Source: Ruminiclostridium sp.
GTDB taxonomy: Bacteria > Bacillota > Clostridia > Oscillospirales > Ruminococcaceae
DNA length: 38,456 nucleotides
Direction of reading: 5' to 3'
NCBI GenBank assembly: GCA_017635675.1
Contig: JAGBLA010000047.1
Coordinates: forward strand, 1 to 38,456
The position numbers and the translations under genes were made by a program. The notes under the pieces were generated by a model. That model did not search any database. It was not told the origin of the DNA and worked only from the letters and a program-made list of their open reading frames with translations. Of the stretch, positions 1-38,456 are shown one piece after another. Each line of letters begins with the position of its first letter. Position 1 is the first letter of the stretch.

Positions 1-2
1 CA

Positions 3-1214
3 AATATCAGAAAGCGCGGTGACTCATATCAGATAAGAGTTTACTGCGGTTATGACACAAAAGGAAAACAAATAGAAAAGACGATGACATGGAAGCCACC
101 GGCAGGAATGACACCGAAACAGGCGGAAAAGGAAGCTTTCAGGCAGGCTGTTCTTTTTGAAGAAAAGTGCCTTATGTGTGCGGAACCGACTGCAATGAAG
201 TTTGAAGAACTCGCTGAAAAATGGTTTGAGGAGTATGCAAGGCTCAATCTCCGCAACACCTCGTTCGAGCGTATGAAGCAGGTCACAACGCGTGTTTATC
301 CTGCTATCGGTTATATGAAGGTGAATAAGATCACCAGCCGCCACATTCAGCAGTTCGTGAATGATCTCGTATTCAACGGAAAGAATATGCAGACCGGAAA
401 GCCGCTTGCGCGCAAGACCGTGATACATCATCTCAGCTTCATTTCCGATGTATTCAGCTATGCTGTCAAGATGTCAATGGTTCCTGATAACCCTTGCAGC
501 CGTGTTTCTATCCCGAAGGGAGAACGCAAGGAAAAGGAGATCTATTCCATTGAAGAAGTTGAGCACTTGTTTGAACTTCTGGAAGAAGATGCACCGCTGA
601 AATATCGTGTATTTATAATTCTTGCAGTTTATAGCGGATTCCGTCGCGGTGAGATGATGGGGCTCGAATGGAAAGATGTTGACTTTAATGATAACATTAT
701 AAGTGTGCGCCGCACCTCAAACTATACGAAGGCTAAAGGGTATTATACCGATACTACCAAGACCCGCAGGTCTCAGCGCTCGCTCAAGTTTCCGGATCTG
801 GTGATGAACCTGCTCAAAGAGTTGAAAACAGATCAGGAACGTCAGGCAAAGCTCATGGGCAGCAAGTGGGTTGACAGCGACCGTCTTTTTATCAAAGACA
901 ACGGAGAACCGCTGTTCTGCGGTATGCCGTACTTGTGGCTTGAACGCTTCTGCAAGAAGCACAATATGCCGTTTCACGGATTGCATAGTATTCGCCACTT
1001 TTTCGCTAGTTCGCTTATCCATGCGAATGTAGATATTGCAGCGGTTTCCAGTGCATTAGGGCACAGCGCGATCACAACCACGAGTTCTATATATTTGCAT
1101 GCCTTTCAGGACGCGAACGCCCGTGCGAGCGAAGCTATCGCGTCGGTACTGGACTTCTCAAAGAAGAAGAAAAACACGCCCATAGATGACGATTTGCAGG
1201 ATAAGGCAAGTTAG
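3..1214 (+). CDS. Tyrosine recombinase / phage-type integrase (5' end outside window)
   Basis: Site-specific recombinase of an integrative element. The reading frame is open from the first complete codon (position 3); the residues before the internal ATG at 84 (KRGDSYQIRVYCGYDTKGK) look like the N-terminal arm-binding domain of Tn916/phage integrases, so the true start lies upstream of the window. A SAM-like core-binding domain follows (FEELAEKWFEEY onward). The catalytic domain shows the first Arg in GFRRGEMMGL, the HxxR box in LHSIRHFF, LGHS, and the nucleophile Tyr in SSIYLHAF. It runs towards tRNA-Pro and stops 129 bp from the tRNA 3' end, the standard position of an integrase at the boundary of a tRNA-targeting element. 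Family assignment is firm; the element type (ICE, phage or island) cannot be told from here. Confidence 0.93.
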   Translation, partial: NIRKRGDSYQIRVYCGYDTKGKQIEKTMTWKPPAGMTPKQAEKEAFRQAVLFEEKCLMCAEPTAMKFEELAEKWFEEYARLNLRNTSFERMKQVTTRVYPAIGYMKVNKITSRHIQQFVNDLVFNGKNMQTGKPLARKTVIHHLSFISDVFSYAVKMSMVPDNPCSRVSIPKGERKEKEIYSIEEVEHLFELLEEDAPLKYRVFIILAVYSGFRRGEMMGLEWKDVDFNDNIISVRRTSNYTKAKGYYTDTTKTRRSQRSLKFPDLVMNLLKELKTDQERQAKLMGSKWVDSDRLFIKDNGEPLFCGMPYLWLERFCKKHNMPFHGLHSIRHFFASSLIHANVDIAAVSSALGHSAITTTSSIYLHAFQDANARASEAIASVLDFSKKKKNTPIDDDLQDKAS

Positions 1215-1229
1215 AAAAGGCACCACCTA

Positions 1230-1279
1230 TTTGACCCGCAAAGGTTTGACGGACAATAACGGTCAAATAACGGACAATA
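1230..1279 (+). repeat. Short direct and inverted repeats between integrase and tRNA-Pro
   Basis: ACGGACAATA occurs at 1249-1258 and 1270-1279, with the related ACGGTCAAATA between them. TTTGAC at 1230-1235 and 1245-1250 is opposed by GTCAAA at 1262-1267. Clustered short repeats between an integrase stop and its tRNA target are often recombinase or excisionase binding sites. The sequence repeats are seen; the function is inferred. Confidence 0.5.
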
Positions 1280-1288
1280 CCCGGTTTC

Positions 1289-1333
1289 AGAAAAATAAAA
1301 ATCCGTGAAGTCGCTCTACAAGCGGCTTCACGG
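1289..1333 (-). terminator. Rho-independent terminator of tRNA-Pro
   Basis: A hairpin with arms CCGTGAAG and CTTCACGG (1303-1333, extended by partly paired inner bases) is followed on the minus strand by a T-rich tract (1290-1302). It lies 11 bases past the encoded CCA of the tRNA. Confidence 0.75.
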
Positions 1334-1343
1334 ACACGAGATA

Positions 1344-1419
1344 TGGTCTGAGTGACGGGACTTGAACCCACGGCCTCTACCACCCCAAGGTAGCGCGCTA
1401 CCAACTGCGCCACACCCAG
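1344..1419 (-). tRNA. tRNA-Pro (anticodon GGG)
   Basis: A full cloverleaf is seen on the minus strand: acceptor CTGGGTG/CACTCAG starting with C1 as expected for tRNA-Pro, D stem GCGC/GCGC, anticodon stem CTACC/GGTAG with loop TTGGGGT (anticodon GGG, G37), T arm with TTCAAGT, discriminator A73 (1347) and encoded CCA (1344-1346). It reads CCC and CCU codons. Its 3' end faces the integrase at 3-1214, so it is the likely attachment target of that element. Confidence 0.95.
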
Positions 1420-1449
1420 ACAGAACAGTCAATATCCGACTGCTTTAAT

Positions 1450-1478
1450 ATTATACTACGTTTTATGCGATTTGTCAA
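1450..1478 (-). promoter_or_regulatory. Promoter of tRNA-Pro
   Basis: On the minus strand TTGACA (1473-1478) is followed after 17 bp by TATAAT (1450-1455), a perfect sigma-A consensus about 30 bp before the mature tRNA. Confidence 0.85.
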
Positions 1479-1536
1479 GTGAAAAATGAAAAAAAGTCAC
1501 AAAATTTATCAAACAATGAAAAAATGTACATAGACA

Positions 1537-1761
1537 TCACTCGATAAGGGTGAACCGTTTCACTGTTCCGTCACCTGCCGTCTGATCCCACATTTCCGCA
1601 GGACGCACCCACACTCCGCCGTCGCCGTAAAGAGCACGATACACTACCATAGGCTCAAGCGTCTCGGAATGGCGAGCTATATCTATGACCTCATACTCAT
1701 TTCCCTTGAAATGACGATACTTACCCTTAGGGACTGCTCTCAGCGCTTCTTCATAAGTCAT
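1537..1761 (-). CDS. DUF1653 domain protein
   Basis: Small protein of about 74 residues with the DUF1653 pattern: a YRHFKGNEYEV block, then HSET, VVYRALYGD, a VRPAEMW motif and a C-terminal RFTLI. The family is widespread in bacteria and has no established biochemical role. The ATG at 1761 is preferred because GGTG lies six bases upstream; a GTG at 1770 would add three residues. It sits after the STAS gene, separated from it by a terminator hairpin, so it may have its own weak promoter or depend on read-through. Confidence 0.85.
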   Translation of the reverse strand: MTYEEALRAVPKGKYRHFKGNEYEVIDIARHSETLEPMVVYRALYGDGGVWVRPAEMWDQTAGDGTVKRFTLIE

Positions 1762-1782
1762 GTCAAACACCGGCTTTCATAT

Positions 1783-1816
1783 AAAAGCCCCCATGCACTG
1801 CAGCAGCGGGGGCTTT
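1783..1816 (-). terminator. Terminator after the STAS gene
   Basis: A hairpin with arms AAAGCCCCC (1784-1792) and GGGGGCTTT (1808-1816). A T run follows on both strands (TTTTATA on the minus strand, eight T on the plus strand). The minus orientation fits the end of the STAS gene at 1824. Confidence 0.75.
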
Positions 1817-1823
1817 TTTTTAA

Positions 1824-2120
1824 TCATTCAATATTGAGCAGGTCAACGAACCCGGTCACTTCAAATATCTCCATGATAGTCTCATTTACACCCTTGACCA
1901 CCATATTACCCTGTTTATTCATTGCTTTCTGCGCTGACAGGAGGACACGAAGTCCGGCAGAAGAAATGTACTCCATTCCGGAAAGATCCATAACAAGTTC
2001 GGTCACTCCGTCTAATGACGCTTTTATCTCCGAATCAAGCTGCGGAGCAGTTGTGGTATCAAGCCTTCCTCCAACTTCGATAACAAGCTTATCACCGTTA
2101 AGATTTTTGTTGATAGTCAT
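1824..2120 (-). CDS. STAS-domain anti-sigma factor antagonist
   Basis: A 98-residue single STAS domain of the SpoIIAA/RsbV type. Such proteins bind an anti-sigma factor kinase and are switched by phosphorylation of a conserved Ser. That site is visible in MEYISSAGLRVLL, after the typical beta-strand LVMDLSG. The ATG at 2120 is chosen because AAAGGAAG sits seven bases upstream; an upstream TTG at 2138 overlaps that ribosome site. No anti-sigma kinase or sigma factor is encoded nearby, so the partner is elsewhere. It has its own near-consensus promoter and terminator and is monocistronic. Confidence 0.92.
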   Translation of the reverse strand: MTINKNLNGDKLVIEVGGRLDTTTAPQLDSEIKASLDGVTELVMDLSGMEYISSAGLRVLLSAQKAMNKQGNMVVKGVNETIMEIFEVTGFVDLLNIE

Positions 2121-2164
2121 ATAATTACTTCCTTTCAATCATTATCGTTTATACTTATATAATT

Positions 2165-2193
2165 ATTATATAGCATTGACCGCTCAAAGTCAA
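2165..2193 (-). promoter_or_regulatory. Promoter of the STAS gene
   Basis: TTGACT (2188-2193), 17 bp, TATAAT (2165-2170) on the minus strand. The -35 starts a small inverted repeat TTGAC/GTCAA that might be an operator. Confidence 0.75.
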
Positions 2194-2220
2194 TAGCTAT
2201 TTTGAAAAAGTTTCCGTATC

Positions 2221-2985
2221 TCAGTACAGCTTTGCACGTATCTGCGCTGCCGCAAAAGCTCCCTCACGTGCCTGTCCGTCAGCCTTCGGATGAAGTCCGT
2301 CCATAAGGTATCTTCCCTCTCCGTCAGCGACCTCGAACTTCTCACAGATCCCGCAGCCGTGGTGACAGTCAACGAGTTGAACGCTCATACCGTTTGCTAT
2401 CTTAATGAATACCTCGCTTATTTGCCGTTCTATCTTAGCGTTGTGCTCGGTTTTTGCCGTCTGAATGGGAGTAAGCACGAAAATGCGAACATCGGGAAAG
2501 TTTTCCGCGATCTTCTGAATACACCACCGCATAGCGCCCGCCTCGGTGAAAAGGTCGATATCCGGGTTATCGTCGAGTGACTTGCCGCGCAGCGCTTTTT
2601 CCGGGTCACCGAGAAAGTCAGCATCATCGTTCGTTCCCATAGCAAACGCAAACACATCGGGTACAGGCGCCTTCCCTTCCCTTACATCCGCGAGATATTT
2701 CTGAATATGTACCACAGCGCAGTTGTTCGCACGCATCTGAAGCTCAACAGGGTCATCTGTTTCCAGCCAGCCGCCGCTTATCCCCGCGAAATCAGGGTCA
2801 TCGTAATCCTGCGTGGTTACTATGCCCTTTACGGTCTCAAATGTACGTTTGTACCACACCGACGAACCTACTGCCACATTATAATGCGATGCGAAACCGA
2901 GCGTCCTGTACACGTGCCACGACCATTGCTCACCCGCGGTTATGCTGTCTCCGTCAACTCCGAAATTTATCTTATTCAGTTCCAT
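2221..2985 (-). CDS. SGNH/GDSL-family hydrolase
   Basis: A cytoplasmic 254-residue SGNH hydrolase, an esterase or deacetylase fold. Block I is GDSITAG with the catalytic Ser near residue 14, block III is MGTND, and block V is DGLHPKADG with the Asp-His pair. No signal peptide is present. The ATG at 2985 has AGGAGA eight bases upstream; longer in-frame starts lack a ribosome site. It overlaps the 3' end of the D-aminoacyl-tRNA deacylase gene by 14 bp, so the two are cotranscribed and probably translationally coupled. The substrate is unknown; acyl groups on sugars are the common target of this clan. Confidence 0.85.
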
Positions 2986-3445
2986 TTTTGCTCTCCTTTG
3001 GCAATAATTGCTCGCTGTCAAGAATTATTGTGAATGGTCCGTCATTTAACAGCGAGACCTTCATTTCCGCCCCGAATATACCCTTTTGAACAGGAAATTG
3101 CTTTCCGCACTCCGCTGCTATGTATTCATAAAGCTCCTCTGCAAGCCTCGGCTCCCCCGCCTTGATGAAAGACGGGCGGTTACCGTGGCGGCAGTCGGCA
3201 TACAGCGTGAACTGCGAAATGATAAGCAGCTCACCGCCAACGTCTGACAGCGAAAGATTTGTCTTACCGTTCTCGTCGTCGAATATCCTGAGGGCAAGCA
3301 GCTTTTTTATCATCTTGTCTGCGATCTCGCGTGTATCTCCGCCGCCTATTCCGACGAGTACCACGAATCCGATCCCGATCTCGCCCACAGTCTTACCGTC
3401 CACAGACACAGATGCCCCCGTCGTGCGCTGAACCACAAATCTCAT
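2972..3445 (-). CDS. dtd: D-aminoacyl-tRNA deacylase
   Basis: Removes D-amino acids wrongly attached to tRNA, recycling the tRNA and keeping D-residues out of proteins. The 157-residue length is normal for the family. It carries the two diagnostic active-site motifs, SQFTLYAD and NDGPFTI (the cross-subunit Gly-cisPro pair), and the typical N-terminus MRFVVQR. The ATG at 3445 follows GGAGG with six-base spacing. It overlaps the downstream SGNH hydrolase start by 14 bp. A hairpin at 3472-3498 separates it from the chemoreceptor gene upstream. Confidence 0.96.
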
Positions 3446-3471
3446 ATAATTCCTCCGTAACAAGCAACACA

Positions 3472-3498
3472 CTGCCCTTTCCTTGACAGAAAGGGCAG
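3472..3498 (-). terminator. Inverted repeat between chemoreceptor and dtd, probable terminator
   Basis: Perfect 10-bp arms CTGCCCTTTC and GAAAGGGCAG with a 7-base loop lie just after the chemoreceptor stop on the minus strand. No long T run follows, so termination may be leaky and feed dtd. Confidence 0.55.
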
Positions 3499-3509
3499 TT
3501 ATGATATAA

Positions 3510-5330
3510 TCAGTCTATTCTGAAGTGACGGAGCTGACTCTCAAGCACCTGAGCCTGGCTTGCAAGTTCTTCAGAGCTTGCGGCGGACTGTTCCGCGGTA
3601 GCGGCATTGCTCTGAACGACGCTTGTAATGCTTGTAAGACCGCTGTTGACGGTATTGATATCCCTTGCCTGCTGATTTGAGGAGTCTGCTACCTTACCGA
3701 CGAGAACGCTGAACTCCTGGACAGACTTGCTGACCTCGCTGAGCGACTCGCTTGCCGAGCGGTTGAGCTGAACACCCTGGTCAACTGCATCTACACAGCG
3801 TCCGATGACCTTTACGGCATCCTTTGCAGCATCGGCGGACTTGCTTGCGAGGTTGCGGACTTCATCTGCAACTACCGCGAAGCCCTTGCCCGCGTCACCA
3901 GCGCGCGCAGCCTCGACTGCCGCATTGAGGGCAAGGATATTTGTCTGGAACGCGATATCATCTATAAGCTTTGCAATAGACTGTATCTCCTCGGAAGCCT
4001 TTCTGATATCCTCGATAGCGCTGCTGAGGTTCTCCATGTTTCGGTTGCCGTTCTCGACATTGAGCACTGTCTGTTCGGAAAGACTTCTCATGCGCTCGGT
4101 CATTTCCGCATTGGCTGTAACATTTTCGTTAAGGTTGCGAACAAGGTCATCTATCTCCTTGATAGTGCTTGCTTCGGTAGTGGAGTTGTCAGCAAGGCTC
4201 TGCGCACCGCTTGCGAGTGCGCCTACGCCGCTGTTCACCTGTGCGCCGGCTTCTCTTATAGCATGAATGGTTCCCTTGAGAGATGAAGAGATATTATTGA
4301 GCGAATTCTTTATGCTGTTGAAATCGCCTGCATAGTCACAGCTGCTCTCGACAGCGAGATTACCCTGTGATATCTCCGAAAGCATGAAGTCGATATCCTT
4401 GATGTATGTTCCGAGGTTCTGGATAGTCTTTTCCATAGCGGAGGAGAGCATCTCAGTCTCATCACCGCGGTCATTAGCTTTGAAGGAGCTGTCTATCTCG
4501 CCGCGCGCGAACTTTTCGAGACACTCCGCCGTAGGAACGATAGACGCTGCGATCTTCTTCGCAACACCGATAGATACGACTACGCCCGTGAACGTAAGGA
4601 CAAGCGCCCAGCCGAACATAGCTGTGGTAGCTATCTTACCGCCGCGGTATATAGCAGATGCATCTGAGACATAGATAACGCTGAAATCCGTGAACTTGGT
4701 CACAGGTGACCCATAGACAACATATTTGGAGAAAGAGCTGCCTTCACTGGCAGGCTTGCCGTTTCTGACACCGGCAAGTACATTCTTATAAAGCGAATTG
4801 CCGTCTATGTTCGTACCGCATTCGTTCTTATTTATGGAAAGCATAACCTTGCCGGACTTATTATCTACAAGGTAGCCGTAAGAATCGGAGCCGTCCATGA
4901 TATTTATTGCATAATCAAAGTATTCGGGCTCAAGTACGCCAACGATTATATCCGAACCTCTGTTCAGAGCAGCAATGCTTTTGCCGGCGGAGCCGAGGTA
5001 TGTAAAGTATGACGATCCTGTTGAAAGCTTGCGGCATTCTTCCGCAAAAGCGCTGTAATCATAGCTCTGCGGTTCTCCGAGGATAAAAACTTCCTCAAAT
5101 ATATCGCTGTCACCGCCAGGTTCAGCGTCACGAAGCCCGTTGGAAATATACTCGAACTCCTCGTTAAGTGTAGAAACAACGCTGTTCATTACAGTATTTC
5201 CGAGTTTATCGGCAAATCCTGCCGCCACTATATTCAGCGCGATCGCAGCAAAAATCGCAACAGCAAAAGAACCTATACCCGCGCAAAGTATTCCGAGTCT
5301 CAGAAGACGCTTTTTTATAGATGTTTTCAT
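3510..5330 (-). CDS. Methyl-accepting chemotaxis protein
   Basis: A transmembrane chemoreceptor of 606 residues. It has TM1 at about 11-37, an extracellular sensor of about 195 residues that resembles a Cache fold (it includes [13 protein letters not shown]), TM2 at about 234-256, a HAMP domain to about 310, then a long helical signalling domain. The conserved CheA/CheW contact tip ([21 protein letters not shown]) is intact and is flanked by Ala/Glu/Ser-rich methylation helices. It ends in LRHFRID without the CheR/CheB tether pentapeptide. The ATG at 5330 has AAAGGA about nine bases upstream. It is monocistronic with its own promoter; no che genes are in the window. The ligand is unknown. Confidence 0.95.
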
Positions 5331-5415
5331 AAAACTGAGTCCTTTCATGAAAATTATAGCATAATACAATGTAATCTTAACACAAATAGCAGAGAAAATC
5401 AATACCCTTCCTGCA

Positions 5416-5445
5416 AATTTACCGATTTTATGACAATTTTGTCAA
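5416..5445 (-). promoter_or_regulatory. Likely promoter of the chemoreceptor
   Basis: On the minus strand TTGACA (5440-5445) is followed after 18 bp by TAAATT (5416-5421). The -35 overlaps an inverted repeat TGACAA-TT-TTGTCA. The -10 is weak, so a dedicated motility sigma factor or another start is possible. Confidence 0.4.
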
Positions 5446-5484
5446 AACTGATAAATAATAAAGCGTGCTTTTGTATGCATTAAT

Positions 5485-5514
5485 AATACCCCTGCCGTTG
5501 ATAGCAGGGGTATT
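5485..5514 (-). terminator. Terminator of murA
   Basis: An 11-bp perfect stem, AATACCCCTGC (5485-5495) with GCAGGGGTATT (5504-5514), lies six bases past the murA stop. The following T tract is short. Confidence 0.65.
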
Positions 5515-5519
5515 TGATG

Positions 5520-6806
5520 TCATATTGCCTGTCTGATGTCATCAGATATCGTTCTTTTTATGATATCCGCGCCCATTGCGCGAAGTTTTCCGTCCATATT
5601 GTCATATCCACGCTCTATGTGGTAAATATCATCTATCTCAGTCACTCCGTTTGTGCTGAGTGCCGCGATTATCAGCGCAGCGCCCGCGCGAAGGTCGGTA
5701 GCCTTTACCGGGGCTCCGGTGAGGTGATCAACGCCCTCGATAACAGCGACTTTACCGTCCACAGATATATCCGCGCCCATTCTGCGAAGCTCGTCGGCAT
5801 ATCTGAAACGGCTGTCCCATATATTTTCGGTAATGATGCTTGTCCCTCTTGCGAGAGTGAGCAGCGCAGTGAGCTGCGGCTGCATATCGGTAGGAAATCC
5901 CGGGTGAGGCATTGTCTTTACCTTGACTCTCTCGTATGTTCCCTGCCCTATAACGCGGACGCTCTCGTCATATTCCATGACCACCACGCCCACCTTGCGA
6001 AGCACCGATGTGATAGGTTCAAGATGCTTCGGGATAACACTCTTGATAAGCGCGTCACCCTTTGTTGCCGCGACAGCTATCATAAATGTTCCTGCTTCGA
6101 TCTGATCGGGAATAATGGTATATTCGGTACCGTGGAGCTTGTTTACGCCCCGTATCTTGATCGTATCCGTACCTGCGCCCATTATATCTGCGCCCATGGA
6201 GTTGAGGAAGTTTGCGAGATCGACGATATGCGGCTCCTTTGCGGCATTTTCGAGTATCGTCTGACCCTCTGCCTTAACGGACGCGAGCATAGCATTGATA
6301 GTTGCTCCGACGGACACCTTATCGAAGTATATCTGTGTGCCGTAAAGGCTGTCTGCGCTTATCTCAACGATGCCGTGAGCTCTCGAATGTCTTGCGCCGA
6401 GAGCACGGAAACACTTCTCATGCTGTTCCATAGGTCTGTCACCGAGATCACAGCCGCCGGGCATCGGCACCTGAGCGTGTCCGAACCTGCTGAGCAGCGT
6501 TCCGAGGAAATAATAGGAAGCTCTCATCGACCTTGCGAGCTCATAGGGAACGGGCAGGTCACGCACGGGACGAGGGTCTATCATGATAGTATTCCTGTCT
6601 ATCATCTTCACCTCAGCGCCGAGCTGACGAAGAATATGAAGATCGATAGCTACATCATTGATAGCCGGGACATTTTCAAGCACACACGGACTGTCCGCAA
6701 GGATAACGGCAGGCAGGATAGCTACGGCAGCGTTTTTCGCGCCGCTTATCTCCACCTCTCCGGTAAGCCTGTTTCCGCCGTTTATTATAAATTTCTCTTT
6801 CTCCAA
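5520..6806 (-). CDS. murA: UDP-N-acetylglucosamine 1-carboxyvinyltransferase
   Basis: First committed enzyme of peptidoglycan synthesis; transfers enolpyruvate from PEP to UDP-GlcNAc in the cytoplasm. The 428-residue length fits the family. The substrate-binding Lys-Asn pair is in SGAKNAA (residues 24-25). The catalytic Cys, the fosfomycin target, is Cys119 in PGGCDLGDRP, and GFPTDMQPQ is present. Translation appears to start at a TTG (6806) with GAGG eight bases upstream; no in-frame ATG is near. It is a single-gene transcript with a leader of about 170 nt. Low-Gram-positives often carry two MurA paralogues; only one is visible here. Confidence 0.96.
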   Translation of the reverse strand: MEKEKFIINGGNRLTGEVEISGAKNAAVAILPAVILADSPCVLENVPAINDVAIDLHILRQLGAEVKMIDRNTIMIDPRPVRDLPVPYELARSMRASYYFLGTLLSRFGHAQVPMPGGCDLGDRPMEQHEKCFRALGARHSRAHGIVEISADSLYGTQIYFDKVSVGATINAMLASVKAEGQTILENAAKEPHIVDLANFLNSMGADIMGAGTDTIKIRGVNKLHGTEYTIIPDQIEAGTFMIAVAATKGDALIKSVIPKHLEPITSVLRKVGVVVMEYDESVRVIGQGTYERVKVKTMPHPGFPTDMQPQLTALLTLARGTSIITENIWDSRFRYADELRRMGADISVDGKVAVIEGVDHLTGAPVKATDLRAGAALIIAALSTNGVTEIDDIYHIERGYDNMDGKLRAMGADIIKRTISDDIRQAI

Positions 6807-6975
6807 AATAACAACCTCTTGATCGGTATATTAGGCTTTCGCCTTGATGCCTGCGTGCGTCCTGCGCGTCAGACATTTTGGGGGAGAATATCGGTTCAAA
6901 TCCATTCGAGCGTCAATTCGATGACCACTGATGCCGTTTTTCTCAAAATAACATCATGCTGTCCTATCAGTGGTA
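6807..6975 (-). promoter_or_regulatory. Long structured 5' leader of murA
   Basis: From the presumed start near 6975 to the TTG start codon there are about 170 untranslated bases. They hold an inverted repeat ACCACTGAT/ATCAGTGGT about 34 bases apart, and a small AGGC-GAAA-GCCT tetraloop hairpin close to the ribosome site. I do not recognise a known riboswitch class. The remaining gap to 7199 is AT-rich, with no gene or clear terminator. Confidence 0.4.
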
Positions 6976-6981
6976 ATTATT

Positions 6982-6990
6982 AGTATATCA
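6982..6990 (-). promoter_or_regulatory. Extended -10 promoter of murA
   Basis: TGATATACT on the minus strand (TATACT at 6982-6987, preceded by the TG of an extended -10). The -35 region is poor. Confidence 0.5.
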
Positions 6991-7199
6991 CATTTCCACG
7001 CAAAAATAAAGACCATTTATGCAAAATCTACATTTTCAACATATATTTTTAACTCTTATCTGCCGTTTATACACGGAAAATACAGGAAAACTCCGCTGAT
7101 AACGGGCAAAATATCTGAAACTCGCACAACATCGCCGCCCGACGCTTTTGTACTTATTTTTGTTTAATATGCACAACGGGCGCAAATACAGTCTGCGGC

Positions 7200-8330
7200 T
7201 TATTCTTCTACCACGACTATCTCATCGTCATCGGGAACGGAGATGTCTTCCGCCGCGTAAGAAGCCGGATCGGCGCTCTCCGTCGCAGGCTCCGTGCTTT
7301 CAGCGCTTTCCGGCTCCGCGGACGTTTCATCAGGTGCTGACCCCGTTTCCGGCACATCAGCGCTGTCTTGCGCAGCAGCAGACACGGTGGTATCCGCGTC
7401 GGTCTCCTCACCTGCGGCAGATGTCTCACTTGTTGCAGCCTCGGTGGGAAGTGTTTCAGCATTCACCTCGTCGGATGTCTTCTTCGTCTTGCCCGCCTTT
7501 GTGGTGGTCTCCTCGGTGGTAGTCTCCACAGGCTCTATGCGGACTATCTCAATATGGTCTATAACAATGGATTCAATGGGTTTCGATGGCATACCCGCCT
7601 TATCGTCCGAGCGGTTGCCGGTGACTAATTCGACTGCCGATATCGCTTTCATGACATCAAACCCGTCAATGACCTGCCCGAAGACCGTACTTGTACCGTC
7701 AAGGTCATACAGACCTCCCACGCGCTTGTACTTCTCCTTGACCTCCTCGGGGATCGCTTTCAGCTTGTCCAGATAATCCTGGTATTTCTTCTTGTCCTCT
7801 TCGAGAAGTCTCGCAGAGAACGCTTCGTCCGCAAGCTGCCCCGAAAGCTTGGTTATAACGGCGTCAATATCCTGCGGGATATGGTTGGTCACAATGTAGA
7901 ACTGCGAATAGCAGCCCTTCTTTGATGCGGCAAGGCAAAGCGCACCGTAGAAATTGAACGTCACGGGAGAGGTCTCAACAGGTATGTAGAGCGAGTCGGG
8001 AACATTCCCGTCACCGCCGTCGCCGTTGAGCGAACCGCCCTGTATAACGTAATCGGGTATCACCCTATGAATCGTCTTGCCGTCATAGTAACCGAGCTCG
8101 GCATTCTCCGTGAACCGCCCGACAGCCTCCGGAGCCGCGCCCGGGAACAGCTTGGCGGTTATATCGCCGAAATCCCTCACCGAGATCACAGCGTATATCT
8201 CGTTTGCGTTCTCCTCCTTGCGCACCTCGGAAAGGTTTCCGATGACAGGATCCTCACCGCAGCCCGAAACGCTTATCATCATTACCGCTGCCAGAATTGC
8301 CGCAGCAGCTTTCTTCATAAACCTGAGCAT
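7200..8330 (-). CDS. Cyclophilin-type peptidyl-prolyl isomerase lipoprotein
   Basis: Probable extracytoplasmic foldase of 376 residues anchored by lipid. A short basic N-terminus and hydrophobic stretch end in the lipobox SVSGC. The cyclophilin domain keeps the signature HRVIPDYVIQGG, with the catalytic Arg and Gln, and the later TVFGQVIDGFDV block. An inserted helical segment of about 50 residues rich in Lys and Glu splits the domain. The last 100 residues are a Thr/Glu/Ala/Ser-rich low-complexity tail that may reach into the wall. The ATG at 8330 follows GGTGG; another ATG lies 12 bases later. Last gene of the minus-strand run from the malic enzyme, 48 bp after a second cyclophilin-like gene. 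Confidence 0.88.
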   Translation of the reverse strand: MLRFMKKAAAAILAAVMMISVSGCGEDPVIGNLSEVRKEENANEIYAVISVRDFGDITAKLFPGAAPEAVGRFTENAELGYYDGKTIHRVIPDYVIQGGSLNGDGGDGNVPDSLYIPVETSPVTFNFYGALCLAASKKGCYSQFYIVTNHIPQDIDAVITKLSGQLADEAFSARLLEEDKKKYQDYLDKLKAIPEEVKEKYKRVGGLYDLDGTSTVFGQVIDGFDVMKAISAVELVTGNRSDDKAGMPSKPIESIVIDHIEIVRIEPVETTTEETTTKAGKTKKTSDEVNAETLPTEAATSETSAAGEETDADTTVSAAAQDSADVPETGSAPDETSAEPESAESTEPATESADPASYAAEDISVPDDDEIVVVEE

Positions 8331-8378
8331 TATTTTTCCACCGTCCCTTGAAGTCTGATGCGTACCTCCTGTACACAT

Positions 8379-9131
8379 TTATGCCTTGTGATATTCAGTG
8401 ATCGTGATACTATTGATATATATAGGATCCACCGGCATTGAAAGCTCGCCGCTCACCGGCACGGAGCATATTTTCTCTATGATGTCCATGCCCTCGAACG
8501 TCTGGGCAAATACCGTGTAAGCGCCTGTGAAGTCTATCACCACGCCGTACTCCACGAACGCATCTACCAGCGTATCCGGGAGGAGCTTTTCCTCGTTCTT
8601 GTTTTTCAGCTCCCGCAGAGTAGAGATATCCTCCTCGGAAAGCTCTCTCTCATTGAGTACCATGAACCTGCTGTCACCGTAGCCCGAGTGTCCGTTGTAG
8701 GAGCACAGCGCCCCCTTGAACGGCCACAGATCCACGGAATATTCGTTGGCAATCAGTTCGCCGTCCTCGGTAAGCCCCGTGTTGCGGTTCTCGTCCGCTG
8801 CTCCCGCCATGAATATCGACTTGTCGATAACGCAGTAGATGTCTTTCCCGTTGTAGAAACCTTCCTTCGCACGGTTCACGAAATTGCTGACCGTGTTGGG
8901 CGCGTACTGCGGATAAAGCACAGCCTTTATTGTGCCTGCGGTAGTCTCGATCACAGCCACGGGACTGCCCTCGGCAGGCTCTTCGAGCTGAACCAGCTTC
9001 ATTGTGCTGTAATCGTATGAATATATCGGATTCGGCGTTAGCCCCTCGGTACTGCCGAAACCCAAGCATCCGGAGGAGATCAGCACTGCCCCGGTCAATG
9101 CCGCCGCAGCCAGCTTTTTCAGAATGTTCAT
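8379..9131 (-). CDS. Cyclophilin-like lipoprotein with a degenerate active site
   Basis: A 250-residue lipoprotein with lipobox LISSGC and a cyclophilin fold recognisable from IETTAGTIKAVLYPQYAPNTVSNFV, in which the usual strand and proline order is kept, and from the C-terminal TVFAQTFEGMDII. The catalytic signature is lost: the position of HRVIPxxxxQGG reads YCVIDKSIFMAGA, so the active-site Arg and Gln are replaced. It may be a chaperone or scaffold without isomerase activity. It overlaps cysS by ATGA and is followed by the intact paralogue, suggesting a duplicated pair that works together outside the membrane. Confidence 0.82.
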   Translation of the reverse strand: MNILKKLAAAALTGAVLISSGCLGFGSTEGLTPNPIYSYDYSTMKLVQLEEPAEGSPVAVIETTAGTIKAVLYPQYAPNTVSNFVNRAKEGFYNGKDIYCVIDKSIFMAGAADENRNTGLTEDGELIANEYSVDLWPFKGALCSYNGHSGYGDSRFMVLNERELSEEDISTLRELKNKNEEKLLPDTLVDAFVEYGVVIDFTGAYTVFAQTFEGMDIIEKICSVPVSGELSMPVDPIYINSITITEYHKA

Positions 9132-10543
9132 GCCTTTCTTATCACCGTTCCCTGACGTGTTTCCTCAACGATGTAGCCCATGTCCGTGATCTGCTTTCTC
9201 AGCTCGTCGGCAAGGGCGAAATCCTTTGCTTTTCTTGCCGCGGCACGCTTTTCGGCAAGCTGAGCCACCTCAGCGGGAAGCTCCGCGGGAGCTTCATTCT
9301 TCGCCGCAAGCTTTTCAGCCGCGCTTATAAGCCCGACCGACAGCACTTCATCCATGCGCTGCAGAGCCGCAAGCTTTGTCGCCGCGTCAGCGTCGGATTT
9401 GAGGACATCGTAGATCGACGTAACAGCCTGCGCTGTGTTGAGGTCACCGTCAAGCGCGTCCGTGAAGCCTTTCAGCAGCTCCGACGCCTTTGCGTCATCT
9501 GCCGCTCCGCCCTTCGCAGCAAGCAGCGGTACGATGCGCGCTGTCAGCTTTTCATAAGCTTCCTTGGCATTGTCAAGGTTCTCCCACGAGAACACGAGGT
9601 TCTTGCGATAGTGGGACTGTAAGCAGAAAAAGCGGTAAACCAGCGGGTCGTAGCCCTTTTCCTCAAGCAGCGACACGGTAAGGAACTCACCCTTGGACTT
9701 GCTCATCTTGCCGTCACCTGTATTGAGGTGATGTACATGGAACCAGTATTTGCACCACGGGTGTCCGAGATATGCTTCGCTCTGCGCTATCTCGTTGGTG
9801 TGATGCGGGAACTGGTTGTCAATACCGCCGCAGTGCAGATCAAGATGCTCGCCCAGGTGCTTCATGCTGATGCAGGAGCACTCGATATGCCAGCCCGGGT
9901 AGCCTACACCCCATGGGCTGTCCCATTTGAGCTCCTGATCCTCGAACTTGGATTTGGTGAACCAAAGCACGAAGTCAGCCTTATTGCGCTTGTTGCCGTC
10001 AGCCTCCACGCCCTCGCGCACTCCGACCGCAAGGTCTTCCTCCTCAAAATCGTTGAAGATATAGTATTTATCCAGCTTTGAGGTGTCGAAGTAGATATTT
10101 CCGCCCGCCTCGTAGGCATAGCCTTTTTCGATAAGCGCTGATATCACCTTTATAAACTCGTCGATGCAGTGAGTTGCGGGCTCGACCACATCGGGAGTCT
10201 TTATATTCAGCTTTTTGCAGTCCTCAAAGAAAGCGTCGGTATAAAACTTCGCTATCTCCATGACCGTCTTGTGCTCGCGCTTCGCGCCTTTGAGCATCTT
10301 GTCGTCGCCCGTGTCGCCGTCGCTTGTGAGGTGTCCCACATCGGTGATGTTCATGACGCGCTTCACGTCCAGCCCGCTGAACCGCAGGTACTTCTCAAGT
10401 ACGTCCTCCATGATGTAGGTGCGCAGATTGCCTATATGCGCGTAGTGATAAACCGTGGGGCCGCAGGTGTACATCGACACCTTTCCCTCGGTATAGGGCT
10501 TGAATTCTTCTTTTGTTCTCGTTGCACTGTTATATATATACAT
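9128..10543 (-). CDS. cysS: Cysteinyl-tRNA synthetase
   Basis: Charges tRNA-Cys with cysteine. A 471-residue class I synthetase with HIGN at residues 36-39, KMSKS at 279-283 and the zinc ligands Cys27 (TCGPTVY), Cys222 (GWHIECS), the His pair at 247-248 and Glu251. A C-terminal DALR-like helical domain follows, rich in Ala and Lys. The ATG at 10543 has AAAGGA ten bases upstream. It lies 19 bp after a 41-codon membrane-protein gene and shares ATGA with the next gene. No T-box leader is seen here because the gene is internal to an operon. Confidence 0.97.
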   Translation of the reverse strand: MYIYNSATRTKEEFKPYTEGKVSMYTCGPTVYHYAHIGNLRTYIMEDVLEKYLRFSGLDVKRVMNITDVGHLTSDGDTGDDKMLKGAKREHKTVMEIAKFYTDAFFEDCKKLNIKTPDVVEPATHCIDEFIKVISALIEKGYAYEAGGNIYFDTSKLDKYYIFNDFEEEDLAVGVREGVEADGNKRNKADFVLWFTKSKFEDQELKWDSPWGVGYPGWHIECSCISMKHLGEHLDLHCGGIDNQFPHHTNEIAQSEAYLGHPWCKYWFHVHHLNTGDGKMSKSKGEFLTVSLLEEKGYDPLVYRFFCLQSHYRKNLVFSWENLDNAKEAYEKLTARIVPLLAAKGGAADDAKASELLKGFTDALDGDLNTAQAVTSIYDVLKSDADAATKLAALQRMDEVLSVGLISAAEKLAAKNEAPAELPAEVAQLAEKRAAARKAKDFALADELRKQITDMGYIVEETRQGTVIRKA

Positions 10544-10562
10544 TATAGATGTCCTTTCGGAG

Positions 10563-10688
10563 TTATTTTACGCAGTAATAGCAGAATATCATCAATCCGA
10601 GCGAAACTATCATGATTATCCAGTTGATGACCATTCTGCGCTTCATTCGTTTGTTTGACTCTTCCCTGTCATACTTTTTCTTGTACAT
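10563..10688 (-). CDS. Small membrane protein, 41 residues
   Basis: A short gene on the minus strand from ATG 10688 to TAA at 10563. The product has a highly basic N-terminal half (many Lys and Arg) and one hydrophobic helix from about residue 20 to 39 (INWIIMIVSLGLMIFC), so it should be an N-in single-span membrane protein. AGGAGA sits seven bases before the ATG, as strong a ribosome site as any in this operon. The first 20 bases overlap the end of ruvX and the gene ends 19 bp before cysS. I do not recognise a family and assign no function. Confidence 0.72.
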   Translation of the reverse strand: MYKKKYDREESNKRMKRRMVINWIIMIVSLGLMIFCYYCVK

Positions 10689-11103
10689 TTCTGTTTCTCC
10701 TGTACGCGAGGTAGCTTTCAAGGATTATCGCCGCAGCCGCCGAATCAATGACTGCCTTGCGCTTCTTCCCGCGCTTGTTAAGCTCGTTCATTATCTCATG
10801 CGCGGACACCGTGGTGCTTCTCTCGTCCCACATCTCCACGGGGATACCGAGCCGCGCCCGCAGCAGCTCCGCAAACTCGCGGCACTTCTCGCTGCGCGGT
10901 CCGCGTGTACCGTTCATATTCACGGGGTCTCCCACCACAACAAGTTCCGCTCCGAGCGAGGTTATTTTCTCCGCCACCTTGTCGGCACAGACCTCGAAGC
11001 GTTTCTCGTCAATGATGCAGATCGGCGTGGCTATCATTTCAAGCTTGTCGCACTCGGCAATGCCTGTATGGCTGTCACCGAAGTCCACCGCTGCTATCTT
11101 CAT
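10669..11103 (-). CDS. ruvX: Putative pre-16S rRNA nuclease / Holliday junction resolvase-like (YqgF)
   Basis: RNase H-fold protein of 144 residues that matures the 5' end of 16S rRNA in bacteria where it has been tested. Motifs are the N-terminal acidic strand AAVDFGDSHTGIA, VVVGDPVNMNGTRGPRSE, the catalytic WDERSTTVSA and the final IDSAAAAIIL. It overlaps the malic enzyme by ATGA, starting at 11103, and its last 20 bases overlap the small membrane-protein gene. Translational coupling is likely throughout the run. Confidence 0.93.
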   Translation of the reverse strand: MKIAAVDFGDSHTGIAECDKLEMIATPICIIDEKRFEVCADKVAEKITSLGAELVVVGDPVNMNGTRGPRSEKCREFAELLRARLGIPVEMWDERSTTVSAHEIMNELNKRGKKRKAVIDSAAAAIILESYLAYRRNRNVQEKV

Positions 11104-12254
11104 TCCCTGTACGCCTCCGCGACAGCCTTTGCCACAGCGTCCGCAACACGCTTGTCAAGCGGGCTTGCAATAATGTTTTCGGGAGTGATCTCGTTATCGG
11201 GGATTATGGAAGCTATGGCGAAAGCCGCCGCGCGCTTCATTTCCTCGGTTATTGCCTTTGCCTGTACGGAAAGCGCCCCCTTGAACAGTCCCGGGAACAC
11301 CAGAACGTTGTTTATCTGATTCGGGAAGTCGCTGCGGCCCGTACCGACGATGAACGCACCCGCAGCTTTCGCTTCATCGGGCATTATCTCGGGGGTGGGG
11401 TTCGCCATAGCGAATACTATGGGCTTTTCCGCCATGCTCTGTACCATTTCCCCGGAAACGAGGTTCGGTCTTGAAACTCCGACAAAAGCGTCTGCGCCCT
11501 TCATAGCGTCTGCCAGCTTACCCTTGCGGCATTTCTTGTTGGATCTCATCTTTATTTCCTCGTGAGCGGGGTTCTCATAGCTGTCCTCACGGTTTATGAT
11601 GCCGCAAAGATCCACCATGATAAGATCGCCGATGCCGAGACTCAGCAGGAACGAGCCGATAGCGATACCTGCCGCGCCCGCGCCGTTTATGACAACCGTC
11701 ATGTCCGAGAGTTTCTTGCCCGCGCACTTCGCGGCGTTTATAAGCGCCGACCCCACTACCACGGCAGTACCGTGCTGGTCGTCATGGAATACGGGTATAT
11801 CAAGACGCTCCTTGAGCCTGCGCTCTATCTCAAAGCATCTCGGAGCTGCGATATCCTCAAGGTTTATACCGCCGAAACTGTCGGAGAGCAGCTCTATCGT
11901 GCGGACTATCTCGTCGGTATCCTTGCTCTTTATGCAGAGCGGGAATGCGTCAACTCCCGCGAACTCCTTGAACAGACAGCACTTGCCCTCCATTACAGGC
12001 ATTCCCGCAAGTCCGCCTATGTCTCCGAGCCCCAGTACCGCTGTGCCGTCGGTAATGACCGCCACAAGATTTTTGCGTCGTGTGAGCTTATATGACAGCG
12101 AAGGGTCCTTCTGTATCTCCAGGCACGCCTGCGCAACACCAGGGGTGTATGCGAGTGACAGGTCTTCGCGTGTGTTTATCTCCGCGCGCGAAACTACCTC
12201 TATCTTGCCCTGCCATTCATAGTGTTTCTTCAGTGATTCTTCTCTGATGTCCAT
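11100..12254 (-). CDS. Malic enzyme, NAD(P)-dependent
   Basis: Oxidative decarboxylation of malate to pyruvate and CO2 in the cytoplasm. The 384-residue short bacterial form has the N-terminal SLAYTPGVA motif, the catalytic Tyr and Lys regions, GLGDIGGLAGMPVMEGK, the metal site in FHDDQHGTAVV, a Rossmann motif INGAGAAGIAIG, and MANPTPEI near the C-terminus. The ATG at 12254 follows AGAGGAAAAG. It heads a six-gene minus-strand run ending at 7200, an unusual partner for cysS and ruvX. NAD versus NADP preference cannot be read with confidence. Only a weak TATAAA-like -10 is visible upstream. Confidence 0.93.
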   Translation of the reverse strand: MDIREESLKKHYEWQGKIEVVSRAEINTREDLSLAYTPGVAQACLEIQKDPSLSYKLTRRKNLVAVITDGTAVLGLGDIGGLAGMPVMEGKCCLFKEFAGVDAFPLCIKSKDTDEIVRTIELLSDSFGGINLEDIAAPRCFEIERRLKERLDIPVFHDDQHGTAVVVGSALINAAKCAGKKLSDMTVVINGAGAAGIAIGSFLLSLGIGDLIMVDLCGIINREDSYENPAHEEIKMRSNKKCRKGKLADAMKGADAFVGVSRPNLVSGEMVQSMAEKPIVFAMANPTPEIMPDEAKAAGAFIVGTGRSDFPNQINNVLVFPGLFKGALSVQAKAITEEMKRAAAFAIASIIPDNEITPENIIASPLDKRVADAVAKAVAEAYRE

Positions 12255-12334
12255 AGCTTTTCCTCTTTTGATTATTTTATAGTGAGCGTATTGAGATAAA
12301 CGCTTCGGCTGCTGTCGTTATTATCATTTGCGAA

Positions 12335-13699
12335 CTAGTATATGCTGTTTCCCGAGCAGACCGGCATCTCACATGGATTGAGCATTGCGGTCTTTGAAAA
12401 GCGTTTTGCCTTCTGCAGGACTTTTCCGTTCTTGTCGAGCACGATGTAATAAACACCGGAATACTCGGTAGTATTATAGGCAGAGCCGCTGTTCATCTTA
12501 ACGGTCTTCTTTGTTCTGCGCTCATAGAGTACAACTATTTTTCCGTCGTCTGTGGCAACGACCTGCGGAGAGCTTACAGTTGCCTTATCACCGAAAGCGG
12601 TGAGCCACTTCACGCCGTAGTCGGTGACATTCTGATCTCCGTTTATTCCGCTCAGCCCGCTCCTTGTTCCGCTTGTGACATAGGCGGAGGAGGAAGAAAG
12701 GTTCTTCGACGGGTCAAATATCTGTATGAAAAGCTCCTCGGATTCATCTGCCGCTTTTTTATTGAGAGACTTTGCCGAGGTCGCCACAAGAGCCGCTTTA
12801 CCGTCCGGAAGTGAAACTATACCGCCTAAGTGAGCGAAATTATCATTGAGTACGAACATATTCCCCTTATCGCCCGCGCTTTTCTCGACCCAGAAATGGA
12901 ATACATCTCCTTCATTTGAGGAGCTCAGCTTATTCCCGCTCATATTTGCCGAATAAACGGTGAACGCTCTGTTATACGCGTCGCCCTCGCTTACAAAGAG
13001 GAAACCGTTCTTCGTGGTCATCGCTCTCTGCGCAAAGGAATGGGAGTTATACCACACGCCGAGACTGACTTTTTCCATGGTATTTACATTTACCGCGAAC
13101 AAAGAATTGCTCTGATGTCCGCCGTACATCTCTCTTGCGTAATTTACCGCAAGAACATCGCCGTAAATAGCCGCGTCACAGTTTCCCCCGTCAAACGGGA
13201 GCTTTGTATAGAAACTGCCGTCGTAGTAATAGTCAAGGCTTGAGCTGCCGTTGTCGCCGACAGTCGCGAGAAGCTTTCCGCTGCTGCTGTACTTTGAGAT
13301 GAATACCGTTTCCTTGTTTGTGATCGAGCCCTTGTTCTCCTCGCCGGTAACAAGGTAATAGTTACCGTCCTTGTCGGATATGACCGTACCGAACAGCGGA
13401 TGTGTCTTTTTGAGCTTTATTTTCTTTTTAAGTTCGAGCCCGTCCTTTGTCCTTATGACGGTAACATATCCGTCACCGCTGTCGTAAGCGCAGTAAGGCT
13501 CGCCTGAAGCACTTAGAAACTGCGATACATTCGACACGCCGTCCCAGTTTGAATACTCTCCCACGGCGATAACAGACTTACTGAGAGTGAGTTTTTTCAC
13601 CGCCCCGCTGTCGGCACCTGCCGGAACTGCGATCAGCACAACAGATGTGACAAGAGCCAGAATAACGGAAAGAATACGCAGCTTTTTCATATTTCTCAT
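12335..13699 (-). CDS. Secreted protein of unknown function, beta-propeller-like
   Basis: About 454 residues with a signal peptide (basic start, hydrophobic core, AGA cleavage region near residue 30). The mature part is rich in Gly, Ser, Asp and Tyr and contains repeated short strands of the type DKDGNYYLV, TKNGFLFVSEGD, DGKIVVLYERR and YYIVLDKNGKVL, which resembles a beta-propeller. No catalytic signature, lipobox, wall anchor or SLH domain is seen. The ATG at 13699 is preferred, with GGAG ten bases upstream; a GTG at 13708 would overlap the PHP gene by four bases. It follows the PHP gene and shares its operon. The propeller is an inference from composition. Confidence 0.72.
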   Translation of the reverse strand: MRNMKKLRILSVILALVTSVVLIAVPAGADSGAVKKLTLSKSVIAVGEYSNWDGVSNVSQFLSASGEPYCAYDSGDGYVTVIRTKDGLELKKKIKLKKTHPLFGTVISDKDGNYYLVTGEENKGSITNKETVFISKYSSSGKLLATVGDNGSSSLDYYYDGSFYTKLPFDGGNCDAAIYGDVLAVNYAREMYGGHQSNSLFAVNVNTMEKVSLGVWYNSHSFAQRAMTTKNGFLFVSEGDAYNRAFTVYSANMSGNKLSSSNEGDVFHFWVEKSAGDKGNMFVLNDNFAHLGGIVSLPDGKAALVATSAKSLNKKAADESEELFIQIFDPSKNLSSSSAYVTSGTRSGLSGINGDQNVTDYGVKWLTAFGDKATVSSPQVVATDDGKIVVLYERRTKKTVKMNSGSAYNTTEYSGVYYIVLDKNGKVLQKAKRFSKTAMLNPCEMPVCSGNSIY

Positions 13700-13704
13700 A
13701 TTGC

Positions 13705-14565
13705 TCACACTCCGCTTATCGCACGCTCACCTCGCGTGATTATTGCTTTTACCGACTCCTCGGGAGTAAACTTGTAGCCAAGCGATATCGCGTAGTGATT
13801 ATAGAACCCGTGGAAATCCGAACCGCCCGTAGGCAGCAGCCCGTACTGCTGGCAAAGGTCAAGCAGCTGCTCCTCCTCGGTATCGTCAGCACTCTCGTGA
13901 TAGACCTCTATGCCCTCTATCTTGCCCTGTGAAGCAAGCTCCTCGATCAGCTCGAAGCTGTTATATACCTTCGGGTGAGCGATAACAGCGGTACCGCCCG
14001 CGGAATGTATCAGCTCCAGCGCGAACCGCACGTCGGGGTTATGCTCGGTCTCCATGCGCACCTGCTCGGCGCACAGTCCCGTCTCCGCGTTGAACAGCTT
14101 GTTATAAACATCGCCGTAAAGCTCGGTGGTGTAACCGTAATCCATAAGAGCGTGCATTATGTGGCACTTGTATATAGTCTTTCCGCCCGCCGCATAGCGA
14201 AGTATATTCTCGAAAGCTATGGGGTACTCCTCTATGACTTTAAGCGCCATTTCCTTGCCGCGCTTCTTTCTCGCCTCGCTCGTGCGCAGGCACAGTCCCT
14301 CAAGCCTGTCGGGCTTTTTGGGCATATAGCAGAGTATGTGTACCTTCCTCCCTCTTGTGCCGTCAACCGCCGATATCTCCACAGCCGGAAGAACTTTTAT
14401 GCCGTATCTCTGCCCGAGTATCACGGCTCTCGACGTTGACGCGAGGTTGTCGTGGTCTGTGATAGCCAGCACATCAATGCTGTTGCGCTTTGCCTGCGCG
14501 ATGACCTCCTCGATGCCGAGTGAGCCGTCGGATAATGTGGTGTGACAATGCAGATCTGCTCTCAT
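13705..14565 (-). CDS. PHP-domain metal-dependent phosphoesterase
   Basis: A 286-residue PHP-family enzyme of the YciV/RNase AM type, which acts on nucleoside bisphosphates or the 5' ends of RNA. All metal-binding motifs are present in order: DLHCHTTLSDG near the start, ITDHD, VEISA, a central His (HIMHALMD), IAHPK and GSDFHG near the C-terminus. The ATG at 14565 has AGGAGA nine bases upstream. It is the middle gene of a probable operon with a YesL-like membrane protein (107 bp upstream) and the secreted protein downstream. Confidence 0.9.
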   Translation of the reverse strand: MRADLHCHTTLSDGSLGIEEVIAQAKRNSIDVLAITDHDNLASTSRAVILGQRYGIKVLPAVEISAVDGTRGRKVHILCYMPKKPDRLEGLCLRTSEARKKRGKEMALKVIEEYPIAFENILRYAAGGKTIYKCHIMHALMDYGYTTELYGDVYNKLFNAETGLCAEQVRMETEHNPDVRFALELIHSAGGTAVIAHPKVYNSFELIEELASQGKIEGIEVYHESADDTEEEQLLDLCQQYGLLPTGGSDFHGFYNHYAISLGYKFTPEESVKAIITRGERAISGV

Positions 14566-14603
14566 GGTAATATCTCCTGTATTCAGATTCTTCTTTCCTT
14601 GCT

Positions 14604-14633
14604 GTTCCCGCGATGCAGACACGAGACGGGAAC
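14604..14633 (-). repeat. Inverted repeat between YesL-like gene and PHP gene
   Basis: GTTCCCG (14604-14610) pairs with CGGGAAC (14627-14633). No T run follows in either direction, so it may be a processing or attenuation hairpin rather than a terminator. Confidence 0.4.
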
Positions 14634-14671
14634 GTGCTTATGTTATTTAACGTCTTTATGACGCCGTTGAC

Positions 14672-15535
14672 TTACTTTATTACCTTGCCCTTTGCCTTGA
14701 CCTTGACGGAGCTGTCGGCTTTGCGGACCTTCTGCTCCTTCGGTATCTCCGTGGGAGCCTCTTTTCCTCCCATATCCACGAACACGGTCTCGGCTTCGTC
14801 CGTTTCATAGCGTGTGTATTCGGGATTTTTCTCTCCCCGCGCCGCATAGAACGGGTCGATGATGTATTTCTGTATTACTGGATAGGCACAGAACGTCGCG
14901 GTGAAATTCATCCACGCAAACGGTATCAGCGGCAGCATGAGCACCGAGTACGGAAATCCCAGTATCATCAGAACAACGATCACGAACCATACAAGGAACG
15001 CGGCAAAGCTGCGCTTGAACCCTACTACCATAAGTATGAAGGAGTTCTTGAATATCTGCGGCAGCTTAAGGTCGAGGGCGACTATCTGCGGATAGATGTA
15101 AAAGTGCATCATAATCACGAAAAATCCCATAGCCACAGAAAGCGCGAGTATGATCTTCGTCGATGTCTCCGCCGAGTTCTCCATTGCCGCCGTGTAAAAA
15201 TTAAGATTGTAAACGAAGATGAATATGAGGAAAAGATCTATCAGACCAACTATGAACGACTGTCGGAAGTTCTTTTTGAAGGCTTCGAGGAATTCGTGGA
15301 ATACGAATATCGGCTCGCCTATCACGAACTTGCGCATAAGCTGGGTCATTGCCGCGGTTGCGGGTCCGAACGTGACCACGGGCAGACAGAACAGCACATA
15401 AATAAGGTTTATCTGAAAAAATTTCCAGAATTTTGCTCCGAATATCTCCCAATATAGAAAAAAAGAACGTTTTTTGGGAGCGCCCTTCTCTACGCCGCTT
15501 CCCGTTTTCCTGTAATTGTATATACCGAATGCCAT
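14672..15535 (-). CDS. YesL family (DUF624) membrane protein
   Basis: A 287-residue integral membrane protein with about five or six hydrophobic segments, including FFQINLIYVLFCLPVVTFGP, which is characteristic of YesL/DUF624, and a charged Lys-rich C-terminal tail (about 45 residues) in the cytoplasm. YesL proteins often sit beside sugar ABC transporter and glycan-degradation genes and may assist membrane complexes, but no function is proven. The ATG at 15535 follows AAGGG with six-base spacing. First gene of a probable operon with the PHP enzyme and the secreted protein. Confidence 0.86.
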   Translation of the reverse strand: MAFGIYNYRKTGSGVEKGAPKKRSFFLYWEIFGAKFWKFFQINLIYVLFCLPVVTFGPATAAMTQLMRKFVIGEPIFVFHEFLEAFKKNFRQSFIVGLIDLFLIFIFVYNLNFYTAAMENSAETSTKIILALSVAMGFFVIMMHFYIYPQIVALDLKLPQIFKNSFILMVVGFKRSFAAFLVWFVIVVLMILGFPYSVLMLPLIPFAWMNFTATFCAYPVIQKYIIDPFYAARGEKNPEYTRYETDEAETVFVDMGGKEAPTEIPKEQKVRKADSSVKVKAKGKVIK

Positions 15536-15587
15536 AAATATCCCTTCACAAGCAGGCTTTGCCCGCTAAAAATAATAAACCAATCAT

Positions 15588-15616
15588 ATTATACTACATT
15601 TCTTCATTTTTTGCAA
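15588..15616 (-). promoter_or_regulatory. Promoter of the YesL-PHP-secreted protein operon
   Basis: On the minus strand TTGCAA (15611-15616), 17 bp, TATAAT (15588-15593). Confidence 0.7.
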
Positions 15617-15677
15617 GCACTTTTTTAAAATATTCGTTTATTTGTCAAAGCTGTTACGCGGGCTTTTCTTTTATCGG

Positions 15678-15706
15678 TTGACAATTCGTTATTTTTGTGG
15701 TATAGT
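15678..15706 (+). promoter_or_regulatory. Promoter of the uvrC operon
   Basis: TTGACA (15678-15683), 17 bp, TATAGT (15701-15706), about 45 bp before the uvrC start. It is divergent from the YesL promoter. No LexA or SOS box was seen in it. Confidence 0.82.
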
Positions 15707-15750
15707 GTATTTGTATAGGTATGTGCAGGTAAAAAAGCGTGGTGTGTGAA

Positions 15751-17574
15751 ATGTTTGAAAGACTTGAATATCTTCGGGAAAAATCGAACAAGCTCCCCAT
15801 GCGCCCCGGCGTGTATCAGATGAAGGATAAGTCGGGAAAGATAATCTACATCGGCAAGGCGAAGCTGCTCAAAAACCGTGTCACATCGTATTTCCACGCG
15901 ATAGAGGGTCACAACGCCAAGACATATAAGCTCGTGTCGGTGATATACGATTTCGACTTCATCGTATGCGACTCCGAGCTTGACGCTCTGGTGCTCGAAG
16001 CAAGCCTTATCAAGCTGCACACCCCGAAATACAACATTCTGCTCAAGGACGACAAGGGTTTCAGCTATTTCCGCATCACAGGCGGCGCCTATCCGAGAAT
16101 ACGCCACGCGTTCCACAACGACGACCCGACATCGACATACATCGGACCGTATATGAGCGCTTTCACGGTCAAGCAGGCAGTCGAGGAGTGCGCGCGCATC
16201 TTCATGCTCCCCACCTGCAGCAAGGAGTTCCCGCGTGATTTCGGCAAGGAGCGCCCCTGCCTCAACTACCATATAAAGCGCTGCATGGGCGTATGCCGCG
16301 GCTGTATCTCCGAGGAGGAGTACGGCGAGATAATAGGTCAGGCGGTGGATTACATCAGAAACGGCAGCAAGGAAAGCGTAGAGCAGCTCACCCGTGAGAT
16401 GAACGAAGCCGCGGATGCCCTCGAATTTGAGAAGGCAGCGAAGCTGCGTGACCGCATCGCGGCTGTCGAACGCGCCGCAAAGGTACAGTCCATACGCTCG
16501 GAGCGGGATATCAGCTGTGATGTGTTCGCGCTGTCGAACAACTCGGGAATGACGGCGGCGGCAGTGGTAAAGTACCGAGGCGGTCAGCTCATAGACAAAG
16601 AGAACGTGTTCATAGGCGATGAGGGCGACAACGCCGCCATACTCACCGAGTTCATGATGCGCTATTACGAGAACGGGCGTGAGATACCTAAGCTGATACT
16701 TGCCAACAGCGATACCGAGGACAACGGACTGCTGGAGGAATACTTCGGCGGGCTCGCTAAGCACAAGGTCACGATAACCGTGCCGAAGCGCGGCGAGAAC
16801 CTCGTTCTGACTACGCTTGCGAAAAGCAACGCGGACGAGTACCTTGCTCTGCGGGTAGGTCGGACAAGCCGTGAGATAACTGCGCTTCAGGACTTGCAGA
16901 AACTTCTCGGTCTGCCGAAAGTTCCCGTGCTGATAGAAAGCTACGACATATCGAACATGGGCGAGCAGACCCGTGTGGCAGGCATGATAACCTACAAGAA
17001 CGGCAGACCCTACAAAGCGGGCTACCGTAAATTCAACATCAAGGATGTCGTGGGTATCGACGACTATGCCTGTATGCAGGAGGTGCTGGAACGGCGTTTC
17101 AGACGGCTGCTGGACGGCGACGAGGGATTTTCCGAAAAGCCCGACCTAATACTGCTCGACGGCGGACAGGGTCATGTTTCGGCTGTACGGGAGGTCTTCG
17201 AGCGCATGAACATCGACGTTCCGCTGTTCGGACTTGTAAAGGACGACAAGCACCGCACCCGTGCCATAGCCGCCGACGGCGGAGAGATACAGGTGAATGC
17301 CAACCGGAACCTGTTCAGGCTGCTGACGGAAATACAGGACGAGGTGCACCGTTATTCGATAAATTACCAGCGAAAAAAGCACAAGATGACCCAATACGAG
17401 CTGGATCTTACCAAGGTGGAGGGCATCGGTGAAAAGAAAGCGCTGGCGCTATTAAAGGAATTCAAGACAAAGCAGGGCATAAAAGCCGCGACTGTCGAGC
17501 AGCTGATGACCTGTGCGAAGATAAACAGAGAAACGGCAGAGCGGCTGTACCTGTTCGTACAGGACGCTTTCTGA
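15751..17574 (+). CDS. uvrC: UvrABC excinuclease subunit C
   Basis: Makes the dual incisions around bulky DNA lesions in nucleotide excision repair with UvrA and UvrB. The 607-residue protein has an N-terminal GIY-YIG nuclease domain (PGVYQMKD, then IIYIGKAK), a Cys-rich patch, a UVR motif near residue 200 (MNEAADALEFEKAAKLRDRI) that binds UvrB, an RNase H-like C-terminal nuclease (ILLDGGQGH) and a helix-hairpin-helix (VEGIGEKKALALL). The ATG at 15751 places the family's usual N-terminus; GTG codons at 15739 and 15742 are alternatives. It leads a plus-strand operon with rsmD, coaD and a coiled-coil gene. Confidence 0.97.
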   Translation: MFERLEYLREKSNKLPMRPGVYQMKDKSGKIIYIGKAKLLKNRVTSYFHAIEGHNAKTYKLVSVIYDFDFIVCDSELDALVLEASLIKLHTPKYNILLKDDKGFSYFRITGGAYPRIRHAFHNDDPTSTYIGPYMSAFTVKQAVEECARIFMLPTCSKEFPRDFGKERPCLNYHIKRCMGVCRGCISEEEYGEIIGQAVDYIRNGSKESVEQLTREMNEAADALEFEKAAKLRDRIAAVERAAKVQSIRSERDISCDVFALSNNSGMTAAAVVKYRGGQLIDKENVFIGDEGDNAAILTEFMMRYYENGREIPKLILANSDTEDNGLLEEYFGGLAKHKVTITVPKRGENLVLTTLAKSNADEYLALRVGRTSREITALQDLQKLLGLPKVPVLIESYDISNMGEQTRVAGMITYKNGRPYKAGYRKFNIKDVVGIDDYACMQEVLERRFRRLLDGDEGFSEKPDLILLDGGQGHVSAVREVFERMNIDVPLFGLVKDDKHRTRAIAADGGEIQVNANRNLFRLLTEIQDEVHRYSINYQRKKHKMTQYELDLTKVEGIGEKKALALLKEFKTKQGIKAATVEQLMTCAKINRETAERLYLFVQDAF

Positions 17575-17590
17575 CGGGAAGGAAGAGAGA

Positions 17591-18172
17591 ATGAGAGTAA
17601 TTACGGGAAAAGCGAGAGGCGCCAAGCTTATCTCGCTGGAGGGCACAGACGTGATACGGCCCACTGCCGACGCGGTGAAGGAATCAATGTTCAGCATCGT
17701 GCAGTTCGACGTTGAGGACGCGGTAGTCCTCGACCTGTTTGCGGGCTCCGGTCAGCTCGGCATCGAGGCACTGTCCCGCGGCGCGAAAAAGGCATACTTC
17801 GTTGACAGCTCCCGTGCTTCGATAGATGTGATAAAGAAAAACCTCGAACACACGAAGCTCATGGACAGCGCCGCGGTGATAAATATGCCGAACTCCGCAT
17901 TTTTACGCACCGCAAAGGAAAAGATAGATATAGCGTTCCTCGACCCGCCCTACGGCAAGGATCTGATAAACCGCTCGCTCCCGGCGCTGACGGAGATAAT
18001 GAACCCCGGCGGCATCATAGTCTGTGAGCATGAGGCGGAATGCAGACTCCCGCAGACTGTGGGAAAATTCCGGGTATCGAGGACATATAAATACGGAAAG
18101 ATCGCCCTGACGGTTTACCGCGACGACACGCCCGACGCGGACGGACAGGACGAGGAAACGGAGATACCATGA
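17591..18172 (+). CDS. rsmD: 16S rRNA (guanine966-N2)-methyltransferase
   Basis: Methylates G966 of 16S rRNA during small-subunit assembly using S-adenosylmethionine. The 193-residue protein starts MRVITGKARGAKL, typical of the family, and carries the SAM motif LDLFAGSGQLGIEALSRGA and the amino-methylase motif DPPYG. AAGGAAGAGAG precedes the ATG. It overlaps coaD by ATGA, the usual Firmicutes arrangement. A short acidic C-terminal extension is present. Confidence 0.96.
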   Translation: MRVITGKARGAKLISLEGTDVIRPTADAVKESMFSIVQFDVEDAVVLDLFAGSGQLGIEALSRGAKKAYFVDSSRASIDVIKKNLEHTKLMDSAAVINMPNSAFLRTAKEKIDIAFLDPPYGKDLINRSLPALTEIMNPGGIIVCEHEAECRLPQTVGKFRVSRTYKYGKIALTVYRDDTPDADGQDEETEIP

Positions 18173-18666
18173 AAAAAGCGATCTACCCGGGAAGCTTTGA
18201 TCCCGTCACAAACGGTCATCTGGAGATAATCAAGCGCGCGGCGACGCTGTTCGACCAGCTCGTGGTGCTTATCTCGGTGAACCCGTCAAAAACATCGAGC
18301 TTTACATTGGAGGAAAGAGCCGACCTGCTGCGCAGAGTATGCTACGATATCCCGAACGTGCGGATAGACAGCTGCAGCGGGCTTATAGTTGACTACTTCA
18401 AGGAGCATGACTGCGACATAATAGTCAAGGGCCTCCGCGCTATGTCGGACTTTGAGAACGAATTCCAGATGGCGCACGTGAACAAGCATCTCTGCCCGCG
18501 GGCGGAAACGGTGTTCCTCTGCGCGGACAGCCAGAGCACATATCTGTCATCGAGCATGGTGAAACAGATAGCCACATTCGGCGGTGACATCTCGCCGTTT
18601 GTACCCGAGACCATAAAAAAAGATATATTGGACAGACTAAATATAACAGGCAAAACAGGAGGATAA
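18169..18666 (+). CDS. coaD: Phosphopantetheine adenylyltransferase
   Basis: Fourth step of coenzyme A synthesis: joins ATP and 4'-phosphopantetheine to dephospho-CoA. The 165-residue length is normal. It shows YPGSFDPVTNGHLEII with the TxGH nucleotidyltransferase motif and YLSSSMVK, the counterpart of the ISSTxVR motif, with VKGLRAMSDFENE between. It overlaps rsmD by ATGA and the next gene starts four bases after its stop. Confidence 0.97.
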   Translation: MKKAIYPGSFDPVTNGHLEIIKRAATLFDQLVVLISVNPSKTSSFTLEERADLLRRVCYDIPNVRIDSCSGLIVDYFKEHDCDIIVKGLRAMSDFENEFQMAHVNKHLCPRAETVFLCADSQSTYLSSSMVKQIATFGGDISPFVPETIKKDILDRLNITGKTGG

Positions 18667-18669
18667 CTA

Positions 18670-19122
18670 ATGGGAATCGATGAAATTCTGGAGCTTATGG
18701 ACGATATGCTCGACAAAGCTGTGAACGTGCCGTTTTCCAACAAAAAATCGCTTATTGACGTTGAGAAGATGCGTGAGCTCGTGGACGAGATAAGGATCAA
18801 TATGCCAAAGGAAATTAAGGCTGCGCATGAGCTTGTGAGTGACCGTCGGAATGTTATGAACTCAGCGAAAAACGAAGCTGCCGCGATAGTCCAGCGGGCG
18901 GAGCAGAGGGCGGCTGCCCTCGTTTCTCAGCAGGAGATCGTCCGTCAGGCTACACAGAAGGCTGCCGAGATCAACGCCGCAGCACAGGAGCAGACCAAGG
19001 AGCTGCGCGACATGACGAACAAGTACGTTGACAATATGCTCACCAAGGTCGAGGAGCTTCTCTCCAACGACATCATAGATGTCAAGAAGGCTCGCAGCGC
19101 TCTCAAGAACAACACTCGATAA
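18670..19122 (+). CDS. Coiled-coil protein downstream of coaD
   Basis: A 150-residue soluble protein, nearly all helical, rich in Ala, Glu, Gln, Lys and Arg, with a predicted coiled coil from about residue 50 to 125 (NSAKNEAAAIVQRAEQ). It superficially resembles the F-type ATPase b subunit or DivIVA tails but has no membrane segment, so those labels should not be used. Proteins of this shape follow coaD in many Clostridia and remain uncharacterised. AGGAGG is eight bases from the ATG. A strong terminator follows, ending the uvrC operon. Confidence 0.8.
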   Translation: MGIDEILELMDDMLDKAVNVPFSNKKSLIDVEKMRELVDEIRINMPKEIKAAHELVSDRRNVMNSAKNEAAAIVQRAEQRAAALVSQQEIVRQATQKAAEINAAAQEQTKELRDMTNKYVDNMLTKVEELLSNDIIDVKKARSALKNNTR

Positions 19123-19128
19123 AACCAA

Positions 19129-19165
19129 AACAGCAGACCCGTGTATATCGGGTCTGCTGTTTTTT
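19129..19165 (+). terminator. Terminator of the uvrC operon, shared with guaA
   Basis: A 13-bp perfect stem AACAGCAGACCCG/CGGGTCTGCTGTT (19129-19141 and 19149-19161) with a T run to 19165. An A run on the left lets it also act on the convergent guaA transcript. Confidence 0.92.
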
Positions 19166-19184
19166 ATGCGGAGATCATGAATGC

Positions 19185-20726
19185 TTATTCCCACTCTATC
19201 GTCGCGGGCGGCTTGCCGGTAATATCATAGCATACGCGGTTGATATGTCCCACCTCGTTGACGATACGGATACTTGCCTTTTCAAGCACCTCATACGGTA
19301 TGCGCGCGAAATCAGCGGTCATGAAATCCGACGTGGTCACGCCGCGCAGGGTGAGCGTATAATCATACGTCCTGCCGTCACCCATAACTCCCACAGAGCG
19401 CATATCGGTGAGCACCGCAAAATACTGGCTTATCTCGCGGTCAAGGTGCGCGTTCGCTATCTCCTCACGGAATATAAGGTCGGCGTCACGGAGTATCTCA
19501 AGCTTCTCGCGGGTTATCTCACCTATGATACGTATAGCAAGACCGGGACCCGGGAACGGCTGACGCCACACGAGGTAATCGGGAAGCCCGAGCTCCGAGC
19601 CGAGCTTTCTCACCTCGTCCTTGAACAGCAGCCGCAGCGGCTCGATTATCTCCTTGAAATCCACGCAGTCCGGAAGACCTCCCACATTATGGTGCGACTT
19701 GATGACCGCCGCGTCGCCGGTGCCGCTTTCGATGACATCGGGATATATAGTTCCCTGAACAAGGAAATCCACCGCGCCTATCTTTTTCGCCTCGTCCTCG
19801 AAAACGAGGATAAACTCCTCGCCTATGTACTTGCGCTTTGTCTCGGGGTCGCTTATGCCCGTGAGCTTGCTTATGAATCGCTCAGATGCGTCAACGCGGA
19901 TAAAGTTCACGTTCCTGTCTTTGAACGCGGATTCAACTTCATCGCCCTCATTCTTGCGCATAAATCCGTGATCCACAAATACGCAGGTCAGCCTGTCGCC
20001 TATGGCTTTCGACATGAGAGCGCAGGCAACGGAGCTGTCAACGCCGCCCGACAGTGCGAGGAGCGCTCTGCCCTCACCCACCTTCGCGCGTATCTGCTCA
20101 ATGGCGGTCTTAGCGTAATCCTTCATGTTCCAGTCGCACTTACAGCCGCAGACGTTCTTCACAAACGCCGCAAGCATATCCACGCCGTGACGGGTATGGT
20201 TCACCTCGGGGTGGAACTGCACCGCGTAAAGACGGCGTTCTGCGTTCTCGAAAGCTGCCGCGGGGCAGTCCTTTGTATGCGCGGTAATGCGGAAACCCTC
20301 GGGTATCTGCGCCACGAAATCGGTATGGCTCATCCATGCGATGTCGCTTTCGGGAAGGCTCTCCACCGCGCCGAAAATAACGGAGGACTTATCGTAAAAA
20401 GTCTCTGTCCTGCCGTACTCGGAAACGCTGCAGGTCTCAACGCGCCCTCCGAGAGTGTATGCCATGAGCTGACAGCCGTAGCAGATACCGAGCACAGGGA
20501 TCCCCATATCGAATATCGCTTTATCGATATGGGGGGAGCTTTCGTCGTAAACGCTGTTGGGACCTCCGGTGAAGATGATACCCTTCGGGTCAAGCTTTTT
20601 CAGCTCCTCAAGGGGCGTTTTGTAGGAGCGGACTTCACAATATACCCCACATTCTCTCACGCGGCGCGCGATAAGCTGATTGTACTGTCCGCCAAAATCA
20701 AGTACGATAACAAGTTCGTTTTTCAT
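19185..20726 (-). CDS. guaA: GMP synthase (glutamine-hydrolysing)
   Basis: Converts XMP, glutamine and ATP to GMP. The 513-residue two-domain enzyme has a class I glutamine amidotransferase with Cys82 in GICYGCQLM and the His-Glu pair in QFHPEV, the ATP-pyrophosphatase P-loop LSGGVDSSV, then the dimerisation domain ending PPATIEWE. The ATG at 20726 fits the family start ([15 protein letters not shown]). An ATG at 20750 overlaps the upstream permease-kinase gene by ATGA, so either start implies coupling to that gene. No guanine riboswitch was noticed before it. It converges on the uvrC operon. Confidence 0.96.
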
Positions 20727-20746
20727 AGTTTGTCTCTTTGTTCCTT

Positions 20747-23677
20747 TCATGCAAGAATGTCATTGAGTGTTTTTTTGAGTGCGTTTATATCTATCGGCTT
20801 CGCGACGTGTGCGTTCATTCCCGCTTCGGACGCTTTCTGTACGTCCTCGCTGAATGCGTTCGCCGTCATCGCTATGACCGGTATCTCCGCAAGCTTCTTG
20901 TCAGGCAGCGCCCGTATCTTCCTTGCAGCCTCGTATCCGTCCATTACAGGCATCTGTATGTCCATAAGCACGGCATCGAAATCCCCCGGCTGTGACGCAG
21001 CGACCCTGTCAAGCGCGTCCTTGCCGTTCACCGCCGCTTCTACGGTAAATCCGAGGTGACGCAGTATCTTCGCCGCTATCTCGCGGTTTATCTCCACATC
21101 GTCCACGAGCAGCAGCCGCATTTTCGAGAAATCCGCTTCACGGCTCTCGGGCTTTTCCTCATGCCTTACCTCCGATGCGGCTATCCTGTCACCGAGCTTC
21201 AGCGGCAGATGTATCACAAATTCCGTTCCCTTCCCCGGAGCGGTGATAACGTCTATCGTGCCGTTCATAAAGTCGATTATGCTCTTGGTTATCGCCATTC
21301 CGAGACCTGTACCCTGTATGCCGCTCACCGTCGAGGTGCGCTCACGCTCAAACGCCTCGAACACCTTTTCTGCAAATTCCTCGTTCATGCCAATGCCGCT
21401 GTCTTTTACCCGAAGCTCGTATTCCGCGCTTTCACCGTCCTCCGACACACTCGTGCGGTCAAGCGTCACCAGGATATTCCCGCCCTCGGGGGTAAATTTG
21501 TATGCATTGCTCACAAGGTTCAGCAGTACGCGATTGAGCCGCGTCTTGTCGCACATTGCGGTACGGTCGCCTATGTCGCCGCAGTTGAGCCTGAAATCTA
21601 TCTTCTTCTCCTTCATCTGCGTCGAGAACATATCATAGACATCGTTCATGATGTGCCGCAGGTCGCAGGGCTCATACTCAAGCTCCATTTTCCCGCTTTC
21701 AATGCGGCTCATCTCAAGCACATCGTTTATAAGCGCCAGCAGATGACGGCTCGACCCCTCTATCTTGCCGAGGTACTCCTTCATCTCGTCAAATGTGGTC
21801 TCCTCGCGCTTTGCGAGCGCTATGTACCCTGTTATGGCGTTCATTGGCGTTCGTATGTCGTGCGACATATTCGACAGGAACACCGTTTTCGCCCTGCTGT
21901 TCGCCTCCGCCTTTGATTTCTGAAGCTCCATCTGCTTTTCACGCTTCCGCAGCGTGGAGTAGATGTTGAAAACGATGATAAGGCTGAGCATTATCAGCAT
22001 CATCTGTATGATGCTGCTGCTTAGCAGCGAGCGGCGCACTGTCTCCATCTGCTCTTCGAGATATGCGTTCTCCCCCGCCTGCTCCTCCTCAGTCTGAGTT
22101 ACTCCGTGCTCCTCAAACTGCCCGGAGTAATAGGTGCTGACATTGTTGATGACGTTCTCGGTGTTCTCCTGTGTGGATTGCCTTATCCACATCAGCGAGG
22201 TGAAGAAAATAAGGAACAAAAGCGCTATCCACACCACCGTAGAGTTGCCGTACCGCCTCTCCTTCTCCTGCGAGAAAACAAAACGGAAATAGATTATCCC
22301 GAGTATCGCCCAGAACGCGAGCAGCAGATACGACTCCGCCGAAAGCGCGTTCATTGCTATAAGGTCGGGCACGAGCAGCAGCAGCGCGATAAACGCGGAA
22401 ATGACCGTTCCCGCCGCGCCTGTTATCATCATTTTACGGTTTCCCTCTTTATGGGCGTTCTTGAACGCCGCTGCCGAGGTGTACGCGTATGCGACAGTGG
22501 AGCCGACGGTTATGACATCGACCACCCAGCCTATCGCCGTGCGCCCGAGGAACGGTATCACTGCCGACACTGCGGTAAGAAGAAGGATCGCGTTGCGCGG
22601 AGTTCCGTCCTTTGTCAGCACTCCGAACTGACGGGGAAAAATGCCGTCCTTGGACATAGAGTAGATAAGGCGGCTGGAAGCTATGCTGCTGCCGATAAGT
22701 CCGGTAAGTATCGCGCAGATAAGCGCCATACCGAGCAAAGCCATGCCCGCGCTGCCCCAGGTGGAGTTCAGCGCAAAGAATACCGGTATTCCCTCTATCC
22801 CCTCATAGCTGCCGAGACGGGCGACATACTCCGTCCAGTCCGCACAACCCTCCGGCAGCACTGTACCTGCCGTAAATGTCAGCAGTATGTAGGAAATGAC
22901 GCCTGCGATAATGGCTGATATCATTATGCCGAGCGACTTTTTTACAGGGAACTTGTACTCCTCCGTGGAGTTTGACACGGACTCAAAGCCCACGAACGCC
23001 CACGGTGCAAGTGCTATAACGCCGAGCACCTGTGAAACGGCTGATGTGTTGGTATTAAACGGCGGCTCGAAAGCCGATGCGGGGGTGTTTGTTCCGATGA
23101 TAGCAAGAATAAAGCTTGATACGATGCCAACGAACAGCAGCACCGCACATACAGTCTGTATGACCGCCGCAAAGCGTTTCGCGAATGCGCATATACACCC
23201 GAATACCGCAAGCACCGCAAGCTCCACGAGCACCTCTCCGATATATACGTCCCAGCCCGCTATGCTGTACATGTAACCTATCTTAAGCACGCCTCCGAAA
23301 AGATTCCGCGCCACAAGTGTTATGACCGAAAGATTTGCCCAGATTATCGAGACATAGGCAAGCATCATGAACCATGCGCTTAAAAAGCCGTGATCGCTGC
23401 CGAATGTATCCTTCGCGAATGTGAAGGAGCCGCCCGCATCGGGACAGCGCTTCATCATATAGCTGTAATTTATGGCTATCAGAAGTATAGCGAAAGCTCC
23501 GATGATCATACCGACAGCCGTTCCTACACCTCCCGCCATTGGCAGGAACGTGGTGCCGGGCATAACAAAAGCCCCCCACCCGACTATGCATCCGAATGAG
23601 AGCGCCCACACCGCAGGCGCGGAAAGGTATTTTGAAAGCGCAGGTGAAGTCTGCCTGCCGCCTGTTCTGTCATTCAA
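20747..23677 (-). CDS. Amino-acid permease fused to a hybrid sensor histidine kinase
   Basis: One 976-residue frame joins three modules. Residues 15-470 are an APC-superfamily amino-acid permease with about 12 membrane helices ([13 protein letters not shown] near the N-terminus). Residues 480-575 add two more helices around an extracytoplasmic loop of about 55 residues. From about 596 is a HisKA domain with His606 in [12 protein letters not shown], then an HATPase with [16 protein letters not shown] and GTGLGMAI. From about 848 is a receiver with Asp906 ([11 protein letters not shown]) and Lys960. All phosphorelay residues are intact. The start is a TTG at 23677, with AAGGA six bases upstream. 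It probably senses transport or occupancy of an amino acid or amine. The next phosphotransfer partner is not encoded nearby. guaA follows with an ATGA overlap. Confidence 0.93.
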
Positions 23678-23713
23678 AAGAATTCCTTCTTTCTATATAC
23701 TCATACATCATAT

Positions 23714-23742
23714 AGTATATCATATCAGCAGTATAAAATCAA
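23714..23742 (-). promoter_or_regulatory. Promoter of the permease-kinase and guaA operon
   Basis: On the minus strand TTGATT (23737-23742), 17 bp, TATACT (23714-23719), with a TGA extended -10. Confidence 0.65.
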
Positions 23743-23789
23743 GCGCAAACAAATAAAACAACTGTTTTAAAAAATATTTCAAAAAACCC

Positions 23790-23818
23790 TTGACATACTG
23801 AACAAATTGTGGTAAAAT
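23790..23818 (+). promoter_or_regulatory. Promoter of tRNA-His
   Basis: TTGACA (23790-23795), 17 bp, TAAAAT (23813-23818), about 20 bp before the tRNA. Confidence 0.85.
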
Positions 23819-23838
23819 ATATTACTGACAGCACACAT

Positions 23839-23916
23839 GGTGGGTATGGCGTAGCTGGTTAACGCGCCAGATTGTGGATCTGGAGATCGTGGGTTCGAAT
23901 CCCACTCCCCACCCCA
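23839..23916 (+). tRNA. tRNA-His (anticodon GTG)
   Basis: The cloverleaf has acceptor GTGGGTA/TCCCCAC, D stem GCGT/ACGC, anticodon stem CCAGA/TCTGG with loop TTGTGGA (anticodon GTG), T arm GTGGG-TTCGAAT-CCCAC, and encoded CCA (23914-23916). The extra G-1 at 23839 opposite C73 identifies histidine identity. Acceptor position 6-67 is a U-C mismatch, slightly unusual. Confidence 0.95.
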
Positions 23917-23937
23917 GGCGCTGCGGCGCCCACGAAT

Positions 23938-23970
23938 CCGTATGGCAGTTATCTGCTATACGGTTTTTTT
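23938..23970 (+). terminator. Terminator of tRNA-His
   Basis: The hairpin CCGTATGGCAG/CTGCTATACGG with a TTAT loop is followed by seven T (23964-23970). Confidence 0.88.
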
Positions 23971-24008
23971 CTGCCCCGCTGTCCGTTGATTGGATATTTT
24001 CCTCAGCG

Positions 24009-24050
24009 AAAAGCCCGATATGATCGCATTTGCGGTTATATCGGGCTTTT
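24009..24050 (-). terminator. Terminator of the flavodoxin gene
   Basis: A 13-bp stem AAAAGCCCGATAT/ATATCGGGCTTTT (24009-24021, 24038-24050) with T runs in both directions lies between the convergent tRNA-His and flavodoxin genes. Confidence 0.85.
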
Positions 24051-24083
24051 TCATTGCGGTAACACATTTGTTGTCGTATTCTA

Positions 24084-24494
24084 TCACTGACCCGCGAGCT
24101 TCTTACCGAGCTCACGAAGCTCTCCGAGCTCTGTATCGTTCGCGTCAAGGTTGGTGATATACCCCTCGCCGCCGATGATCTCCGCACCGTCAGCTTTTAC
24201 GCGCTGTTCCCAGCTTCTCATCCAGTCACCCGTTCCCCAGTCATACGAACCGAAGAGCATTACTTTTTTGCCTGCGAGCTTGCTTTCGATGCCTGCAAAG
24301 AACGGCTCAAACTCGCCTTCCTCAAGCACCTCGTCACCCATTGCGGGACAGCCGAAGGCGATAGCATCATAATCCGCGATGTCTCCGGTAAAGTCCGAAA
24401 CGCTTGTCGCGTCTGTTCCTACCCCCTCGGCTACCGCCTTTGCCATTGCTTCGGTATTGCCTGTACCGCTCCAATAAATGACCGCTGTTTTCAT
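24084..24494 (-). CDS. Flavodoxin
   Basis: A 136-residue FMN-binding electron carrier. The phosphate loop YWSGTGNTEAMA starts at residue 6, the second FMN loop is at AFGCPAMGDEVLE, and GSYDWGTGDWMRSWEQ forms the third, as in short clostridial flavodoxins. The ATG at 24494 follows AGGAGG. It is monocistronic, with a promoter about 300 bases upstream and a leader containing a probable cobalamin-type riboswitch followed by a terminator just before the ribosome site. Flavodoxin reactivates B12-dependent methionine synthase in other bacteria, which would explain cobalamin control; that link is inferred. Confidence 0.94.
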   Translation of the reverse strand: MKTAVIYWSGTGNTEAMAKAVAEGVGTDATSVSDFTGDIADYDAIAFGCPAMGDEVLEEGEFEPFFAGIESKLAGKKVMLFGSYDWGTGDWMRSWEQRVKADGAEIIGGEGYITNLDANDTELGELRELGKKLAGQ

Positions 24495-24511
24495 AGAATT
24501 TTTCCTCCTGT

Positions 24512-24550
24512 AAAAAATATAAGGCGTACCCATTCGGAAAGGTACACCTT
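24512..24550 (-). terminator. Leader terminator (attenuator) before flavodoxin
   Basis: AAGGTGTACC (24541-24550) pairs over ten positions with GGTACGCCTT (24521-24530), followed by ATATTTTTT. It lies in the untranslated leader immediately before the AGGAGG ribosome site, so its formation would prevent flavodoxin expression. A further hairpin with arms AAGAGGG/CCCTCTT precedes it at about 24553-24590. Confidence 0.82.
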
Positions 24551-24623
24551 GAAAGAGGGCGCCGCCGTATTATCTGCGGTGCTCCCTCTTATAAGCGTGA
24601 TTTCCGGTTACGGCAGAAACACA

Positions 24624-24760
24624 GTCCTCTTCCGCGTATCTGACTTATCTGTTCCGTACATCAAGCACAGAACAGCTTCACAGTGACCGACTCGCGCAGA
24701 CTCGTGCTTTTAAGCACTGCACTGCATTCCGCGTCCCGCTCTCAGCGGGTGAAGAAAGAC
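24624..24760 (-). promoter_or_regulatory. Probable cobalamin-type riboswitch aptamer
   Basis: The leader contains in order GGAATGCAGTG, a small hairpin, GAGTCTGCGCGAGTCGG, TCACTGTGAAG, a stem CTGTTC/GAACAG and AAGTCAGATAC. These match the conserved core of cobalamin riboswitches (GGAA..GUG, CACUGU, AAGUCAGnAUAC). The ends GTCTTTCTTC and GAAGAGGAC can pair as P1. The usual GGGAAGG segment between CACTGT and GTCAG is missing, as in shortened classes. It is followed by a terminator hairpin ahead of the flavodoxin gene. The assignment is by eye. Confidence 0.6.
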
Positions 24761-24796
24761 TATATAAAAATTGATATGTTACAAACTTCAACAGAT

Positions 24797-24825
24797 AATA
24801 TATCACATTTTAGCGGCTGTGTCAA
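24797..24825 (-). promoter_or_regulatory. Promoter of the riboswitch-flavodoxin transcript
   Basis: On the minus strand TTGACA (24820-24825), 17 bp, TATATT (24797-24802), about 40 bp before the aptamer. Confidence 0.82.
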
Positions 24826-24870
24826 TAGCTGAAACGAGATTTTCCGCCCGTTTACAGCTTTTGTCCGCGG

Positions 24871-25356
24871 TCAGAAAATACTTACAAAAAGCCCTACGGC
24901 AAGGCATACGGGAAGTCCGATAAGCGAGCCGATGCAGGACTGCTTTATATGGAACAGATAGTCCTTGTACTGCGGCATATCCTCTGTTCCGGGTATCATG
25001 ACTTTCTTTGAATGACAAAACCAGATGCAGTCCTGAACTATCGCGTCATACCATGTTATCGAGAGCCAGAGGATATAGGAATACAGAAACCCTTCAACAA
25101 ATGTTGAAGCGCCGTTTATCTTATACATGATGAACGCCAGCACGAGAGCCATTACAACAACGCCAACGATCTTCTTTATCAGCTCTCTTTTTGAAAACCG
25201 CTTTTTTCTGTCCTCTATCAGCCCGAGCTCAATGCATCTTTGGCGTATTTCAGGCGGATAGTCCCCTATCTGACTTAAAGGGTCTTTCAGCAGACCCGGT
25301 ATCGTCAGCAGTGTGAAAAGAACTATCCCTATCAGGATCTCTGTCAGAAGTATCAT
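24871..25356 (-). CDS. Membrane protein of unknown function
   Basis: A 161-residue protein with about four hydrophobic segments: residues 4-21, about 65-82, about 90-105 and the C-terminal CIGSLIGLPVCLAVGLFV. A cytoplasmic basic loop containing PPEIRQRCIELGLIEDRKKR follows the first helix. I do not recognise a family and see no catalytic motif. The ATG at 25356 has GGAG six bases upstream; an ATG four codons earlier is less likely. It has its own promoter and lies upstream of the flavodoxin leader, which has its own start. Confidence 0.75.
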   Translation of the reverse strand: MILLTEILIGIVLFTLLTIPGLLKDPLSQIGDYPPEIRQRCIELGLIEDRKKRFSKRELIKKIVGVVVMALVLAFIMYKINGASTFVEGFLYSYILWLSITWYDAIVQDCIWFCHSKKVMIPGTEDMPQYKDYLFHIKQSCIGSLIGLPVCLAVGLFVSIF

Positions 25357-25412
25357 TTTTATCTCCATGTAATTTTATTTTCAGTCGTTACCCTTGGCTA
25401 ACTAATATAAAC

Positions 25413-25441
25413 AATATAGCACAATGTATTGAAAAAGTCAA
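25413..25441 (-). promoter_or_regulatory. Promoter of the 161-residue membrane protein
   Basis: On the minus strand TTGACT (25436-25441), 17 bp, TATATT (25413-25418). Confidence 0.72.
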
Positions 25442-25514
25442 GCATTTTTGCTTATTTCCCTTGTCGTTGCATCCGCTCGTCAAAACAAAATACGGACAGG
25501 ATATTTTTATGTCA

Positions 25515-25578
25515 ATAAAAAAGCCCGCAAACATCACGAAACCGTACAGTTTTCATACGGCTGCCGATGTTTGCGGGC
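25515..25578 (-). terminator. Terminator of the metal ATPase operon
   Basis: A 13-bp stem GCCCGCAAACATC/GATGTTTGCGGGC with an inner CCGTA/TACGG hairpin, followed on the minus strand by TTTTTTAT. It starts five bases past the ATPase stop. Confidence 0.88.
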
Positions 25579-25582
25579 ATTA

Positions 25583-27709
25583 TTATTGCAGAGCATTTTC
25601 CGCGTCAAGCGGGACGGGATACTCACTCTTTTCTGGTCTGAGATAATTTCTCATGCTTGCGATCCCTATCGCGATAGTCGATGAATTGTGCAGGAACGCC
25701 GAAGTCGCCGGCGGCAGCACCCCTGCAGCACCGAGGATTATCAATCCGAGATTGAACCCGATTATCGCGCGGTAGTTCCGATTTATCCTTTTCATCAGCT
25801 CAGTGCTTATGCACCGCAGCGTAAGCAGGCTGTACAGGTCATCGGCGGATATAGTTATGTCCGCTATCTCTCGCGCTATCGCGGCTCCCGTGCTTATCGC
25901 TATTCCCGCGTCCGCCTCCGACAGAGCGGGAGAGTCGTTCACTCCGTCTCCTATCATTATCACCCTGCGTCCGACGCTGTGCTCTTTTCTGATGAAATCA
26001 GCCTTGTCCTCGGGAAGCACCTCGCAATAGTATTCATCTACCCCGACCTTTGCCGCCACAGCTTCCGCTGTGCGCCTGCTGTCCCCTGTCATCATTACCG
26101 TCTTTGAGAGGCCGAGCGCTTTCAGTCCCGAGATGACATCGGCAGCTTCGCTTCGAAGCGGGTCTTCGATGCATATTACCGCCGCAAGCTTTCCTCCCAC
26201 CGCAAGATACAAATGGGAATACTCCGTCGGCAGCCCGTTCAGCTTTTCTTCTTCGCTCTCGGGGATAACGGTGCCTTCGTCCTCGAACACGAAATGATAG
26301 CTTCCTATCACGGCTTTCTTGCCGTCTATGGAGCTCGATATGCCGTGCGCCACGACATACTGCACCGCCGAATGCTTCTCCTCGTGGAACAGTCCCCGCT
26401 TTTCCGCCTCATGGACTACCGCGTTGGCTATCGAATGGGGATAGTGTTCTTCAAGGCACGCGGCGAGCCGCATACATTCGCTCTCGTCACAGCCACCGAA
26501 CGTCTCTATCTTCGCCACTCTCGGCTCGGCGTGCGTGAGCGTCCCCGTCTTGTCAAATACTATCGTGTCCGCTTCCGCAACGGCTTCGAGGAACTTCCCG
26601 CCCTTGACCGTGATACCGTGGGAGCTGCTTTCCCGCATAGCCGAGATGACCGAAACAGGCATCGCAAGCTTGAGTGCGCAGGAAAAATCCACCATAAGTA
26701 TAGACAGTGCCTTCGTAGTGTTCCGCGTCAGCAAGTACGTCAGCACCGTGCCGCCGAGGCTGTACGGTACGAGCTTGTCGGCAAGATGCGCGGCTTTGCT
26801 CTCGGCTTCGGATTTGAGTTTCTCCGACTCCTCTATCATCTTCACTATGCGGTCGTATTTTCCGCTGCCCGAGGTCTTATCGACGGCTATGACAACACTT
26901 CCGTCCTCGACCACCGTGCCGGCGTAAACGTAGCTGCCGGGTCTTTTGTGGACAGGCATGGATTCGCCTGTCATGGAAGCCTGGTTCACCTCGGCCTCGC
27001 CCGATACCACCTTGCCGTCAAGAGGTATCATTCCGCCTGTGCGCACAGCTATCTCATCGCCTGCGCTGACGGTATTTATCGGCACCAGCAGCTCGTTGTC
27101 GGCGGTTTTCAGCCACACCTTGTCAACTCCCAGCGACATCGTCCTCGCAAGGTCATCTACGGAACGCTTGTGTGTCCACTCCTCAAGCAGTTCACCGACC
27201 TTCAGCAGGAACATCACCTGCGCGGCGGTCTTCTGATCGCCGCGGATAAGCGAGACCGCTATCGCCGTAGCGTCAAGGATCGCGACCTCGATCTTCCGAG
27301 CGGCGATAGCGCGGAGTGCTTCAAGAATGTATTTAAGCGACTTTACGACCGATACGGCGAACCTCACCGGGGCAGGCAGTATGAACTGACTTACCAGCCG
27401 CTTCGAGATCTCGAATATAAGCTTGTCCTCGAACCGACGGTCAAGCTCTCTGCCGGAACGCTCCGGCACAAGCGCGTTCGCCGTCTCGTCGCTGTACGAA
27501 AACCCCGCGAGCGCAGATATGACTTCCCCGCGGCTGCCGATGTAGCCTATAATGGCATCGCCCGTGCGGTCAAACACCTTGACAGAGCTTACGAACGGCT
27601 TTGAGCGCAGATATATCTCCAATATATCCGCCTGTCTGAAGGTCATTTTTCCGCCGTTGATATGTACCCTTATCCGTCCGCGGGATTCATGCAGTATGCG
27701 GCACCTCAT
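25583..27709 (-). CDS. P1B-type heavy-metal-transporting ATPase
   Basis: Membrane pump of 708 residues. The N-terminal 65 residues resemble an HMA domain but lack the CxxC metal pair. Membrane helices follow from about residue 105; the actuator domain has TGES (247-250), the phosphorylation site is Asp386 in DKTGTLT, and MTGDS and GDGVNDSPAL complete the catalytic core. The membrane metal-site motif is SCALK (343-347) rather than CPC or SPC. The nucleotide domain carries EEHYPHS instead of the usual HP loop. The metal is unknown; the motif and possible iron-regulator boxes upstream point to a first-row metal, weakly. ATGA overlap with the DUF6110 gene before it. Confidence 0.92.
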   Translation of the reverse strand: MRCRILHESRGRIRVHINGGKMTFRQADILEIYLRSKPFVSSVKVFDRTGDAIIGYIGSRGEVISALAGFSYSDETANALVPERSGRELDRRFEDKLIFEISKRLVSQFILPAPVRFAVSVVKSLKYILEALRAIAARKIEVAILDATAIAVSLIRGDQKTAAQVMFLLKVGELLEEWTHKRSVDDLARTMSLGVDKVWLKTADNELLVPINTVSAGDEIAVRTGGMIPLDGKVVSGEAEVNQASMTGESMPVHKRPGSYVYAGTVVEDGSVVIAVDKTSGSGKYDRIVKMIEESEKLKSEAESKAAHLADKLVPYSLGGTVLTYLLTRNTTKALSILMVDFSCALKLAMPVSVISAMRESSSHGITVKGGKFLEAVAEADTIVFDKTGTLTHAEPRVAKIETFGGCDESECMRLAACLEEHYPHSIANAVVHEAEKRGLFHEEKHSAVQYVVAHGISSSIDGKKAVIGSYHFVFEDEGTVIPESEEEKLNGLPTEYSHLYLAVGGKLAAVICIEDPLRSEAADVISGLKALGLSKTVMMTGDSRRTAEAVAAKVGVDEYYCEVLPEDKADFIRKEHSVGRRVIMIGDGVNDSPALSEADAGIAISTGAAIAREIADITISADDLYSLLTLRCISTELMKRINRNYRAIIGFNLGLIILGAAGVLPPATSAFLHNSSTIAIGIASMRNYLRPEKSEYPVPLDAENALQ

Positions 27710-27993
27710 GCCTGCTCCGCGGGAGCTTCGGGCTCGCTCTCGTCCTCTATCACTTCACCACAGACTTCCTCAGCGTCACGTTTTTCGTTGATATCGCGGG
27801 CGTCGGCAAGAACGTCGTCACAGCCCTCGCGCACCTTGGTGACTGTCGTCATAACACAGTCTTTCGCGCGTATCACAGCCGCGGTGGTGTGAGCATAGAC
27901 CTTCTTCGCCTCTTTTGAGGAGAGTATTTTCACTCCCGCTGTTCCGATAAGAAAACCTCCCGCAAGCAATGCGATATTTTTTAATGCACTCAT
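27706..27993 (-). CDS. DUF6110-like small protein coupled to the metal ATPase
   Basis: A 95-residue protein with one hydrophobic N-terminal segment (LLAGGFLIGTAGVKIL), a conserved-looking KEAKKVYAHTTAAVIRAKDCVM block and an acidic tail (EDESEPEAPAEQA). The pattern matches my recollection of DUF6110 proteins next to metal ATPases in Clostridia; I cannot check it here. AAAGGAAG precedes the ATG by about eight bases. It shares ATGA with the ATPase and may be an accessory or regulatory subunit. Its transcript carries a leader of about 290 bases into which a MITE-like repeat is inserted. Confidence 0.78.
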   Translation of the reverse strand: MSALKNIALLAGGFLIGTAGVKILSSKEAKKVYAHTTAAVIRAKDCVMTTVTKVREGCDDVLADARDINEKRDAEEVCGEVIEDESEPEAPAEQA

Positions 27994-28020
27994 TTTTATT
28001 CTTCCTTTCGATACTCTTGA

Positions 28021-28244
28021 GGGAACCTCTAAAAACCCAATTTGAGAGAAAAGGAGCTATCCACTTTATGCCGCTTTGTATGCGCGCGTCCTGCGCGCTT
28101 TTGGCGGCAATACCACAGCTTCCTGCCGTGACCGTCTACTGCGTCAAACCTCCTAACCGGGCGCCAGCCCGGCTTCGTCGGCTTTCCTTGTATCCGACGC
28201 GGCTATCTCATTTTCTCTTTTCAAAGCGGTTTTTAGAGGTACCC
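28021..28244 (+). repeat. MITE-like repeat element, full copy
   Basis: A 224-bp noncoding element with imperfect terminal inverted repeats of about 36 bp: it begins GGGAACCTCTAAAAACC and ends GGTTTTTAGAGGTACCC. TTGA flanks both ends directly, a candidate 4-bp target duplication. The interior holds further inverted repeats (CCGGGCGCCAGCCCGG is self-complementary). A second copy, reversed and with an internal deletion, is at 38316-38456, and a minimal copy is at 30454-30486. No transposase is encoded, so movement would need one from elsewhere. Confidence 0.82.
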
Positions 28245-28252
28245 TTGAATTA

Positions 28253-28292
28253 CCCCTGACTAACCTCAGGGGGCGTTAGCAGTTTCTAACCT
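28253..28292 (-). promoter_or_regulatory. Possible operator and hairpins in the DUF6110-ATPase leader
   Basis: AGGTTAG occurs twice on the minus strand (28260-28266 and 28286-28292), 26 bp apart and just downstream of the -10. The first lies in a hairpin CCCCTGA/TCAGGGG; the second is part of GTTAG-6-CTAAC. AGGTTAG is the half-site of DtxR/IdeR-type iron regulators, but the spacing is not canonical. Confidence 0.35.
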
Positions 28293-28297
28293 TTTAT

Positions 28298-28326
28298 AAT
28301 ATACCACCGACCGCGAAAAATGTCAA
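28298..28326 (-). promoter_or_regulatory. Promoter of the DUF6110-metal ATPase operon
   Basis: On the minus strand TTGACA (28321-28326), 17 bp, TATATT (28298-28303). Confidence 0.82.
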
Positions 28327-28358
28327 GAGTTTTTTGCCGCCGCTCAACTGCTTTACAT

Positions 28359-28387
28359 TTGACAAAAACGCCGCGGCGTAATATAAT
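28359..28387 (+). promoter_or_regulatory. Promoter of the AraC-family gene with palindromic spacer
   Basis: TTGACA (28359-28364), 17 bp, TATAAT (28382-28387), full consensus. The spacer contains the perfect palindrome CGCCGCGGCG (28370-28379), a candidate repressor site. Confidence 0.85.
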
Positions 28388-28417
28388 GAAAGGCAGAAAG
28401 GGGAACAGAAAATACCT

Positions 28418-29134
28418 ATGACCGAGCTGTTGTTTGAATACGACCACCTTCTGATCCATTCCGAATACCGCACTCCCGAGGTACACAGCCACCTTGCCTC
28501 CCACCTTATGATCGCGCTTGAAGGCAGCCTTGAATGTGAGATCGGCGGGGAGGTTTCCGAAAATACCGGAGTGTGCATAGCCTCAGACGCTGCGCATACG
28601 GTTTACTCGCAGACGGGAGATATGCTGCTGTACCTGTTCGACACCACAAGCAGCCTGTCCGACGCGCTCAGCGAAAAGTATCTGCGCGGCAGACGCTTTT
28701 GCGTTCTCGACAGCACTCTTGTGAACGACCTGCGGGAAATATGGAAAAGCGAAACTGCCGCACAGGCAGATATGAAGATGCTTGAAAGGTGCGGGCTGCT
28801 GCGCACGGCAAGCTCCGAAAAGGACGAGCGCATCACCGCGGTGCTGGAGTATCTGCGCGGCATACAAACCGTCCCCGAGGATATAATGGAGCAGCTTTGC
28901 CGCACCGCCTGCCTGTCACAGAGCAGACTGTCCCACCTGTTCAGGGAGCAGGTCGGCATTTCCCTGCACCGCTACCTTGCCCTTGACAAGATGAAGAAAG
29001 GCTATATCTGCTACAAGAGCTGCGGCAGCATAACCGAAGCCGCGATGACTGCGGGGTTCGACTCGCCCTCGCATTTTGCCGCTACCTGCAAGCGTATGTT
29101 CGGCATATCATTCTCGGAAATTATGAAAAGTTAG
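28418..29134 (+). CDS. AraC-family transcriptional regulator
   Basis: A 238-residue regulator with an N-terminal cupin-like sensor (HSHLASHLMIALEGSLECEIGG) and a C-terminal pair of helix-turn-helices. The first spans about EQLCRTACLSQSRLSHLFREQVG and the second SITEAAMTAGFDSPSHFAATCKRMFG, the family signature. The ligand is unknown. The ATG is 13 bases after AAAGGGG, somewhat far. It lies 71 bp before the alpha/beta hydrolase on the same strand, whose start region has a TATAAT but no good -35, the pattern of an AraC-activated promoter; it may therefore control the hydrolase. Confidence 0.93.
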   Translation: MTELLFEYDHLLIHSEYRTPEVHSHLASHLMIALEGSLECEIGGEVSENTGVCIASDAAHTVYSQTGDMLLYLFDTTSSLSDALSEKYLRGRRFCVLDSTLVNDLREIWKSETAAQADMKMLERCGLLRTASSEKDERITAVLEYLRGIQTVPEDIMEQLCRTACLSQSRLSHLFREQVGISLHRYLALDKMKKGYICYKSCGSITEAAMTAGFDSPSHFAATCKRMFGISFSEIMKS

Positions 29135-29168
29135 CAGGTATTTGAAAGTAATCGGTTCATCTGAATGT

Positions 29169-29174
29169 TATAAT
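29169..29174 (+). promoter_or_regulatory. Possible activator-dependent promoter of the hydrolase
   Basis: TATAAT at 29169-29174 preceded by TGT, with no recognisable -35 at 16-18 bp. It is 32 bp before the hydrolase ATG. Confidence 0.4.
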
Positions 29175-29205
29175 AAAGACACAACGAACAAAGGAGACAT
29201 TTCAG

Positions 29206-30397
29206 ATGAAGAAATACGACACAACTCAGCCGATAGTCCTCAAAAAAAGGAGTTTACAGCCTAAACAGCGAGCGCAATTTCGACTATCAGCTCAACCGCG
29301 TCATAAACTGGGACGGCGGGCGGCTTGAAGATGTTCAGCCCATAGCGTCGAGGATACATACGAGTGCCGACTGGAAGCGCGAGCTTATCGCCCTCGGCGA
29401 CAAGGCAATGTCCGAGGAGCGTACCGGCAACGCGATAGCCTACTACCGCATGAGCGAGTTCTTCATGTATGACGGCGATCCGGACAAGAAAAAATACTAC
29501 GAGCTTGCCACAAAGCTGTTCTATGAATACTACGCGGATTATTTCGAGGGCGGGAACGCGCGAATAGAGCGCACCGAAGTCCCGTATGAGAACGTGAAGC
29601 TGCCCGTGATGCACGTAAAGCCGCAGGGTGAAAGCAAAGGCACGATACTGATACACGGCGGCAACGACAGCTATTTCGAGGAATTTCTTTTCTCGCTGCT
29701 GTATCTGCAGGAGAAGGGGTTCGAGGTATATCTGTTCGAGGGTCCTGGACAGGGCGGAGTTATGCGCACACAGGGTATGCACTTCACCCATGAATGGGAA
29801 AAGCCCGTAAAGGCGGTGCTTGACGCACTCGGACTTGACGATGTGACTATCGTGGGCATATCCCTCGGCGGATATCTCGCGCCCCGCGCCGCAGCCTTCG
29901 ACAAGCGTATAACAAAGGTGGTCGCATGGTCGGTTTTCCCCTGTTTCCAGGACGTTATCGTCGGTATGCAGAAACCCGCTGTACAACGGCTGTTCCATAT
30001 TTTCATGAAACTGCATGCAAGACCGCTGATAAACCTTGTTTTCGGGAAAAAAGCCAAGAAAGAGCCCGTCATAGACTGGGGACTCAGGCACGGCTGCTAC
30101 GCTTACGAAGCAAAGGACGCCTACGGCTACGCAAAGAAGCTCAAGCTGTACGACATCGAGCCTGTTGCGGACAAAATAACACAGGATATGCTCATAATCG
30201 GCGCAAGCAATGATCACTTCATCGACTACCGGCTCATAGGGCGGGAAATAAATATGCTCACCAATGTGAAAAGTCTCACATTCCGTCTGTTCACCGATAA
30301 GGAGGAAGCCCAGAACCACTGTAACGTCGGCAACGGAAAGATAGTTCTCGACGAGATCTGCGGCTGGATAACCGCCATAAACAGCCGAGATGAATGA
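29206..30397 (+). CDS. Alpha/beta hydrolase, frameshifted near the N-terminus
   Basis: Translation should start at ATG 29206, after AAAGGAGA, giving MKKYDTTQPIVLKK. A run of seven A (29242-29248) then puts the gene out of frame; the rest is intact in the +1 frame (GVYSLNSERNFDYQLNR onward to the stop at 30397). The first in-frame ATG downstream is 29408, with no ribosome site, which would give a 329-residue product. The hydrolase core is complete: oxyanion region ILIHGGND, nucleophile elbow GISLGG, acid Asp in GASNDHF and His in QNHCNVGN. It resembles FrsA or pseudooxynicotine-hydrolase-like enzymes. Either a recent mutation, an assembly error or slippage on the A run explains it. Confidence 0.8.
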
Positions 30398-30415
30398 ATT
30401 TATCGGTAAATGAAC

Positions 30416-30450
30416 AAGATCCGCTCCCTTTTCGGGGAACGGATCTTTCT
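30416..30450 (+). terminator. Terminator of the hydrolase gene
   Basis: The hairpin AAGATCCG/CGGATCTT with inner TCCC/GGGA pairs is followed by TTTCTT. It lies 19 bases past the stop and directly before the minimal repeat copy. Confidence 0.75.
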
Positions 30451-30453
30451 TAA

Positions 30454-30486
30454 GGGAACCTCTAAAAACCCATTTGAGAGGTTCCC
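30454..30486 (+). repeat. Minimal copy of the MITE-like repeat
   Basis: GGGAACCTCT (30454-30463) and AGAGGTTCCC (30477-30486) are a perfect 10-bp inverted repeat, and the bases between (AAAAACCCATTTG) match the left end of the full element at 28021 almost exactly. This looks like an end-to-end deletion derivative or a solo terminus. Confidence 0.7.
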
Positions 30487-30603
30487 ATAAGTCTTCTCTC
30501 TCAAAGACCTGTATCATTATAGCACAAAAAACTCGTTTTTCAACTCCATTTTGTTCCCGATGCTCCATTTTGCAAAAATTTTCATAGGAAGTGCACACCG
30601 CAT

Positions 30604-30634
30604 GAAAAAAAGCACCCATGATCGGGTGCTTTTC
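30604..30634 (-). terminator. Terminator of the VTC-DUF4956 operon
   Basis: Arms AAAAGCACCC/GGGTGCTTTT with a run of T on the minus strand, 15 bases past the DUF4956 stop. Confidence 0.88.
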
Positions 30635-30648
30635 TTACCTGTACTTTT

Positions 30649-31320
30649 TCAGCCTGTGTAATCGCCGTTGTAGCTTACAAGTACCGCGCTCTGAACGCCT
30701 TCCATGTCAGAGAGAGCATTGATGAAATCGGTATTGTCGTCCTTAAGACGTATCTCCACGTTCATCTCAACCATGCCCTTCTGTGCGGACTTGCTCTTGA
30801 CAGTGCATTTTTCGGTCATGCTGTCAAGAAACGCTTTGGCGTTCTTTTCGCTTTCATGTCCGTCACAGCGGACAACTACAATATACGGGGTCTTATGGCA
30901 CTTGCGGTTCACGAACACAAGCAGGATAACGCCTATCACTATGCTTCCGCCCACAGCGAGAACTATCATTCCTGCCGCAAGGACTATGCCGACGGTTATC
31001 GACCAGAAAAGAAACGCGATGTCAAGCGGTTCCTTAATGGCAGTCCTGAAACGCACGATAGAAAGCGCGCCGACCATACCGAGGGAAAGCACCACATTGC
31101 TCGTTACAGCAAGGATAACTACCGTGGTTATCATCGTAAGGGCTATAAGAGAAGCTCCGAAACTTGCGGAGTACATAACTCCCGAATAGGTCTTTTTGTA
31201 GATGAAGAAAATGAACAGTCCTATACAAAACGCGAGTACAAGCGCTATGCCCATATCGAGCAGGTTCACGCTGGTTATGTTTTCGAGAAATTTGGATTTG
31301 AAAATATCATTAAATGTCAT
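30649..31320 (-). CDS. DUF4956 membrane protein
   Basis: A 223-residue protein with three or four membrane helices in the first 140 residues and a soluble ferredoxin-like C-terminal domain (YIVVVRCDGHESEKNAKAFLD). The motif SLGMVGALSIVRFRTAIKEPLDIAFLFW is diagnostic of DUF4956. Proteins of this family are regularly found next to VTC-domain polyphosphate polymerases, as here, and may form the membrane part of that system; no activity is proven. AAAGGAG precedes the ATG at 31320. It lies 27 bp after the VTC gene. Confidence 0.92.
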   Translation of the reverse strand: MTFNDIFKSKFLENITSVNLLDMGIALVLAFCIGLFIFFIYKKTYSGVMYSASFGASLIALTMITTVVILAVTSNVVLSLGMVGALSIVRFRTAIKEPLDIAFLFWSITVGIVLAAGMIVLAVGGSIVIGVILLVFVNRKCHKTPYIVVVRCDGHESEKNAKAFLDSMTEKCTVKSKSAQKGMVEMNVEIRLKDDNTDFINALSDMEGVQSAVLVSYNGDYTG

Positions 31321-31347
31321 AGTAAAAACTCCTTTATAGTTTATTTT

Positions 31348-32016
31348 TCAGCCGTATATCCTGCATACGGCGTATTTTGAGAACGCGCCCTCTCTCGTGT
31401 TGGAAAGCTGCACCGCGTCACGTATTATATCCGGGAGAAATCCGTCCCACTTTACTTCGAGTATCCTCGCTTCCGAGACCGGAACGGTGATACAGTCCGC
31501 ATTGAGAAAATCCGTGCAGCGGATACCGCTCCTTATGTCGTAATCGAGAGTGACACGGACATTCCCGGCAGGGAATATAAACGGCTCACGGGTGTAGTCA
31601 ACTATTGTCTTCGGTCTTATTCCCTGTGTGCACATCTTCATGTAAAGCTCCCGTATCAGCGGGTGCTCCGACGAGTTCATCCACTCGGTATCGCCGTCAA
31701 CTATCGACTGTGCCTGCGCAGCTGTGAGAGGTGCGCTCTGCTTTGTTCCAAGACTGTCTATCTTGCTCTTTTTTTCTAGGTGAATGACCGAGGTGTTGCC
31801 GTTATAGTATCTGATACGGAACTTCTCACGTCGGTTCACTCCGTCTATCTTCTCCCGCAATGCCTTATCGGCGGTATTGTCGAAATACAGGCTTCGTATG
31901 AAGTATTTCCCGCCCACCGCGTGGGGATCGGGGTACGCTACCGCGTTTAGCCTGTGACGGAGAATGAGCATATCGGGATAGCTTATCTCGTGCTTCACTT
32001 CATGCCGGAAGTTCAT
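31348..32016 (-). CDS. VTC-domain polyphosphate polymerase
   Basis: A 222-residue single VTC domain, a triphosphate-tunnel-metalloenzyme fold that in yeast Vtc4 builds polyphosphate from ATP. The N-terminal FRHEVKHEISYPD, basic tunnel strands YFIRSLYFDN and EKFRIRYYN, HLEKKSK, and the acidic late strands (RVTLDYDIRSG, ARILEVKWDG) are all present. GGTGAGG precedes the ATG at 32016. It is the first gene of a two-gene operon with DUF4956. Direct repeats with 11-bp period in the promoter suggest an OmpR-type regulator, possibly phosphate-responsive. Confidence 0.92.
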   Translation of the reverse strand: MNFRHEVKHEISYPDMLILRHRLNAVAYPDPHAVGGKYFIRSLYFDNTADKALREKIDGVNRREKFRIRYYNGNTSVIHLEKKSKIDSLGTKQSAPLTAAQAQSIVDGDTEWMNSSEHPLIRELYMKMCTQGIRPKTIVDYTREPFIFPAGNVRVTLDYDIRSGIRCTDFLNADCITVPVSEARILEVKWDGFLPDIIRDAVQLSNTREGAFSKYAVCRIYG

Positions 32017-32045
32017 ATCCTCACCTTCTTTTGTTTGTTTTCTTC

Positions 32046-32077
32046 ATTATACCAGCGTAACTTAAAATCAACTTAAA
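32046..32077 (-). promoter_or_regulatory. Promoter with OmpR-type direct repeats for the VTC operon
   Basis: On the minus strand two copies of TTTAAGTT (32070-32077 and 32059-32066) are exactly 11 bp apart. TATAAT (32046-32051) follows 7 bp later, with no good -35. This is the geometry of PhoB/PhoP-like activator sites. Confidence 0.6.
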
Positions 32078-32151
32078 CCTGTACGATATAAATTGTGCAT
32101 AAAATCAAAATCTTCGGTCTGTTCTGTTTGTGCAAACAGACGAAACAGGCA

Positions 32152-32188
32152 TTTACCTATTGACATTGTAGGTAAAATAGTGTATTAT
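32152..32188 (+). promoter_or_regulatory. Promoter and operator of the amino-acid ABC transporter
   Basis: TTGACA (32160-32165), 17 bp, TATTAT (32183-32188). An 8-bp inverted repeat TTTACCTA/TAGGTAAA (32152-32159 and 32169-32176) surrounds the -35. The CCTATTGAC part recurs at the metY promoter. Confidence 0.8.
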
Positions 32189-32236
32189 AGGCACATAATA
32201 TATTACATATCATTCAGCTATGATTAGTAGGTTAAT

Positions 32237-32968
32237 ATGGACATACAGGTTTTACAGGATTATTTACCGCTCTTCGGAGAAGCCGCGCTTCTCACGGTGG
32301 AGCTCGGTCTCGCGGGGATAGCGCTGTCAACGGTCATCGGGCTTGTCTGCTCGCTTGTGCAGTATTACAGGATACCCGTCGCAAGGCTCATAGTGCGAAT
32401 CTATATCGAGCTTTCAAGGAACACTCCGCTGCTTATCCAGCTTTTCTTCATATATTACGGGCTGCCGAAGGTCGGCATAAAGACCGACCCGGCAGTCTGC
32501 GGGGTGGCAGGGCTTGCGTTCCTCGGCGGCAGCTATATGGCGGAGGCATTCCGCAGCGGCCTTGACGCGGTCGAGAAGATACACGTCGAAAGCGCGCAGT
32601 CACTCGGTCTGAACAGATTGCAGACATTTATATATGTGGTGCTCCCGCAGGCGGTATCAACGAGCATACCGCCGTTCACCGCGAACGTGATATTTCTGCT
32701 CAAAGAAACGAGCGTGTTCTCGGCGGTGAGCTTAATGGATCTGATGTTCACGGCGAAGGATCTTATCGGGCTGTATTACAATACCACGGAAAGCCTGTTC
32801 CTGCTTGTGGTGTTCTATCTGATAATACTCCTGCCGGTATCGCTCCTCGGAACGTATCTCGAACACAGGCTCGGTGTCCCGACGGTAAAGCACGGCGGCA
32901 AAAGCAGGATAAACGGCGGCACTGAAGAAAACGCAGGAAAGAAGGTCGTCCCGAATGTGGGGAATTGA
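32237..32968 (+). CDS. Polar amino-acid ABC transporter permease 1
   Basis: A HisM/GlnP-type inner-membrane subunit of 243 residues with about five helices and the ABC contact motif EAFRSGLDAVEKIHVESAQSLG, which couples to the ATPase. The N-terminus is typical (LLTVELGLAGIALSTVIGL) and RNTPLLIQLFFIYYGLP marks the polar amino-acid family. TAGG is a weak ribosome site before the ATG at 32237. A charged Gly/Lys/Asn tail ends the protein. It overlaps the second permease by 14 bp. The promoter motif shared with metY suggests a sulfur amino acid such as cystine as substrate; this is inferred. Confidence 0.92.
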   Translation: MDIQVLQDYLPLFGEAALLTVELGLAGIALSTVIGLVCSLVQYYRIPVARLIVRIYIELSRNTPLLIQLFFIYYGLPKVGIKTDPAVCGVAGLAFLGGSYMAEAFRSGLDAVEKIHVESAQSLGLNRLQTFIYVVLPQAVSTSIPPFTANVIFLLKETSVFSAVSLMDLMFTAKDLIGLYYNTTESLFLLVVFYLIILLPVSLLGTYLEHRLGVPTVKHGGKSRINGGTEENAGKKVVPNVGN

Positions 32969-33623
32969 AGTCATTTTCAAAGGAAAAAACTTTCTGCGTC
33001 TGCTGGATGGGCTTGGCACAGCGCTTGAAATAAGCGTCATCGCGGTGCTTATAAGCATACCGCTCGGTATTATCCTCGGAATTCTCATGGCGGGCAGAAA
33101 TCCTGTTATAAAGGCGGTTCTTCGGGTATATCTCGACTTTATCCGCATCATGCCGCAGCTCGTGCTGCTGTTTCTTGTATTCTTCGGCACGACAAAGGCA
33201 TGGGGCTGGGATCTTTCGGGAGAGGTATCATCGGTCATCGTGTTCTCAATGTGGGGCGCGGCAGAGATGAGCGACCTTGTGCGCGGATCGCTCGCGGCAA
33301 TACCGAAGCACCAGTACGAAAGCGCTCAGAGTCTCGGTTTCACGCCGCTGCAAACAAAGATATACATTATTATCCCTCAGACCGTAAGGCGGCTGATACC
33401 GCTTTCGATAAACCTTATAACACGAATGATAAAGACCACATCTCTCGTGCTTATGATAGGCGTTGTGGAAGTTCTCAAGGTAGCACAGCAGATAATCGAA
33501 GCCAACCGCATGACTGCGCCCGAAGCGGCATTCGGGGTATATCTGTTCGTATTCGCGCTGTATTTTGCGGCGTGCTTTATACCGAGCCTTTTCGCAAGGC
33601 ATCTTGAAAGGAAATGGAGCTGA
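32955..33623 (+). CDS. Polar amino-acid ABC transporter permease 2
   Basis: A second HisM-type permease of 222 residues forming a heterodimer with the upstream subunit. It has about five helices, DFIRIMPQLVLLFLVFFGTT and the contact loop GSLAAIPKHQYESAQSLGFTPLQ. The start at 32955 overlaps the first permease by 14 bp and its ribosome site (GGAAAGAAGG) is inside that gene. The ATPase gene begins five bases after its stop. No solute-binding protein is encoded in the operon. Confidence 0.92.
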   Translation: MWGIEVIFKGKNFLRLLDGLGTALEISVIAVLISIPLGIILGILMAGRNPVIKAVLRVYLDFIRIMPQLVLLFLVFFGTTKAWGWDLSGEVSSVIVFSMWGAAEMSDLVRGSLAAIPKHQYESAQSLGFTPLQTKIYIIIPQTVRRLIPLSINLITRMIKTTSLVLMIGVVEVLKVAQQIIEANRMTAPEAAFGVYLFVFALYFAACFIPSLFARHLERKWS

Positions 33624-33628
33624 TACGA

Positions 33629-34363
33629 ATGTCGGAACTGCTTGAAATAAAGCATCTAACAAAGAGCTTCGGCGAAAACATCATACTTAACGATATAAAC
33701 ATCACCGTAAAAAAAGGCGAGGTCGTTGTGATACTCGGCCCCTCGGGTTGCGGCAAAAGCACGCTCCTGCGGTGTATCAACGCGCTTGAGGATATACAGG
33801 GCGGTGAGATACTCATTGACGGAGAAAGCATCGGCAGGGGCAGCAGGAACATGGAAAAAGTCGGAATGGTTTTCCAGAGCTATGACCTTTTCCCACACCT
33901 GAACGTACTCGACAACATCACTCTCGCGCCGCGCAAGGTGCAGAAACGCGCAAGAGCCGACGCCGAGGCGGAAACCCGCGAGCTGCTGAAACGCGTGGGG
34001 CTGTCAGACAAGGAAAAAAGCCTGCCGCGGGAGCTGTCCGGCGGTCAGAAACAGCGTGCCGCGATAGTGAGAGCGCTGATAATGCACCCGGAGCTCCTGC
34101 TTTTTGACGAGGTGACCGCTGCGCTCGACCCCGAAATGGTGAGAGAAGTTCTTGAAGTCATTCTCGACCTCGCAAAGCAGGGTCGCACGATGATGATAGT
34201 CACCCATGAAATGCAGTTTGCAAAAGCCATAGCCGACCGCGTGATAATGATAGACGGCGGCAGCATAGTCGAGGAGGCTCCGCCCGCACGGTTCTTCACC
34301 GCTCCCGCCACGGAGCGCGCACGAAAGTTCCTCGACACATTCACCTACGAAAGCGTAAGATAA
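33629..34363 (+). CDS. Polar amino-acid ABC transporter ATPase
   Basis: A 244-residue nucleotide-binding subunit. Walker A is GPSGCGKST, the Q-loop is VFQSYDLFPHL, the signature is LSGGQKQRAAIVRAL, Walker B is LLLFDEVTAALDPE and the switch His is in IVTHEM. It belongs to the GlnQ/HisP group. The ATG at 33629 has GGAG nine bases upstream; an ATG at 33614 overlaps the permease and is less well placed. It ends the operon before a bidirectional terminator. The binding protein must come from elsewhere in the genome. Confidence 0.95.
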   Translation: MSELLEIKHLTKSFGENIILNDINITVKKGEVVVILGPSGCGKSTLLRCINALEDIQGGEILIDGESIGRGSRNMEKVGMVFQSYDLFPHLNVLDNITLAPRKVQKRARADAEAETRELLKRVGLSDKEKSLPRELSGGQKQRAAIVRALIMHPELLLFDEVTAALDPEMVREVLEVILDLAKQGRTMMIVTHEMQFAKAIADRVIMIDGGSIVEEAPPARFFTAPATERARKFLDTFTYESVR

Positions 34364-34373
34364 CATAAAAATA

Positions 34374-34405
34374 AGCCCCGTGAGTCTTAGTCTCACGGGG
34401 CGTTT
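34374..34405 (-). terminator. Shared terminator of the ABC and sulfur operons
   Basis: A 10-bp perfect stem GCCCCGTGAG/CTCACGGGGC (34375-34384, 34392-34401). The minus-strand side is followed by TTATTTTTAT, the plus side by GTTTCTT. It lies between the convergent ABC and sulfur operons. Confidence 0.82.
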
Positions 34406-34406
34406 C

Positions 34407-34814
34407 TTATTCAATTACCAGCTCTTCCTTGACGGCGGTATCGCCTTCGATGTGAAAGGAATTGAGTACGGGGTCATCGTTCATGAGCGAGAGTATCATG
34501 TAGCTCGCGGTGCTGTCATAAGCAAGCCGCTTGTCCTCGTCCGAGGGACGTGAGGGAGAGACGGGGTGGGAATGCCAGTTACCGAGCTGCTCAAGCCCGT
34601 TGGCGCGCATATCCTTCACCGCCGCAAGCTGTTCACGCGGGTCAAGGGTAAAGTGCTCCTCGGCATGGTCGGTATTGGTGAGGATATACACTTTTTCGAT
34701 AATCTTGTCATCGCCGTCAAAGCGTCCCGCGATAAGCCCGCAGGCTTCCACGGGAGCCTCCTTTTTCGCGTGGGCGAGGATAGTTTCATAGTCGCTCCTG
34801 CGCATCTTTATCAT
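34407..34814 (-). CDS. JAMM/MPN metalloprotease, HcyD- or Mec+-like
   Basis: A 135-residue zinc peptidase of the M67 clan. The JAMM residues are all present: Glu23 in EACGLI, His81 and His83 in NWHSHPVSP, Ser91, and Asp94 in the HxHPx6SxxD pattern. Bacterial relatives trim the C-terminus of ubiquitin-like sulfur carriers (HcyD in Wolinella) or release cysteine from CysO (Mec+ in Mycobacterium). Here the carrier gene two positions upstream encodes a C-terminus GGGAV, giving a direct reason for the protease: removal of Ala-Val. ATGA overlap with the ThiF-like gene. Last gene of the operon. Confidence 0.9.
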   Translation of the reverse strand: MIKMRRSDYETILAHAKKEAPVEACGLIAGRFDGDDKIIEKVYILTNTDHAEEHFTLDPREQLAAVKDMRANGLEQLGNWHSHPVSPSRPSDEDKRLAYDSTASYMILSLMNDDPVLNSFHIEGDTAVKEELVIE

Positions 34815-35617
34815 TTCATATCACACTCCGCCTGTTCGTAATCTATAAGCTCCGTTATCGTCGGGTGGTCTCCGCAGACCGCGCAGTTATGCGTATCCGG
34901 CGGCAGCTTTACCTTGTGCCACTCCATTTTCAGCGCGTCAAAAGTCAGCAGATACCCCGTCAGAAGCTCGCCTGCGCCGACAATGTACTTTACAGCCTCC
35001 ATAGCCTGCAAAGAGCCGATCACGCCGCCCATAGCTCCGATAACTCCCGCCTGCTTGCAGGTCGGCACAGCGTCCTTCGGCGGCGGATTTTTGAAGACAC
35101 AGCGATAGCACGGACCCTGTCCCGGCACATAAGTCATAAGCTGTCCCTTGAAACGTATGATACCCGCGTGTGAAAACGGTTTCTTCGCCATTACGCACGC
35201 GTCGTTTATCAGAAACTTCGCGGGGAAATTGTCCGTGCCGTCAAGTATGAAATCATAGTCCGAGATCAGATCAAGCACGTTCTCGCTCGTAACGAATGTG
35301 TGGTACGTTTTCACCGTTACGTCGGGGTTTATGGCTTCCATTGTTTCTTTCGCGGACTGTACCTTGGGCTTTCCGATGTCGGCGGTAGTGTGTATGACCT
35401 GCCGCTGCAGGTTTGAGAGATCCACCTCGTCCGCGTCAACGATACCGATAGTTCCTACGCCCGCCGCAGCGAGGTACAGCGCCGCAGGTGCTCCCAGTCC
35501 GCCCGCGCCGATTATCAGCACCTTCGCCTGTGAGAGCTTCTTCTGTCCCTTCGCGCCTACCTCTTTCAGAATTATATGTCGGGAGTAGCGCTCAAGCTGT
35601 TCATTCGTGAATGCCAT
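34811..35617 (-). CDS. ThiF/MoeB-family sulfur-carrier adenylyltransferase
   Basis: An E1-like enzyme of 268 residues that adenylates the C-terminal glycine of a sulfur carrier so that sulfur can be loaded as a thiocarboxylate. The ATP site GAGGLG is at 37-42, followed by DADEVDLSNLQRQ, DGTDNF (126-131), the zinc cysteines Cys170/Cys173 (CYRC) and Cys245/Cys248 (CAVC), and a Cys187 in VPTCKQAG, at the position of the conserved ThiF/MoeB Cys. No rhodanese domain is fused, so sulfur must come through another protein. Its ATG overlaps the carrier stop by one base, and the Shine-Dalgarno sequence lies in the carrier's last glycine codons. Confidence 0.94.
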   Translation of the reverse strand: MAFTNEQLERYSRHIILKEVGAKGQKKLSQAKVLIIGAGGLGAPAALYLAAAGVGTIGIVDADEVDLSNLQRQVIHTTADIGKPKVQSAKETMEAINPDVTVKTYHTFVTSENVLDLISDYDFILDGTDNFPAKFLINDACVMAKKPFSHAGIIRFKGQLMTYVPGQGPCYRCVFKNPPPKDAVPTCKQAGVIGAMGGVIGSLQAMEAVKYIVGAGELLTGYLLTFDALKMEWHKVKLPPDTHNCAVCGDHPTITELIDYEQAECDMK

Positions 35618-35826
35618 TACACCGCACCTCCGCCCATGAAGTACAGAAATTCCACAGTATCGCCGTCACTGAGCGTTTTTTCGGCAAGCTGTGAGTTCTC
35701 CACAAATTCATCGTTCACCGTGACCGTGACGTACTGCGGTGTCTCCACGTTTTCAAGCTCCACGAGCTGTGCGACGGTTATCCCGTCAGCGTATTCCTTT
35801 ATTTTACCTGCAACTGTTATCTTCAT
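35617..35826 (-). CDS. ThiS-like sulfur carrier with masked C-terminus (HcyS-like)
   Basis: A 69-residue ubiquitin-fold sulfur carrier. The start MKITVAGKI and late DGDTVEFLYFMGGG follow ThiS/MoaD. The chain ends Gly65-Gly66-Gly67-Ala68-Val69, whereas active carriers end at Gly-Gly, so it must be trimmed by two residues before adenylation. The adjacent JAMM protease is the obvious processing enzyme. Not a thiamine ThiS: no thi genes are near, and metY is in the same operon. ATGA overlap with the thioredoxin gene. The function as donor for homocysteine synthesis rests on context and the Wolinella HcyS precedent. Confidence 0.9.
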   Translation of the reverse strand: MKITVAGKIKEYADGITVAQLVELENVETPQYVTVTVNDEFVENSQLAEKTLSDGDTVEFLYFMGGGAV

Positions 35827-36152
35827 GCCTTTGTCTCCTTTATCCGTTCATATTCTGTCATCAGCGCCTCTTTTTTGGTCATTCCGCGCAGCCGCGAAAT
35901 TTCCCTTCCCTCACTGAAAAATATCAGTGTGGGTGAAGCCTGTACATCGTACTGCTCCACAAGTCCGGGCTCATAGCCCGCATTCACCTTGTATATGCCG
36001 AGTTTGCCGTCAAGCTCGCTTTCGAGCTGTGAAAGCACAGGCGACAGCATCTTGCAGGGTACGCAGGAGTCCGAGTAGAACTCCACAAGTACCGGCTCAC
36101 GCGCACTCAGCACCTTGCTGCCGAAATCCGCCGCGGTTATCCTCTCCGCCAT
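35823..36152 (-). CDS. Thioredoxin-like protein of the sulfur operon
   Basis: A 109-residue thioredoxin fold with the redox pair Cys30-Val-Pro-Cys33 (DSCVPCK) and the cis-Pro loop ASPTLIFF. The CVPC active site differs from the canonical WCGPC and lacks the Trp, so its redox partner may be specific. It lies directly after the TusA-like gene with no intervening base and overlaps the sulfur carrier by ATGA. In this context it could reduce a persulfide or disulfide on TusA, the carrier or the ThiF-like enzyme. Confidence 0.92.
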   Translation of the reverse strand: MAERITAADFGSKVLSAREPVLVEFYSDSCVPCKMLSPVLSQLESELDGKLGIYKVNAGYEPGLVEQYDVQASPTLIFFSEGREISRLRGMTKKEALMTEYERIKETKA

Positions 36153-36398
36153 TCAATCACCGACCTTCTGTACGATAAGACGGTATGTTCCGTCATCGTT
36201 CTGCGCAAGCTCCAGTACCTTGTGACCCTCTTCCTTTAAGCTGCGCGGCACGTTCTGCACCGGCTCTCCGTCGTTGAGACGTATCTCAAGTATATTCCCG
36301 TCGTCAAGCTCCTCCAGAGCCACCTTTGCCTTTACGAAGGTTATCGGGCAGTTCACGTCGGTGATATCTACCGTATCTGTGATATTGAATTCAGCCAT
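36153..36398 (-). CDS. TusA/SirA-family sulfur-transfer protein
   Basis: An 81-residue TusA-like domain. The sulfur-binding Cys17-Pro18 is in DVNCPITFVKAKVALEEL, matching the CPxP-type family motif with Thr at the second Pro. TusA proteins accept persulfide sulfur from cysteine desulfurases or other donors and pass it on. It overlaps the metY stop by eight bases and is followed immediately by thioredoxin. Its likely role is delivery of sulfur to the thiocarboxylate carrier, replacing the rhodanese domain absent from the ThiF-like enzyme. Confidence 0.93.
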   Translation of the reverse strand: MAEFNITDTVDITDVNCPITFVKAKVALEELDDGNILEIRLNDGEPVQNVPRSLKEEGHKVLELAQNDDGTYRLIVQKVGD

Positions 36399-37626
36399 TT
36401 CCGTTGTCTCCTTTTATTGCGTTTTCAAAGTCATTTATAAGATCTCCGATGTCCTCGATGCCGACACTCACGCGTATCGTATCATCGTAAACTCCCGCTT
36501 TCTCGCGCTGCTCCTTTGTAGAGTGCAGGTATATTGTGCTTGCGGGGTGTATCACGAGGGTGCGTATATCACCTATATTCGTGGCGATAAGCGCGTATTT
36601 CAGGCGGTTTATCAGCGCAAATGCCTTTTCCCTGCTGCCCGCGCGTATCGTTAAGATACCGCCGCCCCTGCCGCCGAGCTGCGACTGTACAAGCGGGTAA
36701 TACGGGCTGCTTTCCAGCGCGGGGTAGTTTACCGTAACGCCGTCAAGGGAACTCAGATGCTCCGCAAGCTTTTTCGCGTTCGAGCATATCCGCTCCATAC
36801 GCAGCCCCAGCGTTTCCAGCCCAACCGAGCACATGAACGCGTTGAACGGCGACAAACAGGCTCCCGCATTGCGCCAGAATCCGTTTCTCAGCTTTGCGAG
36901 ATAGCTGTTCCTGCCAAAAATACGGTACTTTCCGAACTGCGGGAATTTCCCGCTGTCCCATCTGAAACTGCCGCTGTCAACTATAACTCCCGCTATCGAA
37001 TTGCCGCCGCCGTTTATGTACTTTGACGCGGAGTGGACTACGATATCCGCTCCGTGCTCAAACGGACGGACGAGGTAAGGCGTCGCCGTAGTGCTGTCTA
37101 TTATAAGCGGTATGCCGTTGTCGTGGCAGACACGCGCAACAGCGTCTATATCCACGACATCGAGCTTCGGGTTGCCGATAAGCTCGGTAAAAACCGCTTT
37201 CGTGCGCTCGTTTATGAGCGGCGCGATGCTTTCCGCAGTCACACTTTCGGCAAATCGGGCAGTTATCCCGAATCCGGCGAGGTCGCCGAACAGGTCTATC
37301 GTCCCGCCGAAAAGTCCTGACCCCGCGATGACCTCGTCACCCGCCTGCAGGATATTCAGCAAAGCCATAGTCACCGCTGACATTCCCGAGGAACACGCAA
37401 CTGCTCCTATGCCGCCCTCAAGAGCGGCAATCCGCTTCTCAAACGCAGAAACTGTAGGATTTCCGATACGGGAATATGAAAATCCCGGAGCACGGTTTGC
37501 GAAAACCTTTTCAAGCTCCTCGGCGCTCTCGTGAGCGAACGCGCTCACCTGATATACTGGCGTCTGTGTGGAGCCGTATCTGTCTTCCGCCGCCGCGCCA
37601 TGCAGCAGCGAAGTATTGAAACCCAT
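36391..37626 (-). CDS. metY: O-acetylhomoserine sulfhydrylase family enzyme
   Basis: A PLP-dependent enzyme of 411 residues from the Cys/Met metabolism family. The Schiff-base lysine is Lys202 in HSASKYINGG, with Asp177 and the YSRIGNPT phosphate loop near 51-58. MetY uses sulfide to convert O-acetylhomoserine to homocysteine; in Wolinella the sulfur comes from a protein thiocarboxylate. The operon partners here (carrier, E1-like enzyme, JAMM protease, TusA, thioredoxin) point to the same chemistry. The ATG at 37626 follows AAGGTCGGTGAT. First gene of a six-gene operon with a strong promoter. Cystathionine synthase or lyase activity is an alternative. Confidence 0.93.
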   Translation of the reverse strand: MGFNTSLLHGAAAEDRYGSTQTPVYQVSAFAHESAEELEKVFANRAPGFSYSRIGNPTVSAFEKRIAALEGGIGAVACSSGMSAVTMALLNILQAGDEVIAGSGLFGGTIDLFGDLAGFGITARFAESVTAESIAPLINERTKAVFTELIGNPKLDVVDIDAVARVCHDNGIPLIIDSTTATPYLVRPFEHGADIVVHSASKYINGGGNSIAGVIVDSGSFRWDSGKFPQFGKYRIFGRNSYLAKLRNGFWRNAGACLSPFNAFMCSVGLETLGLRMERICSNAKKLAEHLSSLDGVTVNYPALESSPYYPLVQSQLGGRGGGILTIRAGSREKAFALINRLKYALIATNIGDIRTLVIHPASTIYLHSTKEQREKAGVYDDTIRVSVGIEDIGDLINDFENAIKGDNGNG

Positions 37627-37658
37627 TTTATCACCGACCTTAGGTTCTTGTTACATTC

Positions 37659-37691
37659 ATTATACTCCCTATTTCATACCAAGTCAATAGG
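37659..37691 (-). promoter_or_regulatory. Promoter and shared motif of the metY operon
   Basis: On the minus strand TTGACT (37682-37687), 17 bp, TATAAT (37659-37664). The -35 is inside CCTATTGAC (37683-37691), which is also at the ABC promoter (32156-32164); the two spacers agree at about 10 of 17 positions. Confidence 0.82.
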
Positions 37692-37761
37692 AATTAAGCT
37701 AATTCTGCATATTATACATATATATTTAATAGGCTTTATCTTTTTTTATCTATTCCGACCA

Positions 37762-37790
37762 TTGCAAAAAGCGTGAAAAAATGTTATACT
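37762..37790 (+). promoter_or_regulatory. Promoter of the Rrf2 gene
   Basis: TTGCAA (37762-37767), 17 bp, TATACT (37785-37790), about 40 bp before the GTG start, divergent from metY. Confidence 0.7.
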
Positions 37791-37830
37791 TATTAAAACG
37801 ATAGGATTACGGTATTATAAGGAGGACACA

Positions 37831-38262
37831 GTGAAGATATCGTCAAAAGTCGAATGCGGGATAATCTCGCTTGTGGATATATGCATATACTCAAATGACA
37901 GCGTGGTGACGGTAATAAATATCTCCGCGCGTCAGAACATCTCGGCGAAGTACCTCGAACAGATACTCCCCCAGCTCAGACAGGCAAATATAATCAAAAG
38001 CGTCAAAGGCTCACACGGCGGCTATACGCTCACCCGTCCGGCCGACAAAATTACTCTGCGGGACGTTATAAACGCCCTTGACCGCACTGTCCTTGAAGAT
38101 TATTCCGTCAAAGAGGACTCACGTATCGCAAGCGCGGTCTCGGAGTGCCTGTGGAGCAAGATGACCGCGTATCTGCAAAGCTTCACGGACAGCGTTACAC
38201 TGCGTGACATCGCGGACAGGCTCGCTTCCGACAGTTCGGCTCAGCCGATGTACTATATATAG
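37831..38262 (+). CDS. Rrf2-family regulator, CymR-like
   Basis: A 143-residue winged-helix repressor of the Rrf2 family: N-terminal MKISSKVECGIISLVDI, recognition helix SAKYLEQILPQLRQANIIKSVKG and wing SHGGYTLTRP. The middle region holds at most one Cys (near ASAVSECLW), so the three-Cys iron-sulfur site of IscR is absent; CymR, the cysteine-metabolism repressor of Bacillus, also lacks it. Translation starts at GTG 37831 with AGGAGG. It is divergent from the sulfur operon and probably controls it and the ABC transporter through the CCTATTGAC sites. CymR works with CysK, which is not in the window. Confidence 0.9.
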   Translation: MKISSKVECGIISLVDICIYSNDSVVTVINISARQNISAKYLEQILPQLRQANIIKSVKGSHGGYTLTRPADKITLRDVINALDRTVLEDYSVKEDSRIASAVSECLWSKMTAYLQSFTDSVTLRDIADRLASDSSAQPMYYI

Positions 38263-38274
38263 GATCTCCCTTAC

Positions 38275-38314
38275 AAAGCAAAAGCACTCCGGTCATTCGG
38301 AGTGCTTTTGCTTT
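38275..38314 (+). terminator. Terminator of the Rrf2 gene
   Basis: A 17-bp perfect stem, AAAGCAAAAGCACTCCG with its complement, and a six-base loop; its 3' arm is T-rich. The repeat element starts two bases later. Confidence 0.8.
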
Positions 38315-38315
38315 A

Positions 38316-38456
38316 GGGTACCTCTAAAAACCGCTTTGAAAAGAGAAAATGAGATAGCTGCGTCGGATACAAGGAAAGCCGACGAAGCCGGGCTGGCGCC
38401 CGGTTAGGAGGTTTGACGCAGTAGACGGCGTGGCTAGCTCTTTTTCTCTCAAATTG
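38316..38456 (-). repeat. MITE-like repeat element, second copy (cut by window end)
   Basis: Starts GGGTACCTCTAAAAACCGC and is nearly identical to the reverse complement of 28021-28244 for about 105 bases, then resumes at the far end (TTTTTCTCTCAAATTG) after lacking roughly 66 internal bases. It runs off the window edge. The copy differs from the first by that internal deletion, as MITE families do. Confidence 0.82.

Follow-up and report, generated by a model that had tools for sequence, protein, structure and literature searches.

In the CysO/Mec+/CysM system of Mycobacterium, sulfur is carried as a carrier thiocarboxylate and the amino acid is released by a JAMM protease, and Wolinella succinogenes reportedly employs HcyS/HcyF/HcyD together with MetY. 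At the genomic level, Table 1, row 4e, of Iyer, Burroughs & Aravind 2006 (PMC1779556) describes an operon type combining a ThiS/MoaD-like carrier, an E1 enzyme without rhodanese domain, a JAB protease, SirA/TusA and an O-acetylhomoserine (OAH) sulfhydrylase. According to the sections of that paper on this operon type, SirA (TusA family) is always present in such clusters, sulfite reductase is part of the type, and low-GC Gram-positives, including Clostridia, are named; the same sections mention no encapsulins with these operons. For the family 2A cysteine-desulfurase encapsulins (SrpI; PMC8049743, PMC8346489), the relevant parts of the published accounts give rhodanese and serine acetyltransferase as companions.

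Here, we analyzed a 38,456-nucleotide stretch (the window) from a metagenome-assembled genome (MAG) of Ruminiclostridium sp. that is 85% complete and 7% contaminated. Six complete, co-directional genes occupy positions 34407..37626 of its minus strand; neighbors overlap by 8, 4, 1 and 4 bases, and the gap between tusA and trx is 0. The one-strand operon of overlapping or abutting genes proposed in the preliminary description, as well as its naming of the genes, is borne out by the reading-frame positions, profile matches and motifs of all six. The features are as follows.

38335..38456, no strand: contig end, 122 bases identical to the end of contig C205 (reverse complement), by sequence comparison
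37831..38262, plus strand: divergent Rrf2-family regulator, last gene before the contig end (PF02082, 2e-28)
37659..37687, minus strand: promoter-like site TTGACT-17-TATAAT before metY (11/12 consensus matches)
36391..37626, minus strand: metY, OAH sulfhydrylase-like PLP enzyme of the short-loop type, 411 aa, Lys202 (PF01053, 2e-111)
36153..36398, minus strand: TusA/SirA-like sulfur carrier, 81 aa, CP motif with Cys17 (PF01206, 5e-21)
35823..36152, minus strand: thioredoxin (trx), 109 aa, CVPC at 30-33 (PF00085, 2e-22)
35617..35826, minus strand: ThiS-like carrier, 69 aa, tail MGGGAV, i.e., GGG-AV (TIGR01683, 60 bits, cut-off 37.45)
34811..35617, minus strand: ThiF/MoeB-like E1 adenylyltransferase without rhodanese domain, 268 aa (PF00899, 2e-89)
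34407..34814, minus strand: JAMM/Prok-JAB metalloprotease, 135 aa (PF14464, 4e-23)
34375..34401, no strand: bidirectional terminator-like hairpin between jamm and a convergent ABC transporter (motif scan)

The signal scan returned 7 promoter-like and 4 terminator-like sites, versus 3.9 of each in shuffles. Of the 59 upstream regions compared, 29 contain a promoter-like site before metY comparable to that of the window. Among the remaining regions, 3 are too short; in 13, the gene of the encapsulin cargo, a cysteine desulfurase (CyD), comes directly before metY (0/13 of these loci carry a promoter-like site there), which favors the encapsulin link described below; and 14 lack the site without that reason, which counts against it. 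The models nearest to the Rrf2 regulator are CymR and IscR, both under cut-off (CymR, 93.4 of 195 bits). A palindrome before metY, CCTATT-N12-AATAGG, was rejected as a conserved operator, being found in only 1 of 59 upstream regions, that of the window itself.

The likeness to HcyS/HcyF/HcyD and MetY, to which the preliminary description had pointed, extends to the individual proteins: a carrier with a removable GGG-AV tail, an E1, an intact JAMM set and a MetY devoid of the canonical insertion are all present. Relative to the Wolinella components named above, the window additionally holds tusA and trx within the run. The carrier and JAMM gene set is likewise shared with CysO/Mec+/CysM, except that a MetY of the Cys/Met gamma type (PF01053) replaces the CysM-fold cysteine synthase. 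The metY product, for which TIGR01326 is the best model (431.7 bits, under the cut-off of 495.1), lacks an 11-residue PDPSYHG-type insertion, as do 63/63 aligned operon relatives and the structure 3RI6, which we take to be the Wolinella enzyme; judging from that structure, the missing insertion probably defines a Wolinella-type MetY. Both MetY paralogues of the window's genome carry the insertion in the alignment, and these two long-loop enzymes could make homocysteine without a carrier, a point that counts against the carrier route. The operon carrier, whose best solved relative is 2k5p/3cwi (4e-11), would need trimming because MGGG is followed by at least one further residue in 77/77 relatives. 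The JAMM catalytic set is intact (Glu23, His81, His83, Ser91 and Asp94; best solved relative 2kks, 8e-44), its HxH...SxxD pattern recurring in 80/80 relatives. The E1 bears GAGGLG, CxxC at 170-173 and 245-248, and Cys187, the aligned counterpart of the NCRTAGVV cysteine of solved ThiF, which is conserved in 77/78 relatives; the TusA CP motif is found in 68 of the 69 relatives tallied. The carrier tails, the complete JAMM and the short-loop MetY fit thiocarboxylate chemistry.

From the gene content, order and motifs, we infer the following steps. JAMM would trim the GGG-AV tail to a free Gly terminus, and E1 would adenylate the trimmed carrier with ATP; a TusA persulfide (or sulfide) may donate the sulfur, and the CVPC thioredoxin would reduce the leftover acyl-disulfide or persulfide (a thioredoxin-reductase-like gene adjoins the operon in loci L108, L133 and L139). 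The short-loop MetY would join the carrier thiocarboxylate with O-acetylhomoserine, and JAMM would free homocysteine from the carrier. A homoserine acyltransferase (PF04204) is present in 13 of 16 genomes searched, including that of the window.

Alternatively, the ThiS, ThiF and JAMM proteins might function in thiamine synthesis, in the thiolation of tRNA or in conjugation to proteins, with MetY using free sulfide. NCBIfam calls the carrier ThiS, the E1 passes the cut-offs of both the MoeB (PRK05690) and ThiF (TIGR02356) models, and a ThiH gene occurs in genome G785, whose cluster also adjoins a gene judged ThiG-like by eye. However, the operon carriers extend past GGG, whereas the ThiS chain 2cu3 terminates at GG, and linkage to a short-loop MetY is conserved, rendering this reading very unlikely; no thi gene (thiG/thiC) is found among the annotated genes, which are part of the window's genes. 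A defense or protein-conjugation cassette (E1-JAB, CBASS-like), as hinted by weak PADLOC matches to E1-E2 and JAB models, was rejected as exceedingly improbable: the best PADLOC scores are 68 and 35 bits versus 299 (ThiF) and 82 (Prok-JAB) with Pfam, all six genes are assigned with no E2 or CD-NTase among them, and sulfur genes flank the cluster in relatives.

The gene order is not due to chance and is kept in relatives. Among 80 loci, 27 have exactly the order of the window and 24 the same order with a sulfite reductase gene between metY and tusA; 5 have sulfite reductase and no trx, 4 show other orders, and 20 are without an operon metY, some on cut contigs and others with room for it (e.g., L060, L085, L093, L095 and L113). 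These counts exclude further loci from other searches, some of which come from genomes already represented among the 80 (e.g., G096 = L050, G019 = L068). The operon represents the published row 4e type, with the ThiS-like carrier, JAB, rhodanese-free E1, SirA/TusA and OAH sulfhydrylase all together in the window. Of the two additions suggested earlier for the Clostridia version, TusA and thioredoxin, just the latter goes unmentioned in PMC1779556 (0 occurrences of the word); TusA is not a new addition, because Iyer 2006 already lists SirA/TusA, Clostridia included. The operon thioredoxin is present in 60 of the 80 relatives (32 CIPC, 27 CVPC, 1 truncated; a CPPC thioredoxin of L093 belongs outside the operon and is excluded). 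Of 73 scorable loci, 15 have no trx in the tusA-thiS interval, 2 of these carrying it before jamm, and the gene is rarer in distant relatives (4 of 13 strong class-level loci, 1.5-kb flanks); both observations weigh against the steps inferred above. A second thioredoxin match in the window's genome, of the CGPC type and 31% identical to the operon protein, lies beside a gene named by eye as thioredoxin-reductase-like.

In contrast to row 4e, sulfite reductase and sulfate-assimilation genes are not beside the window operon; they are found elsewhere in the genome, on contig C191, where sulfite reductase adjoins siroheme, APS-reductase and CysD genes. Given this and the 24 + 5 of 80 operons with sulfite reductase, sulfite is no less natural a source of the sulfur than the putative relay from TusA to carrier to MetY, independent of free sulfide, suggested in the preliminary description; in encapsulin-bearing genomes, cysteine may be a further source, through CyD and the rhodanese domain described below.

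The product might also be cysteine, if O-acetylserine were the substrate of the MetY-like enzyme, in the manner of CysM acting with CysO, and the reaction refilled a pool stripped by CyD. A serine acetyltransferase gene lies directly beside metY in L135 and L155, which leaves cysteine as a possible product and counts against homocysteine, and next to CyD in L093, L095, L109, L135 and L155 (two proteins tested passed the EpsC model and not the cysE model); TIGR01326 itself spans O-acetylhomoserine and cysteine synthase activity. Yet serine acetyltransferase is reported to accompany family 2A cysteine-desulfurase encapsulins in general, the homoserine acyltransferase is present in most genomes searched, and the short loop is common to operon MetY and 3RI6. 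We therefore regard cysteine as an unlikely product and homocysteine as the preferred one.

Beyond the contig end, and hence outside the coordinates of the preliminary description, contig C205 of the same genome encodes E1R-encapsulin-CyD-sufCBDSU, where E1R is a ThiS-E1-rhodanese fusion. The shell matches PF19307 (6e-92), and CyD scores 781.9 bits with f2_encap_cargo1, just under the cut-off of 800, its catalytic domain starting at residue 155 after an N-terminal extension. The two contig ends share 122 bases, an arrangement that agrees with 3 relatives in which both modules are contiguous; the overlap is a copy of a dispersed repeat also found at 28132-28245. The module resembles family 2A (SrpI) in its predicted shell and extended CyD. 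Its companions differ: E1R, the putative MetY thiocarboxylate operon and, in many cases, a second JAMM.

The association is recurrent. A single branch (SH-aLRT 98; 26 rows, including L046 with a truncated E1R of 350 aa, and L050 and L134 from one genome) holds the E1R-type encapsulins and spans Bacillota, Fibrobacterota and Pseudomonadota, and this family 2A clade adjoins the operon in at least 7 gene orders in the 3 phyla. The order in Ruminococcus flavefaciens (L059, ATCC 19208; L062, YAD2003) is E1R-Enc-CyD-metY-tusA-trx-thiS-thiF-jamm; suf genes and a reversed rrf2 separate the modules in L141-L143; the encapsulin module is downstream of the operon in L045 and in the Fibrobacter loci; L133 has linked modules and a second JAMM; and L135 is a single same-strand run including sulfate-assimilation genes. 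Further linked loci are Succinivibrionaceae L109, L108/L110 and G785; in G111, both modules are present but unlinked. Most loci are MAG contigs, with mis-binning possible for those of Fibrobacter. Searches not selecting for JAMM found PF19307 in 16 genomes, 6 with E1R-type encapsulins and 10 with bare Enc-CyD pairs; the JAMM/MetY operon occurs in 6/6 of the former (G785 being known from its locus) versus 0/5 of the bare-type genomes searched for JAMM (Fisher 0.002; 0.008 without the window's genome; relatedness not controlled). Against this pattern, the bare-type locus L157 encodes a ThiF relative of 228 aa some 5 kb away from its encapsulin. In the literature searched, no paper links encapsulins with MetY, TusA or thiocarboxylate. 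The operon itself is of a known kind; what is new is its linkage to the E1R-type encapsulin clade.

The encapsulin could nevertheless be a mere neighbor in a sulfur island, the operon being a plain row 4e or Wolinella-type sulfate-to-homocysteine pathway that receives no sulfur from the shell. This is possible, if somewhat doubtful: the type was described without encapsulins, sulfite reductase often lies inside the operon, and 46 of 79 operon genomes searched have no detected encapsulin, so the shell is not required for the operon; against it stand the adjacency of the modules in different orders across 3 phyla and the contrast between E1R-type and bare-type genomes. Among 57 scorable loci, in-operon sulfite reductase (SiR) and encapsulin (Enc) are distributed as 23 SiR-/Enc+, 5 SiR-/Enc-, 2 SiR+/Enc+ and 27 SiR+/Enc- (Fisher 4e-9). 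A clean evolutionary swap of SiR for encapsulin was rejected as a rule because independent contrasts on the ThiF tree are few, without significance (SiR, 2 supported, or 5 if support is not required; Enc, 3, or 10), and the window's genome keeps SiR elsewhere.

In the reading that we favor as probable, the operon yields homocysteine through protein-thiocarboxylate sulfhydrylation and, in this lineage, acts as the sulfur-spending half of a sulfur island, the other half being the family 2A encapsulin with CyD. More tentatively, cysteine sulfur may reach methionine without cystathionine or free sulfide, flowing from CyD inside the encapsulin to the E1R rhodanese and/or TusA, being released by thioredoxin onto the carrier as thiocarboxylate and being turned into homocysteine by MetY; the internal GG of the fusion would then have to be cut by a JAMM. 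Five matches in the window's genome (the operon MetY, two MetY paralogues, one class V aminotransferase and one Orn/Lys decarboxylase-like protein) include no MetB/MetC-like enzyme, which speaks only weakly in an 85% complete MAG.

The eLife 2021 SrpI paper, in the parts bearing on this point, did not settle where the sulfur removed from cysteine ends up. The encapsulin linkage suggests where it goes: we propose that the operon spends the sulfur of the virus-derived encapsulin shell on homocysteine, and the recurrent link provides a concrete candidate destination, e.g., in R. flavefaciens. If true, this would explain how sulfur moves in rumen and gut anaerobes without loss as sulfide.

The six genes named in the preliminary description (metY, tusA, trx, thiS, thiF and jamm) are complete and lie on the minus strand in the order given there, with overlaps of 8, 4, 1 and 4 bases at their junctions, which otherwise abut; a near-consensus promoter-like site is found 5' of metY and a bidirectional terminator-like hairpin 3' of jamm. 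Family searches identified the products as a Cys/Met PLP enzyme, TusA, thioredoxin, ThiS, ThiF and Prok-JAB, and the expected active-site residues are all present: MetY Lys202, TusA Cys17, thioredoxin CVPC (30-33), a carrier (the ThiS-like protein) ending in MGGGAV, GAGGLG and Cys187 of the E1, and an intact catalytic set in the JAMM protein (Glu23/His81/His83/Ser91/Asp94). The window is one entire contig of a metagenome-assembled genome of 2.86 Mb, which is 85% complete and 7% contaminated.

Other features of the window
20747-23677: 976-aa protein with amino-acid permease, histidine kinase and receiver domain
28132-28245 and 38335-38456: two oppositely oriented copies of a dispersed repeat
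31348-32016: protein with a VTC domain, resembling a polyphosphate polymerase
32237-34363: ABC transporter of the polar amino-acid (cystine-like) type, running towards the operon

In a close relative (L141), an extra gene for a 300-aa lipoprotein-like product, perhaps a binding protein, lies between the transporter ATPase and jamm; the window is without it.

Because its gene set matches the operons described by Iyer et al., which unite a ThiS/MoaD-like carrier, a JAB protein, a rhodanese-less E1, SirA (TusA family) and O-acetylhomoserine sulfhydrylase (PMC1779556), the operon belongs to a known type; we interpret the host abbreviations in the relevant part of that work as Wolinella, Geobacter and several Clostridia. 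TusA had been proposed as an innovation of the Clostridia version, a view that must be abandoned, since SirA is stated there to be a constant member of these clusters (PMC1779556). The word "thioredoxin" is absent from the text of that paper (PMC1779556). The new part is the linkage of the operon to an encapsulin sulfur system, the operon itself being of known kind.

Relatives were drawn from one JAMM-protein scan of genome contigs, of which the best 80 of 86 loci were compared. The exact order metY-tusA-trx-thiS-thiF-jamm recurs in 27 of these 80 loci, and in 24 the same order is interrupted by a sulfite reductase gene (SiR) between metY and tusA; 5 have the SiR-containing order without trx, 4 have other orders, and 20 have no operon metY, some on cut contigs and others with room for it. 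Among 73 scorable loci, 58 have trx between tusA and thiS; in L108 and L110 the gene lies 5' of jamm, and it is rarer in distant relatives (4 of 13 strong class-level loci, own excluded, 1.5 kb flanks). Among 60 operon thioredoxins, 32 carry CIPC and 27 CVPC, one being truncated ahead of the motif. The only other thioredoxin match in the window's own genome is a CGPC protein, 31% identical, adjoined by a thioredoxin-reductase-like gene (named by eye); a similar gene, also named by eye, lies 3' of metY in L108, and thioredoxin reductase genes are found 3' of jamm in L133 and L139 (322 and 338 bits; cut-off 343).

Upstream of the operon and on its strand, Ruminococcus flavefaciens and its relatives carry genes for a ThiS-E1-rhodanese fusion (E1R), an encapsulin of family 2A (PF19307, 2e-94) and a cysteine desulfurase cargo (CyD) with a long N-terminal extension. 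A stretch like ELEALANSLFPDFD near the CyD N-terminus (L059:4377-6104 and relatives) is a candidate encapsulation signal: 14 of 25 long copies match the strict pattern, and several others have near variants; in genome G111, the cargo desulfurase is split into two reading frames (L136:9915-11789). The window's own genome carries this module on another contig, C205, where it is followed by sufC, sufB, sufD, sufS and sufU (sufC and sufD assigned by eye or from SufB similarity) and the contig end; its cargo reaches 781.9 of the 800 bits set as cut-off for the model "family 2A encapsulin nanocompartment cargo protein cysteine desulfurase". The final 122 bases of C205 match, without a mismatch, the reverse complement of those that end the window. 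Since these bases belong to the dispersed repeat, which probably broke the assembly there, the overlap alone is no proof of adjacency. In L141, L142 and L143, E1R-encapsulin-CyD, suf genes, a reversed rrf2 and metY-tusA-trx-thiS-thiF-jamm lie on one contig, in the same orientation as the inferred junction.

The module and the operon have been re-linked repeatedly, and their orders differ among loci.

Arrangements of the encapsulin module (E1R, encapsulin, CyD) and the operon
C205 (L123:7499-11617), own genome: E1R, family 2A encapsulin and CyD, then suf genes
L059 and others: module directly upstream of the operon
L141-L143: module upstream, suf genes and reversed rrf2 between
L040: module upstream, only reversed rrf2 between
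L045: module downstream of the operon
L133: module with a second JAMM gene
L135:4785-19001: same-strand run from sulfate-assimilation-like to siroheme-like genes
L093, L095, L097: module downstream, Fibrobacter genomes
L109:937-9688: module around thiS-thiF-jamm-tusA, Succinivibrionaceae contig
L108/L110: reordered cluster
L155 (G785): module downstream of metY

The L135 run starts with genes resembling those for APS reductase, CysD and CysN (named by eye) and continues as jamm-E1R-encapsulin-CyD-serine acetyltransferase-metY-SiR-tusA-trx-thiS-thiF-jamm before the siroheme-like genes. Genes resembling eno, isp and mutS (named by eye) lie on either side of the L109 cassette, a gammaproteobacterial-looking neighbourhood that suggests joint horizontal transfer of both modules. 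A promoter-like site precedes metY in 29 of 59 upstream regions (3 were too short, and 14 lack it though CyD is not directly before metY) and in 0 of 13 loci with CyD directly 5' of metY, which hints at co-transcription of module and operon.

The genomes behind the best 80 of 86 loci were searched for PF19307 in sets of 40 and 39, of which 26 and 7, respectively, gave a match (the L109 genome is outside this count, its encapsulin being visible in the locus itself); in the majority of searched operon genomes (46/79), no encapsulin was detected. In searches without JAMM selection, PF19307 was present in 5 of 119 genomes at family level, 6 of 293 at class level and 7 of 398 at phylum level; these samples partly overlap and each include the own genome, and together they give 16 distinct genomes. 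Of these, 6 have E1R beside the encapsulin (the own genome, G094, G096, G111, G385 and G785) and 10 have bare encapsulin-CyD pairs within the fetched stretches, several ended by contig ends; at one bare-type locus (L157), a ThiF relative of 228 aa lies ~5 kb from the encapsulin. All 6 E1R-type genomes possess the JAMM/MetY operon, linked to the module in G094, G096, G385 and G785, split from it by contig ends in the own genome and unlinked in G111, whereas it was not found in any of the 5 bare-type genomes covered by JAMM searches (G098, G213, G235, G310 and G318; Fisher 0.002, or 0.008 without the own genome, relatedness ignored). Within the 119 family genomes, 12 have the JAMM protein, 5 the encapsulin and 4 both (hypergeometric 3e-4; 2e-3 without the own genome). 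In the encapsulin tree, the E1R type forms a single branch (SH-aLRT 98) spanning Bacillota, Fibrobacterota and Pseudomonadota, counting L046 with its truncated E1R, and the 10 bare rows fall outside it; rows from the JAMM scan were chosen by JAMM, and their linkage is therefore no independent test.

Several observations complicate this picture. The raw counts (57 scorable loci split 23/5/2/27; Fisher 4e-9) show an inverse distribution of SiR within the operon and encapsulin, but supported, independent contrasts number only 2 or 3, depending on the trait counted, and carry no significance. The own genome has an SiR beside APS reductase, CysD and siroheme genes, so that sulfate-derived sulfur is also available, and encodes two further MetY enzymes. 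A serine acetyltransferase gene adjoins metY in L135 and L155, which keeps cysteine open as a product; rhodaneses and serine acetyltransferases are among the companions of family 2A cysteine-desulfurase operons in the part of Giessen et al. concerned (PMC8346489). The destination of the sulfur that such a desulfurase takes from cysteine is left open in the relevant part of the eLife paper (PMC8049743), and a literature search spanning few subscription papers and no supplements found no report in which encapsulins are connected to MetY, TusA or thiocarboxylates.

Several chemical clues bear on the mechanism. In all 77 carriers among the best 80 of 86 loci, the C-terminal MGGG is followed by one or more residues, and a trimming protease would therefore be required; in the nearest solved carrier, 2k5p, the aligned tail reads GGGK. 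Canonical sulfhydrylase/lyase structures (8sf5, 7kb0, 4kam and 8wko) have an insertion of ~10 residues after the FPxF stretch, which alignment shows to be missing from the window MetY and from 3RI6, which we take to be the Wolinella MetY. The loop differs by -2 to +1 residues from that of the window MetY in 63/63 operon enzymes and is 11 residues longer in both own-genome paralogues (C69 and C173), and the short form may widen the entrance for the carrier tail. E1 Cys187, retained in 77 of 78 relatives, aligns with a Cys of solved ThiF, presumably the persulfide/acyl-disulfide Cys184 of the E. coli protein; an acyl-disulfide intermediate would need a reductant, the putative job of the thioredoxin. 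E1R has an internal GG ahead of its E1 domain in 24 of 27 cases (pattern search) and a rhodanese CxxGKRS loop in 26 of 27; the internal GG could be adenylated only once cut, which may account for the second JAMM gene that stands beside E1R in several lineages.

The most likely mechanism is a carrier-thiocarboxylate route to homocysteine, in which the carrier would be matured by JAMM and activated by E1, TusA persulfide would supply sulfur, thioredoxin would reduce the intermediate, MetY would form a carrier-homocysteine adduct and JAMM would set homocysteine free, with the encapsulated desulfurase and E1R acting as a second, cysteine-fed sulfur source.
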